Source: Tsukamurella sp. PLM1
Lineage (GTDB): Bacteria > Actinomycetota > Actinomycetes > Mycobacteriales > Mycobacteriaceae
Assembly: GCF_023168325.1 (NCBI RefSeq)
Contig: NZ_AP025688.1
Location: 4,216,001-4,280,000 of the forward strand
Length of the DNA stretch: 64,000 nucleotides
Direction: 5' to 3'
Both the position numbers and the translations under genes were made by a program. The notes under the pieces were generated by a model, which saw only the letters and a program-made list of their open reading frames with translations, had not been told where the DNA came from and ran no database searches. How positions within the stretch are numbered: the stretch's first letter is position 1; the number at the start of each line of letters is the position of its first letter. Below, piece after piece: positions 1 through 64,000 of this stretch.

Positions 1-303
1 GCGTACGCGGCGTCGAAGAACGCGCTGGCGATCTTCGGGCGCAGCCTGAACGCCGAGAAGCCGCACCCCGGCGTCCACGCGACCAACGTGCACTTCCCGC
101 TGGTGCGGACCGAGATGATCACGCCCACAGCCGAATACGATGCCGTCGGTGCGCTCGAACCGGACGAGGCCGGCCGCTGGATCGTGCGCGCGGTGACGCA
201 CCAGCCCGTCGAGGTGTCCCCCGCGGCGCTGCGCGCCCTGCTCCCCGTGGTCGATCTGCTCTCGCCGACGGCGTCCGATCGCGCGATCTCATCGCTTACC
301 TGA
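1..303 (+). CDS. Short-chain dehydrogenase/reductase, C-terminal part
   Basis: The reading frame is open from the first base and stops at 301-303, so only the last 100 residues are present. It begins with AYAASKNAL, which carries the Tyr-x-x-x-Lys catalytic pair of the SDR family (YAASK). This is followed by a segment ending in a threonine-rich loop (VRTEMITPT) like the cofactor-binding region after the active site. SDR enzymes use NAD(P)H to oxidise or reduce alcohols and ketones; the substrate cannot be told from this fragment. An internal ATG near base 88 is not the real start because the catalytic motif lies upstream of it. Confidence 0.75.
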   Translation, partial: AYAASKNALAIFGRSLNAEKPHPGVHATNVHFPLVRTEMITPTAEYDAVGALEPDEAGRWIVRAVTHQPVEVSPAALRALLPVVDLLSPTASDRAISSLT

Positions 304-309
304 CCTAAG

Positions 310-328
310 TGTGGTTCGCCTCACCTAA
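310..328. promoter_or_regulatory. Putative IdeR/DtxR iron box
   Basis: Read on the minus strand, 328 to 310 is TTAGGTGAGGCGAACCACA. It matches the iron-box consensus TTAGGTTAGGCTAACCTAA at 15 of 19 positions by eye. It lies just upstream of a siderophore-binding lipoprotein gene and overlaps the expected -35 region of a promoter whose -10 would be TACGCT (338-343). Iron-loaded IdeR would be expected to repress here. The position and downstream gene support the call; binding is inferred. Confidence 0.55.
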
Positions 329-353
329 GTTCTGGCGTACGCTACGGCGCGTG

Positions 354-1373
354 ATGAAACGATCCCTCGTCCGCCGGCTCGCGCCCGCGGTCGTCCTGCT
401 GGCGGCCACCGTCGGCGCCGTGTCCTGCTCGTCCACGACCGACTCGAAGGGCTCCGGCAACGCCGAGGTCGCCACTGGCGGCGAGCGGTTCGGCACCGCG
501 GACACCGAGACCGCGAAGCTCGGCTCCGACGCCGCGCCGGGCGTGTTCCCGCGCACCGTCACCCACGCCTCCGGCGTGACGGAGATCCCGAAGAAGCCGG
601 AGCGCATCATCGTGCTCGACACCGGCGAGCTGGACGCCGTGCTCAGCCTGGGACTCAAGCCGGTCGGGATGGTCGAGACCGAGGGCAGCAGCCCCGTCCC
701 GACGTACCTCGCCGACAAGACCGAGGGCATCGAGCGGGTCGGCAAGATCCAGAGCGTCAACGTCGAGGCCATCGCCAAGCTCAAGCCCGACCTGATCCTG
801 GGCAGCAAGCTGCGCGTGGACAAGCTGTACCAGCAGCTCTCGCAGATCGCCCCCACCGTGTTCTCGATCCGCCCGGGCTTCCCGTGGAAGGAGAACTTCC
901 GCCTCGTCGGCGATGCCGTGGGCGAGGAGAACAAGGTCGTCGAGCAGCTGAACCAGTACGCCGACAACGCGAAGGCGCTCAGCGCGAAGTTCACCGGCGC
1001 CAAGCCCACCATCTCGCTCGTGCGCTTCATGCCCGGAAAGATCCGGCTGTACGCGAACAAGTCGCTGATCGGCGTCATCCTCAAGGACGCCGGGCTGCCG
1101 CGGCCCAAGGACCAGGACGTGGACGAACTGGCCGTCGAGATCTCCCTGGAGAACCTGCCCAAGGCCGAGGGCGATTACCTGTTCTACTCCAGCTACGGCA
1201 AGCCCGACGTCACGGGTGAGACCGCGGCGCTCGCCAACCCCGCGTGGGGGCAGCTGGGAGCCGTCCAGCGCGGCAAGGCGTTCCGCGTGGACGACGACGT
1301 GTGGTACCTCGGGCTGGGTCCGATCGGCGCGAATCTCATCGTGCAGCAGCTGGGCGAGTTCCTCGCGAAGTGA
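354..1373 (+). CDS. Iron-siderophore ABC transporter substrate-binding lipoprotein (FecB/FepB-like)
   Basis: This is a 339-residue secreted lipoprotein. The N-terminus has positive charges (MKRSLVRRL), a hydrophobic stretch, and a lipobox ending in Cys (GAVSC), so it should be lipid-anchored outside the membrane. The mature part reads as a class III binding protein: KKPERIIVLDTGELDAVLSLGLKPVG, then EAIAKLKPDLILG, the typical helical-backbone fold for ferric siderophores. A longer start at 309 is rejected because it would lie inside the iron box. A GTG at 351 sits 7 nt after a -10-like TACGCT, so a leaderless start at 351 is equally possible. No permease or ATPase genes are adjacent; they are probably elsewhere. 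Confidence 0.8.
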   Translation: MKRSLVRRLAPAVVLLAATVGAVSCSSTTDSKGSGNAEVATGGERFGTADTETAKLGSDAAPGVFPRTVTHASGVTEIPKKPERIIVLDTGELDAVLSLGLKPVGMVETEGSSPVPTYLADKTEGIERVGKIQSVNVEAIAKLKPDLILGSKLRVDKLYQQLSQIAPTVFSIRPGFPWKENFRLVGDAVGEENKVVEQLNQYADNAKALSAKFTGAKPTISLVRFMPGKIRLYANKSLIGVILKDAGLPRPKDQDVDELAVEISLENLPKAEGDYLFYSSYGKPDVTGETAALANPAWGQLGAVQRGKAFRVDDDVWYLGLGPIGANLIVQQLGEFLAK

Positions 1374-1461
1374 CCTCCCGCACCGCCTGTTAACGGTGAG
1401 GCACTTGTTGTTCATGTGTCGCTAGGGGCAAATGGGACACCCGGGTTCTATGGTGTCCTTC

Positions 1462-3124
1462 GTGACCACACGTCGAGCGTTCCTCCGCGCCGGCGCGGCC
1501 GCCCTCACGGCGGCCGCGGCCGGTGCCGCGACCACCCGCGCGGCCCACGCCCTCCCCGGGGCCGCGGCCGCCGCGAACATCACGGGCACCACCCTCGAGC
1601 GGGTGAGCGTGCCCGGGGCGGCCCGGGCGGGCGGGTACCGTCCGCTGGTCGACGGTGCCCCCTGGCCGCTGTACGTGCGCCGAGCTCGCGGCCGGCGCGG
1701 GTGGGCGGGAGTCGACCCGGCAGGCGCTCGCGTCGTTCGTGCAGCTGACCGACATGCACATCGTGGACGCGCAGAGTCCGGCGCGATTCGAGTTCGTGCA
1801 CCCGTTCCAGGCGCCGGCCTTCCGGCCGCAGGAGACGCTCACGACGCAGGGCGCGGTCTCGCTGGTGGAGCGCATCAACGCGCTCCCCGGCGGCCCCATC
1901 ACCGGCCGCGCCTTCGACTGCGTGATCACCACCGGCGACAACACCGACAACCGGGAGCTGGCCGAGCTCAACTGGTTCCAGACGGTGCTCTCCGGCGGCA
2001 CCATCGTGCCCAACACGGGCGCGCCGGACCGGTTCGAGGGCCTGCAGGCGCACGGCGCGGCGCTGTACTGGCAGCCCGAATCCCCGTACTGGGACATGTA
2101 CAAGGACAAGGGGTTCCAGCAGATCCCCGGATTCCTCCGCGCGGCGATCGGCGCGCACACCAGCCCCGGCCTGCGGACGCCCTGGTACGCCGTGGTCGGC
2201 AATCACGACGACAGTCTGCTGGGCACGCTGCCCAACGGCATCGCCGACTGGCTGTACCTCTCGCCCGTGAAGCTGGACATCCCGCACACCGATCCCGCGG
2301 CGCTCGCCATCGCCCGCGCGCTGACCACGGACCCGTCGCAGCTCGGCCCCATGCTGACGCAGCTCAAGCTGTCGGGCCCCGTCATCCCCGCGACCGTGGA
2401 CGCGAAGCGGACTCCGTTCAGCCCACGGGAGTTCGTGCGCCGGCACTTCGATCCCGCGATCACCGGGCCCGGGCCGGAGGGCCACGGCTTCTCCAGTCCC
2501 GACGGTCCGACCTGGTACACCTTCCAGCTCGCGCCCGGGGTGCTCGGGATCGGCCTGGACACCACGAACAACCTCGGCATCGCCGAGGGGTCGATCGGGG
2601 AGAAGCAGCTGGCGTGGCTGGTGGCGCAGCTCAAGGCGCATCCGGACCAGCTGACGATCGTGTTCAGCCACCACACGTCCAGGAGCATGACCGCCAAGCT
2701 GCCCGACCCGGAGGAGCCCGGCGAGAAGCAGTACGACGGGGGAACGCTGGTCGCGACTCTGGCGCAGTATCCGCAGGTGATCGCGTGGGTGAACGGGCAC
2801 ACCCACAAGAACGAGATGATCGCGCACGCTGGGCCGACGCCGAAGCAGAGCTTCTGGGAGATCAACACCGCCAGCCACGTCGACTTCCCGCAGCTGGCGA
2901 GGATCATCGAGGTGGCCGACAACCGCGACGGCACGCTGAGCCTGTTCACCCCGCTGATCGAGGCCGCGAGCCCGGCCACCGCGAACGCGTCCGACCTCAG
3001 CTCGCGCGGCCTGGCCAGCCTCTATCGCGAGCTGGCCTACAACGACATCCACCGCGACGACACCCTGCTCGGCGCCGAAGCGGACCGGAACTGCGAGCTG
3101 CTCCTCACCCATCCCCTGCGCTGA
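1462..3124 (+). CDS. Tat-exported metallophosphoesterase, frame broken once
   Basis: The N-terminus (TTRRAFLRAG then an Ala-rich stretch) is a twin-arginine signal. The body carries the full calcineurin-type metal-binding set: DMH in LTDMHIVDAQ, TTGDNTDN, VVGNHDD, FSHHT, and NGHTHKNE. It resembles the actinobacterial PPA1498-like phosphoesterase family; the substrate is unknown. The first 73 or so codons are in a different frame from the rest. The break is at about 1678-1682 (cgccgag), where one extra or two missing bases would restore ...YVR-RELAAGAGG. GTG 1462 is chosen because a -10-like TATGGT ends 7 nt upstream (leaderless); ATG 1450 is the alternative. About 553 residues after repair. 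Confidence 0.75.
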
Positions 3125-3155
3125 GGAGCTAGCCGCAGCCGCTCCAGACCGGGAC

Positions 3156-3731
3156 CTACAGGCCGCGGGCGACCAGGGCCTCGCCCAGCAGGTCGGCGTC
3201 GCGGATGAGCCGGACCAGCACCGTCGGGAGAACCCGGACGAGGGAGGCTCGCTGCCCGCGCGCCCAGGCGGCCTCGCGGGTCTGCCGGACCACCGCGATC
3301 ACCGCCGGGATGGAGCGGATCGTGAGCGCCACGAGCAGCTCGACGCGCCGGCCGAACACGCGCCCCGCCAGCGCCGCCAGATCGCTCACCCGCGTGGTGA
3401 ACACCAGCAGGTTGCCAGCGAGCACGCCCACCACGAGCTGGCCCACCGGCCCGACGGCGGCGCGGGCACCGTCGGACATCCCCTGGCTGAGCAGGTAGAA
3501 CGCGGTGAGCACCACCGCGAACAGCAGGGCGGGGCGCAGCGCGCGCCACAGGTGCACCGGGCGCAGCCGCGCCACCGGGAACAGAAGGGCCACGCCCACC
3601 GCGGACACCGCCAGCGGGATCGGCCGCGGGAACACGGCCAGGAACGTCACGAGCGCCAGCATCGCCACCAGCTTCGCCGCCGCCGGCACCCGGTGCAGCG
3701 GCGACGCGCGCGGTACGTACTGGCCCAGCAT
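3156..3731 (-). CDS. bioN: ECF transporter transmembrane protein, biotin (BioN/EcfT)
   Basis: This 191-residue membrane protein has about four to five hydrophobic segments and a C-terminal pair of short motifs, ARG in EAAWARGQR and ARG in ALVARGL. Those match the Ala-Arg-Gly coupling motifs by which EcfT proteins clamp the ATPases of energy-coupling-factor importers. Its start overlaps the stop of the upstream ATPase gene (TGATG), so the two are translationally coupled. With the ATPase and BioY it completes a tripartite biotin importer. It ends 31 nt from the convergent phosphoesterase gene. Confidence 0.85.
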   Translation of the reverse strand: MLGQYVPRASPLHRVPAAAKLVAMLALVTFLAVFPRPIPLAVSAVGVALLFPVARLRPVHLWRALRPALLFAVVLTAFYLLSQGMSDGARAAVGPVGQLVVGVLAGNLLVFTTRVSDLAALAGRVFGRRVELLVALTIRSIPAVIAVVRQTREAAWARGQRASLVRVLPTVLVRLIRDADLLGEALVARGL

Positions 3732-4426
3732 CAGCGCGCCGCCAGCTCCCGGTAGAAGCCGATCGCGTCGGCGGGCGCACCGTCGAACACGATCGCGCCG
3801 TCGTCCATCACCAGCACCCGGTCGAAATCGTCGAGCATCTCCAGGTGATGGGTCAGCAGGATCACCTGCTGCTCCAGCGCGGCGAGCCGGCGCCTCACGA
3901 GCAGCACGTTACGCAGGTCCAGCAGGGTGGTCGGCTCGTCGCACACCAGGATCTCCGGATCGGTCACCAGCACCGACGCGAACGCCAACATCTGCTTCTG
4001 CCCGGAACTCAGCAGCTGCGCCGGCGCATCCAGGTGATCGCCCAGGCCGAACTCGCCGAGGATCTCGGCCGCCCGACGGGTGATGTCGGCATCGTCGGGC
4101 CCGCCCCGCCTGCGGCGGCCCTGCGGGCGCAACGACAGCGCCACGTCCTCGGCGGGCGTGGGCATCACGATCTGCGCGGACGCGTCGGCGAACATGAACC
4201 CGACCCGCCGGCGCACCTCCGAACGTTTGCGCCGCACGTCCAGGCCCAGGGTTTCGACGGTGCCGTGCTCCGGCACGACGAGGCCGTTGAACGTGCGCGC
4301 GAGCGTCGACTTCCCCGAGCCGTTGGCGCCGATGATGCCGATGCGCCGCTCGGACAGCTCGGCCGAGATCCCGCGCAGCACGGGCCGGTCGTCGAACGAG
4401 TGGCTGACGCCGTCGAGGACGATCAT
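3731..4426 (-). CDS. bioM: ECF transporter ATPase, biotin (BioM)
   Basis: This is a 231-residue ABC ATPase. Walker A is GANGSGKST near residue 34, the signature region is LSSGQKQML, and Walker B is EILVCDEPTTLLD followed by the switch His in LLTHH. LSSGQ and the short length are typical of EcfA/CbiO/BioM ATPases. The start is ATG 4426 because it overlaps the bioY stop as ATGA. It powers biotin uptake together with BioN and BioY at the cytoplasmic membrane. The three genes are in one bioY-bioM-bioN operon. Confidence 0.88.
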   Translation of the reverse strand: MIVLDGVSHSFDDRPVLRGISAELSERRIGIIGANGSGKSTLARTFNGLVVPEHGTVETLGLDVRRKRSEVRRRVGFMFADASAQIVMPTPAEDVALSLRPQGRRRRGGPDDADITRRAAEILGEFGLGDHLDAPAQLLSSGQKQMLAFASVLVTDPEILVCDEPTTLLDLRNVLLVRRRLAALEQQVILLTHHLEMLDDFDRVLVMDDGAIVFDGAPADAIGFYRELAAR

Positions 4427-4989
4427 CTCTTGGTGATCGCCGGGTACGCCCGCGCCACCGTGACCACGACGAGCGAGGTGATGACGACCTTGATCAGGTC
4501 GCCGGGGACGAACTGGAACCCCAGCGTGAGCTTGGCGAACAGGCCCGAGCCCGTGCGCCAGCCGAGCCACGGCAGGCCCACCGCGTAGACGACCACCATC
4601 AGCCCGAGCACGTTCGCCAGGCCGATCTTCAGCGGGTTGGTGCGGCCCCACCTGTCCACGAGCCAGCCCGTCACCAGGGCGCCGAGGATGCCGCCGATGA
4701 GGAACCCTCCCGTGGGACCGGTGAGTACGGCGAGGCCGCCGCGCCCGCCGGCGCCGATCGGCAGGCCCACCACGATGAGCAGCACGTACAGCGCCACCGA
4801 CGCCCCGCCCCACGGGAAGCCGAGCAGCGACGCGGCCAGCATGAACCCCAGGGTCTGCAGGGTGATCGGCGCGATGCCGCTGATCGTGATCGTGGGCATC
4901 GCGAGCACGGCGGTGAGGGCGGTGAACACCGCGATCAGCGCGAGGTCACGAGGGTCGCGCGATAGGTGGAGGCCTTGAACACGGTTCAA
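4423..4989 (-). CDS. bioY: Biotin-specific S component BioY
   Basis: This hydrophobic protein of about 188 residues carries BioY features: an N-terminal helix DLALIAVFTALTAVL, then GIAPITLQTLGFMLAASLLG, LYVLLIVVGLPIGAGGRGG, and LTGPTGGFLIG. These segments bind biotin in the S component of ECF importers. The start is uncertain: TTG 4989 is the only near-upstream candidate in frame, but it lies inside the operator, so translation may start elsewhere. The stop overlaps the bioM start. Expression is probably repressed by the divergent TetR gene through the palindrome at 4975-4989. Confidence 0.85.
   Translation of the reverse strand: MNRVQGLHLSRDPRDLALIAVFTALTAVLAMPTITISGIAPITLQTLGFMLAASLLGFPWGGASVALYVLLIVVGLPIGAGGRGGLAVLTGPTGGFLIGGILGALVTGWLVDRWGRTNPLKIGLANVLGLMVVVYAVGLPWLGWRTGSGLFAKLTLGFQFVPGDLIKVVITSLVVVTVARAYPAITKR
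4975..4989. promoter_or_regulatory. BioQ-type operator between bioY and bioQ
   Basis: The sequence TTGAACACGGTTCAA is a perfect 6-bp inverted repeat around 3 bp. It matches the TGAAC-N3-GTTCA type site bound by the biotin regulator BioQ in corynebacteria and mycobacteria. It sits between divergent bioY and a TetR-family gene. On the plus strand its right half overlaps a candidate -35, with a -10-like TAGAGT at 5010-5015 and the regulator start at 5023. Confidence 0.7.
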
Positions 4990-5022
4990 GCCTGGTATCG
5001 GGGCTGGGCTAGAGTCAAATCC

Positions 5023-5598
5023 GTGGCCATCAACCGTTCGGACGTGCTGACCTCCGCGATCGCCGTCCTCGACGAGGCGGGCCTCCCGGACCTGACGATG
5101 CGCCGCGTGGCCGCGGACCTCGGGGTCGCGCCCGGCGCTCTGTACTGGCACGTCCCGAACAAGCAGTCGCTGCTCGCCGGCATCGCCGACACGATCCTCG
5201 CGGACCCGTCCCTCGCGGCGGCGGCGTCGAAGTCGCGGATGCGGTGGGACCGGCAGCTCACCGGGTACGCGCACGCCCTGCGGAAGGTGCTGCGCCGGCA
5301 CCGGGACGGCGCCGAGGTGGTGTCCGCGTCGCTGGCCTCGCAGCTGGGCACGAGCAACCTGCAGGCACAGATCGCCGACATCGCCGCGTCCGCGGGCGTG
5401 GCGGCGGCGGACGCGAACGCCGCGGCGCTCACGCTCACACACTTCGTCGTGGGGTTCACGTTCGAGGAGCAGACCCGCGAGGCGATGGCGCGCGCCGGCG
5501 CCGCGGCCGGCGAGCTCGACCGCATCGCCACCGACCGCGCCTTCGCGGGCGGGGTCGACCTCGTCGTCGATGGTCTGCGGACCCGCCTACCGGCGTAG
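5023..5598 (+). CDS. bioQ: TetR-family biotin regulator (BioQ-like)
   Basis: This is a 191-residue TetR repressor. The N-terminal helix-turn-helix reads TMRRVAADLGVAPGALYWHVPNK, near residues 26-48, followed by a helical ligand domain. It is divergent from bioYMN with a BioQ-type palindrome between them, so it most likely represses the biotin uptake operon and itself. GTG 5023 is chosen because TAGAGT (5010-5015) lies 7 nt upstream, giving a leaderless transcript. Starts further upstream would place the palindrome inside the gene. The name rests on context plus family, not on a sequence search. Confidence 0.75.
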   Translation: MAINRSDVLTSAIAVLDEAGLPDLTMRRVAADLGVAPGALYWHVPNKQSLLAGIADTILADPSLAAAASKSRMRWDRQLTGYAHALRKVLRRHRDGAEVVSASLASQLGTSNLQAQIADIAASAGVAAADANAAALTLTHFVVGFTFEEQTREAMARAGAAAGELDRIATDRAFAGGVDLVVDGLRTRLPA

Positions 5599-5649
5599 AG
5601 GTACAGCACCGTCCCGCTGGACGGCACCGTCGGACGAACCGAGCCGCGG

Positions 5650-6096
5650 CTACGCGCCGGACAGATCCACCGCCCGATCGACGCCGTAGCGGTACCCGGC
5701 GAGTCCGCAGCCCGCGATCACGGCCGCGGCGATGGGGGAGACGTAGGAGTGATGCCGGAACGACTCCCGCGCGTGAACATTCGATATGTGAACTTCGATG
5801 ATGGGAATTTCAGGGATCACCAAAGCGTCTGCGATCGCAACCGAGGTGTGGGTCCACGCGGCCGGGTTGATCACGATCGCGGAGAAGTTCCTGGTCCGCG
5901 CGACGTCGTGGATCCACCCCAGGAGCTCGGCCTCGTCGTTGGTCTGACGGACCTCCACGGAGGCTCCGCGCGCGGCGGCGGCCGCGGCGCAGACATCGAC
6001 GACATCGGCGTACGAATTGTCGCCGTAGACCTCCGGCTGGCGGACTCCCAGCATGTTCAGGTTCGGGCCGTTGAGTACCAGAATGCGGGGTCCCAT
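5650..6096 (-). CDS. aroQ: Type II 3-dehydroquinate dehydratase
   Basis: This 148-residue protein has the usual length of type II dehydroquinases, which make 3-dehydroshikimate in the shikimate pathway. Family motifs are plain: VLNGPNLNMLGVRQPEVYG at the N-terminus (catalytic Tyr in VYG), INPAAWTHTSVAIADAL, and EVHISNVHARESFRHHS with the active-site His. The usual QSNHEG loop is changed to QTNDEAE, which replaces a normally conserved His and Gly. ATG 6096 is set by the conserved N-terminus. The gene converges on bioQ. Confidence 0.88.
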   Translation of the reverse strand: MGPRILVLNGPNLNMLGVRQPEVYGDNSYADVVDVCAAAAAARGASVEVRQTNDEAELLGWIHDVARTRNFSAIVINPAAWTHTSVAIADALVIPEIPIIEVHISNVHARESFRHHSYVSPIAAAVIAGCGLAGYRYGVDRAVDLSGA

Positions 6097-6212
6097 GGTG
6101 CACCAGCGTAGTCCGAACCGGTGCGCACGGTATGGGATGGATGTCTCACGGCGTGCGCGAATGTCGCGCAGATCATGTAACCTGCGGTGTATTCGCAATC
6201 CGGAAGGGAGGC

Positions 6213-6620
6213 ATGATGACTACGTTCGCGGCCAAGTTGAACCGACTTTTCGAGGTCGTGCATCCAGCGGACCGGGGCCCCTACACCTCGTCCGAGTTCT
6301 GCCGGATGGTCGAGGAGGGCGGCGGCAAGCTGTCCGTCCCCTATCTGTCGCAGCTCCGTTCCGGCCGCAGCTCGCGCCCGGCGTACGACATGGTGGCCTC
6401 CATCGCGCAGACCTTCGGAGTGCGTGCGGAGTACTTCTCAGACCCGCTGTACGAGCGTGAGGTCCTCAGCGATCTCGAGCTCACCCGCGAGCTCCGCGAG
6501 TCCGGCATGCTCGACATGGCGCGCCGCTCCACCAAGCTGTCCGCCGACCGTCGCGCCGCTCTGGCCGGGCTCCTCGCGGAGCTCGAGGCGGCGGACGATC
6601 AGGAGGGCGCGGTCAAGTAG
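6213..6620 (+). CDS. EspR-like nucleoid/XRE transcription regulator
   Basis: This 135-residue protein begins MMTTFAAKLNRLFEVVHP and continues with YTSSEFCRMV and LSVPYLSQLRSGRSSRP. That arrangement is the same as the EspR family of mycobacteria: an N-terminal helix, an HTH with PYLSQLRSG, and a C-terminal dimerisation region. EspR controls secretion and cell-wall loci and acts partly as a nucleoid protein. A good ribosome site (GGGAGG, about 6205-6210) precedes ATG 6213/6216. It lies upstream of the emb cluster, with a broken minus-strand peptidase gene between. Confidence 0.7.
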   Translation: MMTTFAAKLNRLFEVVHPADRGPYTSSEFCRMVEEGGGKLSVPYLSQLRSGRSSRPAYDMVASIAQTFGVRAEYFSDPLYEREVLSDLELTRELRESGMLDMARRSTKLSADRRAALAGLLAELEAADDQEGAVK

Positions 6621-6690
6621 CCCGCACGGCACCGCACGGGCTCAGCGCACACGCTCCAGCAAAGGGGACGGGGTGTGCTGGGCCCTTTGG

Positions 6691-6942
6691 TCACCGCGGC
6701 CGTCCCCGGGTCCGCTGGGACACCCGCCACGCGGAGCTCGCCGCGATCAGCGCCGTGACCCCGAGACAGCTGTAGACCAGTGCCCACTTCCAGCTCGCGC
6801 ACGCCCCGGCCCACGAGCCACTGCGTGACCATCACCGCCGGCGCGATCGCAGTGCTCGGCTCGTGACCGAGCGCCAGGTGACCGAGTTCGTGGGCCAGGG
6901 TCTGCTCGAACGTGGCGGCACCGGTGCCGCTTCGTAGTACAT
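6691..6942 (-). pseudogene. Small HExxH metallopeptidase-like membrane protein, frame broken twice
   Basis: On the minus strand a start at 6942 (MYYEAAP) is followed, after a shift near 6920, by TFEQTLAHELGHLALGHEPS. This has the zinc-peptidase motif HELGH plus a second His, as in ImmA/IrrE-type or M48-like proteins. After another shift near 6807-6820 it continues as ASWKWALVYSCLGVTALIAA and a basic tail RTRGRPR, one membrane helix ending at a TGA at 6691-6693. Upstream of ATG 6942 a TAACGA box 7 nt away suggests a leaderless start. It may be a real small gene with two sequencing errors or a decayed one. The function is unknown. Confidence 0.4.
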
Positions 6943-7004
6943 CGAGCTGTCGTTAGGGGTGGTTCTCACACGTCCGCCGAACGACCGGCGTCTAGACTCG
7001 CGGG

Positions 7005-10000
7005 GTGCCCGAACCGTCCGCTGCGGCCCGCGCCGCTCGCACCACCGCCCGGACCGCTGCGGTCACCGGCGTCCTGGGCGTGCTGTTCGCGCTGCTCACA
7101 CCGTTCCTTCCGGTCACGCAGACGACCGCGGCGCTCGACTGGCCGCAGCGCGGATCGCTCGAGGCGGTGGCCGCCCCGCTCGTGTCGTACGTGCCGGACC
7201 GGATCGACGTGACGATCCTTGCTCCGCCGCTGCGGAGTTGCCCGGCGGTACCGGCACCCTGGTCGCGACGGGCCCGAAGGGCTCGGCCGATACGCTCCGA
7301 CGCGGCCTGTCGGTCGCCGTGAACCCCGCCACCGATCAGCGGCGGAACCTCGAGGTGATCGTCCGCAACACCCCGCTGCTCGTGGTCGACGCCGCCGCGC
7401 TCGCGGCCCCCGAATGCCAGTCGATCGTCGTCACGGGCGACGCGAAGGCGGTGCGCGCGCAGATCACCGGGGTCACGACGTCCGACGGCAGTGGCCTCGA
7501 GGGCGGCAAGGACAACGGCTTCGACTACCGCCCGCAGGTCGTCGGCGTATTTACCGATTTGCATGGGTCGGTTACGGACCGCACGAGAATTCAGTTCCAT
7601 GCGGCCATCGACACCCGATACTCGACCGTTCCGTCGCCCGCGCGGTGGGCGGCGATCGTGGTCGCCGTCGTGCTGATCGTGATGAGCCTGATCACGCTGC
7701 ACCGCCTCGACGCCGCGGCCGACGGGCGGCGGCACCGTCGGATCCTGCCGGACGGGTGGTGGCGACCGACGAAGGTCGACAGCACCGTCATCGCCCTGCT
7801 GGTGACGTGGCACCTGATCGGCGCGAACACCTCCGACGACGGTTATATCCTCACCATGGCCAGAACGGCCTCCGAGGCGGGCTACACGGCCAACTACTAC
7901 CGCTGGTACGGCGCCCCCGAGACCCCCTTCGGCTGGTACTACCAGGCGTTCGCGTGGCTCGCGCACGTCTCCACGGCCAGCCCGTGGGTCCGGCTGCCCG
8001 CCCTGATCTGCGGCATCGCGACCTGGCTCATCATCAGCCGCGAGGTGGTGCCCCGGCTGGGCCGCGCCGCGCACTCACGGTTCGCTCTCTGGGCGGCCGG
8101 CGGCGTCTTCCTGGTCTACTGGTTCGCCTTCAACAACGGCCTGCGCCCCGAGCCCGTGATCGCGCTGGGCGCACTGCTCACCTGGTGCTCCGTGGAGCGC
8201 GCGATCGCGACGGGGCGGGTGCTCCCGTTCGCGGCCGCCGCGATCGCCGCGGGCTGGACGGTGGCAGCGGGCCCGACGGGCATCATGACGGTCGCGGCAC
8301 TGCTCGCGGGCGTGCGCCCCGTGGGCCGACGGATCCTGGCCCGAGCGCGCGCGAGCGCCACCCGCGGCTGACCGCGACCGCGTACATCGCCCCCGTCGTG
8401 GCCGGCGGGGTGCTGCTGGTGCCGATCATCTTCTCGAAGCTCACCGCGTCGGCGTTCGTGGCGAAGACCCTGATGCAGTCCGACGTGGGCACCGTGGTCG
8501 ACACCAAGAAGTGGTACAACGAGATCGACCGGTACTCGGCCCTGTTCACGTTCACGGCCGACGGCGGAGTGGCCCGGCGATTCGCTGTGCTCGTCACGAT
8601 CCTGTGCCTGTTGCTCGCCGGCGCGATGCTGCTGCGCAAGGGCCGCGTCCCCGGCACATCGATGGGCCCGAGCCGTCGGCTCGTGGTCGTCACCCTGGGC
8701 GGCCTGCTGCTGCTGATGTTCACGCCCACCAAGTGGACGCACCAATTCGGAGCGTTCGCCGGCCTCGCGGGCGCGCTCGCCGCGCTCACGGCAGTCGCGA
8801 TCGCCCCAGTCGCGCTGCGCGGCGCCCGCAACCGGGCGCTCTCCGCGGCGGTGATCCTGCTGGTGCTCGGGCTCTCGTTCAGCGGCCCCAACGGCTGGTG
8901 GTACGCCGGCAACTACGGCGTCCCGTGGGGCGAGTCGACGGTGCTCGCACTCGGCACGGTCTTCTTCGTGGCCGCGGGCGTCGCGGTCCTCGTGTCGGGG
9001 TGGCTGCACTTCTACGAACCGGATGCGGCGCCCGTGCCCGCCGTCGCCCGGCGGACCGTCGGGCTGTTCGGCCGGCAGTCTCCGCTGACCTGGGCCTCCG
9101 GCCTCGTCGTGCTGTTGTGCATCGGTTCCATGACGGCGACGGTGAGCCTCACCCAGTTCTCGTCGTACTCCATCGGCAAGGGCAACCTCCGGGCGTTCGC
9201 CGGCCAGGAGTGCAACCTCGCCGACTTCGTGCTCACCGAGCCGGACCCCACGTCCGGGTTGCTGCTGCCCATCGGCGGGAACACGCGCGACGGGCTCGCG
9301 GGGCCCGGCACCGTCGGGGTCTCGCCCGACGGCGTGCCGACGATCATCAACGCGACCACCAGCTCCGCCACGGACGACTCCAGTACCTCGCTCGACGCGA
9401 TGGCGCGGCTGCCGCAGGACACCACCTCGGGGCGCACGGAGACCGCCGGCATCAACGGCTCCCACATGCGGCTGCCCTATGGGCTGGACCCGGCCCGCAC
9501 CCCCGTCCTGGGCTCGTACTCGCAAGACTCGCAGACGCCCGCCAAGGTCGTCTCGCAGTGGTACCCCTACCGACGGCGTCCGACGACCTGCCGCTGATCA
9601 CCCTGTCGGCGGCCGGCCGGTTCACCGACGACGAGCTGTACCTGGAGTACTCGACGGACACGATCACGCCCGGCGCCGCACCGAAGACGGCCGGGGAGAA
9701 GGCGTTCATCGACATCGGCCCGAAGCCCGCGTGGCGGAACCTGCGGCTGCCCCGCACCGACCTGCCCGCCGACGCGACCGCGATCCGGCTCGTCGCCGTC
9801 GACGACGACCTGGCGATCGACCACTGGCTCGCGGTGACCCCGCCGCGCATGTCGAAGACCGTCACTGTGCAGGAACTGATCGGATCGACCGAGCCCGTGC
9901 TGCTCGACTGGACCTCCGGCCTGGCGTTCCCCTGCCAGCGGCCGTTCACCCACCGCGACGGAGTCGCGGAGGTGCCGCAGTGGCGGATCACCCCCGACCA

Positions 10001-10249
10001 GAACCTGTCCCCGGTCACCACGGAGTGGAGGGCACCCTGGGCGGAGGACCGCTCGGCTGGACGCAGATGCTGTTGCAGCAGGAGAAGATCCCCGCCTATC
10101 TCAAGGGAGATCTGGGCCAGGACTTCGGCGACGTGATGCGTCTCGTGCCCTACGTCGAGGCACGTGCGGCGGACCTCACACTGGGGACCCGCACCGTCTG
10201 GGGAACGCACGTCGAGGCCCCGATCCGCAAGGACCGGACTGACTCCTGA
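7005..10249 (+). CDS. embC: Arabinosyltransferase, EmbC-like (first of three), four frame breaks
   Basis: About 1,082 residues after repair; a membrane GT-C enzyme of the Emb family that transfers arabinose from decaprenyl-phosphoryl-arabinose to cell-wall arabinan. The N-terminal helix and LDWPQRG are followed by the GT-C Asp pair in NTSDDGY, then GYTANYYRWYGAPE, many membrane helices, FTPTKWTHQFGAF, and a periplasmic carbohydrate-binding C-terminus (NGSHMRLPYGLDPARTP, PCQRPF). Frame breaks lie near 7217, 8340-8358, 9570 and 10027. Each is fixed by restoring one base; for example an extra C at 7217 gives DVTIPCSAAAELPGG. GTG 7005 follows TAGACT by 6 nt (leaderless). Assignment to EmbC is by gene order. 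Confidence 0.8.
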
Positions 10250-10329
10250 CTGAGAATCCGCTGAACGATTCCGCAGGTGAGGGGGTCGCACCTCAGCCCG
10301 CACGGGTCTCTCGAATACCATGAGCACCC

Positions 10330-13300
10330 GTGTCCGTGCCTGAATCGAATCGCCGTGCTGCGGGATTGCGCATCGCCGCGATCGTGACCGGCGCCGTCGG
10401 CCTCCTGCTGTGCCTGCTGACCCCGCTGCTGCCGGTGCAGCAGGCGACCGCCGCCGTCGACTGGCCGCAGCTGCGGCCGGCCGCCGAGAGCGCCGACGTG
10501 ACCGCCTCCCTCGTCTCGCAGTCCCCCGCCGACCTCACGGCGACGGTGCCGTGTTCGGCGATCGCGAACCTCGCCACGACGGGCGGGACGGTGCTGTCCA
10601 CCCTGCCCGGCGGCACGCGCGAGGCCCGCGAGCTCGGGCTGAACGTCACCGTCGGCGCCCCCGGCCCGGGCCAGACGGTGACCGTCTCGTCCCGCAACAC
10701 CGTGCTCGCCGCGGCGCCGATGGACCGCGTGCGCGCGTGCTCCCAGCTGCGACTGTGGTCGAACGTCGCCGAGGTCGGCGCCCGGTTCGAGGGCATCGAC
10801 GTCGCGGGCACGACGTCGACCGACAACCGCCCGGTGATGGGTGGCGTGTTCACCTCGCTCACGCCCGCGCAGGTCGCGGCGGCGGGCCCGGGCCTGCGCC
10901 TGCACGCCGATGTCGACACCCGCTTCGAGCTGTCCCCCTCCCCGGTCAAGTCCGCCGCGATCGGTGTGGGCCTGCTGTGCGTGCTGGTCTCGCTGATCGC
11001 CCTGTGGGCGCTGGACCGCGCGCACGGCTACCACCGGCGGGCACCGCACCGCGGCGCATGGCAGGTATTGCGGCCGCGGCCGGTGGACGTGGCGGTGGTC
11101 GGCGGGCTGGTGCTGTGGACCTTCCTCGGCGGCGGCAGCTCCGACGACGGCTACATCCTGTCGATGGGCAAGGTCGCGCCCGAGGCCGGATACACGGCCA
11201 ACTACTACCGGTTCTTCGGCGCCCCCGAAGCGCCGTTCGACTGGTACTACACGTTCCTCTCGCACTGGGCCGCCGTCACGGCGAACGCGTTGTGGATGCG
11301 GATCCCCGCCCTCGCCGCGGGCATCGTCGTGTGGCTGCTACTGAGCCGCGTCCTGCTCCCGCGCTTGGGCCCGGGGATCCGGCGCTACCCGGTGGCCGTC
11401 TGGGCCGCCGGCGCGATGCTGCTGGCGTTCTGGTTCCCGATGAACTCGGGCCTGCGCTCAGAGCCGATCATCGTGCTGGGCACCATCGTCACCTGGGCCG
11501 CCGTGGAGCGGTCCGTGGCGACGCACCGCGCGCTGCCGGCGGCCGTCGCCGCGATGGCGGCGGGTCTGACGCTCGGCCTCGCCCCGCAGGGCGTCATCGC
11601 GGTCGCGCTGCTCCTGGCATCGTCGGCCGCGGTGCTGCGCGTGCTCGTCGCGCGGCGGCGCGAGGCCGGCCTGGCCGCGCTGGTGCTGCCCGTCCTCGCG
11701 GCCGCCGCGGTGATCGTCCCCATCGCGTTCCGCGACCAGTCGCTGGCGTCGGTTGCCGAGGCGATCCGGATCCGCCTCGAGGTGGGACCCGCAGCGCCCT
11801 GGACGGAGGAGTACCTGCGGTACTTCTTCCTCACCGTCGAGACCACCGACGGCTCGCTGGTGCGCCGCGTGCCGGTGTACCTGTTCATCATGTGCGTGTT
11901 CGTGACGCTGTTCGTGATGCTGCGCAGCAAGCGGATCCAGCGGATCGACCCGGGCCCGGTGTGGCGGCTCGTGGGCGCGGTGTTCATCGCCGCGGCCCTG
12001 CTGTCGCTCACCCCCACCAAGTGGACCATCCACTTCGGCGTGTACGCCGGGCTCGCGGCCGCGCTCGCGGCGGTGACCACGGTGGCGGTGGTGGAGGCCG
12101 CCCGCACCTCGGTCCGCAACTTCACCTTCTTCCTGTGCGGCATGCTGTTCGCCCTGGCCGCGGCGTTCGCGGGGTTCAACCCGTGGCCGTGGCCGTACCT
12201 GTGGGGCGTACCGTGGTTCGACCGCCAGCCCGAGTTCGCCGGCCTCACGTTCAGCAAGGTCTTCCTGGTGCTGGCGGGGCTGGCCGGGGCGCTCGCCGCG
12301 TGGCAGCACTTCCGCATCGACTTCCGCCGGCGCGGTGAGGGGCCTGGCCGACGACGAGCTCGTCGACGCCGGAGACGCCGAACTCGCCACGCACACAAGG
12401 GCGGAACAGGACCAGGCCCGACGGGCCCGTCGCCGCCTCCAGCTCGCCTCGCTCCCGCTCGTGGTGGTGCTCGGCATGCTCGTGCTGGGCGAGGGCGCGA
12501 TCTTCGCCAAGGCGATGGTCTCCAACCCGGCCACGTTCACCGTCGCCAAGGGCAACGTGAACACCCTGCGCGGCGACGACTGCGGGATGGCCGAGAAGGT
12601 GCTGGTGGAGACCGACCCGAGCGCCGACCTGCTCACGTCCGCCGAGGGCCGCCCGGCGGCCCGGGCGCTGACGGGGCCCGGTTCGCGCGGCTTCCTGCCC
12701 GACGGGATCCCCGACGAGCTCAAGCCACTGGCGATCAGCTCGGCGCCCGGCCAGATCAACATGGCCTCGCCGATCACCTCGCCGTTCACCTCGACGGCGG
12801 CCACGGCCGGGACGGGGGCGGCCCGGGGCCGGAGACGATCAACGGAAGCACCGCCGCGCTGCCCTACGGCCTCGACCCCGCCCGCACCCCGGTGGTCGGC
12901 TCGTTCGGCCAGAACACGGTTCCGGCCGAACTGTTCAGTGACTGGTACACCCTGCCGCCGCGCGCCGCGGACCGCCCGCTCGTCGCGTTCTCCGCGGCCG
13001 GAGCGATCTCGTCCGTCGGCCCGACCGGCAAGAAGGAGTACGGCCAGCCCGTGACCCTGGAGTGGGCCGAGCGCCGCCCCGACGGGTCGCTGGGCGCCCA
13101 GGGCGTGCTGGATCCGATCGATCCCGGGCCCAACAAGCCGTGGCGGAACCTGCGCGTGCCGATGGACGCGATCCCGCCGACCGCGAACGTGGTGCGCATC
13201 CACGTGCGCGACCCCAACCTGGGGCCGCAGCAGTGGGTCGCGGTGACGCCGCCGCGGGTACCGCGGCTGCGGACCCTGCAGGACGTGGTGGGCGAGCAGG

Positions 13301-13673
13301 ACCCGGTGCTGCTCGACCTGCTGGTGGGCCAGCAGTTCCCGTGCCAACGTCCGATGGGCATCCACAACGGGACGTACGAGGTGCCGAAGTGGCGGGTGCT
13401 GCCCACCCGCAAGGACGCGCTGTCGACGTCGTCGACGTGGCAGGCCCGCGAGGCCGGCGGCCTCCTGACGGTGCCGGACACGCTGCTGCGGACGACGACC
13501 CTGCCCACGTACATGACCGGCGATCTCACGCGCGACTGGGGCGACCTGCAGAAGTACACGCCGATCGCCGACGACGCGCCCGAGGCCACCCTGACGGTGG
13601 GAACGCAGACACGGTCGGGATGGTGGCGCCGGGCCCGATCCGGGCGCTGACGAACCAGACCGTGAAGAGCTAG
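10330..13673 (+). CDS. embA: Arabinosyltransferase, EmbA-like (second of three), three frame breaks
   Basis: About 1,114 residues after repair. It shares the Emb plan: DWPQ near the N-terminus, SSDDGYILSMG with the catalytic Asp pair, GYTANYYRFFGAPEAPFDWYY, LTPTKWTIHFGVYAG, and a C-terminal domain with NGSTAALPYGLDPARTP and PCQRP. The stretch FRDQSLASVAEAIRIR resembles M. tuberculosis EmbA, so this one is the EmbA-like paralogue. EmbA works with EmbB on arabinogalactan. Breaks: an extra G near 12338-12342, a missing base near 12812-12825, and a missing base near 13620, after which the true end reads APGPIRALTNQTVKS. GTG 10330 starts 80 nt after embC. Confidence 0.8.
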
Positions 13674-13680
13674 GAATCCG

Positions 13681-16600
13681 ATGAGCAGCGAGAACTCGAC
13701 GACCGTGCCGCCCGAGCGGCGCTACGGGAAGTGGCGGATCGTCGCCGCCGTGGCGGGCCTGCTGGGATTCGCCCTGGCGATCCTCACGCCCTTCCTGCCG
13801 GTCAAGGAGACCACCACCGCGGTGCACTGGCCGCAGGACGGCCGCGTCGCGAACGTGGATCTGCCCCTGGTCTCGTACACGCCGGTCCGGCTCGACGTCT
13901 CGATACCGTGCGCGCTGGTGAACGAGCTGCCCGCCGGGGCGGCGCCCTGCTGCGCACGCTCCCTGAGGACGGCCCCCGCCCCGGCCTGCAGGGCCTGGTG
14001 ATCCGGGCGGACGCCCGCAACGTCATCATCGCCGACCGCGACGTGGCTCTGGCGACGGCGAACCGGGCGGACGTCTCCCGCGCGGGCGCCGACTGCGCGA
14101 TCCGGTTCGTCTCGACGCCGGAGACCACGAGCGCGCGTTTCACGGGCATGCCGGCCGATGCGCAGACGCCGAGTCAGCTCGCGGTCTCGGTCAACGACCC
14201 GAACCTGCGCCCGCAGATCACGGGCTTCTACACCGACCTCCCCGCGGGCACCTCCGCCGCCGGGATCGACGTCGCCACGCAGGTCGACACCCGGTTCAAC
14301 ACCTCGCCGTCCACGATCAAGCTGATCGCGATCGTCGTCGGCATCGCGGCGACGATCCTCTCGCTCGTGGCGCTCGGCTTCCTCGACCTGCGGGACGGCC
14401 GCGGCCACGTGCGGATCATGCCGCCGGGCTGGCTGCGCCCGCGGCCGGTGGACTTCACCGTGATCGGCGTGCTCGGGATCTGGTGGCTGATCGGGCCCAA
14501 CACGTCCGACGACGGCTACCAGATCACGATGGCCACGCAGGCGAAGTACAGCGGCTACATGATCAACTACTTCCGCAGCTTCGGCGTGCCCGAGAACCCG
14601 GTCGGGTGGAACGACTACCTGTTCACGGCGATCTCCCACGTCACGACCGCGGCGCCCGCCATGCGCGTCCCCGGCCTCATCATGGGGCTACTCACGTGGC
14701 TCGTGATCTCCCGCGAGATGATCCCGCGGCTCGGCCGCGCGGTGCGCAACAACCCCGCCGCACTGTGGGCCGGCGCGGGCGGCTTCCTGCTGATCTGGCT
14801 GCCGCTCAACAACGGGCTGCGGCCCGAGCCCGCCGTGGTGTTCTTCTCGCTCCTCACCTGGGTGTCGGTGGAGCGCGCGATCGCCACGGGGCGGCTGCTG
14901 CCGGTCGCCATCGCGGTGCCGTGCGCGGCGCTGTGCGTGGGCGCCGCCCCCGGCGGCCTCATCGCCGTCGCGGCGCTGCTCGCCGCGTCGCGCCAGATCG
15001 TCACCCGCATCGTGAAGCGCCGCAAGCGCGACGGGCTGCTGCCGCTGATCGCCCCGATCCTCGCCTCGGGGATGGCGTACCTGTTCTACGCGTTCTACAC
15101 ACCCACCGCAGCCGCGCTGCGCGAGGCGATCACCGTCAAGGGCGTCACCGGCCCGACGCTCGACTGGTACGAGGAGGGCGTCCGGTACTACTACCTGATG
15201 CTCGAGACCGAGGACGGCTCGGCGGTCCGCCGCATCGGCGTCCTCACTGCGTTCCTGTGCCTGCTCACGGTGCTCACGTTCATGCTGCGGCGCAAGCGCC
15301 CCGCGGGCATCTCGGCGGGCCCGGTATGGCGCCTGATGGCGGTCTTCTTCGCGACCATCGTGCTGCTGGCGTTCACTCCGACGAAGTGGACGCATCACCT
15401 GGGCCTGTTCGCCGGCTACGCGGCGGGCATCGCCGCCGTGGCCGCCACGATGACGATGGCGCCGATGATGCGGTCCAAGCGCAACCGGGTGTTCTTCGCC
15501 GCGGCCGCACTGTTCATCGCGGCGATCTCGTTCGCCGCCCGGGTCGGCTACTACTGGGTCGGCACGTACGGGATCCCCTGGAACACCATGCCGCCGGAGC
15601 TGTTCGGCGTGAAGTTCTCGTGGGTGCTGTTCGCCGCATCGGTGCTCACCGCCCTCTACGGGCTGTGGCTGCACTACCGCCGCGACTACGCGCCCGAGCC
15701 CACCCGGCGCGGTGGTCGCACGCTACCCACCCTGGCGATACTCACCATGCTCATGGTCTTCTTCGACGTCGCGACGATGGCCAAGGGCGCATACGCACAG
15801 CGCGGCAGCTTCTCCTGGACCGCCTCCAACGTTCGTGCGCTGCAAGGCGATACGTGCTCAATGGCGGACTACGTGCTGATGGAGGAGGACCCGAACGCCG
15901 GGCAGCTCTCCCCGCTCCCCGGCCCGACGGTGCCGTCCCCTCCGCCGCGCAGGCGCTCGCCGGGCGGTCCACGGGCTTCACCCCCACCGGCGTACCGTCG
16001 TGGGCCTCGCCCACCAAGTCGAACCCCGGCCACAACAACGACGTCACCAACGTCGATCAGCCGGAAGCGGTGGGCGGCAAGCCCAATCCCGACTTCAAGA
16101 AGGACGGGGTGCCGCTGCCGTTCGGCCTGAATCCGGCGACGACGCCGGTGATCGGCTCCGCGGGGGCCGCCGGGCTGGCGAACGTCACGACCGACTGGTA
16201 CGCGCTGGGCGCCATCACCGACCGCACGCCGCTGGTCACGCTCTCGGTGGTCGGTCCCGTCGCCGCCACCGGGCTCAACGGAATCAAGCGCGACGGCCGC
16301 ACGCTGTTCCTCGAGGCCGGTCACCGGTCCGGGAACGGCGCCGTCCAGCCGCTCGGCAGGCTGGTTCCGATCGACGCGTGGAGCAACAACAACTGGCGGA
16401 ACCTCCGCTTCCCCACCGCCGATCTGCCGCGCGGCACGAACACGGTGCGCGTCGTGGTCGACGACCGGGTGCCCTCGCCCGACGCGATCGCCCTCACGCC
16501 GCCGCGGATGACCTCCATGCGCACCGCGCAGGAGGTGTTCGGCCGCGACACGGTGGTGTCGATGGACTTCATGGTGGCGTTCGCGTTCCCGTGCCAGCAC

Positions 16601-16906
16601 CAGATGCGCGCGGTGAACGGCGTGTTCGAGCGGCCCGAGTTCCGCATCTCGCCGGACTTCGGTGCCACCGTGTCGACGTCGAACACGTGGCAGGGGTGGA
16701 AGACCGGCGGCCCGCTGGGCGTGACCGATGCGATGTACCACGAGCAGATCGTGCCCAGCTACCTGAAGGGCAAGTGGGCCATGGACTGGGGCACCATCAC
16801 CCGGTTCCAGCCGTGGACGAAGGCCGAGCCGGCGAAGCTGGAGATCGGGACCACCACGCGCAGCGGCTGGTACACGCCCGGACCGATGCGCTCGGCACCC
16901 TACTGA
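13681..16906 (+). CDS. embB: Arabinosyltransferase, EmbB-like (third of three), two frame breaks
   Basis: About 1,075 residues after repair. Emb landmarks are HWPQDG, NTSDDGYQITMA (catalytic Asp pair), YMINYFRSFGVPENP, FTPTKWTHHLGLF and a C-terminal lectin-like domain (LPFGLNPATTP, PCQHQ, TRSGWYTPGP). EmbB is the main ethambutol target in mycobacteria. Breaks near 13937-13944 and 15923 are each repaired by one base (G, then C/G). ATG 13681 is only 7 nt after the repaired embA stop, so the three genes probably form one operon. Naming as EmbB follows the conserved C-A-B order; the sequence also differs at the usual FGSPEDPFGW region. Confidence 0.8.
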
Positions 16907-16920
16907 TCGATGGCGCGGTA

Positions 16921-16936
16921 CCGCCCCGTGGGGCGG
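16921..16936. terminator. Hairpin between convergent embB and esterase genes
   Basis: CCGCCCCGTGGGGCGG forms a 6-bp GC stem with a 4-nt loop, 15 nt after the embB stop. A second hairpin (arms 16942-16952 and 16966-16976, 11 bp, loop 13 nt) follows at once and overlaps the end of the esterase gene. There is no T-run, as is usual in actinobacteria. It may act in both directions. Confidence 0.5.
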
Positions 16937-16954
16937 CCTGACCTGTGGGACGAC

Positions 16955-18436
16955 TCAGCGCACGCCGTCCCACAGGGCGCGCGCCGCGGCGTCGGGGTCC
17001 GTCGAGATGCCCCCGGCGCCGCCGAACACGCGGACCGCACGGGCCTCGGCGAAGGGCGCCCAGCCCGGGTCCTCGCCGCGCAGGAATCGGACCCACGCGG
17101 CGTGCATCTCGTCGGCCAGCGCTTGGGGCGCACCGGGTCCGGTGAGCGCGGTGGCGGCGGCGAGGGTGTCGAAGACGAACGCGATCTCCACCGCGTGCGT
17201 CGCGCCGAGCCGCCCGTCCAAGGCCGTGGAGGGCTGGTCGAACCGGTACACGTAGGTATCCGACGGTGCACCGTCCCGCGCCTCCGCCAGCCGCAGGGCC
17301 GGCAGCGTGAAGGTGTAGTCCGCGAGGAGTGCGGTGAACACCTCACCCGCGGACAGGTTCTCGCTCCCCCGGTAGGCCGCGACCGTCGCGGCGGGATCGG
17401 CGAAGCCGTAGGCCGCCGCGATCCCCAGCGCCATCGGCTCGGGGATCTGGTCGATCACCCCGCCGGGCACGATGAAGAATCGCCCCTCGTCGGCGTTGCG
17501 GCCGATCAGCACGCGCACATCGGCGCCCGCGCCCGCCCGGATCGAGTCGATCGGCAGCGCGGGCAACACGTCGTCGCCGACCACCGGCTCGAAGACCATG
17601 GTGTTGAGCGCGATCTCGCCCCACTTCGGGTCCGGCGCGCTGCGCACCTCGAGGTCGATCGCCTGGGATTCGGCGATCACCCGCGCGATCGGCACGCCCG
17701 CGAAGGCCTCCCGGGTGGGCTCGATCCCGAGGCGGGCGGCGAGCTCCCGCGCGACGGTCTGCGCGGTAGTGCGGCGCAGCGCGTGATGTCCTGCGCCGCT
17801 CTGCATCACGGCCTGGGAGAACAGCCCGGCCGACAGCGGCGAGGAGAGCAGGCATGCCACGCTCATCGCGCCGGCGGACTCACCCATCACGGTGACCCGC
17901 GACGGGTCCCCGCCGAACGCCGCGATGTTCTCGCGCACCCACTGCAGGGCGGCGAGCTGATCGCGCAGCCCCAGGTTCGTGTGCTCGTCTCCGGTGTCCA
18001 GGAAGCCCAGGGCGCCGAGCCGGTAGTTGACGCCCACGAACACCACGCCGTCGCGTGCGAAGGCGGCACCGTCGTAGGTGCCGGACCGGTTGCTGCCGTT
18101 GCGGAACGCGCCCCCGTGGATCCAGACCACGACGGGCGCCGCGCCGTCGACGCCCGGCGACCAGACGTTGACGTTGAGGCACTCGGGTCCGGGGAAGTCG
18201 GGCTCGTCCGCGAGCAGCTCGGCGACGGGCCCCTGATAGCCCGGCTTGGGCACCGTCGGGCCGTAGCCGGTGGCGTCGCGCTCACCGGTCCACGGCACGA
18301 CGGGTTCGGCGGGCAGGAACCAGCCGGCACCGTCGAGCGGGGCGGCGTAGGGCAGGCCCAGGAACCGGGCCACGCCCCGCTCGACGGTGCCGCGCACGCG
18401 GCCGGACGGGGTGTCGACGGTGACGGAGGCGCTCAT
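16955..18436 (-). CDS. Type B carboxylesterase
   Basis: This is a 493-residue alpha/beta hydrolase of the carboxylesterase/acetylcholinesterase family. Visible motifs: oxyanion-hole VVVWIHGGAF near residue 110, nucleophile elbow GESAGA with Ser187, VGVNYRLGALGFL, and a C-terminal GATHAVEIAFVFDT with the catalytic His. No signal peptide is seen, so it is probably cytoplasmic. ATG 18436 has a clear AGGAGG site. It lies 20 nt downstream of the BCCT carrier gene on the same strand, so co-transcription is likely. Hydrolysis of an imported ester is a guess from context. Confidence 0.88.
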   Translation of the reverse strand: MSASVTVDTPSGRVRGTVERGVARFLGLPYAAPLDGAGWFLPAEPVVPWTGERDATGYGPTVPKPGYQGPVAELLADEPDFPGPECLNVNVWSPGVDGAAPVVVWIHGGAFRNGSNRSGTYDGAAFARDGVVFVGVNYRLGALGFLDTGDEHTNLGLRDQLAALQWVRENIAAFGGDPSRVTVMGESAGAMSVACLLSSPLSAGLFSQAVMQSGAGHHALRRTTAQTVARELAARLGIEPTREAFAGVPIARVIAESQAIDLEVRSAPDPKWGEIALNTMVFEPVVGDDVLPALPIDSIRAGAGADVRVLIGRNADEGRFFIVPGGVIDQIPEPMALGIAAAYGFADPAATVAAYRGSENLSAGEVFTALLADYTFTLPALRLAEARDGAPSDTYVYRFDQPSTALDGRLGATHAVEIAFVFDTLAAATALTGPGAPQALADEMHAAWVRFLRGEDPGWAPFAEARAVRVFGGAGGISTDPDAAARALWDGVR

Positions 18437-18456
18437 GCCTCCTGTCTACCGTCCGG

Positions 18457-20220
18457 CTACTCCTTCGCGCCGGGCTTCACGACGATCTCGATCGGCCCCG
18501 AGTGGTCGGCGTCGTACGCCTCGACCGTCACCAGCTCGCCGGTGACCGGCGGGTGGTAGAGGTCCTCGGGCACGGTGCCGTCGGAGTACACCGGCACGTC
18601 GTCCGACGGGAGCACGTCGGACGTGTCGTCGGTGACGGCGAGGGTGTTGGCGTGCCAGCGCATGCGCTCGCCGAGCTCCTCGCGGTGCGTGCGCTCCGCC
18701 ACGATCAGCGGGTCGTGCCAGAGGTCCATCATGAGGCCCACGCACATCCCGATCATCACCACCAGGAACGGCGCGGCCGCGATGATCGCCATCTGTTTGA
18801 TGCCGGTGAGCGCGTCGTCTCCGCTGACCGAGAGCAGTAGGGCTGCAACTGTTCCCGTGAGGACACCCCAGAAGATGGTGATCAGGCGGTTCGGCTCCTC
18901 CGCGCCGCGCTGGGAGAGCGTCCCCATCACGATGGAGGCCGAGTCCGCGCCGGAGACGAAGAAGATCCCCACCAGCAGCACCACGAGGAACGCGGTGATC
19001 GTGGGCCACGGCAGGTTGCCGAGGACGTCGAACAGCATGACCTCCTCGTTCTCCGCCTTGCTGACGCCCATGCCCGCCTGCTCCTGGTTGATCGCGGTAC
19101 CGCCGAACACGGCGAACCACACCAGCGACACCAGAGTCGGCACGGCCATCACGCCGATCACGAACTCGCGGATGGTGCGGCCCTTCGAGATCTTCGCCAG
19201 GAACAGGCCCACGAACGGCGTCCAGCTGACCCACCAGGCCCAGTAGAAGATGGTCCAGGTGGACAGCCACTTGCCGGCCTCGGGCTCGTTGGCCGCGGAA
19301 CGGGCCGACATGTCCATGAAGTCCGCCGCGTACGCGCCCATCGAGGTGGGCAGCAGGTTCAGGATGAACACGGTGGGACCCACCACGAACACGAACACCG
19401 CGAGCACCAGCGCCAGCACCATGTTGGTGTTCGAGAGCCACTGAATACCCTTCGCCACGCCCGAGACCGCGGATGCCACGAAGCACAGCGTGAGCACGGC
19501 GATGATCGCCACGAGGAGCAGCTTGCTCGATCCGTCCTCGGCCCAGCCGAGCCGCTCGAGTCCCGCACCCACCTGCGCGGCACCGAGGCCGAGCGAGGCG
19601 GTCGTGCCGAACAGCGTGGCGAAGATCGCGAGGATGTCGATGACGCGGCCGCCCACGCCCTGCCCGCCCGTCTTGTTGAAGATCGGGGCGAACACGGAGC
19701 TGATCAGCTGGCTGCGCCCGCACCGGTAGGTGCTGTAGGCGATGGCCAGGCCCACGACGGCGTAGATGGCCCACGGGTGGAATCCCCAGTGGAACATGGT
19801 GGTGGCCATGGCCACCGCGACGTCGTGACTGGACATGCCGGGCGGCGCACCCACGAAGTGGTAGATCGGTTCCGCCGCGCCGAAGAACATCAGGCCGATG
19901 CCCATGCCCGCGCTGAACATCATCGCGATCCACGACACGGTCTTGTACTCGGGCTTTTCGCCGTCGCGCCCCAGGGGGATGCGACCGAAGCGGGAGAAGG
20001 CCAGGAAGGCCGCGAAGAGCACGAAGAAGCTGGCTGCGATCAGGAACAGCCAGCCCAAATCAGTGATGATCCAGTCAAGTACACCGGAGGTCGTCGTCTT
20101 CAACCCATCCGGATCCAGGAAACCCCAGAGGACGAACGCGACAACCGCGACGCCCGTCACGCCGAACACGATCCAGTCGGTCCGGCGATGGTCTCCTGTC
20201 GGTTTAGTTACAGTAGCCAT
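18457..20220 (-). CDS. BCCT-family betaine/choline/ectoine transporter
   Basis: This protein of about 587 residues has twelve predicted membrane helices. The family segments are clear: GMGIGLMFFGAAEPIYHF early on and WTIFYWAWWVSWTPFVGLFL, which contains the Trp box that binds trimethylammonium groups. A charged cytoplasmic C-terminal tail of about 90 residues could sense osmotic stress, as in BetP. Such carriers use sodium or protons to import glycine betaine, choline or ectoine. ATG 20220 is preferred over GTG 20229 because GGGG precedes it. A separate ABC osmolyte importer lies at 21985-25578. Confidence 0.88.
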   Translation of the reverse strand: MATVTKPTGDHRRTDWIVFGVTGVAVVAFVLWGFLDPDGLKTTTSGVLDWIITDLGWLFLIAASFFVLFAAFLAFSRFGRIPLGRDGEKPEYKTVSWIAMMFSAGMGIGLMFFGAAEPIYHFVGAPPGMSSHDVAVAMATTMFHWGFHPWAIYAVVGLAIAYSTYRCGRSQLISSVFAPIFNKTGGQGVGGRVIDILAIFATLFGTTASLGLGAAQVGAGLERLGWAEDGSSKLLLVAIIAVLTLCFVASAVSGVAKGIQWLSNTNMVLALVLAVFVFVVGPTVFILNLLPTSMGAYAADFMDMSARSAANEPEAGKWLSTWTIFYWAWWVSWTPFVGLFLAKISKGRTIREFVIGVMAVPTLVSLVWFAVFGGTAINQEQAGMGVSKAENEEVMLFDVLGNLPWPTITAFLVVLLVGIFFVSGADSASIVMGTLSQRGAEEPNRLITIFWGVLTGTVAALLLSVSGDDALTGIKQMAIIAAAPFLVVMIGMCVGLMMDLWHDPLIVAERTHREELGERMRWHANTLAVTDDTSDVLPSDDVPVYSDGTVPEDLYHPPVTGELVTVEAYDADHSGPIEIVVKPGAKE

Positions 20221-20262
20221 GATCCCCACTAGATCACAGTGGTCATGGCACTGGTCAAATCT

Positions 20263-20289
20263 CCCGGGAACCCCTCCGGGGTTCCCGGG
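20263..20289 (-). terminator. Strong hairpin terminator after the AIM24 gene
   Basis: The 12-bp arms CCCGGGAACCCC and GGGGTTCCCGGG are perfect, with a 3-nt loop. It lies 45 nt beyond the stop of the minus-strand AIM24-family gene and before the BCCT start, so it should separate the two transcription units. Confidence 0.75.
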
Positions 20290-20333
20290 CGCGAACTAGA
20301 CTGCCTCGCCGCCGGGTCCACGGCGGCAGTGGA

Positions 20334-21014
20334 TCAGGCCGACGGCGCCACGGATCGGATCCATCCCTCCAGGCCACGGGGGTTGCGGGTCTGCAACAGC
20401 ACCCGCCCGGGGCCGGTGAACTCGAACACCATTCCCTCGCCGGATTTCATCGACTGGATCCACTTGCCCTGCACCGCGCGGCGCATCGAGAACTGCATGT
20501 TCAGGTCGTACGCCACCACGTGGCCGGTGTCGATCACCACCTGCTCGCCCGGCTGCAGGTCGATCACGTCGATCGCGCCGTACACCGCGACCAGCACCTC
20601 GCCCTGGCCCGAGACCTGCAGGCCGAACGCGCCCTCGCCGCCGAAGAAGGTCTTGGCGCCACCGAACTGCGTGGCCGTCTGCACCCCGTAGGAGCTGGCG
20701 AGCCACCCGCCGCGGGTGATGTAGTACGGCCGGTCCGGCTGGATCTGCAGCACGGCGATATCGCCCGGCAGGGTGCCGGCGACGTCGACCCAACCGCCCT
20801 GCGGCGGGGCGGTGAACGTGGAGACGAAGAACGACTCGCCGGAGAGCAGGCTCCGCTTGAGGCCCTGCATGATGCCGCCCTGCGCCTGCGACTGGAGGTT
20901 CATGCCGGCGGAGTGCGCGACCATCGCGCCCGACTCCACGGTCATCGGTTCATTCGGCGCCAGCTGGCACCGGGCCATCGTGAACGACGGGTTGTGACGG
21001 AGCTGTACCTGCAT
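20334..21014 (-). CDS. AIM24 / TIGR00266 family protein
   Basis: This 226-residue beta-rich protein has the family features: FTMARCQLAPNEPMTVESGAMVAHS near the N-terminus, GESFFVSTFTAPPQGG, and a C-terminal GPGRVLLQTRNP. AIM24-like proteins have a stacked beta-sheet fold; the bacterial role is not settled. No membrane segment is seen. ATG 21014 fits the family N-terminus. It is followed by a strong hairpin, so it is probably the last gene of its transcript. Confidence 0.75.
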   Translation of the reverse strand: MQVQLRHNPSFTMARCQLAPNEPMTVESGAMVAHSAGMNLQSQAQGGIMQGLKRSLLSGESFFVSTFTAPPQGGWVDVAGTLPGDIAVLQIQPDRPYYITRGGWLASSYGVQTATQFGGAKTFFGGEGAFGLQVSGQGEVLVAVYGAIDVIDLQPGEQVVIDTGHVVAYDLNMQFSMRRAVQGKWIQSMKSGEGMVFEFTGPGRVLLQTRNPRGLEGWIRSVAPSA

Positions 21015-21040
21015 GGGACCGAGCGTAACCGAGGATTCGG

Positions 21041-21446
21041 TCAGCCGACCAGCGCAGCTTTCAGGGCCTGGTAGCCGCCCTCGACGTCCGCCGCGCGGCG
21101 CAGCCCGATGTCGCGCAGTGCGGCCGCCGCGAGCGAGCTCGTGTACCCCTCGGAGCAGATCACCAGCCACCGCACGTCCCAGTCTCGGGCCTGCGGGATC
21201 CGTGCGTCCGACGTGGGGTCGAGCCGCCACTCCAGCACGTTCCGCTCGATCACCAGCGCGCCCGGCACCTCGCCCTCCGCGGCGCGCTGCGCCGCCGGGC
21301 GGATGTCCACGAGGCGCGCGCCCGCCGCGAGCTCGTCCCCGACCGCCGCGGCGGGCACACGCTCGATCCGCGCCCGAGCCGCCGCCGAGCGCGTCGATAC
21401 CCCGCTCGGTCACCCGGTTCGACGGTGCCTCGGGCACGTCCGTCAC
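21041..21446 (-). CDS. Rhodanese-like sulfurtransferase, frame broken once
   Basis: The 3' part encodes a single rhodanese domain: ARLVDIRPAAQRAAEGEVPGALVIERNVLEWRLDP, then the active-site loop VICSEGYTSSLAAAAL with Cys and the family end VEGGYQALK. The first 20 or so residues (MTDVPEAPSNRVTERGIDAL) are in another frame. Removing one G in the ctcggcggcgg run near 21380-21390 joins them as IDAL-AAARARIERV, as expected for the family. GTG 21446 overlaps the stop of the cysteine dioxygenase gene (GTGA), which supports this longer start. The pair points to sulfur handling after cysteine oxidation. Confidence 0.75.
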
Positions 21447-21922
21447 TTCGCTGCGGGTCCGGCGCAGCCGCCCTCGGGACTGACCTCGTAGTACGACATC
21501 GCGGTGAGCGGCGGCGAGTAGGCGTGCACGGAGAGCGTGGGCGTCGCCGTCTCACCCGAGGCGGCGTCGTGCGCGTCCGCGTGCCGGGTCACGTCGTGCA
21601 CCCAGCCTCGGTCGAACGCGGCCTGCCCACCGGGGCCGATCCTCCGCTCACGCAATGCCCCGCCGTCCCAACGGAGTTCGGACAGGGCACCGTCGACCAC
21701 GGTGAGCGCGCCGAGCGACCCGGCGTGGTCGTGCAGCTCCGTCGACCGCTCGGGGACCCAGCTGATGAGCCAGACGTCCACCTCGTCGTCGCCCCACAAC
21801 CGGGCCGCCCACCGCTCGTCGGTGGGCCAGGACTCCGGAGTCAGGTGTGAGTACTCGCCCGCACGCACCCGCGCCGCCTCGGTGGCGGTGAGGGCCAACA
21901 GGTCCGGCACGTTCTCGGTCAT
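21443..21922 (-). CDS. Cysteine dioxygenase family protein
   Basis: This 159-residue cupin has the thiol dioxygenase metal motif HDHAGS (in STELHDHAGSLGALTVVDG) and a later His in LSVHAYSPPLTAMSYYE, which includes the conserved Tyr. These enzymes use iron and oxygen to turn cysteine into cysteine sulfinate. Coupling to a rhodanese gene by a 4-nt overlap is common in actinobacteria and suggests joint sulfur metabolism. ATG 21922 is chosen by length and position. Substrate specificity within thiol dioxygenases is not proven. Confidence 0.8.
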   Translation of the reverse strand: MTENVPDLLALTATEAARVRAGEYSHLTPESWPTDERWAARLWGDDEVDVWLISWVPERSTELHDHAGSLGALTVVDGALSELRWDGGALRERRIGPGGQAAFDRGWVHDVTRHADAHDAASGETATPTLSVHAYSPPLTAMSYYEVSPEGGCAGPAAK

Positions 21923-21984
21923 ACGGCCAGTGTTCGCCCGGGCGGACCGCCGCCGGAAGCGTTGCGCTCAGGACGAACCGAACG

Positions 21985-22941
21985 TCAGCGCACCAGGCCG
22001 ACCTTCTTCAGCCACGTCGCGGCCACGTCAGCGGGGTCGCGCCCCTCGATGTCGATCTGCCCGTTGAGCTCCTGCATCGTCTCGTTGGTGAGCAGTCGGC
22101 TCACCTTCGCCAGCACGTCGGCGATCTGCGGGTACTTCTTCAGCGCGTCCGAGCGCACCTCGGGCACACCGTCGTAGGGCAGGAAGAACTTCCGGTCGTC
22201 CTCGAGCAGCTCGAGCCCCAGCTTGCGGATGCGCCCGTCCGTGGCGTACACGTCGCCGGCGAGGCAGGTGCCACCCGAGATCGCCGAGTAGACCACACCC
22301 GCGTCCATGGTGATCACGGAGTCCGGCGGGGTACCACTGCCGAGAGGCACCTGGTACTTCTCCAGCAACCGGCCCAATCCGTCGGGGCGGGATTGGAACT
22401 CGGGGTCCACGCACAGCTTGCGCTCGGCCGGCGGCAGGGCGAACAGATCGCTCAGGGTGCGCAAGTTCCGCTGCGCCTTCTGCTGCGGCGTCACCGCGAA
22501 CGCGTACGTGTTGTTGAAGGGCGCCGGGGTGAGCACCTCGATCCCGTTGGCACGCTCGGCTTCCCGCACGCGATCCCACAGCTGCTTCGAATCGCTGATC
22601 GTCTCCGTCTGCCCGAGGTAGCTCACCCAGATCGTGCCGGTGTACTCCCACGAGACGTCGGCGGCGCCGCTCGTCATCGCCTGCCGCGACGACATCGAGC
22701 CCGGCGCGTTGGTGATGTCGGTGATGTCGGCACCGGCGGCCTGCAACATCGTGGTGGTGATCTTGCCCAGGAGGATGCCCTCGGAGAACGATTTCGACGT
22801 CACGGAGATCTTCGCACCCGCCAGGGGGCGCTCGCCGTCGGCGGGCTCGGCGTGCACGAAATGGCCGGAGCTGCTCTCCAACCCGCAACCGCCGAGCACC
22901 AACGCCAGCACCGTCAGGAGGGGGATCAGCGCACGCCTCAT
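21985..22941 (-). CDS. Glycine betaine/choline-type ABC transporter binding lipoprotein
   Basis: This is a 318-residue OpuCC/ProX-like lipoprotein. The signal ends in a lipobox (LVLGGC), followed by ISVTSKSFSEGILLGKITTTMLQAAGADITDIT and SGAADVSWEYTGTIWVSYLG, the typical start of the osmoprotectant-binding fold. A Tyr/Trp-rich pocket would bind a quaternary amine. ATG 22941 overlaps the permease stop (ATGA). It is the last gene of a four-gene operon (permease, ATPase, permease, binding protein). Confidence 0.88.
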   Translation of the reverse strand: MRRALIPLLTVLALVLGGCGLESSSGHFVHAEPADGERPLAGAKISVTSKSFSEGILLGKITTTMLQAAGADITDITNAPGSMSSRQAMTSGAADVSWEYTGTIWVSYLGQTETISDSKQLWDRVREAERANGIEVLTPAPFNNTYAFAVTPQQKAQRNLRTLSDLFALPPAERKLCVDPEFQSRPDGLGRLLEKYQVPLGSGTPPDSVITMDAGVVYSAISGGTCLAGDVYATDGRIRKLGLELLEDDRKFFLPYDGVPEVRSDALKKYPQIADVLAKVSRLLTNETMQELNGQIDIEGRDPADVAATWLKKVGLVR

Positions 22942-23747
22942 GCGGTCACTCCCCTCAGGCCGCGCGGCGCGAGCAGGTACTCGGCGAGGCGCGCCAGCCA
23001 GTCGATTCCGAGAGCGAGGAGGGCCACGAGCAGCGCGCCGGAGAACAGGAGTTTCGGCAGGTACAGCGTGACGCCGGTGGTGATCAGCACGCCGAGGCCG
23101 CCCGCGCCGATGAAGGTGCCCAGGGTGGCGGTGCCCACCAGGATCACGAGCGCGGTGCGCACGCCGTGCAGGATCACCGGAATCGACAGCGGAAGCTCCA
23201 CCCGCACCAGCGTGGTCACCGTCGAGAAGCCCTGACCGCGCGCGGCTTCGATCACCCGGTCGTCCACCTGGCGCAGGCCGGTCACGGTGTTCTGCAGGAT
23301 CGGGAGGACGGCGTACACCACCAGCGCCGCGACCGCCGTCCACCGCCCGGTGCCCAGCCACATCGCGAACAGCACCACCATGCCCATGACGGGTGCGGCC
23401 TGTCCCACGTTCGCCAGGGCCACCACCACCGGCGAGATCCGCGCGAACCGCTTGCGGGTCACCAGGATCCCCAGCGGTATCGCGATCACCAGCACGATCA
23501 CGGCGGAGACCACCGTCAGCCACACGTGCTGCCACACGGACTCGCTCAGGGCGGACCACTGCAACTGGACCGCCTCGACCTCCGAGAAGGTCTGCGAGGC
23601 GTGCCAGATCAGGTAGCCCACGAACCCGACCACCACCAGCAGCGGCTCGATGATCAGGTCCACCGGCACGCCGCCCGCGAACCGCGGCGTGGGCTCCGCC
23701 CTCGCCGGCCTGCGCGCCGCACCGGGCTGCCGGCTCGCGGCCGTCAC
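22938..23747 (-). CDS. Osmoprotectant ABC transporter permease (second)
   Basis: This 269-residue membrane protein has about six helices and the binding-protein-dependent permease loop EAARGQGFSTVTTLVRVELPLSIPVILHGVR, which contacts the ATPase. PIGILV-type and GTATLGTFIGAGGLG segments match OpuC/ProZ permeases. The start overlaps the ATPase stop, and its stop overlaps the binding-protein start. It forms the import channel with the permease at 24934-25578. Confidence 0.88.
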   Translation of the reverse strand: MTAASRQPGAARRPARAEPTPRFAGGVPVDLIIEPLLVVVGFVGYLIWHASQTFSEVEAVQLQWSALSESVWQHVWLTVVSAVIVLVIAIPLGILVTRKRFARISPVVVALANVGQAAPVMGMVVLFAMWLGTGRWTAVAALVVYAVLPILQNTVTGLRQVDDRVIEAARGQGFSTVTTLVRVELPLSIPVILHGVRTALVILVGTATLGTFIGAGGLGVLITTGVTLYLPKLLFSGALLVALLALGIDWLARLAEYLLAPRGLRGVTA

Positions 23748-24913
23748 GGCGCCGCCCGGTAGGTGTCGGCGGCCTGCTCCGGGTTCGCGAGCGCCTGCCG
23801 CTCGCGGATCCGGTTGGCCACCTGCTCGATGGTGAGCGATCCGATCACCTTGCCGCGCTGCGTGACCAGCACGCCGCCCTGGCTGGCGGCGAGCATCACG
23901 TCCAGCGCGTCGGCCAGCGTCGCGGTGCGCTCGGCCACCGGCAGCCGCTGGTCGACGTAGTCCGAGACGACGGGCTTGCTCAGTACCTCGGACACCGACG
24001 GCCAGGCGCGCGGCCGGTCGTCCGCGTCCACGACCACCACCCAGTTGAGTCCGGACTCGCGGGCGCGGGCGGCCACCTCGTCGGAGGGATCGCCGGGGCG
24101 GGCAAGCACAACCGGGGCGCTGGGGATGTCGCTGACCGTGGTCAGCGACAGGTGTCGCAGCGTGGCACCGGATCCCACGAACTCCTCGACGAACTCGTTC
24201 GCCGGCGCGGCGAGGATCTCCTCCGGGGTCCCGTACTGTTCCACCTGTCCGCCCTCGGACAGGATCAGCACCCGATCGGCCAGCTTGATCGCCTCGTCCA
24301 CGTCGTGCGTGACGATCACGATCGTCTTGTGCAGTTCCTCTTGGATCGCGAGCAACTGGTCCTGCAGGCGCACCCGGGTGATCGGATCGACGGCGCCGAA
24401 CGGCTCGTCCATCAGCAGCACCGGCGGGTCGGCCGCGAGCGCGCGGGCCACGCCCACGCGCTGCTGCTGGCCGCCGGACATCTCCTTGGGGTAGCGGCCG
24501 CGGAACTGCTCGGGGTCGAGACCGACCAGTTCCAGCAGCTCCGTCACGCGGTCACGGGTGCGCTCCTTGTCCCAGCCGAGGAGCCCGGGCACCGCGGCCA
24601 CGTTCCGCTCCACGGTCCAGTGCGGGAACAGCCCGCCCGCCTGCACCACGTAGCCGATGCCCTGGCGCAGGTCGTCGGCGTCGGCCGCGGTGGCATCGGT
24701 GCCGCCGATCAGCACCGTGCCCGAGGTGGGTTCGATCAGCCGGTTGATCATCTTGAGCGTCGTGGTCTTGCCGCAGCCCGACGGCCCGACGATCGCCACC
24801 GTCTCCCCCGCCTCGATCGCTATGGACAGCTCCTTGACCGCGGGCCTGTCCTGCCCGCGGTACCGCTTGACCACCTTCTCGAGCTCGATCGATACGCCTG
24901 TCGTCTCTGACAT
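23744..24913 (-). CDS. Osmoprotectant ABC transporter ATPase with CBS domains
   Basis: This 389-residue ATPase of the ProV/OpuCA type has Walker A GPSGCGKTTT near residue 42, the Q-loop, signature MSGGQQQRVGVARAL, Walker B VLLMDEPFGAVD, and the switch His in VTHD. After residue 270 come two CBS-like repeats (around SDIPSAPVVL and RTATLADALDVML), which in OpuA sense ionic strength. ATG 24913 is set by GGAGG 5 nt upstream. It should gate betaine uptake by osmolarity. Confidence 0.9.
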   Translation of the reverse strand: MSETTGVSIELEKVVKRYRGQDRPAVKELSIAIEAGETVAIVGPSGCGKTTTLKMINRLIEPTSGTVLIGGTDATAADADDLRQGIGYVVQAGGLFPHWTVERNVAAVPGLLGWDKERTRDRVTELLELVGLDPEQFRGRYPKEMSGGQQQRVGVARALAADPPVLLMDEPFGAVDPITRVRLQDQLLAIQEELHKTIVIVTHDVDEAIKLADRVLILSEGGQVEQYGTPEEILAAPANEFVEEFVGSGATLRHLSLTTVSDIPSAPVVLARPGDPSDEVAARARESGLNWVVVVDADDRPRAWPSVSEVLSKPVVSDYVDQRLPVAERTATLADALDVMLAASQGGVLVTQRGKVIGSLTIEQVANRIRERQALANPEQAADTYRAAP

Positions 24914-24933
24914 TCGATCCTCCGGATTCGGTC

Positions 24934-25578
24934 TCATCGCAGTCCCTTCGAGACGGTGAAACGGCCGAGCAGCACCAGCAGACCGTCGAGTACGAGCGCG
25001 ATGACCACCACCAGAGCGGTACCCACCAGCGCGGATTCGAGCGCGCCCGCGCCCCCGAGGCGGGCGAGACCGGCGAAGATCAGCGAGCCCAGGCCGGGGC
25101 CGAGCACGTACGCCACCACGGTGGCGACGCCGACGACCAGCTGCGTGCTCACCCGGATGCCGGTCAGGATCACCGGCCACGCGTTGGGCAGTTCGACGGT
25201 GGCCAGCACTCGCCAGCGCGGCATCCCCAGGCCGCGCGCCGCCTCGACCAGCGCCGCGGGCACGGCCTGCAGCCCCACGATCGCGCTGGTCAGGATGGGC
25301 AGCGTGGCGTAGAACGCGAGCATCGTGACGGACGGGGTGACCCCCAGCCCGAACACGATGAGCAACAGTGCGAGGAGGGCGAGGGACGGCACCGTCATAC
25401 CCACGGACGCGATGGCCGTGGCGAACGCGGCCCCGGCCCGGGAGCGGTACACGAGCGCCGCGACGACCAGGGCGATCACCACGCCCGCCAGCACGCACTG
25501 GATCACGAGCGAGGCGTGTTGATACGTGAGGAAGGCGAGCTGACCGGAACGACCGTCGAGAAATCTTCGGAGGTCCAC
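24934..25578 (-). CDS. Osmoprotectant ABC transporter permease (first)
   Basis: This 214-residue permease has about five to six helices and the EAA loop LVEAARGLGMPRWRVLATVELPNAWPVILTGIR. TVPSLALLALLLIVFGLG is typical of OpuCB/ProW proteins. GTG 25578 opens the operon, which is divergent from the helR-like gene; the 229-bp gap contains the promoters of both. It is shorter than its partner at 22938-23747 but complete. Confidence 0.87.
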   Translation of the reverse strand: MDLRRFLDGRSGQLAFLTYQHASLVIQCVLAGVVIALVVAALVYRSRAGAAFATAIASVGMTVPSLALLALLLIVFGLGVTPSVTMLAFYATLPILTSAIVGLQAVPAALVEAARGLGMPRWRVLATVELPNAWPVILTGIRVSTQLVVGVATVVAYVLGPGLGSLIFAGLARLGGAGALESALVGTALVVVIALVLDGLLVLLGRFTVSKGLR

Positions 25579-25735
25579 TCGTCCGAACCTACATATGTTC
25601 GAGCAGATGCGCGCGGTTCGCGTCAGATGGACTGAAACTTCGCCATCGCGGGCGAACCCGGGTCATCGCCCGCCCGGACTCTCGAGCGAGATCGCCGGCG
25701 ACGTTTCCTTCCCACTCCAACTTATAACGCACCCC

Positions 25736-25754
25736 GGGGCTTGCCGCAAGGCCC
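25736..25754 (+). promoter_or_regulatory. Rifamycin-associated element (RAE)
   Basis: GGGGCTTGCCGCAAGGCCC is a 19-bp imperfect inverted repeat matching, as I recall it, the rifamycin-associated element found upstream of rifamycin-inactivating enzymes and helR in actinobacteria. It lies 7 nt after a good -10 (TATAAC, 25723-25728) and 53 nt before the helR-like start, so it overlaps the start of transcription. That is where elements controlling rifamycin-induced transcription are found. Confidence 0.75.
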
Positions 25755-25807
25755 GTAGTAGGCGCATACTCGCTGGCCGGATCGGGTTTCGAGCGAGGCG
25801 AGGGTGC

Positions 25808-27980
25808 ATGACTGAGTACGAGAACGACCTGGGGTCGGAGCGCGAGTACGTGGCGGGGTTGTACGCGCGCCTGGACGCGGAGCGGGACCGGGCGCGGCGA
25901 CGCTACACGGACGCCCTGCGCGACCATGAGGGCCGGGCGGTGGACCGGGAGGGCGACGTGATGACCTCCGCGCGGGAGGTGCGGCGACTGAGCGTCGCCG
26001 AGGAGGGCCTCGCGTTCGGCAGGCTCGACGGTGAGCCGGGCGGCACCGTCGGCACGCGGTACGTGGGCCGGCTCGGGCTCTTCGACGAGGAGAAGGAGCT
26101 CCTCCTGGACTGGCGGGCGCCGGCGTCGCGGCCCTTCTACACGGCCACCGGGGCGCATCCCGAGGGCGTGCACCGGCGGCGGCAGTTCCTCAGTGACGGT
26201 CGGGAGCTGACCGCGTTCACCGACGAGATGCTGGGCCGGCCGGGCGCCGACGCCCGCGGCGACGCGGCGCTGCTGGCGGCGGTGAACGCGCCGCGCGGCG
26301 ATTCGATGCGCGACATCGTCGCGACCATCCAGGCCGACCAGGACCGGATCATCCGGTCCGACAACCCCGGCGTCACGGTGATCGAGGGCGGGCCCGGCAC
26401 GGGCAAGACCGTGGTGGCGCTGCACCGGGTGGCGTATCTGCTGTACACGCAGCGGGCGCGGTTCGAGCGGCACGGAGTGCTGGTGGTGGGCCCGAACACG
26501 TCGTTCCTGCAGCACATCGGACGGGTGCTGCCCTCGCTCGGCGAGTCGGACGTGGTGTTCGCTACCCCGGCGACGCTGTACCCGGGCGTCACGGCCCGCG
26601 CGGAGGACACGCCGGCGGTGGCGCGGATCAAGGGCGCGGCCGCGATGGCCGACGTGCTCGCCGCCGCGGTGGCGGACCGTCGGACTCTGCCGGAGACGCC
26701 CGTCTCCATCGGGCTGGGCGACACCGAAGTGCGGATCGAGGCCGACGTGGTCGGCTGGGCCCGCAACGAGGCGCGCGACAGCGAGCAGCCGCACAACCAG
26801 GCGCGAGCCGTCTTCCTCGACGTGCTGACCTGGGCGATCACCGAGCGGGCGCTGGGCCGGATCGGGAAGCAGTGGCTGCGCCGCGAGGACACGCGGGCGT
26901 GGGAGGAGATGCGCGGCAGCATGCTCGCCGACCTCGCGGTGGACGGGACCTTCCGGCGCACCGTCGATCGGTTGTGGCCCGTGCTCTCCCCGAAACCCTG
27001 CTCGCGGACCTGCTGAGCTCGCCCGCGCGGCTGGTCGCGGCGGGCGCGGACCCTTCGCTGTTGCGGCCCGACGGTGCCGCCTGGACCGTCTCGGACGTGC
27101 CCCTGCTGGACGAGCTCGCCGAGCTCCTCGGCCCGCACGAGGCGCCCGACGACGCGGCCGCCGCCGCGGCCCGGAAGGAACAGGCGGAGTTCGCGGAGGG
27201 CGTGCTGGATTCACTGGTCTCGCGGCAGGATTCGATGGACGACGAGGACCACCTGTTCGCCACCGACCTGCTCTACGCCGACGACCTGGCGGGACGGTTC
27301 GAGGAGCGGGACACCCGCGACCTGGTGGAGCGCGCCGCGACGGACCGGACGTGGGTGTACCGGCACGTGGTGGTCGACGAGGCGCAGGAGCTCTCGGCGA
27401 TGGACTGGCGGGTCCTGATGCGGCGCTGCCCGTCCCGGTCGTTCACGGTGGTCGGCGACCTCACCCAGCGCAGCGCCCCGCGGGCGCGCGCTCATGGGCC
27501 GAGATGCTGGACCCGTACGTCGCCGACCGGTGGGCGTACACCGCGCTCACGGTGAACTACCGCACCCCGTCGGAGATCATGGCGGTGGCCGCGGACGTGC
27601 TCGCCGAGTTCGCACCGGGCACCGTGCCGCCCGAGTCGGTGCGCGCCTCCGGCCTCCGGCCGTGGGCGCGGCGGGTGACCGACGAGGGGCTCGCCGACGC
27701 GATCGAGGAGTTCGCCGAGGACGAGGCGGGCCGGGAGGGCACGTGCGTCGTCATCGGGCCCGACGGTACGCCGGGCGCGGTCCCGCCGTCCGAGACCAAG
27801 GGGCTCGAGTTCGACGCGGTGCTGGTGGTCGACCCGCAGGAGATCCTCGCCGACGGCGAGCGCGGCGCGGCCGAGCTCTACGTGGCGCTCACCCGTGCGA
27901 CGCAGCGGCTCGGCGTGCTGCACCGCGCGCCGCTGCCGGAGTGTCTGGCCGGGCTCGAAAGCCCCGTCGCGGCGTCCTGA
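25808..27980 (+). CDS. helR: HelR/HelD-like RNA polymerase-associated helicase, two frame breaks
   Basis: About 724 residues after repair, the usual HelD/HelR length. The N-terminus is a charged coiled coil (EYVAGLYARLDAERDRARRRY). Walker A is EGGPGTGKTVVALHR near residue 195, and the second half has VVDEAQELSAMDWRVLMRR and GDLTQRS, then VNYRTPSEIM and a C-terminal ELYVALTRATQRLGVL, all UvrD/SF1 motifs. Such proteins bind RNA polymerase, and HelR removes rifamycin from it. A missing G near 26992 and a missing base near 27480 break the frame; repair gives SPETLLADLL and APAGARSWAEML. The upstream RAE supports HelR over generic HelD. Confidence 0.85.
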
Positions 27981-27982
27981 CG

Positions 27983-28001
27983 GGGACGGGTGAAACGTCC
28001 C
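27983..28001 (+). terminator. Hairpin after helR-like gene
   Basis: GGGACG and CGTCCC pair around a 7-nt loop, directly after the TGA at 27978-27980. The stem is short but GC-rich and well placed. Confidence 0.45.
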
Positions 28002-28159
28002 GCTCCACGGGCCGCTTCGGCGAAAGGCCGGACACCGGCCGCGTCCCACGGCTAACTTCTGAGTTGGCAGGCATTCGCACTCAAGTCGGATCGGGTGCGC
28101 AGCGGCGCGACTAGCACGGCCTTCGCACTTCGGAACGTGGTCAGGCGGGAGTTGGCACG

Positions 28160-29524
28160 GTGCAGACAGAGATGATAGCTGTGTCGGGGATCATCGACTG
28201 GGAGTCCCTGACGGGCCAGTCGAAGTTCATCATCGACCTGATCAGCGTCCCCGTGTTCGCCGCGATCGCCGGCCTCATCACCAACTGGACCGGCGTCATC
28301 ATGCTGTTCTCGCCGAGCAACTTCACGGGCTTCTACGTGCCCGGCCTCGCGGCCCTGTTCCGACTGCTGCCGCGCAAGATCCAGATCCTGCCGATCTTCG
28401 CGCCCGGCGGCATCCTCGGCTTCCAGGGCTTCATCCCCTGTCGCGCCGAGAAGATGGCCAGCCTGCTCGTAGACATGTCGATCGCGCGGATCGGCAGCGT
28501 CGCCACGTTCTACCAGGAGCTCGAGCCCGACAAGATGGCGGAGTTCATGGCCCGCGAGGCCAGGCCGCACGTGCGTCGCATCGCGGTCGACGCCATCGAC
28601 ACGCAGTACAAGTGGCTGTGGGACACCATGCCGTCCGGCGTGCAGGACGGCATCATCTCGACGATCGACGACCGCGTCCCGGAGATCTCGCAGCGCGCGT
28701 TCGCCAAGGTCGGCGACCACATCGACGAGTTGCTCGACGTGAAGCTGATGACCGTCAACCATCTGCGCCGCAACCCCGCGGTGCTGAGCGAGATCTTCCA
28801 GGGCATGGGCAAGCCCGAGCTGCGGTTCATGGTCAAGATCGGCGCCGCCGGGTTCTTCTTCGGCATCCCGCTCGCCCTGTACCTGGGCTGGGTGCACCTG
28901 GCGCACCCGCCCGTCCTCAGCGCGATCCCCGGGTGGCTCGTGGTGCTCGTCGGCTCGGCGCTCATCGGCATCGTCGTCAACATCCTCGCGATCAAGGTGG
29001 TCTTCGAACCCGGCGATCCGCAGCCCCGGTACAAGTACCTGTGGAAGCAGGGCATCTTCCCCAAGCGCCAGCACGAGGCCGCCGCACAGGTCGCCGACAT
29101 GATGTCCGAGAAGGTGCTCACCGTCTCCAACTTCACGCACGAGCTGCTGTTCGGCGCCAGCGGCGACAAGACGGCCGCCTACATCGCGGAAGTCATCTCC
29201 GAGGAGCTGGACCGGATCTTCACCCCCGTCGCGACCACCGTGGGCCGGACCCTGGGCGTCGCCGACCTGGACGCCCTGGAGCGGAAGGTCAGCGCCGAGA
29301 TCGTCGACCTCACGCCGGAAGTCTTCTACGACAAGGAGTTCAACGAGGAGAAGGCGAAGAAGATCGCCGCGTTCTCCACGAAGAAGTTCCGCGAGCTCAA
29401 GCCGTCGGAGTTCAGCGAGATGCTCTACGCCGCAATCGAGCAGGACGCCTGGCTGCTGTACGCGCACGGCGGCCTGCTCGGGATCATCGTGGGCGCGGCC
29501 CACGTCTTCCTGTTCGGGGCCTGA
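28160..29524 (+). CDS. DUF445 family membrane protein
   Basis: This 454-residue protein has an N-terminal membrane helix (VFAAIAGLITNWTGVIMLF), a long soluble alpha-helical middle, two membrane helices near residues 230-280 (GFFFGIPLALYLGW and LVVLVGSALIGIVVNILAIKVVF), a second helical region and a final C-terminal helix. The repeated N-x-x-A/G-x-K-x-x-F type segment (ITNWTGVIMLFSPSNF and VNILAIKVVFEPGDP) is typical of DUF445/YheB-like proteins. The role is unknown. GTG 28160 has GGAG upstream. Confidence 0.65.
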   Translation: MQTEMIAVSGIIDWESLTGQSKFIIDLISVPVFAAIAGLITNWTGVIMLFSPSNFTGFYVPGLAALFRLLPRKIQILPIFAPGGILGFQGFIPCRAEKMASLLVDMSIARIGSVATFYQELEPDKMAEFMAREARPHVRRIAVDAIDTQYKWLWDTMPSGVQDGIISTIDDRVPEISQRAFAKVGDHIDELLDVKLMTVNHLRRNPAVLSEIFQGMGKPELRFMVKIGAAGFFFGIPLALYLGWVHLAHPPVLSAIPGWLVVLVGSALIGIVVNILAIKVVFEPGDPQPRYKYLWKQGIFPKRQHEAAAQVADMMSEKVLTVSNFTHELLFGASGDKTAAYIAEVISEELDRIFTPVATTVGRTLGVADLDALERKVSAEIVDLTPEVFYDKEFNEEKAKKIAAFSTKKFRELKPSEFSEMLYAAIEQDAWLLYAHGGLLGIIVGAAHVFLFGA

Positions 29525-29564
29525 CGGTACGCCCGGCACCGCCGGCCGAACCGACGGTACGCGG

Positions 29565-30596
29565 TCACCCCGCCTTGGCGAGCTTCTTGCCGTGCGGGCC
29601 GCGCTTGCCGATGTACTTGTCATTGCGGCCGTCGTCGGCCCACCCGCCCGCGTCGTAGCCGTCGATATCGAACGCCATCTCGATGAACCGGGCGCCGAAC
29701 GCCGTGACGCGGACGCTGCGGAACACGGTGTGCGCCTTCTTGACGCTCTCGATCGCGTGGATCGCCTCCGGCTGCACCTCGAGCAGCGCGTAGCGGCGGT
29801 AGTCGTCCACCGGCTCGTCGCTCAGCTCCACCAGGCCGAGGCGGTGCAGGTTCGCGAAGTACGCCCGGTCCTGGTCCGGGTGCGCGCAACCCGCCTGCAG
29901 CGCCACCATCGACACGTCGCCGGCCAGGAGCTCGGAGCCCACCATGAACAGCGTCTTGGTGCGGACGTCCAGGAGCGGCTGCGTCCCGGCCCGTCCCAGG
30001 AAGCGCAGGATGCGCGCCTCGTCCGGCAGCAGTTCGTCCACGATGCGGCCGTACGACGGATGCAGGTCATCGAGGACCGGGACCTGACGCTGCGACAACC
30101 TGATCAGCGCCATGCCGCGCTTACGCAGCCCCGCGGACGAGGACCGCTGCTTCGACCCGATGCCGCCGAGTAGACCGCCGCCGAGCAGACCCGTGACACT
30201 GCCGGCGACGGAACCGAGCCCGAACGACGACGCGCTCTGCTCCAGCGGCGCCGCGGCGGCGGTGGCCATCTCGCCGACCGGTCCGAGGACCGGCTCCAGG
30301 ACGGGCCCGGCCGTCTCCGACAGCTTCGCGACCGGCGCGCCGAGCGGTGACGCGCTCAGCAACTCGTCGACTACGGGCAGCCCCAGTCCCTCCCCGCGCG
30401 TGCGGGATTCGTCGTCCTCGCCCTTGTGCTGCCCGACGGTGCCGAGCCCACCCGTCAGCTGCTCGATGGGGGCGGTGAGGTTCTCCGCGAGCTGATCGAA
30501 CAGGGGGATCCCGAAGCCACCGCCGCGCTGCGGCCGACGCGGCTCGTCCGGCTCCGCGGACTTGCCCTTCTTGTGCTTCTTGTTCTTGCCCGACAT
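29565..30596 (-). CDS. DUF4393 (Abi-alpha-like) protein
   Basis: This 343-residue soluble protein has a Lys-rich start (MSGKNKKHKKGK), a long low-complexity Gly/Ala/Pro/Ser middle, and a C-terminal domain from about residue 175. That domain reads LDDLHPSYGRIVDELLPDEARILRFLGRAGTQPLLDVR...FANLHRLGLVELSDEPVDDYRRYALLE, like a winged-helix DUF4393/Abi-alpha domain. Abi-alpha names an abortive-infection link, but many members are chromosomal with unknown roles. It converges on the DUF445 gene. Family assignment is from memory of the pattern. Confidence 0.5.
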   Translation of the reverse strand: MSGKNKKHKKGKSAEPDEPRRPQRGGGFGIPLFDQLAENLTAPIEQLTGGLGTVGQHKGEDDESRTRGEGLGLPVVDELLSASPLGAPVAKLSETAGPVLEPVLGPVGEMATAAAAPLEQSASSFGLGSVAGSVTGLLGGGLLGGIGSKQRSSSAGLRKRGMALIRLSQRQVPVLDDLHPSYGRIVDELLPDEARILRFLGRAGTQPLLDVRTKTLFMVGSELLAGDVSMVALQAGCAHPDQDRAYFANLHRLGLVELSDEPVDDYRRYALLEVQPEAIHAIESVKKAHTVFRSVRVTAFGARFIEMAFDIDGYDAGGWADDGRNDKYIGKRGPHGKKLAKAG

Positions 30597-31182
30597 GGCG
30601 CTCCGATCGTCGACGACCCGACGGGTCCAGCCTATCCATCTGCAGCACTGACGTGGCGCGATCAGCGCACAGAGCGTTCACGCCCCGGTCTGACCCGCTC
30701 GCGCGCGCCGCCGCGGTTGTAGGGTCTCACGCTGCATGACATCTCACAGTCTTCTGACCTGCGGCGATGCAAGTTGTCTCACGGACTTGTCCACTCGCCA
30801 GTCTCACAGACATGGCATTTCCTACAACGCTCTTGATTCGAGAGCCTCCTAGACCTACGTATCTGATGCCGATCTCCAGGGACGCCGCCATCCTTCGTCA
30901 CTGTGACAATGCATGTTCTATGCACCCCCGACGGGCAGGACCGCGCCACGTACACATCGTCGAAGTCTGTGCACCCTGAACGAGTATGTGCGATCAGGCA
31001 CTTGGCCCCGCATCAAGATCTGAGTCGTCCACTGCCGGCGACTGTCCACGATGCGGTCAGCGAGGAGAGAGCCACGCGCCACAGCACGAGGACCGGTCCG
31101 GCGAGCGCACCCCCCTCGAGCGGATTGGCGCGGCGTGGTAACCATCGTCAAGTGACTCGGGTTCTTCGGGCTGGTCCTTCGG
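30597..31182. other. Gene-free stretch at the edge of the accessory region
   Basis: No convincing gene is seen. The hexamer TCTCAC occurs four times within 83 bp (30725, 30742, 30777, 30802), set in GGTCTCACG, CATCTCACAG, TGTCTCACGG and AGTCTCACAG. Such GTCTCAC repeats are common in ends of IS481-like elements, so this may be an insertion-element scar. On the minus strand near 31130-31040 a short hydrophobic reading (GALAGPVLVLWRVALSSL) could be a remnant, but it has no start and cannot be assigned. Confidence 0.4.
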
Positions 31183-32109
31183 CTAGTGGGTACTCCCGAT
31201 ATCTGATTCGTGCAGCCGGGTAGTCTCGTTCTCGATCTGGATGGTTGTGTGGTGGATGGATATCGAAAAATGTTCTGCCACACATTGTTTGATCTCATCA
31301 AGGAGAGTTGCTGCACGGCCGTCGGTGAAGCACTCGTCAGCGACGACTACGTGTGCGGTCAACACGGGCAGCCCGGTGGCGACGGTCGACGCGTGTAGGT
31401 CGTGGACGTCTTGGACGTGTTGATTCTCGAGGATATGGGCGCGCACGGCGGCAAGATCGAGCTCGCGCGGGGTGAACTCCATCAGTACGTGAAGTGTCTC
31501 TCGGATCAGTTTGACCGCTCGGGGCACGATCAGTGCGGCGATGAAGAGACCTGCGATAGCATCCGCCTGCTGGAAGCCTGTTGTCGCGATCGTGATGGCC
31601 GCGACAATAACGCCGATGGATCCTAAGGCATCATTGAGAACTTCAAGGAAAGCGGCACGCATGTTGAAGTTTGCGGCGCGGTTCGATGCGAGGATCCCGA
31701 TCGCGATCAGGTTTGCCACCAAGCCGATGACTCCGAAGATCAGCAACTCTCCTGCCGGCATCGTGGGGGGTTCGAACAGCCGGCCGACACCTTCGACGGC
31801 CGCGTACGCACCGACGATGAGTAGGAGCGTCGCCTGCCCGAGGGCCGCGATGACCTCAAGGCGTCGGTATCCCCAGGTGTGTTTCGGTGACGACGGGCGT
31901 AGGACGAGCGTGCCGGCGATCAGCGCGACTGCCAACCCGGCTGCGTCAGTGAACGCGTGCGCGGTGTCGGTGAGTAGAGCCAGGCTGCCCGTGATCCATG
32001 ATCCCACTGCTTGAGCGATGACGATGGAAGCAGTGATGGCGAACGCTATTGCCAGCTTCCGTCGGTGATCCTCCGCGTGTGTCGAACCGTGACTGTGTCC
32101 TGCGCCCAT
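31183..32109 (-). CDS. Cation diffusion facilitator (CzcD-type) metal exporter
   Basis: This 308-residue CDF protein starts with a His-rich MGAGHSHGSTHAEDH and has six membrane helices. Helix II carries SLALLTDTAHAFTDAAG and helix V EVLNDALGSIGV, the paired HxxxD and DxxxD metal sites of Zn/Cd transporters (here TDTAHAFTD and NDALG). A cytoplasmic C-terminal domain with VHDLHASTVATGLPVLTAHVVV follows. It exports zinc, cadmium or cobalt in exchange for protons. ATG 32109 has GAGGAGG 7 nt upstream. Confidence 0.88.
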   Translation of the reverse strand: MGAGHSHGSTHAEDHRRKLAIAFAITASIVIAQAVGSWITGSLALLTDTAHAFTDAAGLAVALIAGTLVLRPSSPKHTWGYRRLEVIAALGQATLLLIVGAYAAVEGVGRLFEPPTMPAGELLIFGVIGLVANLIAIGILASNRAANFNMRAAFLEVLNDALGSIGVIVAAITIATTGFQQADAIAGLFIAALIVPRAVKLIRETLHVLMEFTPRELDLAAVRAHILENQHVQDVHDLHASTVATGLPVLTAHVVVADECFTDGRAATLLDEIKQCVAEHFSISIHHTTIQIENETTRLHESDIGSTH

Positions 32110-32283
32110 CGTGAGGCCTCCTCGTTCGCGTCTTCGGCGACTCAACAATACATGCATATATTCGCATTAATCAATGCTCTCAGCTACGGAGTTGCTCGAG
32201 GTAAGCAGCGTTGCAGGAGGCGCGTTCCTCTTCCTCCCGCCGGTTTGCGCCCGCAGGTTGGCATCTCACCGCTCCGCTTCGCC

Positions 32284-32660
32284 TCATCGCAGGGCGAACG
32301 CGCAGATCGCCACCACTGCGATTGGCTCGCCGGACGACCAGGCCGCGGCGCCTGCAATCGTTTGGCCCTCGACAGGCCTCAACACGTCCACGGCGCTGTA
32401 GCGACCATAGGGTTGTGGCACCATCACGATCATCCCCACGAAGACGTGCCGGGACATCCCGATGAAGGCGTCGGAGAACCGCATCAGCCGACTATCGCAT
32501 CGGCGTGGCCCCACGGGACATGATCGGCAGCACGAACCAGCTGCCGGACACCAGGAAGATCAGCTGTATCACCGCCTGCCCTGCCCATGATCGTCCGACG
32601 ACGTGCACGGCGGTAGCCATCCGGAGCATTCCAGGTGCGGTCGGCGGCTCTATCGAAGGC
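32284..32660 (-). pseudogene. Remnant of a CtaG-like (caa3_CtaG) membrane protein gene
   Basis: On the minus strand, MATAVHVVGRSWAGQAVIQLIF...SWFVLPIMSRG and, one frame away, SRLMRFSDAFIGMSRHVFVG...SIAG-like TIAGAAAWSSGEPIAVVAICAFALR correspond in order to residues of the intact CtaG-like protein at 38266-39194 (GGTWLGHTALQVFFLGAG, LMRFFDIFIEMPLHVFIG, QSIAGALAWSYGEPIAM). The N-terminal half is missing and a frame break lies near 32495. It is a decayed paralogue, not a copy made recently, since the residues differ at many positions. Confidence 0.65.
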
Positions 32661-32758
32661 ATGGTGATATGCGAATATTACAATGAGAATACGGGGTCGG
32701 AAGAGGGCCTCGTTGCCCACGGACCTTGGGCAGACATCGACGACAAAGGAGTGTTTGC

Positions 32759-34048
32759 GTGGCAATCCGAGACCAGTGGGGTCGCGAATCGGGTGCGCTG
32801 TGCTGCAGCCGACGAATCGCGCTGATCGGGGCTGTCGGGGCCGTGCCGCTGGTCGTCGCCGCATGCGGTGCCAGCACGACGGTCTCGGGTGACCCGGCGG
32901 CGTCATCGACCAAACCTATCGACAGCGGTCCGCCGGGGCCTGCGCAGATCATCTTTACTCCGGCGGATACCGATCAAGGCGTCGCCCCCACCACGGAGGT
33001 CTCTGTTAAGGCGATCAACGCCGCTCCGCGGGCCGTGACACTGACCGACGCGAGCGGCGAACCGATCGAAGGCACTCTGGCGCCTTCGCCGGATGGACTC
33101 ACCTGGAAGGCCAAGAATCCCCTCTCCTATGCCACCGCCTACACCGTAATAGTCAAGTACGAGGCTCTCGGGCAAGAGCGGGAGGCCAGCAGCAGTTTCA
33201 CCACGATCACCCCGCAGAACATGACTCTGCCCTACTTCGAGAGCACCGGAGGGCTCGCACTGAACGACAACGCCGTCTACGGCGTCGGTCAGGTCGCCGT
33301 CGTCCACTTCGATGAGCCAATCACCGATCGCGCTGCCGCCCAGAGGACACTGAACATCACCACGGACCCACCCATAGAGGGCGCGTGGAGCTGGACCACC
33401 AACAAGACCGTGGCCTGGCGCCCCAAGCGGTATTATCCGTCGGGCACGAAAGTCACGATCGAGGCAAACGTCTTCGGCAAAGAAGTCAGCCCAGGACTCT
33501 GGGGGCAGCAGGACACCGCGCTCTCATTCAGCATCGGAGAGTCGCACATCTCGATCGCCGACGACGCCACCAAACAGGTCCTAGTGTACATCAACGGCCA
33601 GGTTGTACGCTCCATGCCCACGTCCATGGGGCAGGGCGGGACTGAGACGGTCAACGGTAAGACCCTGCACTTCTGGACCCAGCGCGGCATCTACACCGTG
33701 CTCGACAAGGCCAACCCGGTTGTCATGGATTCGTCGACCTACGGGCTGCCGATCAACTCACGGCTCGGATACAGGCAGACCATTGGCTGGGCCACCCGGA
33801 TCAGTAACGACGGCATCTATCTGCACGCCCTGGACAACATCGCCGCCCAGGGCGTGCGCAACGAATCCCATGGCTGCCTCAACCTCAGCCCCGACAATGC
33901 ACAGTGGTTCTTCGGTATCAGCCAGCCGGGCGACGTCGTGGAAGTCCGCAACACCGGCGGGCCGTCGCTTGAGCAATGGCAGAACGGCGATTGGTCAGTC
34001 CCGTGGGAGTCCTGGGTAGCTGGCAGCGCGCTCCCAGATGACAACTGA
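32759..34048 (+). CDS. L,D-transpeptidase lipoprotein (YkuD domain)
   Basis: This 429-residue protein has a signal with lipobox (PLVVAACGAS), two Ig-like domains (residues roughly 50-250), and a C-terminal YkuD catalytic domain. The active-site motif is SHGCLNLSPDNAQWFF with His371 and Cys373, preceded by GIYLHALDN with the other conserved His. That layout matches mycobacterial Ldt enzymes, which make 3-3 cross-links in peptidoglycan and resist most beta-lactams except carbapenems. GTG 32759 is set by AAAGGAG 7 nt upstream. Its neighbours suggest it belongs to a stress or metal segment, perhaps an extra copy. Confidence 0.88.
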   Translation: MAIRDQWGRESGALCCSRRIALIGAVGAVPLVVAACGASTTVSGDPAASSTKPIDSGPPGPAQIIFTPADTDQGVAPTTEVSVKAINAAPRAVTLTDASGEPIEGTLAPSPDGLTWKAKNPLSYATAYTVIVKYEALGQEREASSSFTTITPQNMTLPYFESTGGLALNDNAVYGVGQVAVVHFDEPITDRAAAQRTLNITTDPPIEGAWSWTTNKTVAWRPKRYYPSGTKVTIEANVFGKEVSPGLWGQQDTALSFSIGESHISIADDATKQVLVYINGQVVRSMPTSMGQGGTETVNGKTLHFWTQRGIYTVLDKANPVVMDSSTYGLPINSRLGYRQTIGWATRISNDGIYLHALDNIAAQGVRNESHGCLNLSPDNAQWFFGISQPGDVVEVRNTGGPSLEQWQNGDWSVPWESWVAGSALPDDN

Positions 34049-34232
34049 CATGTGTGGGGCGTTGCCCAGGAGCATGCCCGAGCTGCGTTACTTCGCGGTG
34101 AGTGAAAGGTCATCTCCCGTTGCGGGATCGATCATCGCCTTCACATTCAGGTCCTGCGGGGACTAGCTAGTGATGGTTTTGCGGTGGTTCACAGCGATGT
34201 GAAGCGCGAGTGTCGTCAGTTCCGCGGACAAT

Positions 34233-34269
34233 GCGCGGCGCTGCGGGGGTGAGCTCCGCAGCGCCGCGC
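34233..34269 (-). terminator. Very strong hairpin terminator after the SulP-carbonic anhydrase gene
   Basis: A perfect 14-bp stem (GCGCGGCGCTGCGG with CCGCAGCGCCGCGC) encloses a 9-nt loop, 12 nt beyond the stop of the minus-strand gene. No T-run follows. Confidence 0.8.
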
Positions 34270-34280
34270 CGGCGCGCCGT

Positions 34281-36431
34281 TCAGGCGTGGGTGAGGGTGT
34301 CCGCCTCCACGACCGCCGAGTCCGTCACGCGCAGCACCCGCCCCGAGGCGATGTCGAAGAACAGGCCGATGACCTCGACCCGCCCCGCGGCGACCGCGTC
34401 CCGCACGAGTGGATGCTCGGCGACCGCCGCTACCTGCACGGCGACGTTGACCAGCGAGAGCTGATCAGCAGTGCCGAATCCCAGGTCCGCCGCCGCGGCG
34501 CGGACCGGATGCCCGGCGCGGAAGGCCGTGGTCGACGGTGCCGCGTGCTCGATCCACCGCTCGATCGTCGGGGGCACCGCGGGCGAGGTGAGCGCGACGC
34601 CCATCGCCCCGCACGCCGAGTGCCCGCACACGATGATCTGGCGCACCGCGAGCTGGTCGACGGCGTAGGCGAGCGAGGCCTCGATCGACGGGTCCGTGCC
34701 GGCGGGCGGGACCAGGTTGCCCACGTTGCGGACGGTGAACAGGTCGCCCGGGCCGCTGCCGGTGATGACGTTCGGCACCACCCGCGAGTCCGCGCAGGTG
34801 AGGAACAGGGCCTCGGGCTTCTGGCCGCCGCTGAGTTGGTCGAAGTCGTCGCTGAGGAGGGCCGCGTGCCGCCGGTGATACCTGGCGATGCCGTCGGCGA
34901 GGCCGCCGCGGGCGTGCGCGCGCCAGGGCAGCAGGCCGCGCTCGGCCGGGCGCTCGGTGGCCCGACGCGGCGTGACGGTCGCGGCCGCGTCAAGCGCCGC
35001 GCCGCCGAGGTCGTCGACGGTGACGGTGCCGCCCGCGGCCCGGTAGCGCCGGGCCCACTCCTGGATCTCCTCGGCCGCGGCGTGGTCGAGGAAGTCGACG
35101 GTCAGCTCGATCGCGACGTCCTGCCCCGGCGGGACCGTGGCCAGCACCCGCGTCAGGCGCGGCAGTGAGAAGAAGGACAGCGTCCCGTCGATGGTGACGT
35201 GCCAGCGTCCGGCACCGTCGACCGCGGTCTCGATGTGGGCCCGGGCGACGCGCCACAGGACGAGGACCAGCGCGACGACCAGCCCGGCGAGCACGCCCTC
35301 GAGGAGGTTGAGGAACAGGACGCCGCCGATGGTGACGGCGTAGACGAGCAGGTCGCCGGTGCGGCGGGCGGTGCGGATGTGGGAGATCTTCACCAGCTGC
35401 ACGCCGATCACGATGAGCAGGCCGGCGAGCGCGGAGGTGGGGATCTTCTCGACGAGACCCGACAGCGCGACGGAGAACAGGAGCAGCCATACCCCGTGCA
35501 GCACCGCGGACCAGCGGGTGCGGGCCCCGGCTGCCACATTGGTGGCGCTGCGCACGATGACACCGGTGACGGGCAGGCCGCCCAGTAGGCCGGAGACGGT
35601 GTTGGCGGCGCCCTGACCGACGAGCTCGCGGTCGAGGTTCGTCTTCGTGCCGTCGTGCATGCGGTCGATGGCGACCGCGGAGAGCAGGGATTCGACGCTG
35701 GCGATGAGCGCGACGGTGAGGACGCCGAGAGCGACGGCGCCCCAGTTGCCGGTCGGCATGGCCGGCAGGCCGATGGCGTCGATGATCGAGCCGTTCAAGC
35801 GGATCCGCTCGACGTTCATCGGAACGACGAGGGACAGGATCGTCGCCGCCGTCACCGCGACGAGCGCGCCGGGGACGCGCCGCCAAGCCGCGGGCAGCTT
35901 CGGCCACACGACCATCACGACGATCACCACGAGACCGACGGCGAGGTCCGGCCAGTGCAGAGCGCCGATCCGCGAGGGCAACTCCGCGAGGTTCTGCAGC
36001 ACCGAGCTGCGCGAGGAGCCGCCGAGCAGGACGTGGACCTGCTGGATCACGATCGTCACGCCGATACCGGCCAGCATCGCGTGCACCACGACCGGCGAGA
36101 TCGCCAGCGCCGCACGCGCGATCCGGCTGAGCCCCAGGCCGATCTGCACCAGGCCGGCGGCCACGGTGATCGCGGTGGTCACCTTCCAACCGAAAGTCGC
36201 GATGAGCTCGGCGACCACCACCGTCAGGCCCGCGGCCGGGCCACTGACGAGCAGCGGCGAACCGCCCATCAGGCCGCCGACGATGCCGCCGACCACGCCC
36301 GCGATGAGCCCCGCCATGAGCGGCGCGCCCGAGGCCAACGCGATCCCGAGAGACAGCGGCAACGCGACGAGGAAGACGACGATCGACGAGGGCCCGTCGA
36401 AACGCGCTATGTCTCTGAGTTTCTCCTGCAT
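34281..36431 (-). CDS. SulP-family anion transporter fused to beta-carbonic anhydrase
   Basis: About 716 residues. The N-terminal 420 residues form a SulP transporter (SSIVVFLVALPLSLGIALASGAP, LVSGPAAGLTVVV, GQGAANTVSGLLGGLPVTGVIVRSATN), followed by a STAS-like domain (about 425-500) and a beta-carbonic anhydrase with zinc ligands in TCADSRVVPN and VCGHSACGAM. The fusion, known in mycobacteria (Rv3273-like), probably couples bicarbonate uptake with CO2/bicarbonate conversion. ATG 36431 is preferred; an upstream GTG would add 12 residues. It follows the sensor kinase gene after a gap of 69 nt. Confidence 0.88.
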   Translation of the reverse strand: MQEKLRDIARFDGPSSIVVFLVALPLSLGIALASGAPLMAGLIAGVVGGIVGGLMGGSPLLVSGPAAGLTVVVAELIATFGWKVTTAITVAAGLVQIGLGLSRIARAALAISPVVVHAMLAGIGVTIVIQQVHVLLGGSSRSSVLQNLAELPSRIGALHWPDLAVGLVVIVVMVVWPKLPAAWRRVPGALVAVTAATILSLVVPMNVERIRLNGSIIDAIGLPAMPTGNWGAVALGVLTVALIASVESLLSAVAIDRMHDGTKTNLDRELVGQGAANTVSGLLGGLPVTGVIVRSATNVAAGARTRWSAVLHGVWLLLFSVALSGLVEKIPTSALAGLLIVIGVQLVKISHIRTARRTGDLLVYAVTIGGVLFLNLLEGVLAGLVVALVLVLWRVARAHIETAVDGAGRWHVTIDGTLSFFSLPRLTRVLATVPPGQDVAIELTVDFLDHAAAEEIQEWARRYRAAGGTVTVDDLGGAALDAAATVTPRRATERPAERGLLPWRAHARGGLADGIARYHRRHAALLSDDFDQLSGGQKPEALFLTCADSRVVPNVITGSGPGDLFTVRNVGNLVPPAGTDPSIEASLAYAVDQLAVRQIIVCGHSACGAMGVALTSPAVPPTIERWIEHAAPSTTAFRAGHPVRAAAADLGFGTADQLSLVNVAVQVAAVAEHPLVRDAVAAGRVEVIGLFFDIASGRVLRVTDSAVVEADTLTHA

Positions 36432-36500
36432 GCCCACCACTGTGGGGGTTCGGTGTGGACGATCCACCGCGAGGACGTGAAGGTTCCGTGAAGCCGGCGG

Positions 36501-37556
36501 TCAGGGCGTCGGAAGCGTGAACGCGAAGGCGGCGCCGCGGCCGGGCCCCTCGGACTCCACCCACATGTGCCCGTCGTGGGCGGAGATGATCGCGCGGCTG
36601 ATGGTCAGTCCCACCCCGCTGCCGCCGTGATCGCGATCCCGGGCGACGTCGGTGCGGTAGAAGCGCTCGAAGATCCACGGCAGGTGCTCAGCGGCGATAC
36701 CGTCACCATGATCGACCACCGCGATCCGGATCCGCCGGTGCGGCTGCACATCCGCCTCCAGTTCGACGGATCCACCCGCGTCGCTGTGCCGCACCGCGTT
36801 CGACAGCAGATTCGCGAGCACCTGGTCGAGCCGCTGGCGGTCGGCCTGGATCCTCCGGCGGGCTCCCGGGCCGATCCGCACGTGCAGCCGGACCCCCTTG
36901 TCCGCGTACGCCCGCCCCGCCGCCGCGGCGGCAGCCTCGAGTACCTCCACGACGTCGACCGGGCTGGGCCGCAGATTCAACGCGCCCTCCTCGGCGTGGG
37001 AGACGGACAGCACGTCGTCCGTGAGCCGGGCGAGGCGCGTGGTCTGCGTGCGCAGCATGGCGAGGGTCGCGGCATTAGGCTCGACGACACCGTCGGCGAT
37101 GCCCTCCAGATAGCCGTCGAGAACACTTACCGGCGTGCGGATCTCGTGGGCGAGGTCGGCGAGCAGCCGGCGCCTCGACTGATCGCTGGACTCCAGCTGC
37201 ACCGCCATCTCGTTGAACGCCGACACCAGGCCGTCCGCCTCCGGCCCCAGCGCGACCGGCGCGACCCGCACCCCCGAACGACCGTCGGCCACTTGCCGCG
37301 CGGCCCCCTCCAACTTCGCCATCGTGCGCCCCAGCCGGCGCGCGATGAAGACGCTCGCCACGACGGAGAAGACTACCGCGCAGCCGAATCCGAGGACCAC
37401 GGCAAGCACGTTCACCGACACCATGCCCGTGCGCCCCAGGATCAGCGGCCACACCACGAAGTCGACCACCGCAGTCACGCCGAGCGTGCCGAGCGAGACC
37501 GCCATGAGCATGCCGCCCATGCGTCCGCCCATCCCGATGTCGTACACCCGCCTCAT
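36501..37556 (-). CDS. Two-component sensor histidine kinase
   Basis: This 351-residue membrane kinase has two helices (LMAVSLGTLGVTAVVDFVVWP and VLAVVLGFGCAVVFSVVASVF) with a very short outer loop, then a HAMP domain and HisKA with the phospho-acceptor in LADLAHEIRTPVS. The ATPase part has NLLSNAVRHS (N box), DHGDGI, FERFYR and GSGVGLTIS. The short periplasmic loop suggests it senses within the membrane. ATG 37556 overlaps the response-regulator stop (ATGA). Confidence 0.9.
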   Translation of the reverse strand: MRRVYDIGMGGRMGGMLMAVSLGTLGVTAVVDFVVWPLILGRTGMVSVNVLAVVLGFGCAVVFSVVASVFIARRLGRTMAKLEGAARQVADGRSGVRVAPVALGPEADGLVSAFNEMAVQLESSDQSRRRLLADLAHEIRTPVSVLDGYLEGIADGVVEPNAATLAMLRTQTTRLARLTDDVLSVSHAEEGALNLRPSPVDVVEVLEAAAAAAGRAYADKGVRLHVRIGPGARRRIQADRQRLDQVLANLLSNAVRHSDAGGSVELEADVQPHRRIRIAVVDHGDGIAAEHLPWIFERFYRTDVARDRDHGGSGVGLTISRAIISAHDGHMWVESEGPGRGAAFAFTLPTP

Positions 37557-38242
37557 CCGGGGCCCATCCGGTAGCCCACGCCACGCACCGTGCGCACGTA
37601 CCGCGGGTCGCCGGCATCGTCGCCGAGCTTGCGTCGCACGCGGCCTACGTGCACGTCGACGAGCCGCTCGTCGCCGACCCAACCCGCGCCCCAGATGGAT
37701 TCGATCAGCTGCGCGCGGGAGAAGGCGACGTTCGGGCTGCGCGCGAGGGTGGCGAGCACGTCGAACTCCGTGGCCGTCAGCTCGACGACCCGGCTCCCCA
37801 CCCGGACCTCGCGCCCGAGCGGATCGACGGTGAGCTCACCGAACCGGCGGGCCGCGCCGGCGCCGTCGGGCAGGCTGCGCGGACGGCGCAGCATCGCCCG
37901 GACCCGCGCCACCACCTCACGCGGGCTGAACGGCTTGACGAGGTAGTCGTCCGCGCCAACCGAGAGACCGACGATCTTGTCCAGCTCGTCGCCGCGCGCG
38001 GTGAGCATGATGACGTACGCATCGCTGAAGGAGCGCACGGCACGGCAGACCTCCAATCCGTCAAGGCGCGGCAGGCCGATGTCGAGCAGGATCACCGCCG
38101 GCTCGATCTCGCGCGCGAGGGCCAATCCGCGCTCGCCGTCGGCGGCGGTCGTCACCTCGAATCCGTCACGGGTGAGGTACTCCTGCGCGAGCCGAGCGAG
38201 GGCGGGTTCGTCCTCGATCACCAGCACCTTGTGAGAGTCCAT
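37553..38242 (-). CDS. OmpR/PhoB-type response regulator
   Basis: This 229-residue regulator has a receiver domain with the acidic pocket (VIEDEP), phospho-acceptor Asp in ILLDIGLPRLDG, and Lys in LVKPFSPREVVARV. A winged-helix DNA-binding domain follows (LTATEFDVLATLARSPNVAFSRAQL, VDVHVGRVRRKLGDD, VRTVRGVGYRMGPG). It is the cognate partner of the overlapping kinase. Only 23 nt separate it from the divergent ctaG-like gene, so one short region controls both. Confidence 0.92.
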   Translation of the reverse strand: MDSHKVLVIEDEPALARLAQEYLTRDGFEVTTAADGERGLALAREIEPAVILLDIGLPRLDGLEVCRAVRSFSDAYVIMLTARGDELDKIVGLSVGADDYLVKPFSPREVVARVRAMLRRPRSLPDGAGAARRFGELTVDPLGREVRVGSRVVELTATEFDVLATLARSPNVAFSRAQLIESIWGAGWVGDERLVDVHVGRVRRKLGDDAGDPRYVRTVRGVGYRMGPG

Positions 38243-38265
38243 GAACTATATAGTAATATGCGCAT

Positions 38266-39194
38266 GTGCTCACTACTGCTCCGCCGGTCGACGCACCGTC
38301 GATCCTGGGCATGCTCGGCTGGGCCCCACCCCGCTTCCGGTGCTACCACTGGCGGCGGCGATCGCGGCCGCACTGTACCTGCTGGGAGTGCGGACCGTGC
38401 GCCGGAAAGGGCGACGGTGGCCGGCCGCGCGCGTCGTGAGCTTCCTGCTCGGCTGCCTCGTTCTCGCGGGAGTCACCGGCCTACGGATCGAGGCCTACTC
38501 CTGGCACCTGTTCAGCGCGTTCATGTTCCAGCAGCTCACGCTGTCGATCCTGGTACCGCCGCTGCTCGTCGGCGGAGCGCCCGGCGTGCTGCTACTGCGA
38601 GCAACACCGCACCGCGGCCCCGGCCGCGTCGTGCTGGCCGCGGCGCTCGGGCTCCTGCGCAGCCGATTGCCGCGGATCGTGCTGCACTCCGGCTTCACCA
38701 TCCCGCTGTTCCTGATGAGCTACTACGGCGTCTACCTCGGCGGCGTCGTCGACGCGATCGGCGGAACCTGGCTCGGCCACACCGCGCTGCAGGTCTTCTT
38801 CCTCGGCGCGGGGCTGCTGTTCATCATTCCCATTCTGTCGATCGGGCCGCTCCCCGGCCGCGACTCCTGGCTCATGCGCTTCTTCGACATCTTCATCGAG
38901 ATGCCGCTGCACGTCTTCATCGGCGTGATCCTCATGATGGCGACCACGCCAATGGTCACGCTCTTCTCCGCACCACCGGCGTCGTGGGGGATCGACCCGC
39001 TGCGCGACCAGTCCATCGCTGGCGCCCTCGCATGGTCCTACGGCGAGCCGATCGCCATGATCACCACCTGTCTGTTCGCGCTGCGCTGGCGCCGGTCCGA
39101 GCGGCGCGACGCCGAACGGGCGGGCGCGGACCGTCGGGAAGAGGACGAACGCGAGGCGTACAACGCCTACCTGCGCGAACTCCGCTCTCGATAG
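38266..39194 (+). CDS. Cytochrome c oxidase assembly protein, caa3_CtaG-like, frame broken once
   Basis: About 309 residues after repair, with about seven membrane helices. The body reads FQQLTLSILVPPLLVGGAPGVLLLR, GTWLGHTALQVFFLGAGLLFIIPIL, FFDIFIEMPLHVFIGVILMM and QSIAGALAWSYGEPIAM, as in CtaG/YtcJ-like proteins that help copper delivery to oxidase. The N-terminus MLTTAPPVDAPSILGMLGWAP is in another frame; restoring one base in the gggccccacccc run (about 38321-38333) joins it to TPLPVLPLAAA. GTG 38266 lies 6 nt after TAATAT, so it is probably leaderless. A decayed relative lies at 32284-32660. Confidence 0.75.
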
Positions 39195-39203
39195 CGCAAG
39201 GCC

Positions 39204-39503
39204 ATGCGCCGCACCCAACTCATCCTATTGGCAGGCACGAGCAGCACAGTGATCGTCATCGCTACCGCCCCAATCTGCCACCTCGGCCGAAGGCGGCTCT
39301 ATTTCGCTGGTGAAGCCAAGAAAAACAAGAGTCGCGCAGCAGGACGACTCGCTGGCGACGAGACGGTAAGCCCGGATCGCCGGGCGCGGAAGCTCTACAC
39401 CGCAGGTCTTGTACTGCGGTTCATTGTCTCAGCCACTCAGCGGTCCCGGGTCAGGGTAGGAGCGATGACCAGTACCACCAGAACCGTTCGACGATCAGAG
39501 TGA
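39204..39503 (+). CDS. Possible small exported protein, weakly supported
   Basis: A 99-codon frame starts 9 nt after the ctaG-like stop with AAGG upstream. The first 25 residues (MRRTQLILLAGTSSTVIVIA) look like a signal or membrane anchor; the rest is basic and unremarkable. It overlaps the 3' end of the opposing VKOR gene by 53 nt. No family is recognised, and the frame may be chance. Confidence 0.2.
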   Translation: MRRTQLILLAGTSSTVIVIATAPICHLGRRRLYFAGEAKKNKSRAAGRLAGDETVSPDRRARKLYTAGLVLRFIVSATQRSRVRVGAMTSTTRTVRRSE

Positions 39504-40086
39504 TGATCGTGAGGAACCAGATCGTCGGCGGCACGGAGTGGTACTTGAGGAGCGTGTTGACGGCGGGTGAGCGGACCGGCGCGAAGCGGGTGAGGTTGGC
39601 GAGGGTCACGTACCAGAAGATCGGCCCCGTGGCGGCCCAGACGATCATGCAGTACGGGCAGAGCGCGTTGATGGTGTAGAGGCTCTGAGTGATGAGCCAG
39701 TGCACGAATCCCAGGGCTGCGGTGAGGCCGATCTGGAGGCAGAGCCAGAACCAGCGGCGGAACCGGGCTCCGGCGAGGAGTGCGGCGCCGATGGTGCTGA
39801 TGGCGGTGAACCCGGCGATGCCGATCAGGGAGTTGGGGAATCCGAGGACGGCGGCCTGGGGTGTGGTCATCACGGAGCCGCAGTTGAGCACGGGGTTCAG
39901 GCTGCACGAGGGGACGTAGGTCGTGTCGGCGGCGAGTTGCAGCTTCTCGATCGTCAGGACCAGAGAAGCCAGTGCTCCGGCGATGCCGCCGAGGAGCAGC
40001 AGCCAGGGCAGCAGCCGGGGAAACGTACCAGGCCCTTCGGGCGGTGCCTGTGTAGATGAGTCAGGCGAGGGCATCGTCGAGGGCAC
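39451..40086 (-). CDS. Vitamin K epoxide reductase (VKOR) family protein
   Basis: This 211-residue membrane protein has four to five helices. The conserved cysteines are Cys61 and Cys69 in VPSCSLNPVLNCGSV and the redox pair Cys143-Cys146 in INALCPYCM, with a Ser/Asn loop LGFPNSL. In actinobacteria VKOR re-oxidises DsbA using menaquinone, driving disulfide formation outside the membrane. The start overlaps the end of the dsbA-like gene by 26 nt, so they are one operon. Confidence 0.9.
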   Translation of the reverse strand: MPSTMPSPDSSTQAPPEGPGTFPRLLPWLLLLGGIAGALASLVLTIEKLQLAADTTYVPSCSLNPVLNCGSVMTTPQAAVLGFPNSLIGIAGFTAISTIGAALLAGARFRRWFWLCLQIGLTAALGFVHWLITQSLYTINALCPYCMIVWAATGPIFWYVTLANLTRFAPVRSPAVNTLLKYHSVPPTIWFLTIITLIVERFWWYWSSLLP

Positions 40087-40732
40087 GAGTGAGATCGTCG
40101 TAGCTGTTGGGGGTCAGCTGCTTCCCGTTGACGAAGAAGGTGGGGGTGCCTTGAACGCCCAGTGTCTTGCCGTCATCGACATCGGCTTGAATGCGCGCCG
40201 CTGTCGCCGGATCGTTGTAGTCGCGGTCGTAGCGGGCGAGGTCGAGGCCGAGCTCGGTGGCGAAGGAACGGAAAAGCTCGTCTTTGGGTGTGCGTTGCTC
40301 GCCCCACTGGGTCTGTGTTTCGTACATCTTCTTGTACATCTGCTCGAATCGGCCTTGCCTGGCAGCGGATTCGACAGCTCGGGCGGCGCGTTGTGCGTTG
40401 AAGTGTGATGGAATCGGGAAGTAGCGGACGACGAAACTGACGCGATCCCCGTACTGGGCGCGCAGGCGCTCGATCGACGGGAACGCGGCACCGCAGGCCT
40501 CGCACTCGAAGTCGAGGAACTCGACGAAGGTGACTTTGCCGTCGGGCACGGATGAGAGGCGATGACTGTCCGGGCGCACCAACACGCTGCTCGCCCCGTC
40601 CACGCCGGCGCCCGGGGAACTGGTGGAACGGTCGTCGGGAGTGTTCAGCCAGAGCGCGGTGCCCAGCCCGATCACGAAGACCACGATCAGCCCGACGGAC
40701 ACCTGTGTCGCACGAGTCACTCGAAGAGCCAC
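40061..40732 (-). CDS. DsbA-like thiol:disulfide interchange protein
   Basis: This 223-residue protein has an N-terminal membrane anchor (VSVGLIVVFVIGLGTALWL) and a thioredoxin/DsbA-fold domain. The active site is Cys77-Glu-Ala-Cys80 (FLDFECEACGAAFP), and the cis-Pro loop is GVQGTPTFFVNGKQL. It would oxidise cysteines in exported proteins and pass electrons to the VKOR encoded next. It is divergent from cmtR, with palindromes in the 84-bp gap. Confidence 0.9.
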   Translation of the reverse strand: MALRVTRATQVSVGLIVVFVIGLGTALWLNTPDDRSTSSPGAGVDGASSVLVRPDSHRLSSVPDGKVTFVEFLDFECEACGAAFPSIERLRAQYGDRVSFVVRYFPIPSHFNAQRAARAVESAARQGRFEQMYKKMYETQTQWGEQRTPKDELFRSFATELGLDLARYDRDYNDPATAARIQADVDDGKTLGVQGTPTFFVNGKQLTPNSYDDLTRALDDALA

Positions 40733-40760
40733 CTTCCCAGGGCCGTCAGGCCGTAACCAC

Positions 40761-40809
40761 CTGAACCGTATAGTTCAGTCTTCCGTGAATACAGCCCACA
40801 CTGTACAGT
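40761..40809. promoter_or_regulatory. Two palindromes between dsbA-like and cmtR genes
   Basis: CTGAAC and GTTCAG arms surround 6 nt at 40761-40778, and ACTGTACAGT at 40800-40809 is a perfect 10-bp palindrome. The second contains the -10-like TACAGT, 7 nt before the GTG start of cmtR. They are likely operators for CmtR or another regulator controlling both divergent units. Confidence 0.5.
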
Positions 40810-40816
40810 ACGGTGC

Positions 40817-41146
40817 GTGGATGTTGCACTCAGTCGTGACGCTCTGACCAGGTTCGGACACGCGTTGTCGGATTCGACCCGAACGAAGATCCTCCTTGCC
40901 CTGCGGGAGCAGCCGGGGTATCCCGCCGAGCTGGCCGAGGAGATCGGGGTTTCGCGGCAGATCCTGTCCAATCACCTCGCATGCCTGCGTGGATGCGGAC
41001 TGGTCGTCGCAGTACCGGAGGGACGGAGAAGCCGGTACGAGTTGGCCGATCCGCGGATCGGTCGCGCGCTCGACGATCTTCTGGGTTTGGTTCTTGCGGT
41101 CGATCCCGCTTGCTGCGCGGCCGCGTCGACGGATGAGTGCTGCTGA
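40817..41146 (+). CDS. cmtR: ArsR/SmtB-family Cd/Pb sensor, CmtR-like
   Basis: This 109-residue winged-helix repressor contains YPAELAEEIGVSRQILSNHLACLRGCGLVVAVPEGR. It resembles M. tuberculosis CmtR, including the two metal-binding cysteines of the recognition helix (Cys56 and Cys60 here). The C-terminus adds Cys99, Cys100, Cys108 and Cys109, more than in CmtR, which uses one C-terminal Cys. Metal binding would release it from DNA. GTG 40817 is 7 nt after TACAGT (leaderless). The same gene order, cmtR-DUF3703-ctpG, is known from M. tuberculosis. Confidence 0.88.
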   Translation: MDVALSRDALTRFGHALSDSTRTKILLALREQPGYPAELAEEIGVSRQILSNHLACLRGCGLVVAVPEGRRSRYELADPRIGRALDDLLGLVLAVDPACCAAASTDECC

Positions 41147-41535
41147 TGTGGTCCGGGACGCGGTTGAGCGACACGGTCCGGGACCTGTATCGCGTGGAGA
41201 TGGCAGCTGCGCACGCTGCGCCGGCTGGCGCGGTGAAGTGGCGGCATCTGGAGCGGGCGCACATTCTCTCGCAGCCCGATCCGTGGCTGCACACGGGCAA
41301 TCACGTCGCGATGTTCGTGCTCGCGGTGCGGGAGCGCAACCGGGGTGAAGCGCTCGGTCAGGTCGTTCGGATCGTCCTGGCCGCCCCGGGCTCACTGACC
41401 GGGCGCTACCCGGAGGGCAACACCGGGCGGGCGTCGGTGGGACTGCGCCGGCGAATGCCCATCCCGGACGATCTGCGCGCGGCGATCACCGGTACCGACG
41501 AACTGACCGAACATCTGGAGGGCACTCATGGCTGA
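41146..41535 (+). CDS. DUF3703 family protein (Rv1993c-like)
   Basis: This 129-residue soluble protein contains WRHLERAHILSQPDPWLHTGNHVAMFVLAVRERN, the His-rich core of DUF3703. It overlaps the cmtR stop (TGATG) and ends 8 nt inside the start of ctpG. In M. tuberculosis a DUF3703 gene also lies between cmtR and ctpG. The conserved histidines suggest metal binding, perhaps as a chaperone to the ATPase; that role is inferred. Confidence 0.8.
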   Translation: MWSGTRLSDTVRDLYRVEMAAAHAAPAGAVKWRHLERAHILSQPDPWLHTGNHVAMFVLAVRERNRGEALGQVVRIVLAAPGSLTGRYPEGNTGRASVGLRRRMPIPDDLRAAITGTDELTEHLEGTHG

Positions 41536-43722
41536 CGCATGCTGCGGACCGCAGTCCGACCCTGCGGGCAAGACGGACGAGCACGAGACCGCCGAGGGCG
41601 GTGGGCGTTTGTGGCAGGTCCGCGAGTTGCAGTACGCGGCGATCGCGATCGTGCTGCTGACCGTGGGCTGGTTGCTCGGCCGCGCCGGGCAGGAGGCGCT
41701 GTCGGTCGGATTGGAGGTTGCGGCCGCCGTCGTAGCAGGATTGTCGTTCGTCCCGTCGGCAGTGACCAACCTGCTTCGCCACCGTCACATCGGGGTCGGC
41801 ACCCTGATGACGATCGCGGCGATCGGCGCCCTCGCGCTGGGGCAGTTCGCCGAGGCCGCGATGCTGGGGATCCTGTTCTCCATCGCCGAGGGCCTTGAGC
41901 ATTACGCGGTGGTCAAGACCCGCCGCGGCCTGCGGGCCCTGCTGGCGCTGGTGCCACCGACCGCGACGGTCCTCCGTAGCGGTACCGAGGTCACGCTGGC
42001 ACCGGATGAGCTGCGCGTGGGTGATGTGATGGTGCTACGGCCCGGTGAGCGCGCCGCCACCGACGGGACGATCCGCGCCGGCCGCACGAGCCTCGACCTG
42101 TCCGCGATCACCGGCGAGTCCGTCCCCGTGGAAGCAGGACCGGGCGATCAGGTGCATGCGGGCGCGATCAACGGCGGCGGCGCGATCGAGGTCGAGGTCA
42201 CCACACCCGCCTCCGACAGCTCCCTGGCCCGGATCGTGCACATCGTCGAAGAAGCACAGGACCGCAAGGGCACCGCCCAGCGGCTCGCCGACAAGATCGC
42301 CCGGCCGCTGGTCCCGGCGATCATGGTGCTCGCCGCCGCCGTCGCAGGCATCGGTGCACTCCTCGGGGATCCCATGGTGTGGATCGAACGCGCCTTCGTC
42401 GTCCTCGTCGCCGCCTCCCCCTGCGCCCTGGCCATAGCCGTCCCGCTGACCGTGGTCGCCGCAATCGGAGCTGCCAGCCGGCAAGGGGCGCTCGTCAAGG
42501 GCGGCGCCGCCCTCGAGCAACTCGGACGGATCCGGGTCGTCGCGCTCGACAAGACCGGCACCCTGACCCGCAACACACCGCAGGTCATCGCGATCCTCAC
42601 CGCCCCCGACCGGAGTGAGGACGAGGTCCTCGCTGCAGCTGCGGCGCTGGAAGCACGCAGCGAGCACCCCTCGCACGAGCGATCCTCGACACCGCACCCG
42701 ATCCGAGCTCCGTCGCGGACGATGTCACCGCGGTCCCCGGCCACGGACTGACCGGCAGCCTCGACGGCCACCAACTGCGCCTGGGCAAGCCCGGCTGGAT
42801 CGACCCGACCGCCCTCACCTCCCGCGTCACCGCGCTGCAATCAGACGGGGCCACCGTCGTTCTGGTCGAACGCGATGGCGTCGTCATCGGCGCGGTCGCA
42901 GTCCGCGACGAGCTGCGGCCCGAGGCACCGGAGACGATCGACCGGCTCGCTCGGCTGGGTATCGACACCGTCATGCTCACCGGCGACAACGCCGCGACCG
43001 CGACCGCCCTCGGACAGCAGGCCGGGATCACCAAGATCCACGCGGAATTGCTCCCCGAGGACAAGGCCACCTTGGTCACCCGCATCGCCGCGGGGCGTCC
43101 GATCGCCATGGTCGGCGACGGCGTCAACGACGCCCCCGCGCTGGCGACCGCCGACATCGGAATCGCCATGGGCGCCATGGGCACCGACGTCGCCATCGAA
43201 ACCGCCGACGTCGCGCTGATGGGCGAAGACCTGCGCCACCTGCCCCAGGTTCTCGCGCACGCCCGCCGAGCCCGCAGGATCATGCTGCAGAACATCGTCC
43301 TCGCGATGCTCATCATCGGCATCCTGATCCCGCTCGCCGCCACCGGTGTTCTCGGTCTCGCCACCGTCGTACTGATCCACGAAGCCGCCGAAGTCCTCGT
43401 GATCCTCAATGCGATCCGCGCCGCCCGCACCGTCACCCTCCCGGGCCTGTCCACCACCACAGTCCAGGCCGGGGACCGCCACCACGTCACCGTCGCCGAA
43501 ACGCACACACCCGACGACGCCTGCTGCGCCCCCACACCGGACCGCCGCGACAGCGGCACGCCCACTCCGCGGGGCTCGAACGGTGGCACGACGGGACTGA
43601 ACCTCCTGACGATCGCCCCCTCAGGAACGAACGACGCGAGTGAGTCGGACTGCGAGTGCTGCAACGACGAGCACCCCGCTGGGGAGAGCGTTGCCGCCGG
43701 CCGACCCTCGTCCAAGCAGTAG
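41528..43722 (+). CDS. ctpG: Soft-metal P-type ATPase, CtpG-like, frame broken once
   Basis: About 731 residues after repair. P1B-type landmarks: TGES in DLSAITGESVPVEAG, membrane metal motif SPC in VAASPCALAIAVPLT, phosphorylation DKTGTLTRN, SEHP nucleotide site, MLTGDN and VGDGVNDAPAL. The SPC motif rather than CPC is shared with CtpG. Both ends carry Cys pairs (ACCGP near the start; ACCAP and ECCND near the end), likely for metal capture. A missing base near 42670 breaks the frame; repair gives EHPLARAILDTAP. It should export cadmium or lead under CmtR control. Confidence 0.87.
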
Positions 43723-43724
43723 CG

Positions 43725-44309
43725 GTGCGCCGTTACGCACAGCTGACGCTGCTCGTCCTCGTGACGCTCCTGGCGACCACCGGCTGCGTTCAGTTGACCG
43801 ACCAGGCCAGCAAGGGCGGCGTCATCGCGCCCGGCGGCAAGGTCCGGCAGTTCTACGAGCCCGGGCAGCGCAGCACCGTCGAGAACCTGTCCGGGCGCAG
43901 CGTGACCGACGAGAAGACCACGATCCGGCTCGCCGATTACGCCGGCAAGGTCGTCGTCATCAACGTCTGGGGCAGCTGGTGCGCGCCGTGCCGTATCGAA
44001 TCCCCCGAGCTGGAGCGCACCTTCCTCGCCACCAAGGACCGGGGCGTGCAGTTCCTCGGCATCAACGTGCGCGAGACCGCCGGCGACGACGCCGCCCGCG
44101 ACTTCATCGGCTCGCAGGGCCTGACCTACCCGTCGATCTACGACCCGCCGGGCAAGACCCTGCTGGCCATCGGCGCGCAGTACCCGACCACCGTGGTGCC
44201 GATGACCTTCGTGCTCGACCGGCAGCACCGCGTGGCCGCCTCCTACCTCACGACCGTCGGTGAGAAGGAACTGAGCTCCACGATCGAGAAGGTCCTGGGG
44301 GAGGGCTGA
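43725..44309 (+). CDS. TlpA/ResA-like thioredoxin lipoprotein
   Basis: This 194-residue lipoprotein has a signal ending in LLATTGC (Cys21) and a thioredoxin domain with [21 protein letters not shown] (CxxC) and cis-Pro region [10 protein letters not shown]. It is a membrane-anchored thiol reductant on the outer face. GTG 43725 is 2 nt after the ctpG stop, and its own stop overlaps the ccdA start (TGATG), so it sits in the cmtR operon. It may keep cysteines of metal-binding proteins reduced. Confidence 0.87.
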
Positions 44310-45094
44310 TGGGGGACGCCTTCGCCAACGCCGCGGTCTCGGGCCCGCTGCTGCTCGCGCTCGGCGCGTGCCTGCTCGCCGGGCTCGTCTCCTTCGCTTC
44401 GCCGTGCATCGTCCCGCTCGTACCGGGTTACCTGTCGTACCTGGCCGGGCTCGTCGGCGCCGAGGCGCCCGCCGCCACCGTCGACGAGGCGCGGGCGGGC
44501 GCGCGCGCCGGGCGCTGGCGCGTCATGGGGGCGGCGGTCCTCTTCGTCGCCGGGTTCACCGCCGTTTTCCTGCTGATGACGATGTCGGTCTTCGGGCTCG
44601 CCACGTCGATCCGGCTCAACGCCGAGACCCTCATGCGGATCGGTGGTGTCGTCACCATCGTCATGGGGCTCGCCTTCATCGGGCTGGTGCCGATGCTCGA
44701 GCGCGACGTCCGGTTCGCGCCGCGGCAGTGGACCACCCTCGCCGGCGCACCCCTGCTCGGCGGCGTCTTCGCCCTCGGCTGGACCCCGTGCATCGGCCCC
44801 ACGCTCGCCGGGATCCTGTCCATCGTGGTCGGCACCGACGCCGAGCCCGCACGCGGCGCGATCCTCATCGTCGCCTACTGCGCGGGGCTCGGCCTGCCCT
44901 TCATCGTCCTGGCCCTCGGGTCGACGGTGGCCGTCCGCGCCGTCGGGTGGCTGCGCCGCAACTCGCGCCGCATCCAGGTCGTCGGCGGTGTGCTGATGAT
45001 CGTCGTCGGCGTCGCGCTGGTCACCGGGTACTGGGCCGAGTTCATCGACCTGGTGCGCCGCCTGTTCGTCTCCAACACGGTGATGCCGATCTAA
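44309..45094 (+). CDS. ccdA: CcdA-type membrane thiol electron transporter
   Basis: This 261-residue protein has six or so helices and the two functional cysteines of CcdA/DsbD-beta in [20 protein letters not shown] and [13 protein letters not shown]. CcdA carries electrons from cytoplasmic thioredoxin to outer-face thioredoxins such as the adjacent TlpA-like protein. It overlaps that gene by one base. The pair is usual in cytochrome c maturation, but its place after ctpG suggests a role in metal stress here. Confidence 0.88.
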
Positions 45095-45402
45095 CCACGC
45101 CCGCGGAGGTCAGCGAATCCGCATAGGGCAGCCACAAATGGTGAAGCCGACCCGGACCGCGCCCGACACCGGCGGACAGCACAGCGACAGGTCGTCGGGA
45201 TCACTCTCCGATAGGTAGCGCGCGGTTGGTCAGCCAGGTCGTCCATGGCAAGGAGCAGTCACCGCTCTGCCACCACTCGAGGGGACCGCTGGGGACTGCT
45301 GCACTGATGGGGCTGCTGTACCGATAGGTGCCATCTGATCTGGCTTGTCTGAGCGGCGGACCGCCGCGCCTGGTAATCGACGGCCGGCATCAGCACCGGG
45401 CC
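45095..45402. other. Gene-free stretch with a decayed insertion-sequence end
   Basis: No gene is seen. At 45309-45342 a segment starting GGGGCTGCTGTACCGATAGG resembles, with a handful of mismatches, the outer end of the IS3-family element that begins at 45403. It is probably the scar of an older related element into or beside which the present one inserted. Confidence 0.45.
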
Positions 45403-45431
45403 TGCTGCACGGATAGGTGACAGGTGGAGTG

Positions 45432-46307
45432 TTACGCCGCTGGTGCGGCCGTGTTGATGATGGCCTCGTATTCGATCGGGGTCAAGCGGCCGAGGCCCGC
45501 TTGCCGGCGTCGGCGGTGGTAGGTCCTTTCGATCCAGGTGACGATCGCGATTCGTAGCTCCTCGCGGGTGGCCCAGCGTTGCCGGTCGAGGACGTTGCGT
45601 TGCAGCAGCGAGAAGAAGGATTCCATCGCAGCGTTGTCGCCAGCGGCGCCGACCCGGCCCATCGATCCGACCAGGCCGTGCTGGTTCAACGCGGACACGA
45701 ACTTCCGTGACCGGAACTGAGAACCCCTGTCCGAGTGAATAATACAACCGGATACGTCTGCGTCTCGGCGGGCGACCGCATTGTTGAGTGCATTCACCGC
45801 CAGCCGCGATTGCATGCGGGCGTCGATGCTGTAGCCGACGATCCGCCCGGAGCAGGCGTCCTTGATCGCGCACAGGTAGAGCTTGCCCTCGTCGGTCCAG
45901 TGCTCGGTGATGTCCGTGAGCCACAGCTCATCGAGTGCGTCGGCGGTGAAGACGCGTTCGACCAGGTCATCATGCACCGGCGGCCCCGGCTTCTTCCCAT
46001 TGCGGCCGCGCTTCTTACCGAAGCTCGACCACCAGCCGTTGGTGCAGCAGATCCGCCACGCCGTCCGTGCACTCATCCTCTGACCTGCAGCTTCAGCTTC
46101 ATCGGCCAGGAACCGGTACCCGAACTCCGGATCATCGTGGTGCGCGTCGAACAAGGCGTTGGCGCGCTCGGCCGCGACCCGATCGGCAGCGGTCACAGCG
46201 TCCTTGAGCCAGCGGTAGTAAGGCTGGCGAGCGAGCTTAAGAACCCGGCACGTCACCGTGACGGGGATCCCGTCCGCGGCGAGCTCTTTCACGAGCGGGT
46301 ACATCAT
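45432..46307 (-). CDS. IS3-family transposase OrfB
   Basis: This 291-residue protein has the N-terminal HTH_21 region (CRVLKLARQPYYRWL) and an rve integrase core with the DDE triad: Asp in ELWLTDITEH, Asp in IIHSDRGSQFRS, and Glu in GDNAAMESFFSLLQ. The start overlaps the orfA stop as ATGATG after GGGAAAA. It is normally made as an OrfAB fusion by ribosome slippage on the A-run. Confidence 0.93.
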   Translation of the reverse strand: MMYPLVKELAADGIPVTVTCRVLKLARQPYYRWLKDAVTAADRVAAERANALFDAHHDDPEFGYRFLADEAEAAGQRMSARTAWRICCTNGWWSSFGKKRGRNGKKPGPPVHDDLVERVFTADALDELWLTDITEHWTDEGKLYLCAIKDACSGRIVGYSIDARMQSRLAVNALNNAVARRDADVSGCIIHSDRGSQFRSRKFVSALNQHGLVGSMGRVGAAGDNAAMESFFSLLQRNVLDRQRWATREELRIAIVTWIERTYHRRRRQAGLGRLTPIEYEAIINTAAPAA

Positions 46308-46597
46308 TTTCCCGGCAGGTTCGCCTGCGACAGATACGCCGCAGCCCGCCGAAGAATCTCATTCTCCTGCTCCAGCAACCGGTTTCGTTTCCGCAGCTCG
46401 CGCAGTTCGGCGGACTCCGAGGCGGTCACCCCCGGCCGGTTACCGTCCTCAACATCAGCGGCACGCAGCCAGTTCTGCAGACAGGTCTCGCTGACACCGA
46501 AGTCGGCGGCGATCTGCTTGATCGTCACACCGTCCTCCCGACGACGCGCGGCACCGACGACATCGTCACGGAACTCACGGGGATAAGGCTTGGGCAT
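46304..46597 (-). CDS. IS3-family OrfA (helix-turn-helix)
   Basis: This 97-residue protein has the transposase_8 helix-turn-helix (TIKQIAADFGVSETCLQNWLRAAD) and a leucine-zipper tail (ELRELRKRNRLLEQENEILRRA). It binds the element ends and joins OrfB through a -1 shift at the AAAA before its stop. Confidence 0.92.
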   Translation of the reverse strand: MPKPYPREFRDDVVGAARRREDGVTIKQIAADFGVSETCLQNWLRAADVEDGNRPGVTASESAELRELRKRNRLLEQENEILRRAAAYLSQANLPGK

Positions 46598-46661
46598 GTT
46601 GACATCCTTCCAGCGGTGCCCTTACGGCACCACAGATCGGGTGTCACCTATCCGTGCAGCA

Positions 46662-47099
46662 GCCCCTTCCGTACCTGCGACTGAACGTCTGGCCTTCGGC
46701 CGGGACTAGCAGACGAGCGGTGACTGTATAGGTCTTTATAGGTCGCCCCTAGTTATAAGGACCTATAAGTCATATGTCTCACAACACTGGCAGGGCCGAG
46801 GTCCGGCGTCCCACACCTCCTGCGGCACGACAGGCTAGAGCGCTCTTCAGGCGCCTCTCAGCGCACCTAGAGGAGCCCCACCTCGAGGCGTGAACTCATA
46901 TATCACCAGGCTTCGTGCGCAGCCGACCAATCCTCGCTAATCACGAGCGGACGATCAGCAAGCGGACGAGGACGACGACCACGCAAACCAACGTTGACCA
47001 CCCCGCCCTCTACGATGTCGGCTGCGACCGTGCCGCCATACACACGAGTCGCGCCATCGCCGCGCCACAGCCTGGGCAACTGGACCAGGTCTCTTGCCG
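46662..47099. other. Gene-free stretch with repeated TATAGGTC motifs
   Basis: No gene is recognised. TATAGGTC occurs at 46727-46734 and 46737-46744, exactly 10 bp apart, and inverted (GACCTATA) at 46760-46767. The copies face each other around a short spacer and look like a protein-binding or replication-type site. The rest is ordinary sequence up to the duplicated protease 3' end. Confidence 0.4.
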
Positions 47100-47280
47100 C
47101 TACGTGCTTTCATCCGACTCCTCGCCAAAGTCAGACGAGGAAATACTCCAGAAATCGTCCCACCCCTCTGCCTGACAATCGGGAAGCAGTCCACGCTCTG
47201 CGAGGCAGACATAAAGAGGCTCAACGCCGACGGCGGTCATGTAGCCGAGTTCAGTTCTATCGTCATTGGTAACGAGCGAA
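47100..47280 (-). pseudogene. Orphaned 3' end of the trypsin-like protease gene
   Basis: This is the original end of the protease gene at 48910-49746, cut off by the IS1549-like element. It encodes the same last residues (ERGLLPDCQAEGWDDFWS...GEESDE) and ends ST-stop at 47100-47102. Because 173 bp were duplicated, the upstream gene kept all but its last two residues. Confidence 0.9.
47108..47280. repeat. 173-bp direct repeat, left copy (target duplication)
   Basis: It begins TTTCATCCGACTCC and ends GAGCGAA, and by eye is identical to 48915-49087. The copies directly abut the two ends of the IS1549-like element. Long and variable target duplications are a known habit of IS1549 and IS1634. Confidence 0.92.
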
Positions 47281-48914
47281 CCTGACTTAGGACACGATTC
47301 GGACATGCGCGTGCATGCACCGCGGTGAGCTGCGGTGATCGTGTCGTGTTGGTGCGGATCTGCGCACTAAATTGTGGGGTTCGTAGGCTGCTGGGGTGGC
47401 GTACGTGAGGACGGTGAAGACCGCGTCGGGGGCGACGGCGGTGCAGATCGTCTGGTCCTCGACCCGCGGGTCCCGCAAGATTGAACATCTGGGGTCCGCG
47501 CATGACGAGCAGCAGCTCGCCGCGCTGCGCGCTGCTGGTGAGGAGAAGATCGCAGCAGGTCAGACCATGTTGGATCTGGGTATCGGCGAGGCGCCGCAGG
47601 TGGGTCCGTTGCCGATCACCGCCTCGCGGATGGCCGTCCTGTGGGATGCCCTCGACGGCGCCTACCGGCGGCTCGGATTCGATACCGCGACCGGCGGCGA
47701 TGCTGTGTTCCGGGATCTGGTGCTCGCCCGGATCATCGAACCGACGAGCAAACTCGATTCGCTGCGGGTGCTCGATGAGGTCGGCCGCGTGGCGCAGTCC
47801 TATCGCACGATCACCCGGCGGCTGCCCGTGTATGCGAAACCGGCTTGGCGGCAAGCACTATCAGCCGCGTGCGCCGACCACGCCGGAATCGGGCCGGCGA
47901 CGTTGTTGCTCTACGATGTGACCACGCTCTACTTCGAAACCGACACCGAGGACGAGTTCCGCAGGCCCGGTTTCTCCAAGGAACGCCGCCTTGAGCCGCA
48001 GATCACTGTGGGCTTGTTGACCGATCCGTCGGGGTTCCCGTTGCAGATCGAAGCGTTCGAGGGCAATCGGGCGGAGACCACCACGATGCTGCCGACGATT
48101 GCCGCGTTCACCGCCGCCCACCACCTCGAATCGGGGCAGGTCACGGTGGTCGCTGACGCCGGGATGGTCTCCGCGGCGAACAAGCAGGCCCTCGAAGCCG
48201 CCGGGTTGCGGTTCATCATCGGCGAACGCCTCGGCGCGAGCGTGCCGTGGATCATCGACGACTGGCGCAAACGGCATCCCGGGCAGGAACCCGATGACCA
48301 ACTCGTGCTCATCCAGCCGATGCCCGCCGGCCCGACGGACAAACGCCGCGATCACGTTGTCTACTACCAGTACCGGGCCGCCCGGGCCCGCCGGACATTG
48401 AAGGGTATCGACGAGCAGATCATCAAGGCGCAGAGGGCTGTTGACGGAAAGATCCCGATCAAGCGGAACCGGTTCGTCACCATCAAGGACGCGAAGAAGA
48501 GCGTCAACCGTGACCTCGAAGCCCGCAACCGAGCCGTCGCGGGATGGAAGGCGTACGTCACCAACATCGACGCCCCGACACCGGAGTTCGTGATCGGCTC
48601 CTACCACCAGCTGTGGCGGATCGAGAAGAGCTTCCGGATGACCAAAAGTGATCTCGCCGCCCGCCCGATCTACCACCGCCTCCGCGAGAGCATCGACGCG
48701 CACCTGACCATCGTCTTCGCCGCCCTCGCGATCACCAGGCTCGTCGAGGGGCGGGCCGGATGGTCAATCAAGAAGTTCGTCACCACCGCCCGCCGCTACC
48801 GCACCATCGAAATCCAGGCAGGTCCACAGAGCATCACCGCCGCCGACCCCGTCCCCGCGGAACTACAGGACGCGATCAACGCAATCCTTGCGCACTAATT
48901 TGACCTAAGTCAGG
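47281..48914 (+). mobile_element. IS1549/IS1634-type insertion sequence
   Basis: The 1,634-bp element has ends CCTGACTTAGG (47281-47291) and CCTAAGTCAGG (48904-48914), an 11-bp inverted repeat that is partly extended. It carries one transposase gene. It is flanked by a 173-bp direct repeat. It inserted into the end of a protease gene, and its right end supplies the new stop codon of that gene. Confidence 0.92.
47396..48898 (+). CDS. IS1634-family transposase
   Basis: This 500-residue transposase has an RNase H-type DDE core: Asp in LLLYDVTTLYFETD, Asp in VTVVADAGMVS, and Glu in LWRIEKSFRMTKSDLAARPIYHR. The region HLTIVFAALAITRLVE near the end is typical of IS1634/IS1549 members. GTG 47396 is used as the start; GTG 47405 is possible. 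The gene is intact, so the element may still move. Confidence 0.92.
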   Translation: MAYVRTVKTASGATAVQIVWSSTRGSRKIEHLGSAHDEQQLAALRAAGEEKIAAGQTMLDLGIGEAPQVGPLPITASRMAVLWDALDGAYRRLGFDTATGGDAVFRDLVLARIIEPTSKLDSLRVLDEVGRVAQSYRTITRRLPVYAKPAWRQALSAACADHAGIGPATLLLYDVTTLYFETDTEDEFRRPGFSKERRLEPQITVGLLTDPSGFPLQIEAFEGNRAETTTMLPTIAAFTAAHHLESGQVTVVADAGMVSAANKQALEAAGLRFIIGERLGASVPWIIDDWRKRHPGQEPDDQLVLIQPMPAGPTDKRRDHVVYYQYRAARARRTLKGIDEQIIKAQRAVDGKIPIKRNRFVTIKDAKKSVNRDLEARNRAVAGWKAYVTNIDAPTPEFVIGSYHQLWRIEKSFRMTKSDLAARPIYHRLRESIDAHLTIVFAALAITRLVEGRAGWSIKKFVTTARRYRTIEIQAGPQSITAADPVPAELQDAINAILAH

Positions 48915-49746
48915 TTTCATCCGACTCCTCGCCAAAGTCAGACGAGGAAATACTCCAGAAATCGTCCCACCCCTCTGCCTGACAATCGGGAAGCAGTCCA
49001 CGCTCTGCGAGGCAGACATAAAGAGGCTCAACGCCGACGGCGGTCATGTAGCCGAGTTCAGTTCTATCGTCATTGGTAACGAGCGAACTCGCTACCATTC
49101 CGAGCGCATATCCATACTCACTAAGCACCGGCCCACCACTGAAGCCACCACGCGCCATTTCCGAAAGCACAAAATGTACGTGCGGTGCATCATACCGATC
49201 GATCATCGCATTCACCTCGGCGCGGGTGCCAACAAGGTTTGGCCGCATGGCTTTTGGAATCCGTGGATACCCCAGCACGATTGCCTCAGTTAATACGAAG
49301 TCACTCTCACCCAGCCAATCGTCCAGATGGCCACCTAGGCGGACCACAGGTGTCATCGGATCGATATTCCCGACCTGAAAGACTGCCACATCGACTGAAT
49401 CGTCGGAATGAAAATAGGGGCCGCGTGTCAAGTTCAAGACTCTGTTGTGCACGGCGTGCACAGGCCGTTTCACGCCATCCTTGACAACTACTGTCGACGA
49501 GGCGCCGCCGTCCTCGATGGGTACATAAGAACGCTCCGTCGACCCAACCTCGAGGATGGTCTTATCTTCAATGACGTGGCGAGCAGTAACAAATACTCCT
49601 TCGCCCACGTGGAACCCGGATCCGACATGGACATCGCCAGCTTTGTCCTCAACTTCGATGTATATCAGCGCGCATCCGTACTGCACGAACGCCGCTCTTG
49701 CTGCACCCGTATCCAAGAGCGGACCTCCCGCCAGCCAATGCGACAC
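48910..49746 (-). CDS. Trypsin-like serine protease, cytoplasmic
   Basis: This 278-residue protein has a chymotrypsin-fold triad: His57 in VFVTARHVIED, Asp119 in SVDVAVFQV and Ser203 in ARGGFSGGPVL. No signal peptide is seen, so it likely acts inside the cell, as do trypsin-like proteases in bacterial defence or conflict systems. Its coding sequence is less GC-rich than the core genes. The last codon and stop (ACC-TGA) come from the inserted IS end; the original ended in ST. The start at 49746 is by longest fit. Confidence 0.8.
   Translation of the reverse strand: MSHWLAGGPLLDTGAARAAFVQYGCALIYIEVEDKAGDVHVGSGFHVGEGVFVTARHVIEDKTILEVGSTERSYVPIEDGGASSTVVVKDGVKRPVHAVHNRVLNLTRGPYFHSDDSVDVAVFQVGNIDPMTPVVRLGGHLDDWLGESDFVLTEAIVLGYPRIPKAMRPNLVGTRAEVNAMIDRYDAPHVHFVLSEMARGGFSGGPVLSEYGYALGMVASSLVTNDDRTELGYMTAVGVEPLYVCLAERGLLPDCQAEGWDDFWSISSSDFGEESDET
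48915..49087. repeat. 173-bp direct repeat, right copy (target duplication)
   Basis: Same sequence and orientation as 47108-47280. This copy lies inside the protease gene and preserves its coding end. Confidence 0.92.
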
Positions 49747-50067
49747 CGACCGCCCGGCGACGAGCTACCGCCTCGCCCAGAGACAGTCGCTGCCTGCTGC
49801 AGAGCAGACAACAGATTCTAGTCATGGTCGCGAATTCTGTTCTTGATGATGCAGCGTTGTTCCCGTAGCCAGGTCGCAGACGTGGCTGATCCGAACCTGC
49901 GTGGGCGGGGCCGGGAGCTACAACCACCAGATCGTTGACGCCGTGCATCTGGTGATCGACCGGGCACCCATCACCACCGACGACACTAAGCCGAGCGTAC
50001 AAGCCGCGTTCGCGAAAGGCAGAACCCGGCCTGTCTCTCCCAGGCCGGGCTCAGTCTCGCGGAGCCT
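49747..50067. other. Gene-free stretch with a hairpin terminator
   Basis: No gene is recognised. At 50025-50049 arms CCCGGCCTG and CAGGCCGGG (9 bp, loop TCTCTCC) form a good hairpin 18 nt beyond the stop of the minus-strand Phd-like gene and probably end its transcript. The promoter of the protease should lie near 49750-49830. Confidence 0.5.
50025..50049 (-). terminator. Hairpin terminator after the Phd-like gene
   Basis: A perfect 9-bp GC-rich stem with a 7-nt loop, located just past the stop codon at 50068-50070. Confidence 0.65.
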
Positions 50068-50448
50068 CTAGCCGCGGCGCCCGAGGGCGACCGTCAGATC
50101 CTCGATCGCGGTCGTCGTGCGCGCAGTCGTCGACACACGAACCGAGTCACTCTGGTCAAGCGCCGACACGAATCGCTTAGACGACTTCTCGATCGCTTCC
50201 GCGACCTCCAGCATCGCCGAACGAACACCATTGATCCCACTCATAAGGGCATCCAGCTGGTCATCAGTCATTTCCCCCTCACCTCCTTCCTTCATGATCG
50301 AGTTGAGCAAACTTAGCGGTCCCAAGACCGCGACCGATCTTCCGTTTCTCAGAATCTCGACGACCATGCCGTCGATCGCCATGGCCAAGTATTCGCTCGG
50401 GCGGCGATTTAGATCCGTTGCGGTCGCTGTGATCTTCTCGGGAGGCAC
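50068..50448 (-). CDS. Phd/YefM-like antitoxin-type protein, no toxin beside it
   Basis: This 126-residue protein starts with ITATATDLNRRPSEYLAMAIDGMVVEILRNGRSVAVLGP, the layout of a Phd/YefM antitoxin (dimer N-terminus with a V-x-x-LxNGxxVAVL beta hairpin). The C-terminal half is helical and acidic (MTDDQLDALMSGING, EVAEAIEKSSKRF). GTG 50448 is preferred because TACAGT lies 7 nt upstream. No toxin gene is adjacent on either side. A palindrome upstream suggests self-repression. The family call is tentative. Confidence 0.5.
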   Translation of the reverse strand: MPPEKITATATDLNRRPSEYLAMAIDGMVVEILRNGRSVAVLGPLSLLNSIMKEGGEGEMTDDQLDALMSGINGVRSAMLEVAEAIEKSSKRFVSALDQSDSVRVSTTARTTTAIEDLTVALGRRG

Positions 50449-50459
50449 AGTACACACTG

Positions 50460-50476
50460 TAGTTAGTAGGTAACTA
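50460..50476. promoter_or_regulatory. Palindrome upstream of the Phd-like gene
   Basis: TAGTTA and TAACTA arms flank GTAGG, 12 nt upstream of the GTG start on the minus strand. Further AACTA/CTAGT copies follow up to about 50490. This is the usual place for antitoxin autoregulation. Confidence 0.45.
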
Positions 50477-51018
50477 GAATGCAACTACTAGTATCTACTT
50501 CGCCTGGATGCCTTCGGGACACCGCGGCTCCATACCCGCAAGGCTCGAATCTGAGTTCGATGCGCAGTCCCGGTTCGTCTCCGATGTCTCCCGCGGCTGC
50601 GCACCCCGCTGACGGCGACGCGACTCATGCACAGGCGTAGCGCAGGTCCTGGAACATCAGTCGCGCCAAACCCAACCCTCAGGTTCTGCATCCTTAGCAC
50701 GAACCGCGCAGATCATGTTGAGCATTTCCTCACGCCTGAGGCGCGAACTCTGACGGCCACCGGGACGTGGTATTCGGATCTGCCGACGTCTGACGCGCGC
50801 CGTGCACGACGTTACCCTGATCGAAGCGGTGCTGGCGCATGTCGCCGAGCGGATGCCAAGAAAACGTGAGTATAGGCAGCGACTGGCTCGCTGGTGCTCG
50901 GTTCCGCACGCATCAGCAGATCTGAAGCGGAACCCGCGAAATGGGCGCTCAACCGCGAACGAGTCGAACCGTTGTAGTCTGTGAAATTCACTGATGATCG
51001 AGTCGAGGTAAACGTTCG
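50477..51018. other. Gene-free stretch upstream of the ShosTA-like pair
   Basis: No protein with recognisable features is seen in either strand. The promoter of the phosphoribosyltransferase gene should lie in the last 60 bp (a TGTAGTCTGTGAAAT region near 50973) and a GAGGT site precedes ATG 51019. Confidence 0.35.
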
Positions 51019-51825
51019 ATGTACTTGTCCGAGTTCACGCCGGCCCGCCCATCCCGGGTCGAGAATTCCCTGCGCGTGAGACCGGCCAGCGGGGGCGCCG
51101 AGTGGCGGCGCCTGTACTTGAAGACCGCCGATCTGCCGCTGGCTCACATCGCTGCGTGCTTCGGCTCGGGGTACCGTCTCGTCGAGGTTCCGGCGTCGAG
51201 AGCCGAGTTCAACAGATGCCTGGAGTTCCCGGGAGCGCTTCCGGACGGCGTCGGAGAGCTGGTCTCGCTGCTGGGGTCAGGACTGTGCCTACCCGCCCCC
51301 GCGCCGTTCGACCTCGTCCTCGCCCTTGACCGGTACAAGACGGTCGACGACGAACTGCCGCCGTCCCAGTGGAAGAACACCGACGTGGGCGAACTGGTCT
51401 ACAGGGCGAAGTACTATGTGTTTTCCCCAGGAGCGCAGAGACGGGCGCGGAAAGCCCTCGCGGCACGGCTGGCCGACGCGATCGGGAAGCATCCGGCGTA
51501 CCGGGATGCGCCATACCTATTGAGCGTGCCGGGTTCGGCCGGCGACGGCAACAGCACCGGTGAGTTGCTGGCGCGCTTGGTGGCTGAGTCGACCAGCAAA
51601 CAGTTGATCGAGACGATCGGTCCTGCTCGCGCTCAGCGTAAGGCGGACCCGAGTCTCGATGTATCTGGCATGTTTTCCTCTCCTACGATGCTGGACGGAG
51701 CCTGCGTGATCATCGACGACGTTTGGCACACCGGTGGGACCTGCACCGAAGTGGCCCATGTTGCCAAGCGTGCGGGGGCTGACGCAGTCTATGGTCTCGT
51801 TGGCGCGAGAACGATGAGGAACTGA
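51019..51825 (+). CDS. ShosT-like phosphoribosyltransferase-domain toxin candidate
   Basis: This is a 268-residue protein. The C-terminal third is a type I phosphoribosyltransferase fold with the PRPP loop VIIDDVWHTGGT at 230-241 (Asp233-Asp234), followed by EVAHVAKRAGADAVYGL. The N-terminal 130 residues are unknown. It is followed 4 nt later by a DprA-like gene. That pair is the architecture of ShosTA, a toxin-antitoxin anti-phage system with a PRTase toxin (ShosT) and DprA-like antitoxin (ShosA). ATG 51019 has GAGGT 8 nt upstream. Other PRTase-DprA pairs, such as competence comF-like neighbours, are less likely because no nuclease or competence gene is near. Confidence 0.72.
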   Translation: MYLSEFTPARPSRVENSLRVRPASGGAEWRRLYLKTADLPLAHIAACFGSGYRLVEVPASRAEFNRCLEFPGALPDGVGELVSLLGSGLCLPAPAPFDLVLALDRYKTVDDELPPSQWKNTDVGELVYRAKYYVFSPGAQRRARKALAARLADAIGKHPAYRDAPYLLSVPGSAGDGNSTGELLARLVAESTSKQLIETIGPARAQRKADPSLDVSGMFSSPTMLDGACVIIDDVWHTGGTCTEVAHVAKRAGADAVYGLVGARTMRN

Positions 51826-51829
51826 ACGG

Positions 51830-52678
51830 ATGTCTGCCGAGGGAACGCTCAGGGCGCTGGTCGCCTTCGAGGTGTTCCGCACGCCCGCGAAGGTCACCCG
51901 AGCTCTAGCAGACCCGGACCCGGAGCCTCTGCGGGATGCCTGGCGCGGGCTGTCCGACGAGGCTCGGTCCTCGTTGGCCCGGCAAGTCGACGACCTCCAG
52001 TCCCGAGGCATCGATACGATCAACGCTGGCGATGGCGCGTTCCCGGAGTCCTTGGTGGTCGGCAGCAGACCGGTCGTTCCGACCCTATTTTGCAAGGGCG
52101 ACTTGGCGTTGCTCACCGCAGACGGCGCGGGGATGTGCGGATCGCGGAAGGTGAGTCCGCTCGGGCTCAAGGCCGCGCGCGCGTGCGGCGAAGAGGTCAG
52201 CGATCGAGGACTGACGGTGGTGTCTGGGTACGCGAAGGGCGTCGACACCGCGACCCACCTCGCCGCGCTGGATCGGGGCGGCCGGACCGTCATCGTCCTG
52301 GCCGAGGGGATCGACGCCTTCCGCGTCAAGCGTGAGTTCAAGGAGACCTTCGATCCGAGCCGAGTGCTGGTCGTTTCCCAATTCCGCCCCGACCAACCGT
52401 GGGCGGCGTACGGGGCGATGGCTCGCAATCACGTGATCTTCGGCCTTGGCAAAGCCCTGGTGGTAATCGAGGCCGGCGAAAAGGGTGGCACGCTCGCTGC
52501 CGGACGAGACGCGCTCAAGCGAGGCAGGCCGGTCTTCGCACTCAACTTCGGGGAGGAGACGCCCGTAGGGAACCGCATCCTCATCGAGGCGGGTGCTCAG
52601 CCTGTGACCTCGAGAACAGAGCTCGGCGTCGCTCTGGATCGTTTGAAGGGCCAGCCCCGGCAAGGGACGTTGCTCTGA
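51830..52678 (+). CDS. ShosA-like DprA/Smf-family antitoxin candidate
   Basis: This 282-residue Rossmann-fold protein has DprA motifs: GSRKVSPLG at 104-112, GLTVVSGYAKGVDTATHLAAL at 128-147, and a later GEKGGTLAAGRDALKRGRPVFAL. An N-terminal helical region of about 90 residues precedes it, and it lacks the C-terminal winged helix (DML1) of genuine DprA. True DprA loads RecA in transformation; ShosA homologues neutralise ShosT. The 4-nt spacing to the PRTase gene supports a functional pair. Confidence 0.75.
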   Translation: MSAEGTLRALVAFEVFRTPAKVTRALADPDPEPLRDAWRGLSDEARSSLARQVDDLQSRGIDTINAGDGAFPESLVVGSRPVVPTLFCKGDLALLTADGAGMCGSRKVSPLGLKAARACGEEVSDRGLTVVSGYAKGVDTATHLAALDRGGRTVIVLAEGIDAFRVKREFKETFDPSRVLVVSQFRPDQPWAAYGAMARNHVIFGLGKALVVIEAGEKGGTLAAGRDALKRGRPVFALNFGEETPVGNRILIEAGAQPVTSRTELGVALDRLKGQPRQGTLL

Positions 52679-52868
52679 CGTCGCGCACGACCGAATATGA
52701 GGCATCGACGAACGGGTCTCATGGACCTAAGCCGGCATTCTCGAAGGCGTACGACCGGTGTACCGATAAGCGACCGATTTGCGGGCGCTGTGCTGGAGTG
52801 GAGACGAGAGCCCCCGGCCGCGAACCGGTTTGCCGAGGTCTCTCGTTCACAAGTACGGTTCGAGCCAG

Positions 52869-53069
52869 TCATCGACCCACTGCATGGCACTCAACCTGGC
52901 GGTCATTGTCTGGGAACAGCAGTGAACCATCGTCGAGCAGGCACCGCCGCTTCCACGAGTCGACGGCAACGTCGATCCGTTCCTGTTCCAGCCCGATGTA
53001 GGGCGCCATGATCCCCCTCGTGAACTCGCGGTCTGCCGAGCCGCGCGTACCCAGCCGCTCAAGGCCCTG
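52869..53069 (-). pseudogene. Gene remnant of unknown family
   Basis: A minus-strand reading, open from 53069, gives FTRGIMAPYIGLEQERID and DSWKRRCLLDDGSLLFPD, natural-looking protein sequence. It stops at 52869, while the frame beside it continues ARLSAMQWVDDWLEPYL, so a frame break lies near 52895. An ATG at 53009 has GAGGGGG just upstream. The family is not recognised. It may be the broken N-terminus of a larger protein in this defence-rich stretch. Confidence 0.35.
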
Positions 53070-53098
53070 GCCTGCACGTTAGGCTTGACCTCGCGGAG

Positions 53099-56000
53099 CT
53101 ATCGAACGAAGTCGGCCATCCATGTACAGCGCGGACCAGCCGGTTCGTTCGAGCCCTGCGCTGGAGGTACCACAGCGCGCAGGATCGAGGGCAGGTCTGC
53201 CGGGATCAAGGGCTCGACATCAGCCCTGCCCTCGATGGTGAGCGTGACCATCTTCCAGTCGCCGGCGAGGTGCACCAGCGCGGCGAGCGATCCGTTGATG
53301 GTCGCGATGCCGACCTCGTACCCTCGGGATCCGAGCAATGCGCACAGAACGAGCTCCCGCTCATCTGCGGTCGCCTCTCCCGACTGCAAGACACTCACCG
53401 CCGGCCGGAGATCCGCTGACTGGCGGAACCCCAGGAGCTTCACGACATTGGCCCGCATCGCGATGATCGCAGTCGCCGGCTCGTCATCGTGTTCTGCGAG
53501 CGCGCCTGCCACTGGCTGCAGCTGAGGATCGGGAGCTATGAGCGGCGTGAGCTCGGTGGCCCGTTGCCGCCGCTCACTCATCAGAAGCTTCCGCACGCGC
53601 CCAATCGGCTTGGTTACGGTCGCGACGGCGTGCAGCCTGGTGATCGCTTCGCGTGACTCTTCAATGGCACTCTTAGTCGGCTCGGCTCCCTCAGGATCTC
53701 CGTCACGAGGTTGGCGTACGCGAAGTCCCCCGTGCGGGTGTAGAGGAAAAGGTCCGCGGCGACCGGACCCGGGGCGAGTTGTGCGGCACCGGGATCGTTG
53801 CCGCGCGAACCTGTTCGAACGTCCCGGCCGCTCGGCGGCGACCAGTGTTTGACAAGAGCGCAAGCCTCGACTCCGTCGTCGAGCTCCTGATCGGCACTAT
53901 GAGTTCGTTTGCCGGCTCGAGCTCCAGAACAGCGCGGGACTCGATGAGCTGCGTGAACTGATCAGCTGAGATGTCGACCCCCGCGGCCTCGCGCGGATGG
54001 TGTCCGGGCCGTCGAAGCCCGCGTCCCTGGCTCTGCGCCACAGGTCCTGCATAGCGGTTCTACGGTTCTCCGGGTTCAAGCACTTCTCGAGCAGCCACAA
54101 CAACCGCCCGTGCCCTCGTTCCACAACGGGGTACAGACCCCACCAGGTCAGTCGCCGTGAGAGATCACCCGCGACTGCTGGGGCCCAGTTCGAGACCCCG
54201 AGGTATCCGAGAGCGCCCACCCACGCAAGGTACCGGGGCATGTCGTCGATCGCCCGACGGAATTCAGCGAGCGAAATGCCGTGCGGGGGTTTCGCGCGGA
54301 GTCGACGCTGATCACGCAGAGCAAGAGTCGCGGCGGCCATGCAGAACTGGGGGCCGAAGTCCTCCCCTGCGGTGGACAACGCCCGCTGCGACCAGCGGTT
54401 GAGGATCTCCTCGACCACGGGCTGGTAGATACGTTGGTTGATCGGCCACTCCCGAAGCTTCGTGGTGGCGCTCGAGACAACAGCCAGCACGATCTCCTCG
54501 GCCTCGGCGGCCGAGTTGGGTAAAGGTGCCTCTGCCAGCTTCGCCAAGATCTCGGCTGCCGACTCCGCTTCCACCATCAGCCGAGATGTCAGCGCACCGA
54601 GCTCCGTCGTCGCCAGCGCCCCGCCGCCCTCGACCACGAAGCCCTTGGCCACGAGGAAATCCACCGCCTCATCTACCTGGACAGAGTCGCCGGACTGTGC
54701 GAACGCGAGCGTCTCCTCGAACCAGGTAGCAGCCGATTCGCGGTCCGCGATCGATCCGAGAAGCACCTCGGCGAGGATCACATCAGTGAGTTGAGCAGCG
54801 ACATTCGATCTAGCAACATACCCGTCGGAAAGCTTGCGACGCCATACCAATTCCTCGTCGTCGGGCACCAGCAGGTAGCCGAACCCCTCTGGCTCGTGCC
54901 CGGCGCGTCCCGCTCGGCCCAGCATCTGCTGCGCCTGGCTGACTTCAAGCGGTGTGTCCTTACCGAGCGTCAGATCCCGGATCACGACGATCCTCGCCGG
55001 AGTGTTGACGCCCGTCGACAGGCCCGAAGTCGCGACCAATGTGTTGATCGACCGTTCCTTGAACGCCGACAGTGCACGACCCGCGTGCGGGGCGTCGCGG
55101 AAGTGCACCCCGACACCGCGGCGGAAGCACTCGTCCACCAGCCGCTCCGCGTCACTGGCCGGGCCGAAATCGATACCCGCTGCGAGGGCTGCGGTCCGCA
55201 ACACGTTGTTCTTGGTTCCACAGAACACGAGAACGCTGGCCTCGTCCCGATCACCGTCCAGGCCCGCAGACTCCTCGGCGGGCGCCGGCCGCACACTATT
55301 AAAGACGGACCGGAACGCTCCGTCCTTCGCATCCTGGACTTCACCGAACCGCCCCGGCGGCTCCACCACGTACGGAACGTACTGCGTCGTCAGAATGGTT
55401 GGGCGCCAACTTACCTCGATGAGCTCCGCGTTGAACCAGTTCGAGAGCTCTTCGGCGTTCGACACCGTCGCCGAGAGAGCCACTATACGAGTCCGCTCGG
55501 ATACCGCCCGCAGTCGCGCGATCAGCGCTTCGAGAGTCGCACCACGCTGCGGGTCCCCGACGAGGTGGACCTCGTCGACGACGATGCATCCGACCTTGCC
55601 GATGAACTCCCGCAAGGACGAGCGCCGATACAGTGCCTCGAACTTCTCGGTCGTTGCTACCCAGAGCTGCGCCTTCTGGATGGTCTCGCTCGCGATGTTC
55701 GTCTCGCCCGTCAGTTCAGCTGCGGACACTCCGTGTGCACGCCACCGCCGCGTCGCCTCACCGATCTCCGCAGCCAACGCGCGCGCAGGCAACAACCACA
55801 CGGCCGGACGCTTCTCCTCGATGATCGAGCGGAGGACAGCGACCTCACCGATCAGCGTCTTGCCTGCGCTCGTCGGCGCCACAATCATGACGTGACCGGA
55901 TGAATGCAGGATTGCCGGTACCGCCTTCGATTGCAAGGGATTCAAGCGCGAGTAGCGTGTCATGAACGGCAGCAGCTGTTCAGGGATCAGTCTGTCGGTG

Positions 56001-56467
56001 GGCGTCCACTCCTCGTCTCCCACGGCCGCCGCAGCTCTGTTCGCAAGCAGACGCTCAAACCCTGAGACCAACTCGTCCACCGCCGCATGGTCCACGATGA
56101 GATTGCCCGAGTTCTGGTTACGGTCGATCTCGGTGCGCGTGAAATTCATCGAATGCGTCAGTGCGACGTTATCCGCTACGAGCTCCTTTTCGTGGATGTA
56201 GCGCACTGCGACTACGCGAACACCGGCTTGGCGGAGCTCGCGATGCGCGGCATCGTTCGACGACTCCGGCCGCGACAAAACCAACACGTCAACGCCTCGG
56301 CGGCCGGCGGCCGTCACCACGTCAAGCAACTCCCGCGCCTTACCGCTGACATCCCACCACGGAACCTTGATCCAGACCCGGCAGCGCGCAGAGGTGACCA
56401 TCTCGATGAGTTGGTCGAAAAGTGAGCCGCCGCTGCCGTAGGTCGAGAACCGCTGCTGACCGTCCAC
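53099..56467 (-). CDS. PLD-nuclease/Ski2-like SF2 helicase fusion, three frame breaks
   Basis: About 1,123 residues after repair. Residues 15-145 are a phospholipase D-type domain with one HKD motif (His92, Lys94, Asp99 in YIHEKELVAD) and SMNFT. Residues about 170-560 are a Ski2-like helicase: Walker A APTSAGKT (Lys203), DEVH at 298-301, SAT at 332-334, and QMLGRAGRAGHEP. Then comes a helical region and a C-terminal part ending RCTWMADFVR. Breaks near 53990, 53895 and 53700 each need one added base; bridging gives EAAGVDISADQFTQLIE, then DQELDDGVEACALVKHW, then AIEESREAITRLHAV. GTG 56467 follows AGGGGGA. Nuclease-helicase fusions of this kind are frequent in anti-phage loci. Confidence 0.65.
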
Positions 56468-56644
56468 GCTTCCCCCTCGAATGCACACTCCTACGCGACC
56501 CCGACATATCGTACGAGGATTACGTCGGTAGGTTCGCCGGTCTGGGGCTGCGAGGTCTGCGGGACACGATTTGCGGCACTCGGGCGACGGGCGTGCCGTC
56601 GCGGCAACGAATTTGTGTCAGACCCCGCCCGTAGGGTGACAGGT

Positions 56645-57358
56645 ATGTCTGGTTGCACCGCTCCTGTCTACGGTCATCGCTCGGCGAGCGCTGCCTCCAA
56701 CTGCCCCGTCTGCCGCAACCGGTCCTCCGCGCGGCGTCCGTCGTACTACGATCCCCCGCCCGCCGGCTCCATCTACCGCAGTGGTGGGAGCGGCGGCCGA
56801 CTCAGCTCGACCGGAGTCGGGAGCAGTCGGTCTAGGCGCACCCGCTCGGGCAACACCGCGTCGTACTCGAGTTCCGAGTGGCGCTCGATCGAGCCGCTGG
56901 TCCAGAAGGCCGAAGAGCAGGCCCGCGCGTTCCCTGCGAAGAAGGACCTGTTCCTATGCCACGCGTGGGACGACCGGGAGGCCTCCGCTGCCGCCCTCTA
57001 CGAGCTGCTTCTCTCCTACGGCGCGACCGTGTGGTTCAGCGAGCGCGATCTAGGCCTGGGCAAGTCGCTGCTGCGAGAGATCGACCGCGGCCTCGCGAAC
57101 TCCCGCATCGGCATCGTCCTGGTCACCCCGGCGATGCTGCGGAGTCTGCTCGCGGAGGGCGTCGCGGACAAGGAACTGTCGGCGCTACTGGCCACGGACA
57201 GGGTCATCCCGATCGCGCACGAGACGACGTTCGAGGCACTACGCGAGGTGAGCCCGTTGCTGGCCTCGCGTTCTGGGCTCGATACCGCTGAGTCCTCAAT
57301 GGAGGATGTCGCAGCGAAGATCGCTGCAGCAGCCGCCGCGCTGGCCGAGATCGACTGA
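56645..57358 (+). CDS. TIR-domain protein with N-terminal zinc ribbon
   Basis: This is a 237-residue protein. Residues 4-23 form a putative zinc knuckle (Cys4, His11, Cys20, Cys23), followed by a Ser/Gly/Tyr-rich linker to about 80. A TIR domain follows from residue 98: KDLFLCHAWDD, then ATVWFSERDLGLGKSLLREID with candidate catalytic Glu133, then IGIVLVTPAML. Bacterial TIR domains commonly break down NAD or make signal nucleotides during phage infection. The gene stands alone, divergent from the PLD-helicase gene. ATG 56645 starts the zinc knuckle. Similar zinc-ribbon TIR proteins are known across actinobacteria; their trigger is unknown. Confidence 0.8.
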   Translation: MSGCTAPVYGHRSASAASNCPVCRNRSSARRPSYYDPPPAGSIYRSGGSGGRLSSTGVGSSRSRRTRSGNTASYSSSEWRSIEPLVQKAEEQARAFPAKKDLFLCHAWDDREASAAALYELLLSYGATVWFSERDLGLGKSLLREIDRGLANSRIGIVLVTPAMLRSLLAEGVADKELSALLATDRVIPIAHETTFEALREVSPLLASRSGLDTAESSMEDVAAKIAAAAAALAEID

Positions 57359-57899
57359 CGCCGCTATGGGCGAGGCCCGTCGTCCGGTTGCGAGCCGTTC
57401 GGCTCCCGTGAGGGCGCGGGTGGCCTCGTGGACGAGCCCTTGAGGAGTTGACCCGCGTGCGCGTCGACATCGTCGAGTCCGTCTCAAACGTCGGCGGCGG
57501 CGCTCTGTGCAGAGCCGCATGCTGCGAGGCCGCGGTCCCAGTTCCGGGGTCGAGCGGCGCCGACGTGGGGGATTCCACGGGCGTAGGTTCGCGGGCGGGA
57601 GTGGGCCGAGGCGCGGTGTGACGGTGGGCGAAGCGCCGCCCGTCATGTGCGCGAGCAGCTGGGCGCCGTTCGCGCTGGCGCTGAGTGGACGGCCGCGTCG
57701 ATCGGCCGTGCGCCGATCCGTCGAGTGGGGAGAAGCTCGGCGCACCGTCAGGGATGGGCATTCGCCGCATCCACACCCACCACCCCGGAGAAAGCGATGC
57801 GGGAATCGAGGTGTCCGCGATCAAGGTGCAAGGCCCGAGATATCCAGGAAACGTCCTCCACCCTCGGTCAGACAACGACGTGGAGGTGCGCGCTGTGGC
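57359..57899. other. Gene-free stretch between TIR and XRE genes
   Basis: No recognisable gene is seen. A short plus-strand reading near 57756-57900 (MGIRRIHTHHPGESDAG) has no family and runs into the opposing XRE gene. The region may hold the 3' ends of both convergent transcripts. Confidence 0.35.
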
Positions 57900-58214
57900 T
57901 TACAGCAACCCCTCAGCCTGGGCCAGGATCGCGCTCGGGGTCGTGTCGAGGGCCGCAGCCAAGTCCCAGAGCCGATCGACCTGCGTCGACGCCTCTCCCG
58001 TCTCGATCCGCGCAATCGCCGCACGACTCACGCCACTAAGCCTCGCGAGCCCCTCCTGGCTCAGCCCCGACGAAAGGCGTGCTCGCCGAAGCGCTTCGCC
58101 GACAGCATCTCGACGCACCCTTCGTACCCGCCTCTGCGCTGAGGAAAGCGACGACTCGGGAACTGGCACCGACCGATTGTCGTCGGTACTCCACCGCCGC
58201 CTTGCGACCCACAC
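57900..58214 (-). CDS. XRE-family transcription regulator
   Basis: The C-terminal 70 residues are a Cro/CI helix-turn-helix: AVGEALRRARLSSGLSQEGLARLSGVSRAAIARIETGEAS, then LWDLAAALDTTPSAIL. GTG 58214 gives 104 residues with a basic N-terminal arm; GTG 58118 would give just the HTH domain. It is divergent from an unknown gene, and two identical palindromes lie between them, so it probably controls both. Confidence 0.75.
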   Translation of the reverse strand: MWVARRRWSTDDNRSVPVPESSLSSAQRRVRRVRRDAVGEALRRARLSSGLSQEGLARLSGVSRAAIARIETGEASTQVDRLWDLAAALDTTPSAILAQAEGLL

Positions 58215-58219
58215 GGTTT

Positions 58220-58235
58220 GTATCGCACGCGATAC
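58220..58235. promoter_or_regulatory. XRE operator, copy 1
   Basis: GTATCGCACGCGATAC has perfect 7-bp arms. It lies 6 nt upstream of the XRE gene start. Confidence 0.65.
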
Positions 58236-58273
58236 TACAGCGTGTCCCTTTGGAGTCGCACCTCCACAGCCCT

Positions 58274-58289
58274 GCATCGCACGCGATAC
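58274..58289. promoter_or_regulatory. XRE operator, copy 2
   Basis: GCATCGCACGCGATAC shares 15 of 16 bases with copy 1, 54 bp away. It covers the expected -35 of the divergent gene, whose -10-like TACGCT is at 58301-58306. Confidence 0.65.
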
Positions 58290-58312
58290 AGGCAAGTCAG
58301 TACGCTCACCCC

Positions 58313-58861
58313 GTGGAATGGATCGAACGCGGCTCTGCACCCCGCCGAAACGCGGCGCCACGCGGGCACTGGAGCCGCCTTCGGATCCGGTTGTCCGCAC
58401 TTGAGGACGCGACACAGGTGACCGCACTATTCGCCTGCCCCGCCTTCGGCGCTTTCCTGCTTGCCGGTCGTCTCCGTCGATCGGAAGCCACAGGGCTTCG
58501 CTTGATCGGACTGCAGGAGATCGCGACAGCTTCTGGCGCGCCGGCACGACACCTACTCGACGTCGCGGCCGGCGTCGACCCCCACCTCGAAGGCTCCGGA
58601 CCGCAACTTGATGGCCTCGCAATCAAAGCTCCGACACTCGTGGCCGCGCAGTTCAGCTCGTTCGGAGATCCTGTCCATGTCGTCGGTTTCACGATTCAGG
58701 GCCACGACGGTCAGCTGGGCGTCGGCCGCCACATCATCCGAACTGGACTTCGCACCGGACACTCGCTTGTCTCGCTGCAATCCGCCCACGGGCCGGCGTC
58801 GCTCCGCACCCCACCTCGAAACCTGACTTCCTGGGAATCGACCCTCTACCCCGGCCTCTGA
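58313..58861 (+). CDS. Unknown protein divergent from the XRE regulator
   Basis: This 182-residue frame has coding-type third-position GC and starts with GTG 6 nt after TACGCT (leaderless). Visible features are a mildly hydrophobic stretch VTALFACPAFGAFLLAG near residue 45 and a C-terminal PTLVAAQFSSFGDPVHVVGFTIQGHDG that reads like a beta-sheet domain. No family is recognised. The shared operator region suggests it is the target of the XRE protein, as in two-gene regulator-effector units. Confidence 0.5.
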   Translation: MEWIERGSAPRRNAAPRGHWSRLRIRLSALEDATQVTALFACPAFGAFLLAGRLRRSEATGLRLIGLQEIATASGAPARHLLDVAAGVDPHLEGSGPQLDGLAIKAPTLVAAQFSSFGDPVHVVGFTIQGHDGQLGVGRHIIRTGLRTGHSLVSLQSAHGPASLRTPPRNLTSWESTLYPGL

Positions 58862-59173
58862 TCGCACCATCCGCGCCGTACCGTGCAGGAGTGCCACAAC
58901 GCAGCGGAGTCTGGGACGTCGGGACTTCGTCGAGTGCACGGCAGCGTAGCTCTTGGGCTCCGCGCGACCGGTACAGGCGCAACGACGTGATCTTCCTGAT
59001 TCTGGTGACAAGGCCGTGGTCTTAGATCACTACCGAAGCAGATACAGGCGTGATTCGGGCACGTTCGCTGTGGACACTTGCGCGTCGTGACCGGTCGTCA
59101 GCGGCGCTGGTCCACTTCCAACACGAGAATAATGGCGCGCTCGACACTCGCGACTCTGTCAGACTTGGTTAAC
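58862..59173. other. Gene-free stretch
   Basis: Nothing recognisable is seen on either strand between the unknown gene and the small acidic gene that follows. Confidence 0.3.
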
Positions 59174-59524
59174 ATGAGCGACTCACAAGATCGTTCCCGC
59201 CCGATAGACCTGCAATGGACAGGTGTGGACACCGCGACGCTGTCGATCAGGGACCTCGGAATCGATCTGACCGGGGACGAAGTTGAGCAACTCATTGAAG
59301 CCCTATTCCCTCGCTCACCTGCCGATCGCGGGCGCGAGCATATCCGACGACTTAGCGATTGCCTCGACGAGCTCCACGCGACCGACAACGGCGCACGCGC
59401 TCACGATCTGGCGCCAGCGACCGATAACGCCGACCTCTCCTGGCTCGACCTACGACTCGCCCGACCGTGGGACCACAGCATGACGCAACCAAGACATAGG
59501 GCTCAGTGGCCTGAGATCGGCTGA
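59174..59524 (+). CDS. Small hypothetical protein
   Basis: This 116-residue protein begins MSDSQDRSRPIDLQWTG and contains LGIDLTGDEVEQLIEALFPRSPADRG, an amphipathic helical segment, and a low-complexity acidic middle. The family is not recognised. The start is chosen at ATG 59174, since the longer N-terminus looks non-coding; no clear ribosome site is seen. Confidence 0.4.
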   Translation: MSDSQDRSRPIDLQWTGVDTATLSIRDLGIDLTGDEVEQLIEALFPRSPADRGREHIRRLSDCLDELHATDNGARAHDLAPATDNADLSWLDLRLARPWDHSMTQPRHRAQWPEIG

Positions 59525-59750
59525 CCCCGCGCGGTACAGGCCCGCGGTATTCGACGGGCCCCATCACCAGATGCCCGGCAGCATCGCCAGCGTTCCAGGC
59601 GGCAGACGATGAGATCGGACTCGGCACTCGCCACGTCAGACACCACCTTGTCAGCTCCTCTGCCGGCACCGGTAGCAAGGCAGCTGGAGCTCAGTGTCAG
59701 ACTGCCTGAAACACGGACTACTTGTCGCACAGTGGCGCTAGTGTCCTGGC

Positions 59751-60824
59751 ATGGCTCGACCACCTCGATGGCAGTCGACGCTGGACGCGAGCATCGAAGA
59801 GGCGTGTCTGGCTGTCCGGCTCTACAACGACTCGGCGGAAGCCCGCGCGTTCGAGGGGTTCGTCATCCACATGCATCTAGCATGGCTCTACCTCCTGCAC
59901 GCCGAATTTGTCCGCGACGACGTCGACTTCCGCTACTGGGACCCGAACTTCAAGAAGCGCCTGATCAAGGTCGACGGCGAACCCAAGCGCTGGGAACTCG
60001 AGCGTTCGATGAAGGAGCGTTGGCCGGCCGACACAGCCCCGGTGCGAGCGAACCTTGCCCTGTTCATCAAGCTGCGCAACCGCCTCGAGCACCGCCACGC
60101 CCACGCCGACGACGCCCTCATGCTCAACCTGGCCGGCCACGCGCACGCGCTACTCGTCAACTACGAGACGGAGCTGACGGAGCAGTTCGGCGACACGCAG
60201 TCACTTGCCCTGCGGCTGCGACTGCCGATCTTCGTCGGCACCTTCACATCCCAAGGCGAGCAGGCGCTCCGCAGGTTCCGCAAGACGCTCCCGGCTGACC
60301 TGCGCGGCTTCGTCACCGACTACGAGTCAGGACTCGACGAGGCGATCGTCAACGACTCGCGCTACGAGTTCCGGCTCCGTGCGATGGTCGAGCTCGCCCC
60401 AAAGGACCCGGACGCGGTTGCGATGCAGTTCACACGGTACGAGGACATGACCGACCAAGAGCGCGCAGTCGCCGAGGAGATGGGCCGTCGTGGACAAGTG
60501 ATCGTGCGCGAGCAGAAACGGCCCGTGTCCGGACTCGGCCGACTAATGCCGAAGCCGGCAGCCGCCGAAGTCGAGGCTGGCATCCCCTTTGCGTTCAACC
60601 AGGCCCACTTCACGGCGGCTTGGAAGAGAAAGAAGGTCCGCCCACCTAGCGGTGACCCAAACCCGGACAGGACGAACCCCGACTTCTGCGAGTACGACGA
60701 GCCCACGAAGTCGTACCGCTACACCAAGGCGTACGTGAGCCATCTCATCAAGAAGTGCTCGACGCCTGAGGGCTTCGCGGACATTACGGGCACGGCGCCG
60801 CGACTCAAAGCGTCCGCTGACTAA
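59751..60824 (+). CDS. DUF3644-domain protein
   Basis: This 357-residue soluble protein has the DUF3644 pattern: FEGFVIHMHLAWLYLLHAEFVRDDVDFRYW, then NLALFIKLRNRLEHRH, which contains an R-x4-H (RNRLEH) motif reminiscent of HEPN RNases. The C-terminal part (residues 270-350) is basic and may bind nucleic acid. DUF3644 proteins are often found beside restriction or other defence genes, as here next to hsdR. ATG 59751 lies 6 nt after TAGTGT (leaderless). RNase activity is inferred. Confidence 0.65.
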   Translation: MARPPRWQSTLDASIEEACLAVRLYNDSAEARAFEGFVIHMHLAWLYLLHAEFVRDDVDFRYWDPNFKKRLIKVDGEPKRWELERSMKERWPADTAPVRANLALFIKLRNRLEHRHAHADDALMLNLAGHAHALLVNYETELTEQFGDTQSLALRLRLPIFVGTFTSQGEQALRRFRKTLPADLRGFVTDYESGLDEAIVNDSRYEFRLRAMVELAPKDPDAVAMQFTRYEDMTDQERAVAEEMGRRGQVIVREQKRPVSGLGRLMPKPAAAEVEAGIPFAFNQAHFTAAWKRKKVRPPSGDPNPDRTNPDFCEYDEPTKSYRYTKAYVSHLIKKCSTPEGFADITGTAPRLKASAD

Positions 60825-60983
60825 TAGAAGACTCATGCTGCCCGCGCCCGTGGTTGAGCTTTGCGACTCACGTCCACGCCACCCCACGCTTCCTGTGTGG
60901 ACCTCTCGAAGCATGGCTCCGGGGCGTCGAGCGGCGGGGTGTCCGCCGCGGCGGGTCATCTCCGTCAGCCCACCCCGACGCCA

Positions 60984-63900
60984 CTAATAGTTCTCCCGAA
61001 CATATTGGTAGATGCGGTCGAACAGGTCGCCCTTGATCGGGAGCGAGTAGTTCTTCAAGACCGCACGCAGCTCTCGTCGAACTGACTTGTCGCCAGAGTC
61101 GCTCGAGGTCCAGCCCGTGTAAGCGACCTCGCCGACGATCGCGTCGATGCGTTCGACGATCTCCGGGACGATCTTGTGCAGCCCTTCCGGGGTGTTCTCT
61201 TCGACGATCTGCGTGAGGACACCACGCTTCGGGTCGGCGATGCGCTCCAGCGTCTCCTCGTCGCCCTCCTCTGCGGCGCGGTCGGCCGCGACGACGTCCT
61301 GGGCGACCTTGAGGGCTTCCTCGAGGAATGCCAGGGAGTCCTCGACGTTCTCGATCGCCTTCGCCCGGAGCTTCTCTATCCGCTCGGCGAGCGACTTGTA
61401 CACCGGGCTGTCGGTGTCCGCGAGCCGACGTTTGAGGCGGGCCTCGATCGAGTCGAGCACGTCCTGGTACACGTCGCCCTTCCCCTTGTCGGGCGGATCG
61501 TCCGGGAGCTTCAGCTGCGCCGCGATCCTCTTCAGCAGCGCCAGGCCGGCGGCGTCGAGCGTGACCGTCCGGGACGCCATCGACTTCACGGCGACCTCAT
61601 TCATGTGGCCATGGATGAGCTCGGTGGTCTTCGCGCCGAGGCGGGCCCACAGAAAGGCCTTGGACACGTCCTTCGGCCGGATGGACTCGTACACCTTCGC
61701 GAGCCAGTGGTACTGCTGCTTGAAAGGCAGCAGCATCGGGTGGGGGTCGAGGAACTCCCAGACGGTCTGCAGCGCGACGTAGCCCTCGACGAACTCCGTG
61801 CGCTGCGTGCTGTCTTCGGGGATTCGCTCGTGCGCCTGCGCGAGGGACTCGAACGAGGCGTCGGTAGTGTCGATGCCTACGAAGAGGTGCAGGAGCTTGG
61901 TCAGGTCGGTGACGAACTTGCCGGCCAGCTTGGAGGCGTCGACGACGTCCAGGTCGTCGTCCTCGCCATCCTTGGCCTTCGGGCCGGCGATGGCGTTGCC
62001 GATGGCCTTGGCAAGGCCGATGTAGTCGACGACGCGGCCGAAGTCCTTGCGCTGCCCCGTGATCGGATTCTTCCACGGCCGGTTCGGCCGGGTGATTGTC
62101 TGGAAGAGGTTGGCGTCCTTGGCAGGCTTGTCGAGGTACAGCACGCCCTCGATGGGCGCGTTGAAGCCGGTCATCCACTTCGCGGTGACCACGACGAACG
62201 ACATCGGGTCGTCGACCTTCTTGAACCGGCGCTTGAGCGCCTCCTCCTGCTCGGGCGTCAGCAGGTACTTCTTGAGCTCCTTGGGCGTGTCTTTGCTGTC
62301 GGCGACGTGCATCACCACGCCGACCTCCCGCTGCTTGCCGTCGGGCATGACGGCACCGCGGCGTTTCAGCTCGCCCTCGATGGCCTGCGCGTAGGCGACG
62401 ACGAGGTTCTGGTTGTAGGCGACGACCTGTGCCTTCTGCCCCAACGGCGCGACGAACGCCAGGAAGTGGTCGACGATGTCGGCGCACACCGCCGCGACGC
62501 GGTCGGGGTTGGACAGGATCGTCTCGATGTGCGAGGCCTTGCCCGAGAGGTAGACCTTCTCCTCCTCGTCGAGGTCCTCCTCGTCCGCCAGCTCGTCGAA
62601 CGCCTCGTCCAGCGCCTCCTTGTCAAGGCTGAAGCCCACCGACCGGCCCTCGACAACGACAGGTCTGGTGAAGCCGTCGGCGATCGACTGCTCCGGTGTG
62701 TACCGCGACATGATGAAGTCCGGGTCGTTCGGGTCGCCGAAGAGCTTGAACGTGGAGCGATCCTTGTCCCGGATCGCGGTGCCGGTCGCACCGAAGAACT
62801 TCGCATACGGCACCGCCTCCCGCCACGCCCTGCCGAACTTCCCCTCCTGAGAGCGATGCGCCTCGTCGACGAGCACGACGATGTTCGAGCGGTCGTTCAG
62901 GTGCCCGGCCTCGGCGAACTTGTGCACCGTCGTGATCACGACGCCGGGCTCGTCGCTCTTAAGCAGGGCGAACAGCTCGCGCCGGTTCTTGGGCACGCTC
63001 ATGCGCGGCATGCCGGCGGTCTCGAACATTTCCGCGGTCTGGCGCACGAGGTCCTTGCGGTCGGCGATGACGATCACCGTGGGCGCGCCGCCGAACTTCT
63101 CGACGACGGCGTCGTCGCGCAGCAGCCGCGCCGCGGCGAAGGCCATCAACTCGGTCTTGCCCGAGCCCTGGTGGTGCCAGATCAGCCCGCCGGGCCGGTC
63201 CGCAAGCACCTTGTCGTGGATCGCCAGCGCCGCCTCGAACTGCGGATAGCGCGGCAAGAGCTTGATGTCGATCTCCGAGGCGTCCCGCGCGTGCCGGAAC
63301 ATCACCAGGTCCTTCAGGATCGGCAGGATAGTCTCCGGCCGCAGGAGCAGCCGCGCGGCGCGCTCGACGCGGGCGGGGCCGGTGACGACCTTCGGGTCGT
63401 CCTCGGTCGAGCCCCACGGAGCCCAGATCTCGGAGTCGGGGTCCGGGACCGCTCGGATCGGGGCCATGCGGAACTCGAGTCCCTCGGTGGCGACGTTGAA
63501 GACGTTGGTGGCGAAGAAGTTCGGGTACTCCTCCTCGTAGACGTCGTAGAGGTCCTTCGCGGCGTTCACCCACGAGACGGAGTGCTTGACAGGCGTCTTC
63601 GTCTCCGCAACCACGAGCGGGAAGCCGTTGACGTAGTAGACGACATCGAACCGCCGGGTCTTCACCGCCCCGGTGATGGTGACCTCGTCTGCGACGACGA
63701 ACCGGTTGCTCTCGATGCTCTCGAAATCGATGAGTCTCCGCGGCACGTGTTTGCCGGTGATCGTCGGGAACGCGTGGTCGCCGCGCAGCATCACCGTGAG
63801 CCGCTCGTTGGCGGCGACGAGGCCGTTGTGGGCGTCGAGGATCGCCTGGTTGATCTCGTGCATCACGAGGTCTGCTGACTCCGGATCGTCGACGAGTTCG

Positions 63901-64000
63901 GGGTTCAGCGCGAGCAGTGCCTCGCGAGCCCAGCTCTCAATGACGACGTCGTGCTCTGTGCGCGGCAGTTCGTCGCCGGGGACGTACTCCCAGCCGGCTT
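60984..64000 (-). CDS. hsdR: Type I restriction enzyme HsdR subunit, 5' end cut off
   Basis: The last 1,004 residues are present; the frame is open to the right edge. Near the N-terminus is the PD-(D/E)xK nuclease core RFDVVYYVNGFPLVVAETKTP (Asp and Glu-x-Lys). The motor has Walker A HHQGSGKTELM, DEAH in VLVDEAHRSQEG, and SF2 motifs FFGATGT and QTITRPNRPW. HsdR cuts DNA after translocation when the partner HsdS-HsdM finds unmodified sites. The other subunits should lie beyond 64000. Frame is intact. Confidence 0.92.
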   Translation of the reverse strand, partial: AGWEYVPGDELPRTEHDVVIESWAREALLALNPELVDDPESADLVMHEINQAILDAHNGLVAANERLTVMLRGDHAFPTITGKHVPRRLIDFESIESNRFVVADEVTITGAVKTRRFDVVYYVNGFPLVVAETKTPVKHSVSWVNAAKDLYDVYEEEYPNFFATNVFNVATEGLEFRMAPIRAVPDPDSEIWAPWGSTEDDPKVVTGPARVERAARLLLRPETILPILKDLVMFRHARDASEIDIKLLPRYPQFEAALAIHDKVLADRPGGLIWHHQGSGKTELMAFAAARLLRDDAVVEKFGGAPTVIVIADRKDLVRQTAEMFETAGMPRMSVPKNRRELFALLKSDEPGVVITTVHKFAEAGHLNDRSNIVVLVDEAHRSQEGKFGRAWREAVPYAKFFGATGTAIRDKDRSTFKLFGDPNDPDFIMSRYTPEQSIADGFTRPVVVEGRSVGFSLDKEALDEAFDELADEEDLDEEEKVYLSGKASHIETILSNPDRVAAVCADIVDHFLAFVAPLGQKAQVVAYNQNLVVAYAQAIEGELKRRGAVMPDGKQREVGVVMHVADSKDTPKELKKYLLTPEQEEALKRRFKKVDDPMSFVVVTAKWMTGFNAPIEGVLYLDKPAKDANLFQTITRPNRPWKNPITGQRKDFGRVVDYIGLAKAIGNAIAGPKAKDGEDDDLDVVDASKLAGKFVTDLTKLLHLFVGIDTTDASFESLAQAHERIPEDSTQRTEFVEGYVALQTVWEFLDPHPMLLPFKQQYHWLAKVYESIRPKDVSKAFLWARLGAKTTELIHGHMNEVAVKSMASRTVTLDAAGLALLKRIAAQLKLPDDPPDKGKGDVYQDVLDSIEARLKRRLADTDSPVYKSLAERIEKLRAKAIENVEDSLAFLEEALKVAQDVVAADRAAEEGDEETLERIADPKRGVLTQIVEENTPEGLHKIVPEIVERIDAIVGEVAYTGWTSSDSGDKSVRRELRAVLKNYSLPIKGDLFDRIYQYVRENY

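Follow-up and report, generated by a model that had tools for sequence, protein, structure and literature searches.

An IS1634-family insertion with a 173-bp target duplication in Tsukamurella, and a survey suggesting that the two ends may use separate target sites

The stretch of DNA that we analyzed (hereafter the window) comprises 64,000 bp from Tsukamurella sp. PLM1. On its forward strand it contains an insertion sequence (IS) of 1,634 bp (47281..48914), which abuts a trypsin-like protease gene (Trypsin_2; 48910..49746, reverse strand) whose 278-residue product is now terminated by a TGA inside the IS end. The IS holds a single transposase gene (47396..48898, forward strand) encoding a DDE protein of 500 residues. 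Its ends are imperfect inverted repeats, CCTGACTTAGGACA on the left (47281..47294, forward strand) and CCTGACTTAGGTCA on the right (48901..48914, reverse strand, read inward), and these agree at 13 of the 14 terminal bases. Roughly 0.5 kb separates the left direct repeat of our element from an IS3-family element (45432-46597; transposase ORF 45432-46307, 247 bits) farther to the left. On the other side are an ORF resembling Phd/YefM antitoxins (50068-50484; 25.4 bits, under the Pfam cut-off of 29.8) and, at 51019-52678, a DprA-like gene with a match to PsyrA (1.5e-49); its neighbor shows a weak match to PsyrT (1.6e-4), and the two are possibly a PsyrTA-type system.

The transposase scored 367.2 bits against the NCBIfam model of the IS1634 family (NF033559; cut-off, 100), and six other listed transposase family models all gave less than 28 bits, under their own cut-offs. 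In an alignment of 46 proteins (A1), residues D174, D254, and E410 are invariant, as is Y403; L406 sits at the R position of the YREK motif. Typical members of the family are described as DDE elements of 1.5-2 kb, in most of which YREK lacks its R, with C at the tip, YT at positions 7-8, and AT-rich target duplications of 5-6 bp (PMC2266710). The length of our element and its ends (C-----YT; CCTGACTT) fit this description, and its duplications do not, as identical copies carry 173 and 133 bp. We did not take this departure to exclude membership, because the same source names IS1549 and IS1634 as exceptions, and long, variable direct repeats of this kind are what distinguishes the IS1549-type group. 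A search for a solved structure with a sequence match to the transposase found none. The element is an IS1634-family insertion and by itself ordinary, long variable duplications being already known for IS1549 and IS1634.

The preliminary description had placed the 1,634-bp element between identical 173-bp direct repeats, and when we aligned the two copies (47108..47280 and 48915..49087), they were exact over 173 bp. The exact repeat in fact spans 174 nt (47108-47281 and 48915-49088), and we count the target duplication as 173 bp because the 174th base, a C, is at the same time the first base of the IS. In window positions 40000-56000 no further direct repeat reaches 30 nt, and a chance origin is excluded. 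The left copy holds the protease gene's original 3' end, reading ...GEESDEST*, with the natural TAG just outside the repeat at 47100-47102; the right copy, still within the protease gene, now reads ...GEESDET*, with the TGA at 48910-48912. An earlier statement that the protease had lost its final two residues and gained a stop from the IS was thus right about the stop and needs correction on the loss: Ser-Thr has been replaced by a single Thr, a net loss of one residue, and the remaining frame is intact.

A second copy of the IS, 100% identical, lies elsewhere in the same genome (G000:C1:1582309-1583942, which is L133:4001-5634) and is flanked by a different, exact repeat of 133 bp. Since identical copies carry different exact repeats, we conclude that the duplications come from insertion. 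The initial reading of the locus as an IS1549/IS1634-type insertion with a target duplication is supported, and the 173-bp repeat is almost certainly one that the IS1634-family element made on inserting. The second copy splits an MzaC-like gene, which adjoins a cytosine methylase gene and an MzaB-like gene, and its 133-bp duplication does not spare the gene. A long duplication restores a gene end if one site lies beyond the gene, as with the protease; when both sites fall inside, as in the mzaC copy, no gene end is regenerated.

We also looked for uninterrupted versions of these sites. Both relatives examined at the second-copy locus carry the 133-bp segment once; the left flank of this copy was matched only in its own genome (1 of 16). 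At the DNA level, no empty site was recovered for any of the long insertions that we tried. Among 61 genomes, the protease was matched in its own and, weakly, in one other, with no empty site for the exact locus. In the best 10 of its 17 plasmid relatives the match stops by residue 256 of 278, so these relatives do not reach the junction. For a copy with a 90-bp repeat in genome G1397, the left flank found some match in 57 of 59 genomes (own included, many weak), and across 11 compared loci the left flank was present in all 11 and the right flank for only 28-38 nt in 3.

We surveyed related elements in a discovery set and a held-out set. In the discovery searches, matches came from 50 of 301 genomes of the host family, from 62 of 396 of the phylum, and, in a protein search, from 22 of 397 of the order; the set consisted of regions selected from the listed matches (60, 40, and 20) plus 10 loci from named genomes. 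The held-out set was fetched after the target motif described below had been noticed, from searches with matches in 34 of 396 genomes of another order and in 11 of 59 of one genus; 60 regions were selected from the listed matches and 58 entered. Matches from other searches at genus level, and 31 plasmid records, lie outside both sets. IS ends were called by the inverted-repeat motif, and repeat length was read outward from them. In the discovery set, 18 loci were without a transposase ORF of at least 330 aa; from the 118 transposase ORFs, the motif delimited 79 elements, of which 62 scored above 600 and were retained. The 17 low-score rows set aside comprise 3 with long repeats (45, 336, and 169 bp), 4 with 5 bp, 3 with 4 bp, and 7 with none. 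In the held-out set, 59 ORFs gave 48 elements with ends and 46 were kept, under a score limit of 500 rather than 600 that lets in one copy (L299; score 562, 28 bp). For L260 and L261 (element lengths, 1833 and 1784), the placement of the ends is less secure.

In DDE transposons, the target stagger is usually fixed. Among the 108 delimited copies in our survey, 56 carried long repeats of 20-629 bp (median, 87.5 bp; 54 exact), 24 carried 5-6 bp, 1 carried 11 bp, and 27 had none, although 4 of these 27 lie at contig ends, where a repeat could not be seen. Identical copies can differ in mode: the repeats of 100% identical copies measure 72 and 5 bp in one genome (G253) and 341, 75, and 11 bp in another (G1114); in a third (G1035), copies that are 99.94% identical carry 72 and 5 bp. 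We found no helical phasing of the lengths (Rayleigh p, 0.12 to 0.63 at seven periods of 10.0-11.0 bp) and no clustering, pairs within 0, 1, or 2 bp occurring at the expected frequency; an apparent cluster at 172-174 bp was accordingly put down to chance. The target habit differs in four distant members of NF033559 (L119-L122), whose 4-bp repeats all read CTAG; the flanks of L119 and L120 are identical as printed, so these two may represent one duplicated site.

Recombination between sampled copies accounts for few of the copies that lack a repeat. The clear case is a pair of identical direct copies (L293/L294; G1422:C30, ~7.9-29.9 kb), neither with a repeat of its own, in which 352 bp are shared between the flank to the left of one copy and the flank to the right of the other; this arrangement resembles a composite transposon (about 22 kb) that made a long target duplication. 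One further locus (L083) is a tangled tandem.

The modes are distributed unevenly over a tree of 82 transposases, parts of which are unsure because of some long branches, including that of L126 in the element's own clade. This clade contains 15 copies with long repeats (23-581 bp), none with short ones, and 5 with none, counting L299, which is outside the tree and was placed here by its 99.7% identity to L298. Two other clades together contain 14 short, no long, and 4 without a repeat, and the difference between these and the element's clade is marked (Fisher p, 1.3e-8, with related copies that are not independent). Both modes occur among the remaining copies: 41 have long repeats, 10 have short ones, 1 has 11 bp, and 18 have no repeat. 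Genome G1397 holds a member of the long-only clade and a member of each 5-bp-only clade, with repeats of 90, 5, and 5 bp; since one host thus holds both modes by clade, the host alone does not set the mode. On these comparisons, the choice of mode is most likely set largely by the transposase.

We then compared the target sequences of the two modes. Copies of the 5-6 bp class duplicate a TCNGA-like pentamer, with C at +2 in 45 of 48 sites and G at +4 in 44 of 48. In the long class, read outward from each end, T occupies +1 in 65 and A occupies +5 in 56 of 112 sites, where the background is about 19%. The held-out long class has T1 and A5 at 24 of 50 sites each (p = 2.4e-6 each) and G at -1 at 28 of 49 (p = 1.6e-4), where the p-values use flank base composition and treat sites as independent, though copies of one element are related. 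T and A occur jointly at the true offset in 39 of 112 long-mode sites (26 of 62 in discovery, 13 of 50 held out), and at 70 other offsets the joint fraction averages 0.030 and reaches 0.091 at most; in the element's own clade, the joint count is 12 of 30 sites, with a maximum of 0.133 at other offsets. This T...A frame is the one common to both ends in the 5-bp mode. It is a preference and not a rule: T1 or A5 is present in 82 of 112 long-mode sites and neither in 30, and T and A coincide less often in the held-out set than in discovery. Nor is the long-mode site fully symmetrical, as the short-mode preference for C2 and G4 is weak there (46 and 34 of 112), and G at -1 (62 of 111 sites) has no C counterpart at +6. 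Because +5 is not the edge of the duplication in the long mode, the A at this position suggests recognition of a full, separate 5-bp site by each end. Copies without a repeat keep the motif as a group (T1 and A5 at 27 of 50 sites each).

At the Tsukamurella locus, the pentamer at the right end is TTTCA (48915..48919, forward strand), which fits T...A. The pentamer at the left end, read outward, is TTCGC (47276..47280, reverse strand), in which T1 fits and position 5 does not. This left site without A5 is a caveat to the mechanism that we propose, in which the transposase would prefer a symmetrical 5-bp target site. In the short mode, both ends would join the two edges of one pentamer and yield a 5-bp duplication. 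In the long mode, the two ends would be joined at separate 5-bp sites, one on each strand, tens to hundreds of base pairs apart, and host synthesis across the stretch between the two joined sites would duplicate all of it; here, the two sites would be TTTCA and GCGAA, 173 bp edge to edge. The survey displays the motif at both ends, the pattern among clades, and the mixed modes of identical copies, and from it we infer the choice of strands, joining in one step, and gap synthesis. We regard two-site joining with host synthesis, in a mode set largely by the transposase, as the best explanation of these sequences and a reasonably probable one. Our confidence is evenly divided on the broader proposition that each end can capture a separate target, that repeat length is the distance between the sites, and that the choice between one and two sites is inherited with the transposase. 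Two-site capture, if true, also predicts insertions accompanied by deletions, and some of the 27 copies without a repeat could be such products.

The main rival, which we consider improbable but deserving of attention, reaches the same end point in two steps on sister chromosomes: an ordinary 5-bp insertion at one pentamer would be followed by a second event at another, either replicative transposition over a short distance or unequal recombination involving a nearby insertion carried by the sister chromosome, giving one product with a long repeat around the IS and another with a deletion. Such a history predicts the same pentamer at both ends, and the motif by itself does not tell joining in one step from two events on sister chromosomes. 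It likewise predicts copies that lack a repeat and retain the motif, which are as expected for deletion products of either the two-site or the two-step model, or for recombination. However, it needs two close events each time, and yet long repeats exceed those of 5-6 bp by 56 to 24; the two 5-bp-only clades, in which all 14 repeats are short and 4 more copies have none, are moreover free of long ones. A fresh IS1549 insertion in lsr2, reported for one phage-resistant M. smegmatis mutant, also speaks against two steps, as it has a 13-bp duplication (PMC10066036).

We find it less probable still that the spacing reflects single-stranded gaps at a replication fork, where a clamp-held transposase would join its ends to the separated parental strands. 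The broad lengths and the absent helical phasing would suit this model, and an Acidiphilium IS1634-family transposase is reported to bind the beta clamp (PMC4549789), but the C-terminal consensus of alignment A1, inspected by eye, shows no conserved clamp motif, and a T...A frame at each end suits duplex targets better than single strands. One very long, coordinated stagger at a single site, with no second recognition site, would also yield exact repeats of variable length. It leaves unexplained both the A at +5 from both ends, including the held-out signal, and the 5-bp mode of identical copies, and we think it very unlikely. We give next to no credence to a tandem duplication that predated the IS: the exact locus is without an empty site for comparison, which would leave room for one, but the repeats lie flush against the IS ends, are not the same at the two identical copies, and recur at 56 sites (54 exact), and at the second copy both relatives carry the segment once. 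What our two-site reading adds is the motif at both sites and the clade pattern, as long variable duplications themselves were known. The survey also makes the question of mechanism testable, since related clades with only long or only 5-bp repeats can be directly compared.

Variable target duplications also arise in LINE-type retrotransposons, from separately placed first and second strand cuts; the duplications are alike, but the enzymes and pathway are unrelated, and we draw an analogy only. Closer comparisons lie within the IS1634 family. The title of a 1998 paper on IS1549 reportedly refers to long direct repeats. According to a 2008 review of the group, the variable duplications of IS1549 and IS1634 were then without any proposed mechanistic model (PMC2266710); we found no later model among the openly licensed papers that we consulted, and the primary papers of 1998 and 1999 may hold target-site data. 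IS1549, from Mycobacterium smegmatis, is described as an IS1634-family element with long, variable duplications, and those of IS1549 and IS1634 together range over 8-514 bp (PMC2266710). Our element is like IS1549 in this respect, by description rather than by sequence or target sites, and it is likened in the same way to the family's namesake, IS1634 of Mycoplasma mycoides, whose host is distant. Typical members of the family share its DDE transposase, size, and end pattern and differ in their 5-6 bp duplications, as with ISGka5, which makes a duplication of 6 bp (PMC8024623).
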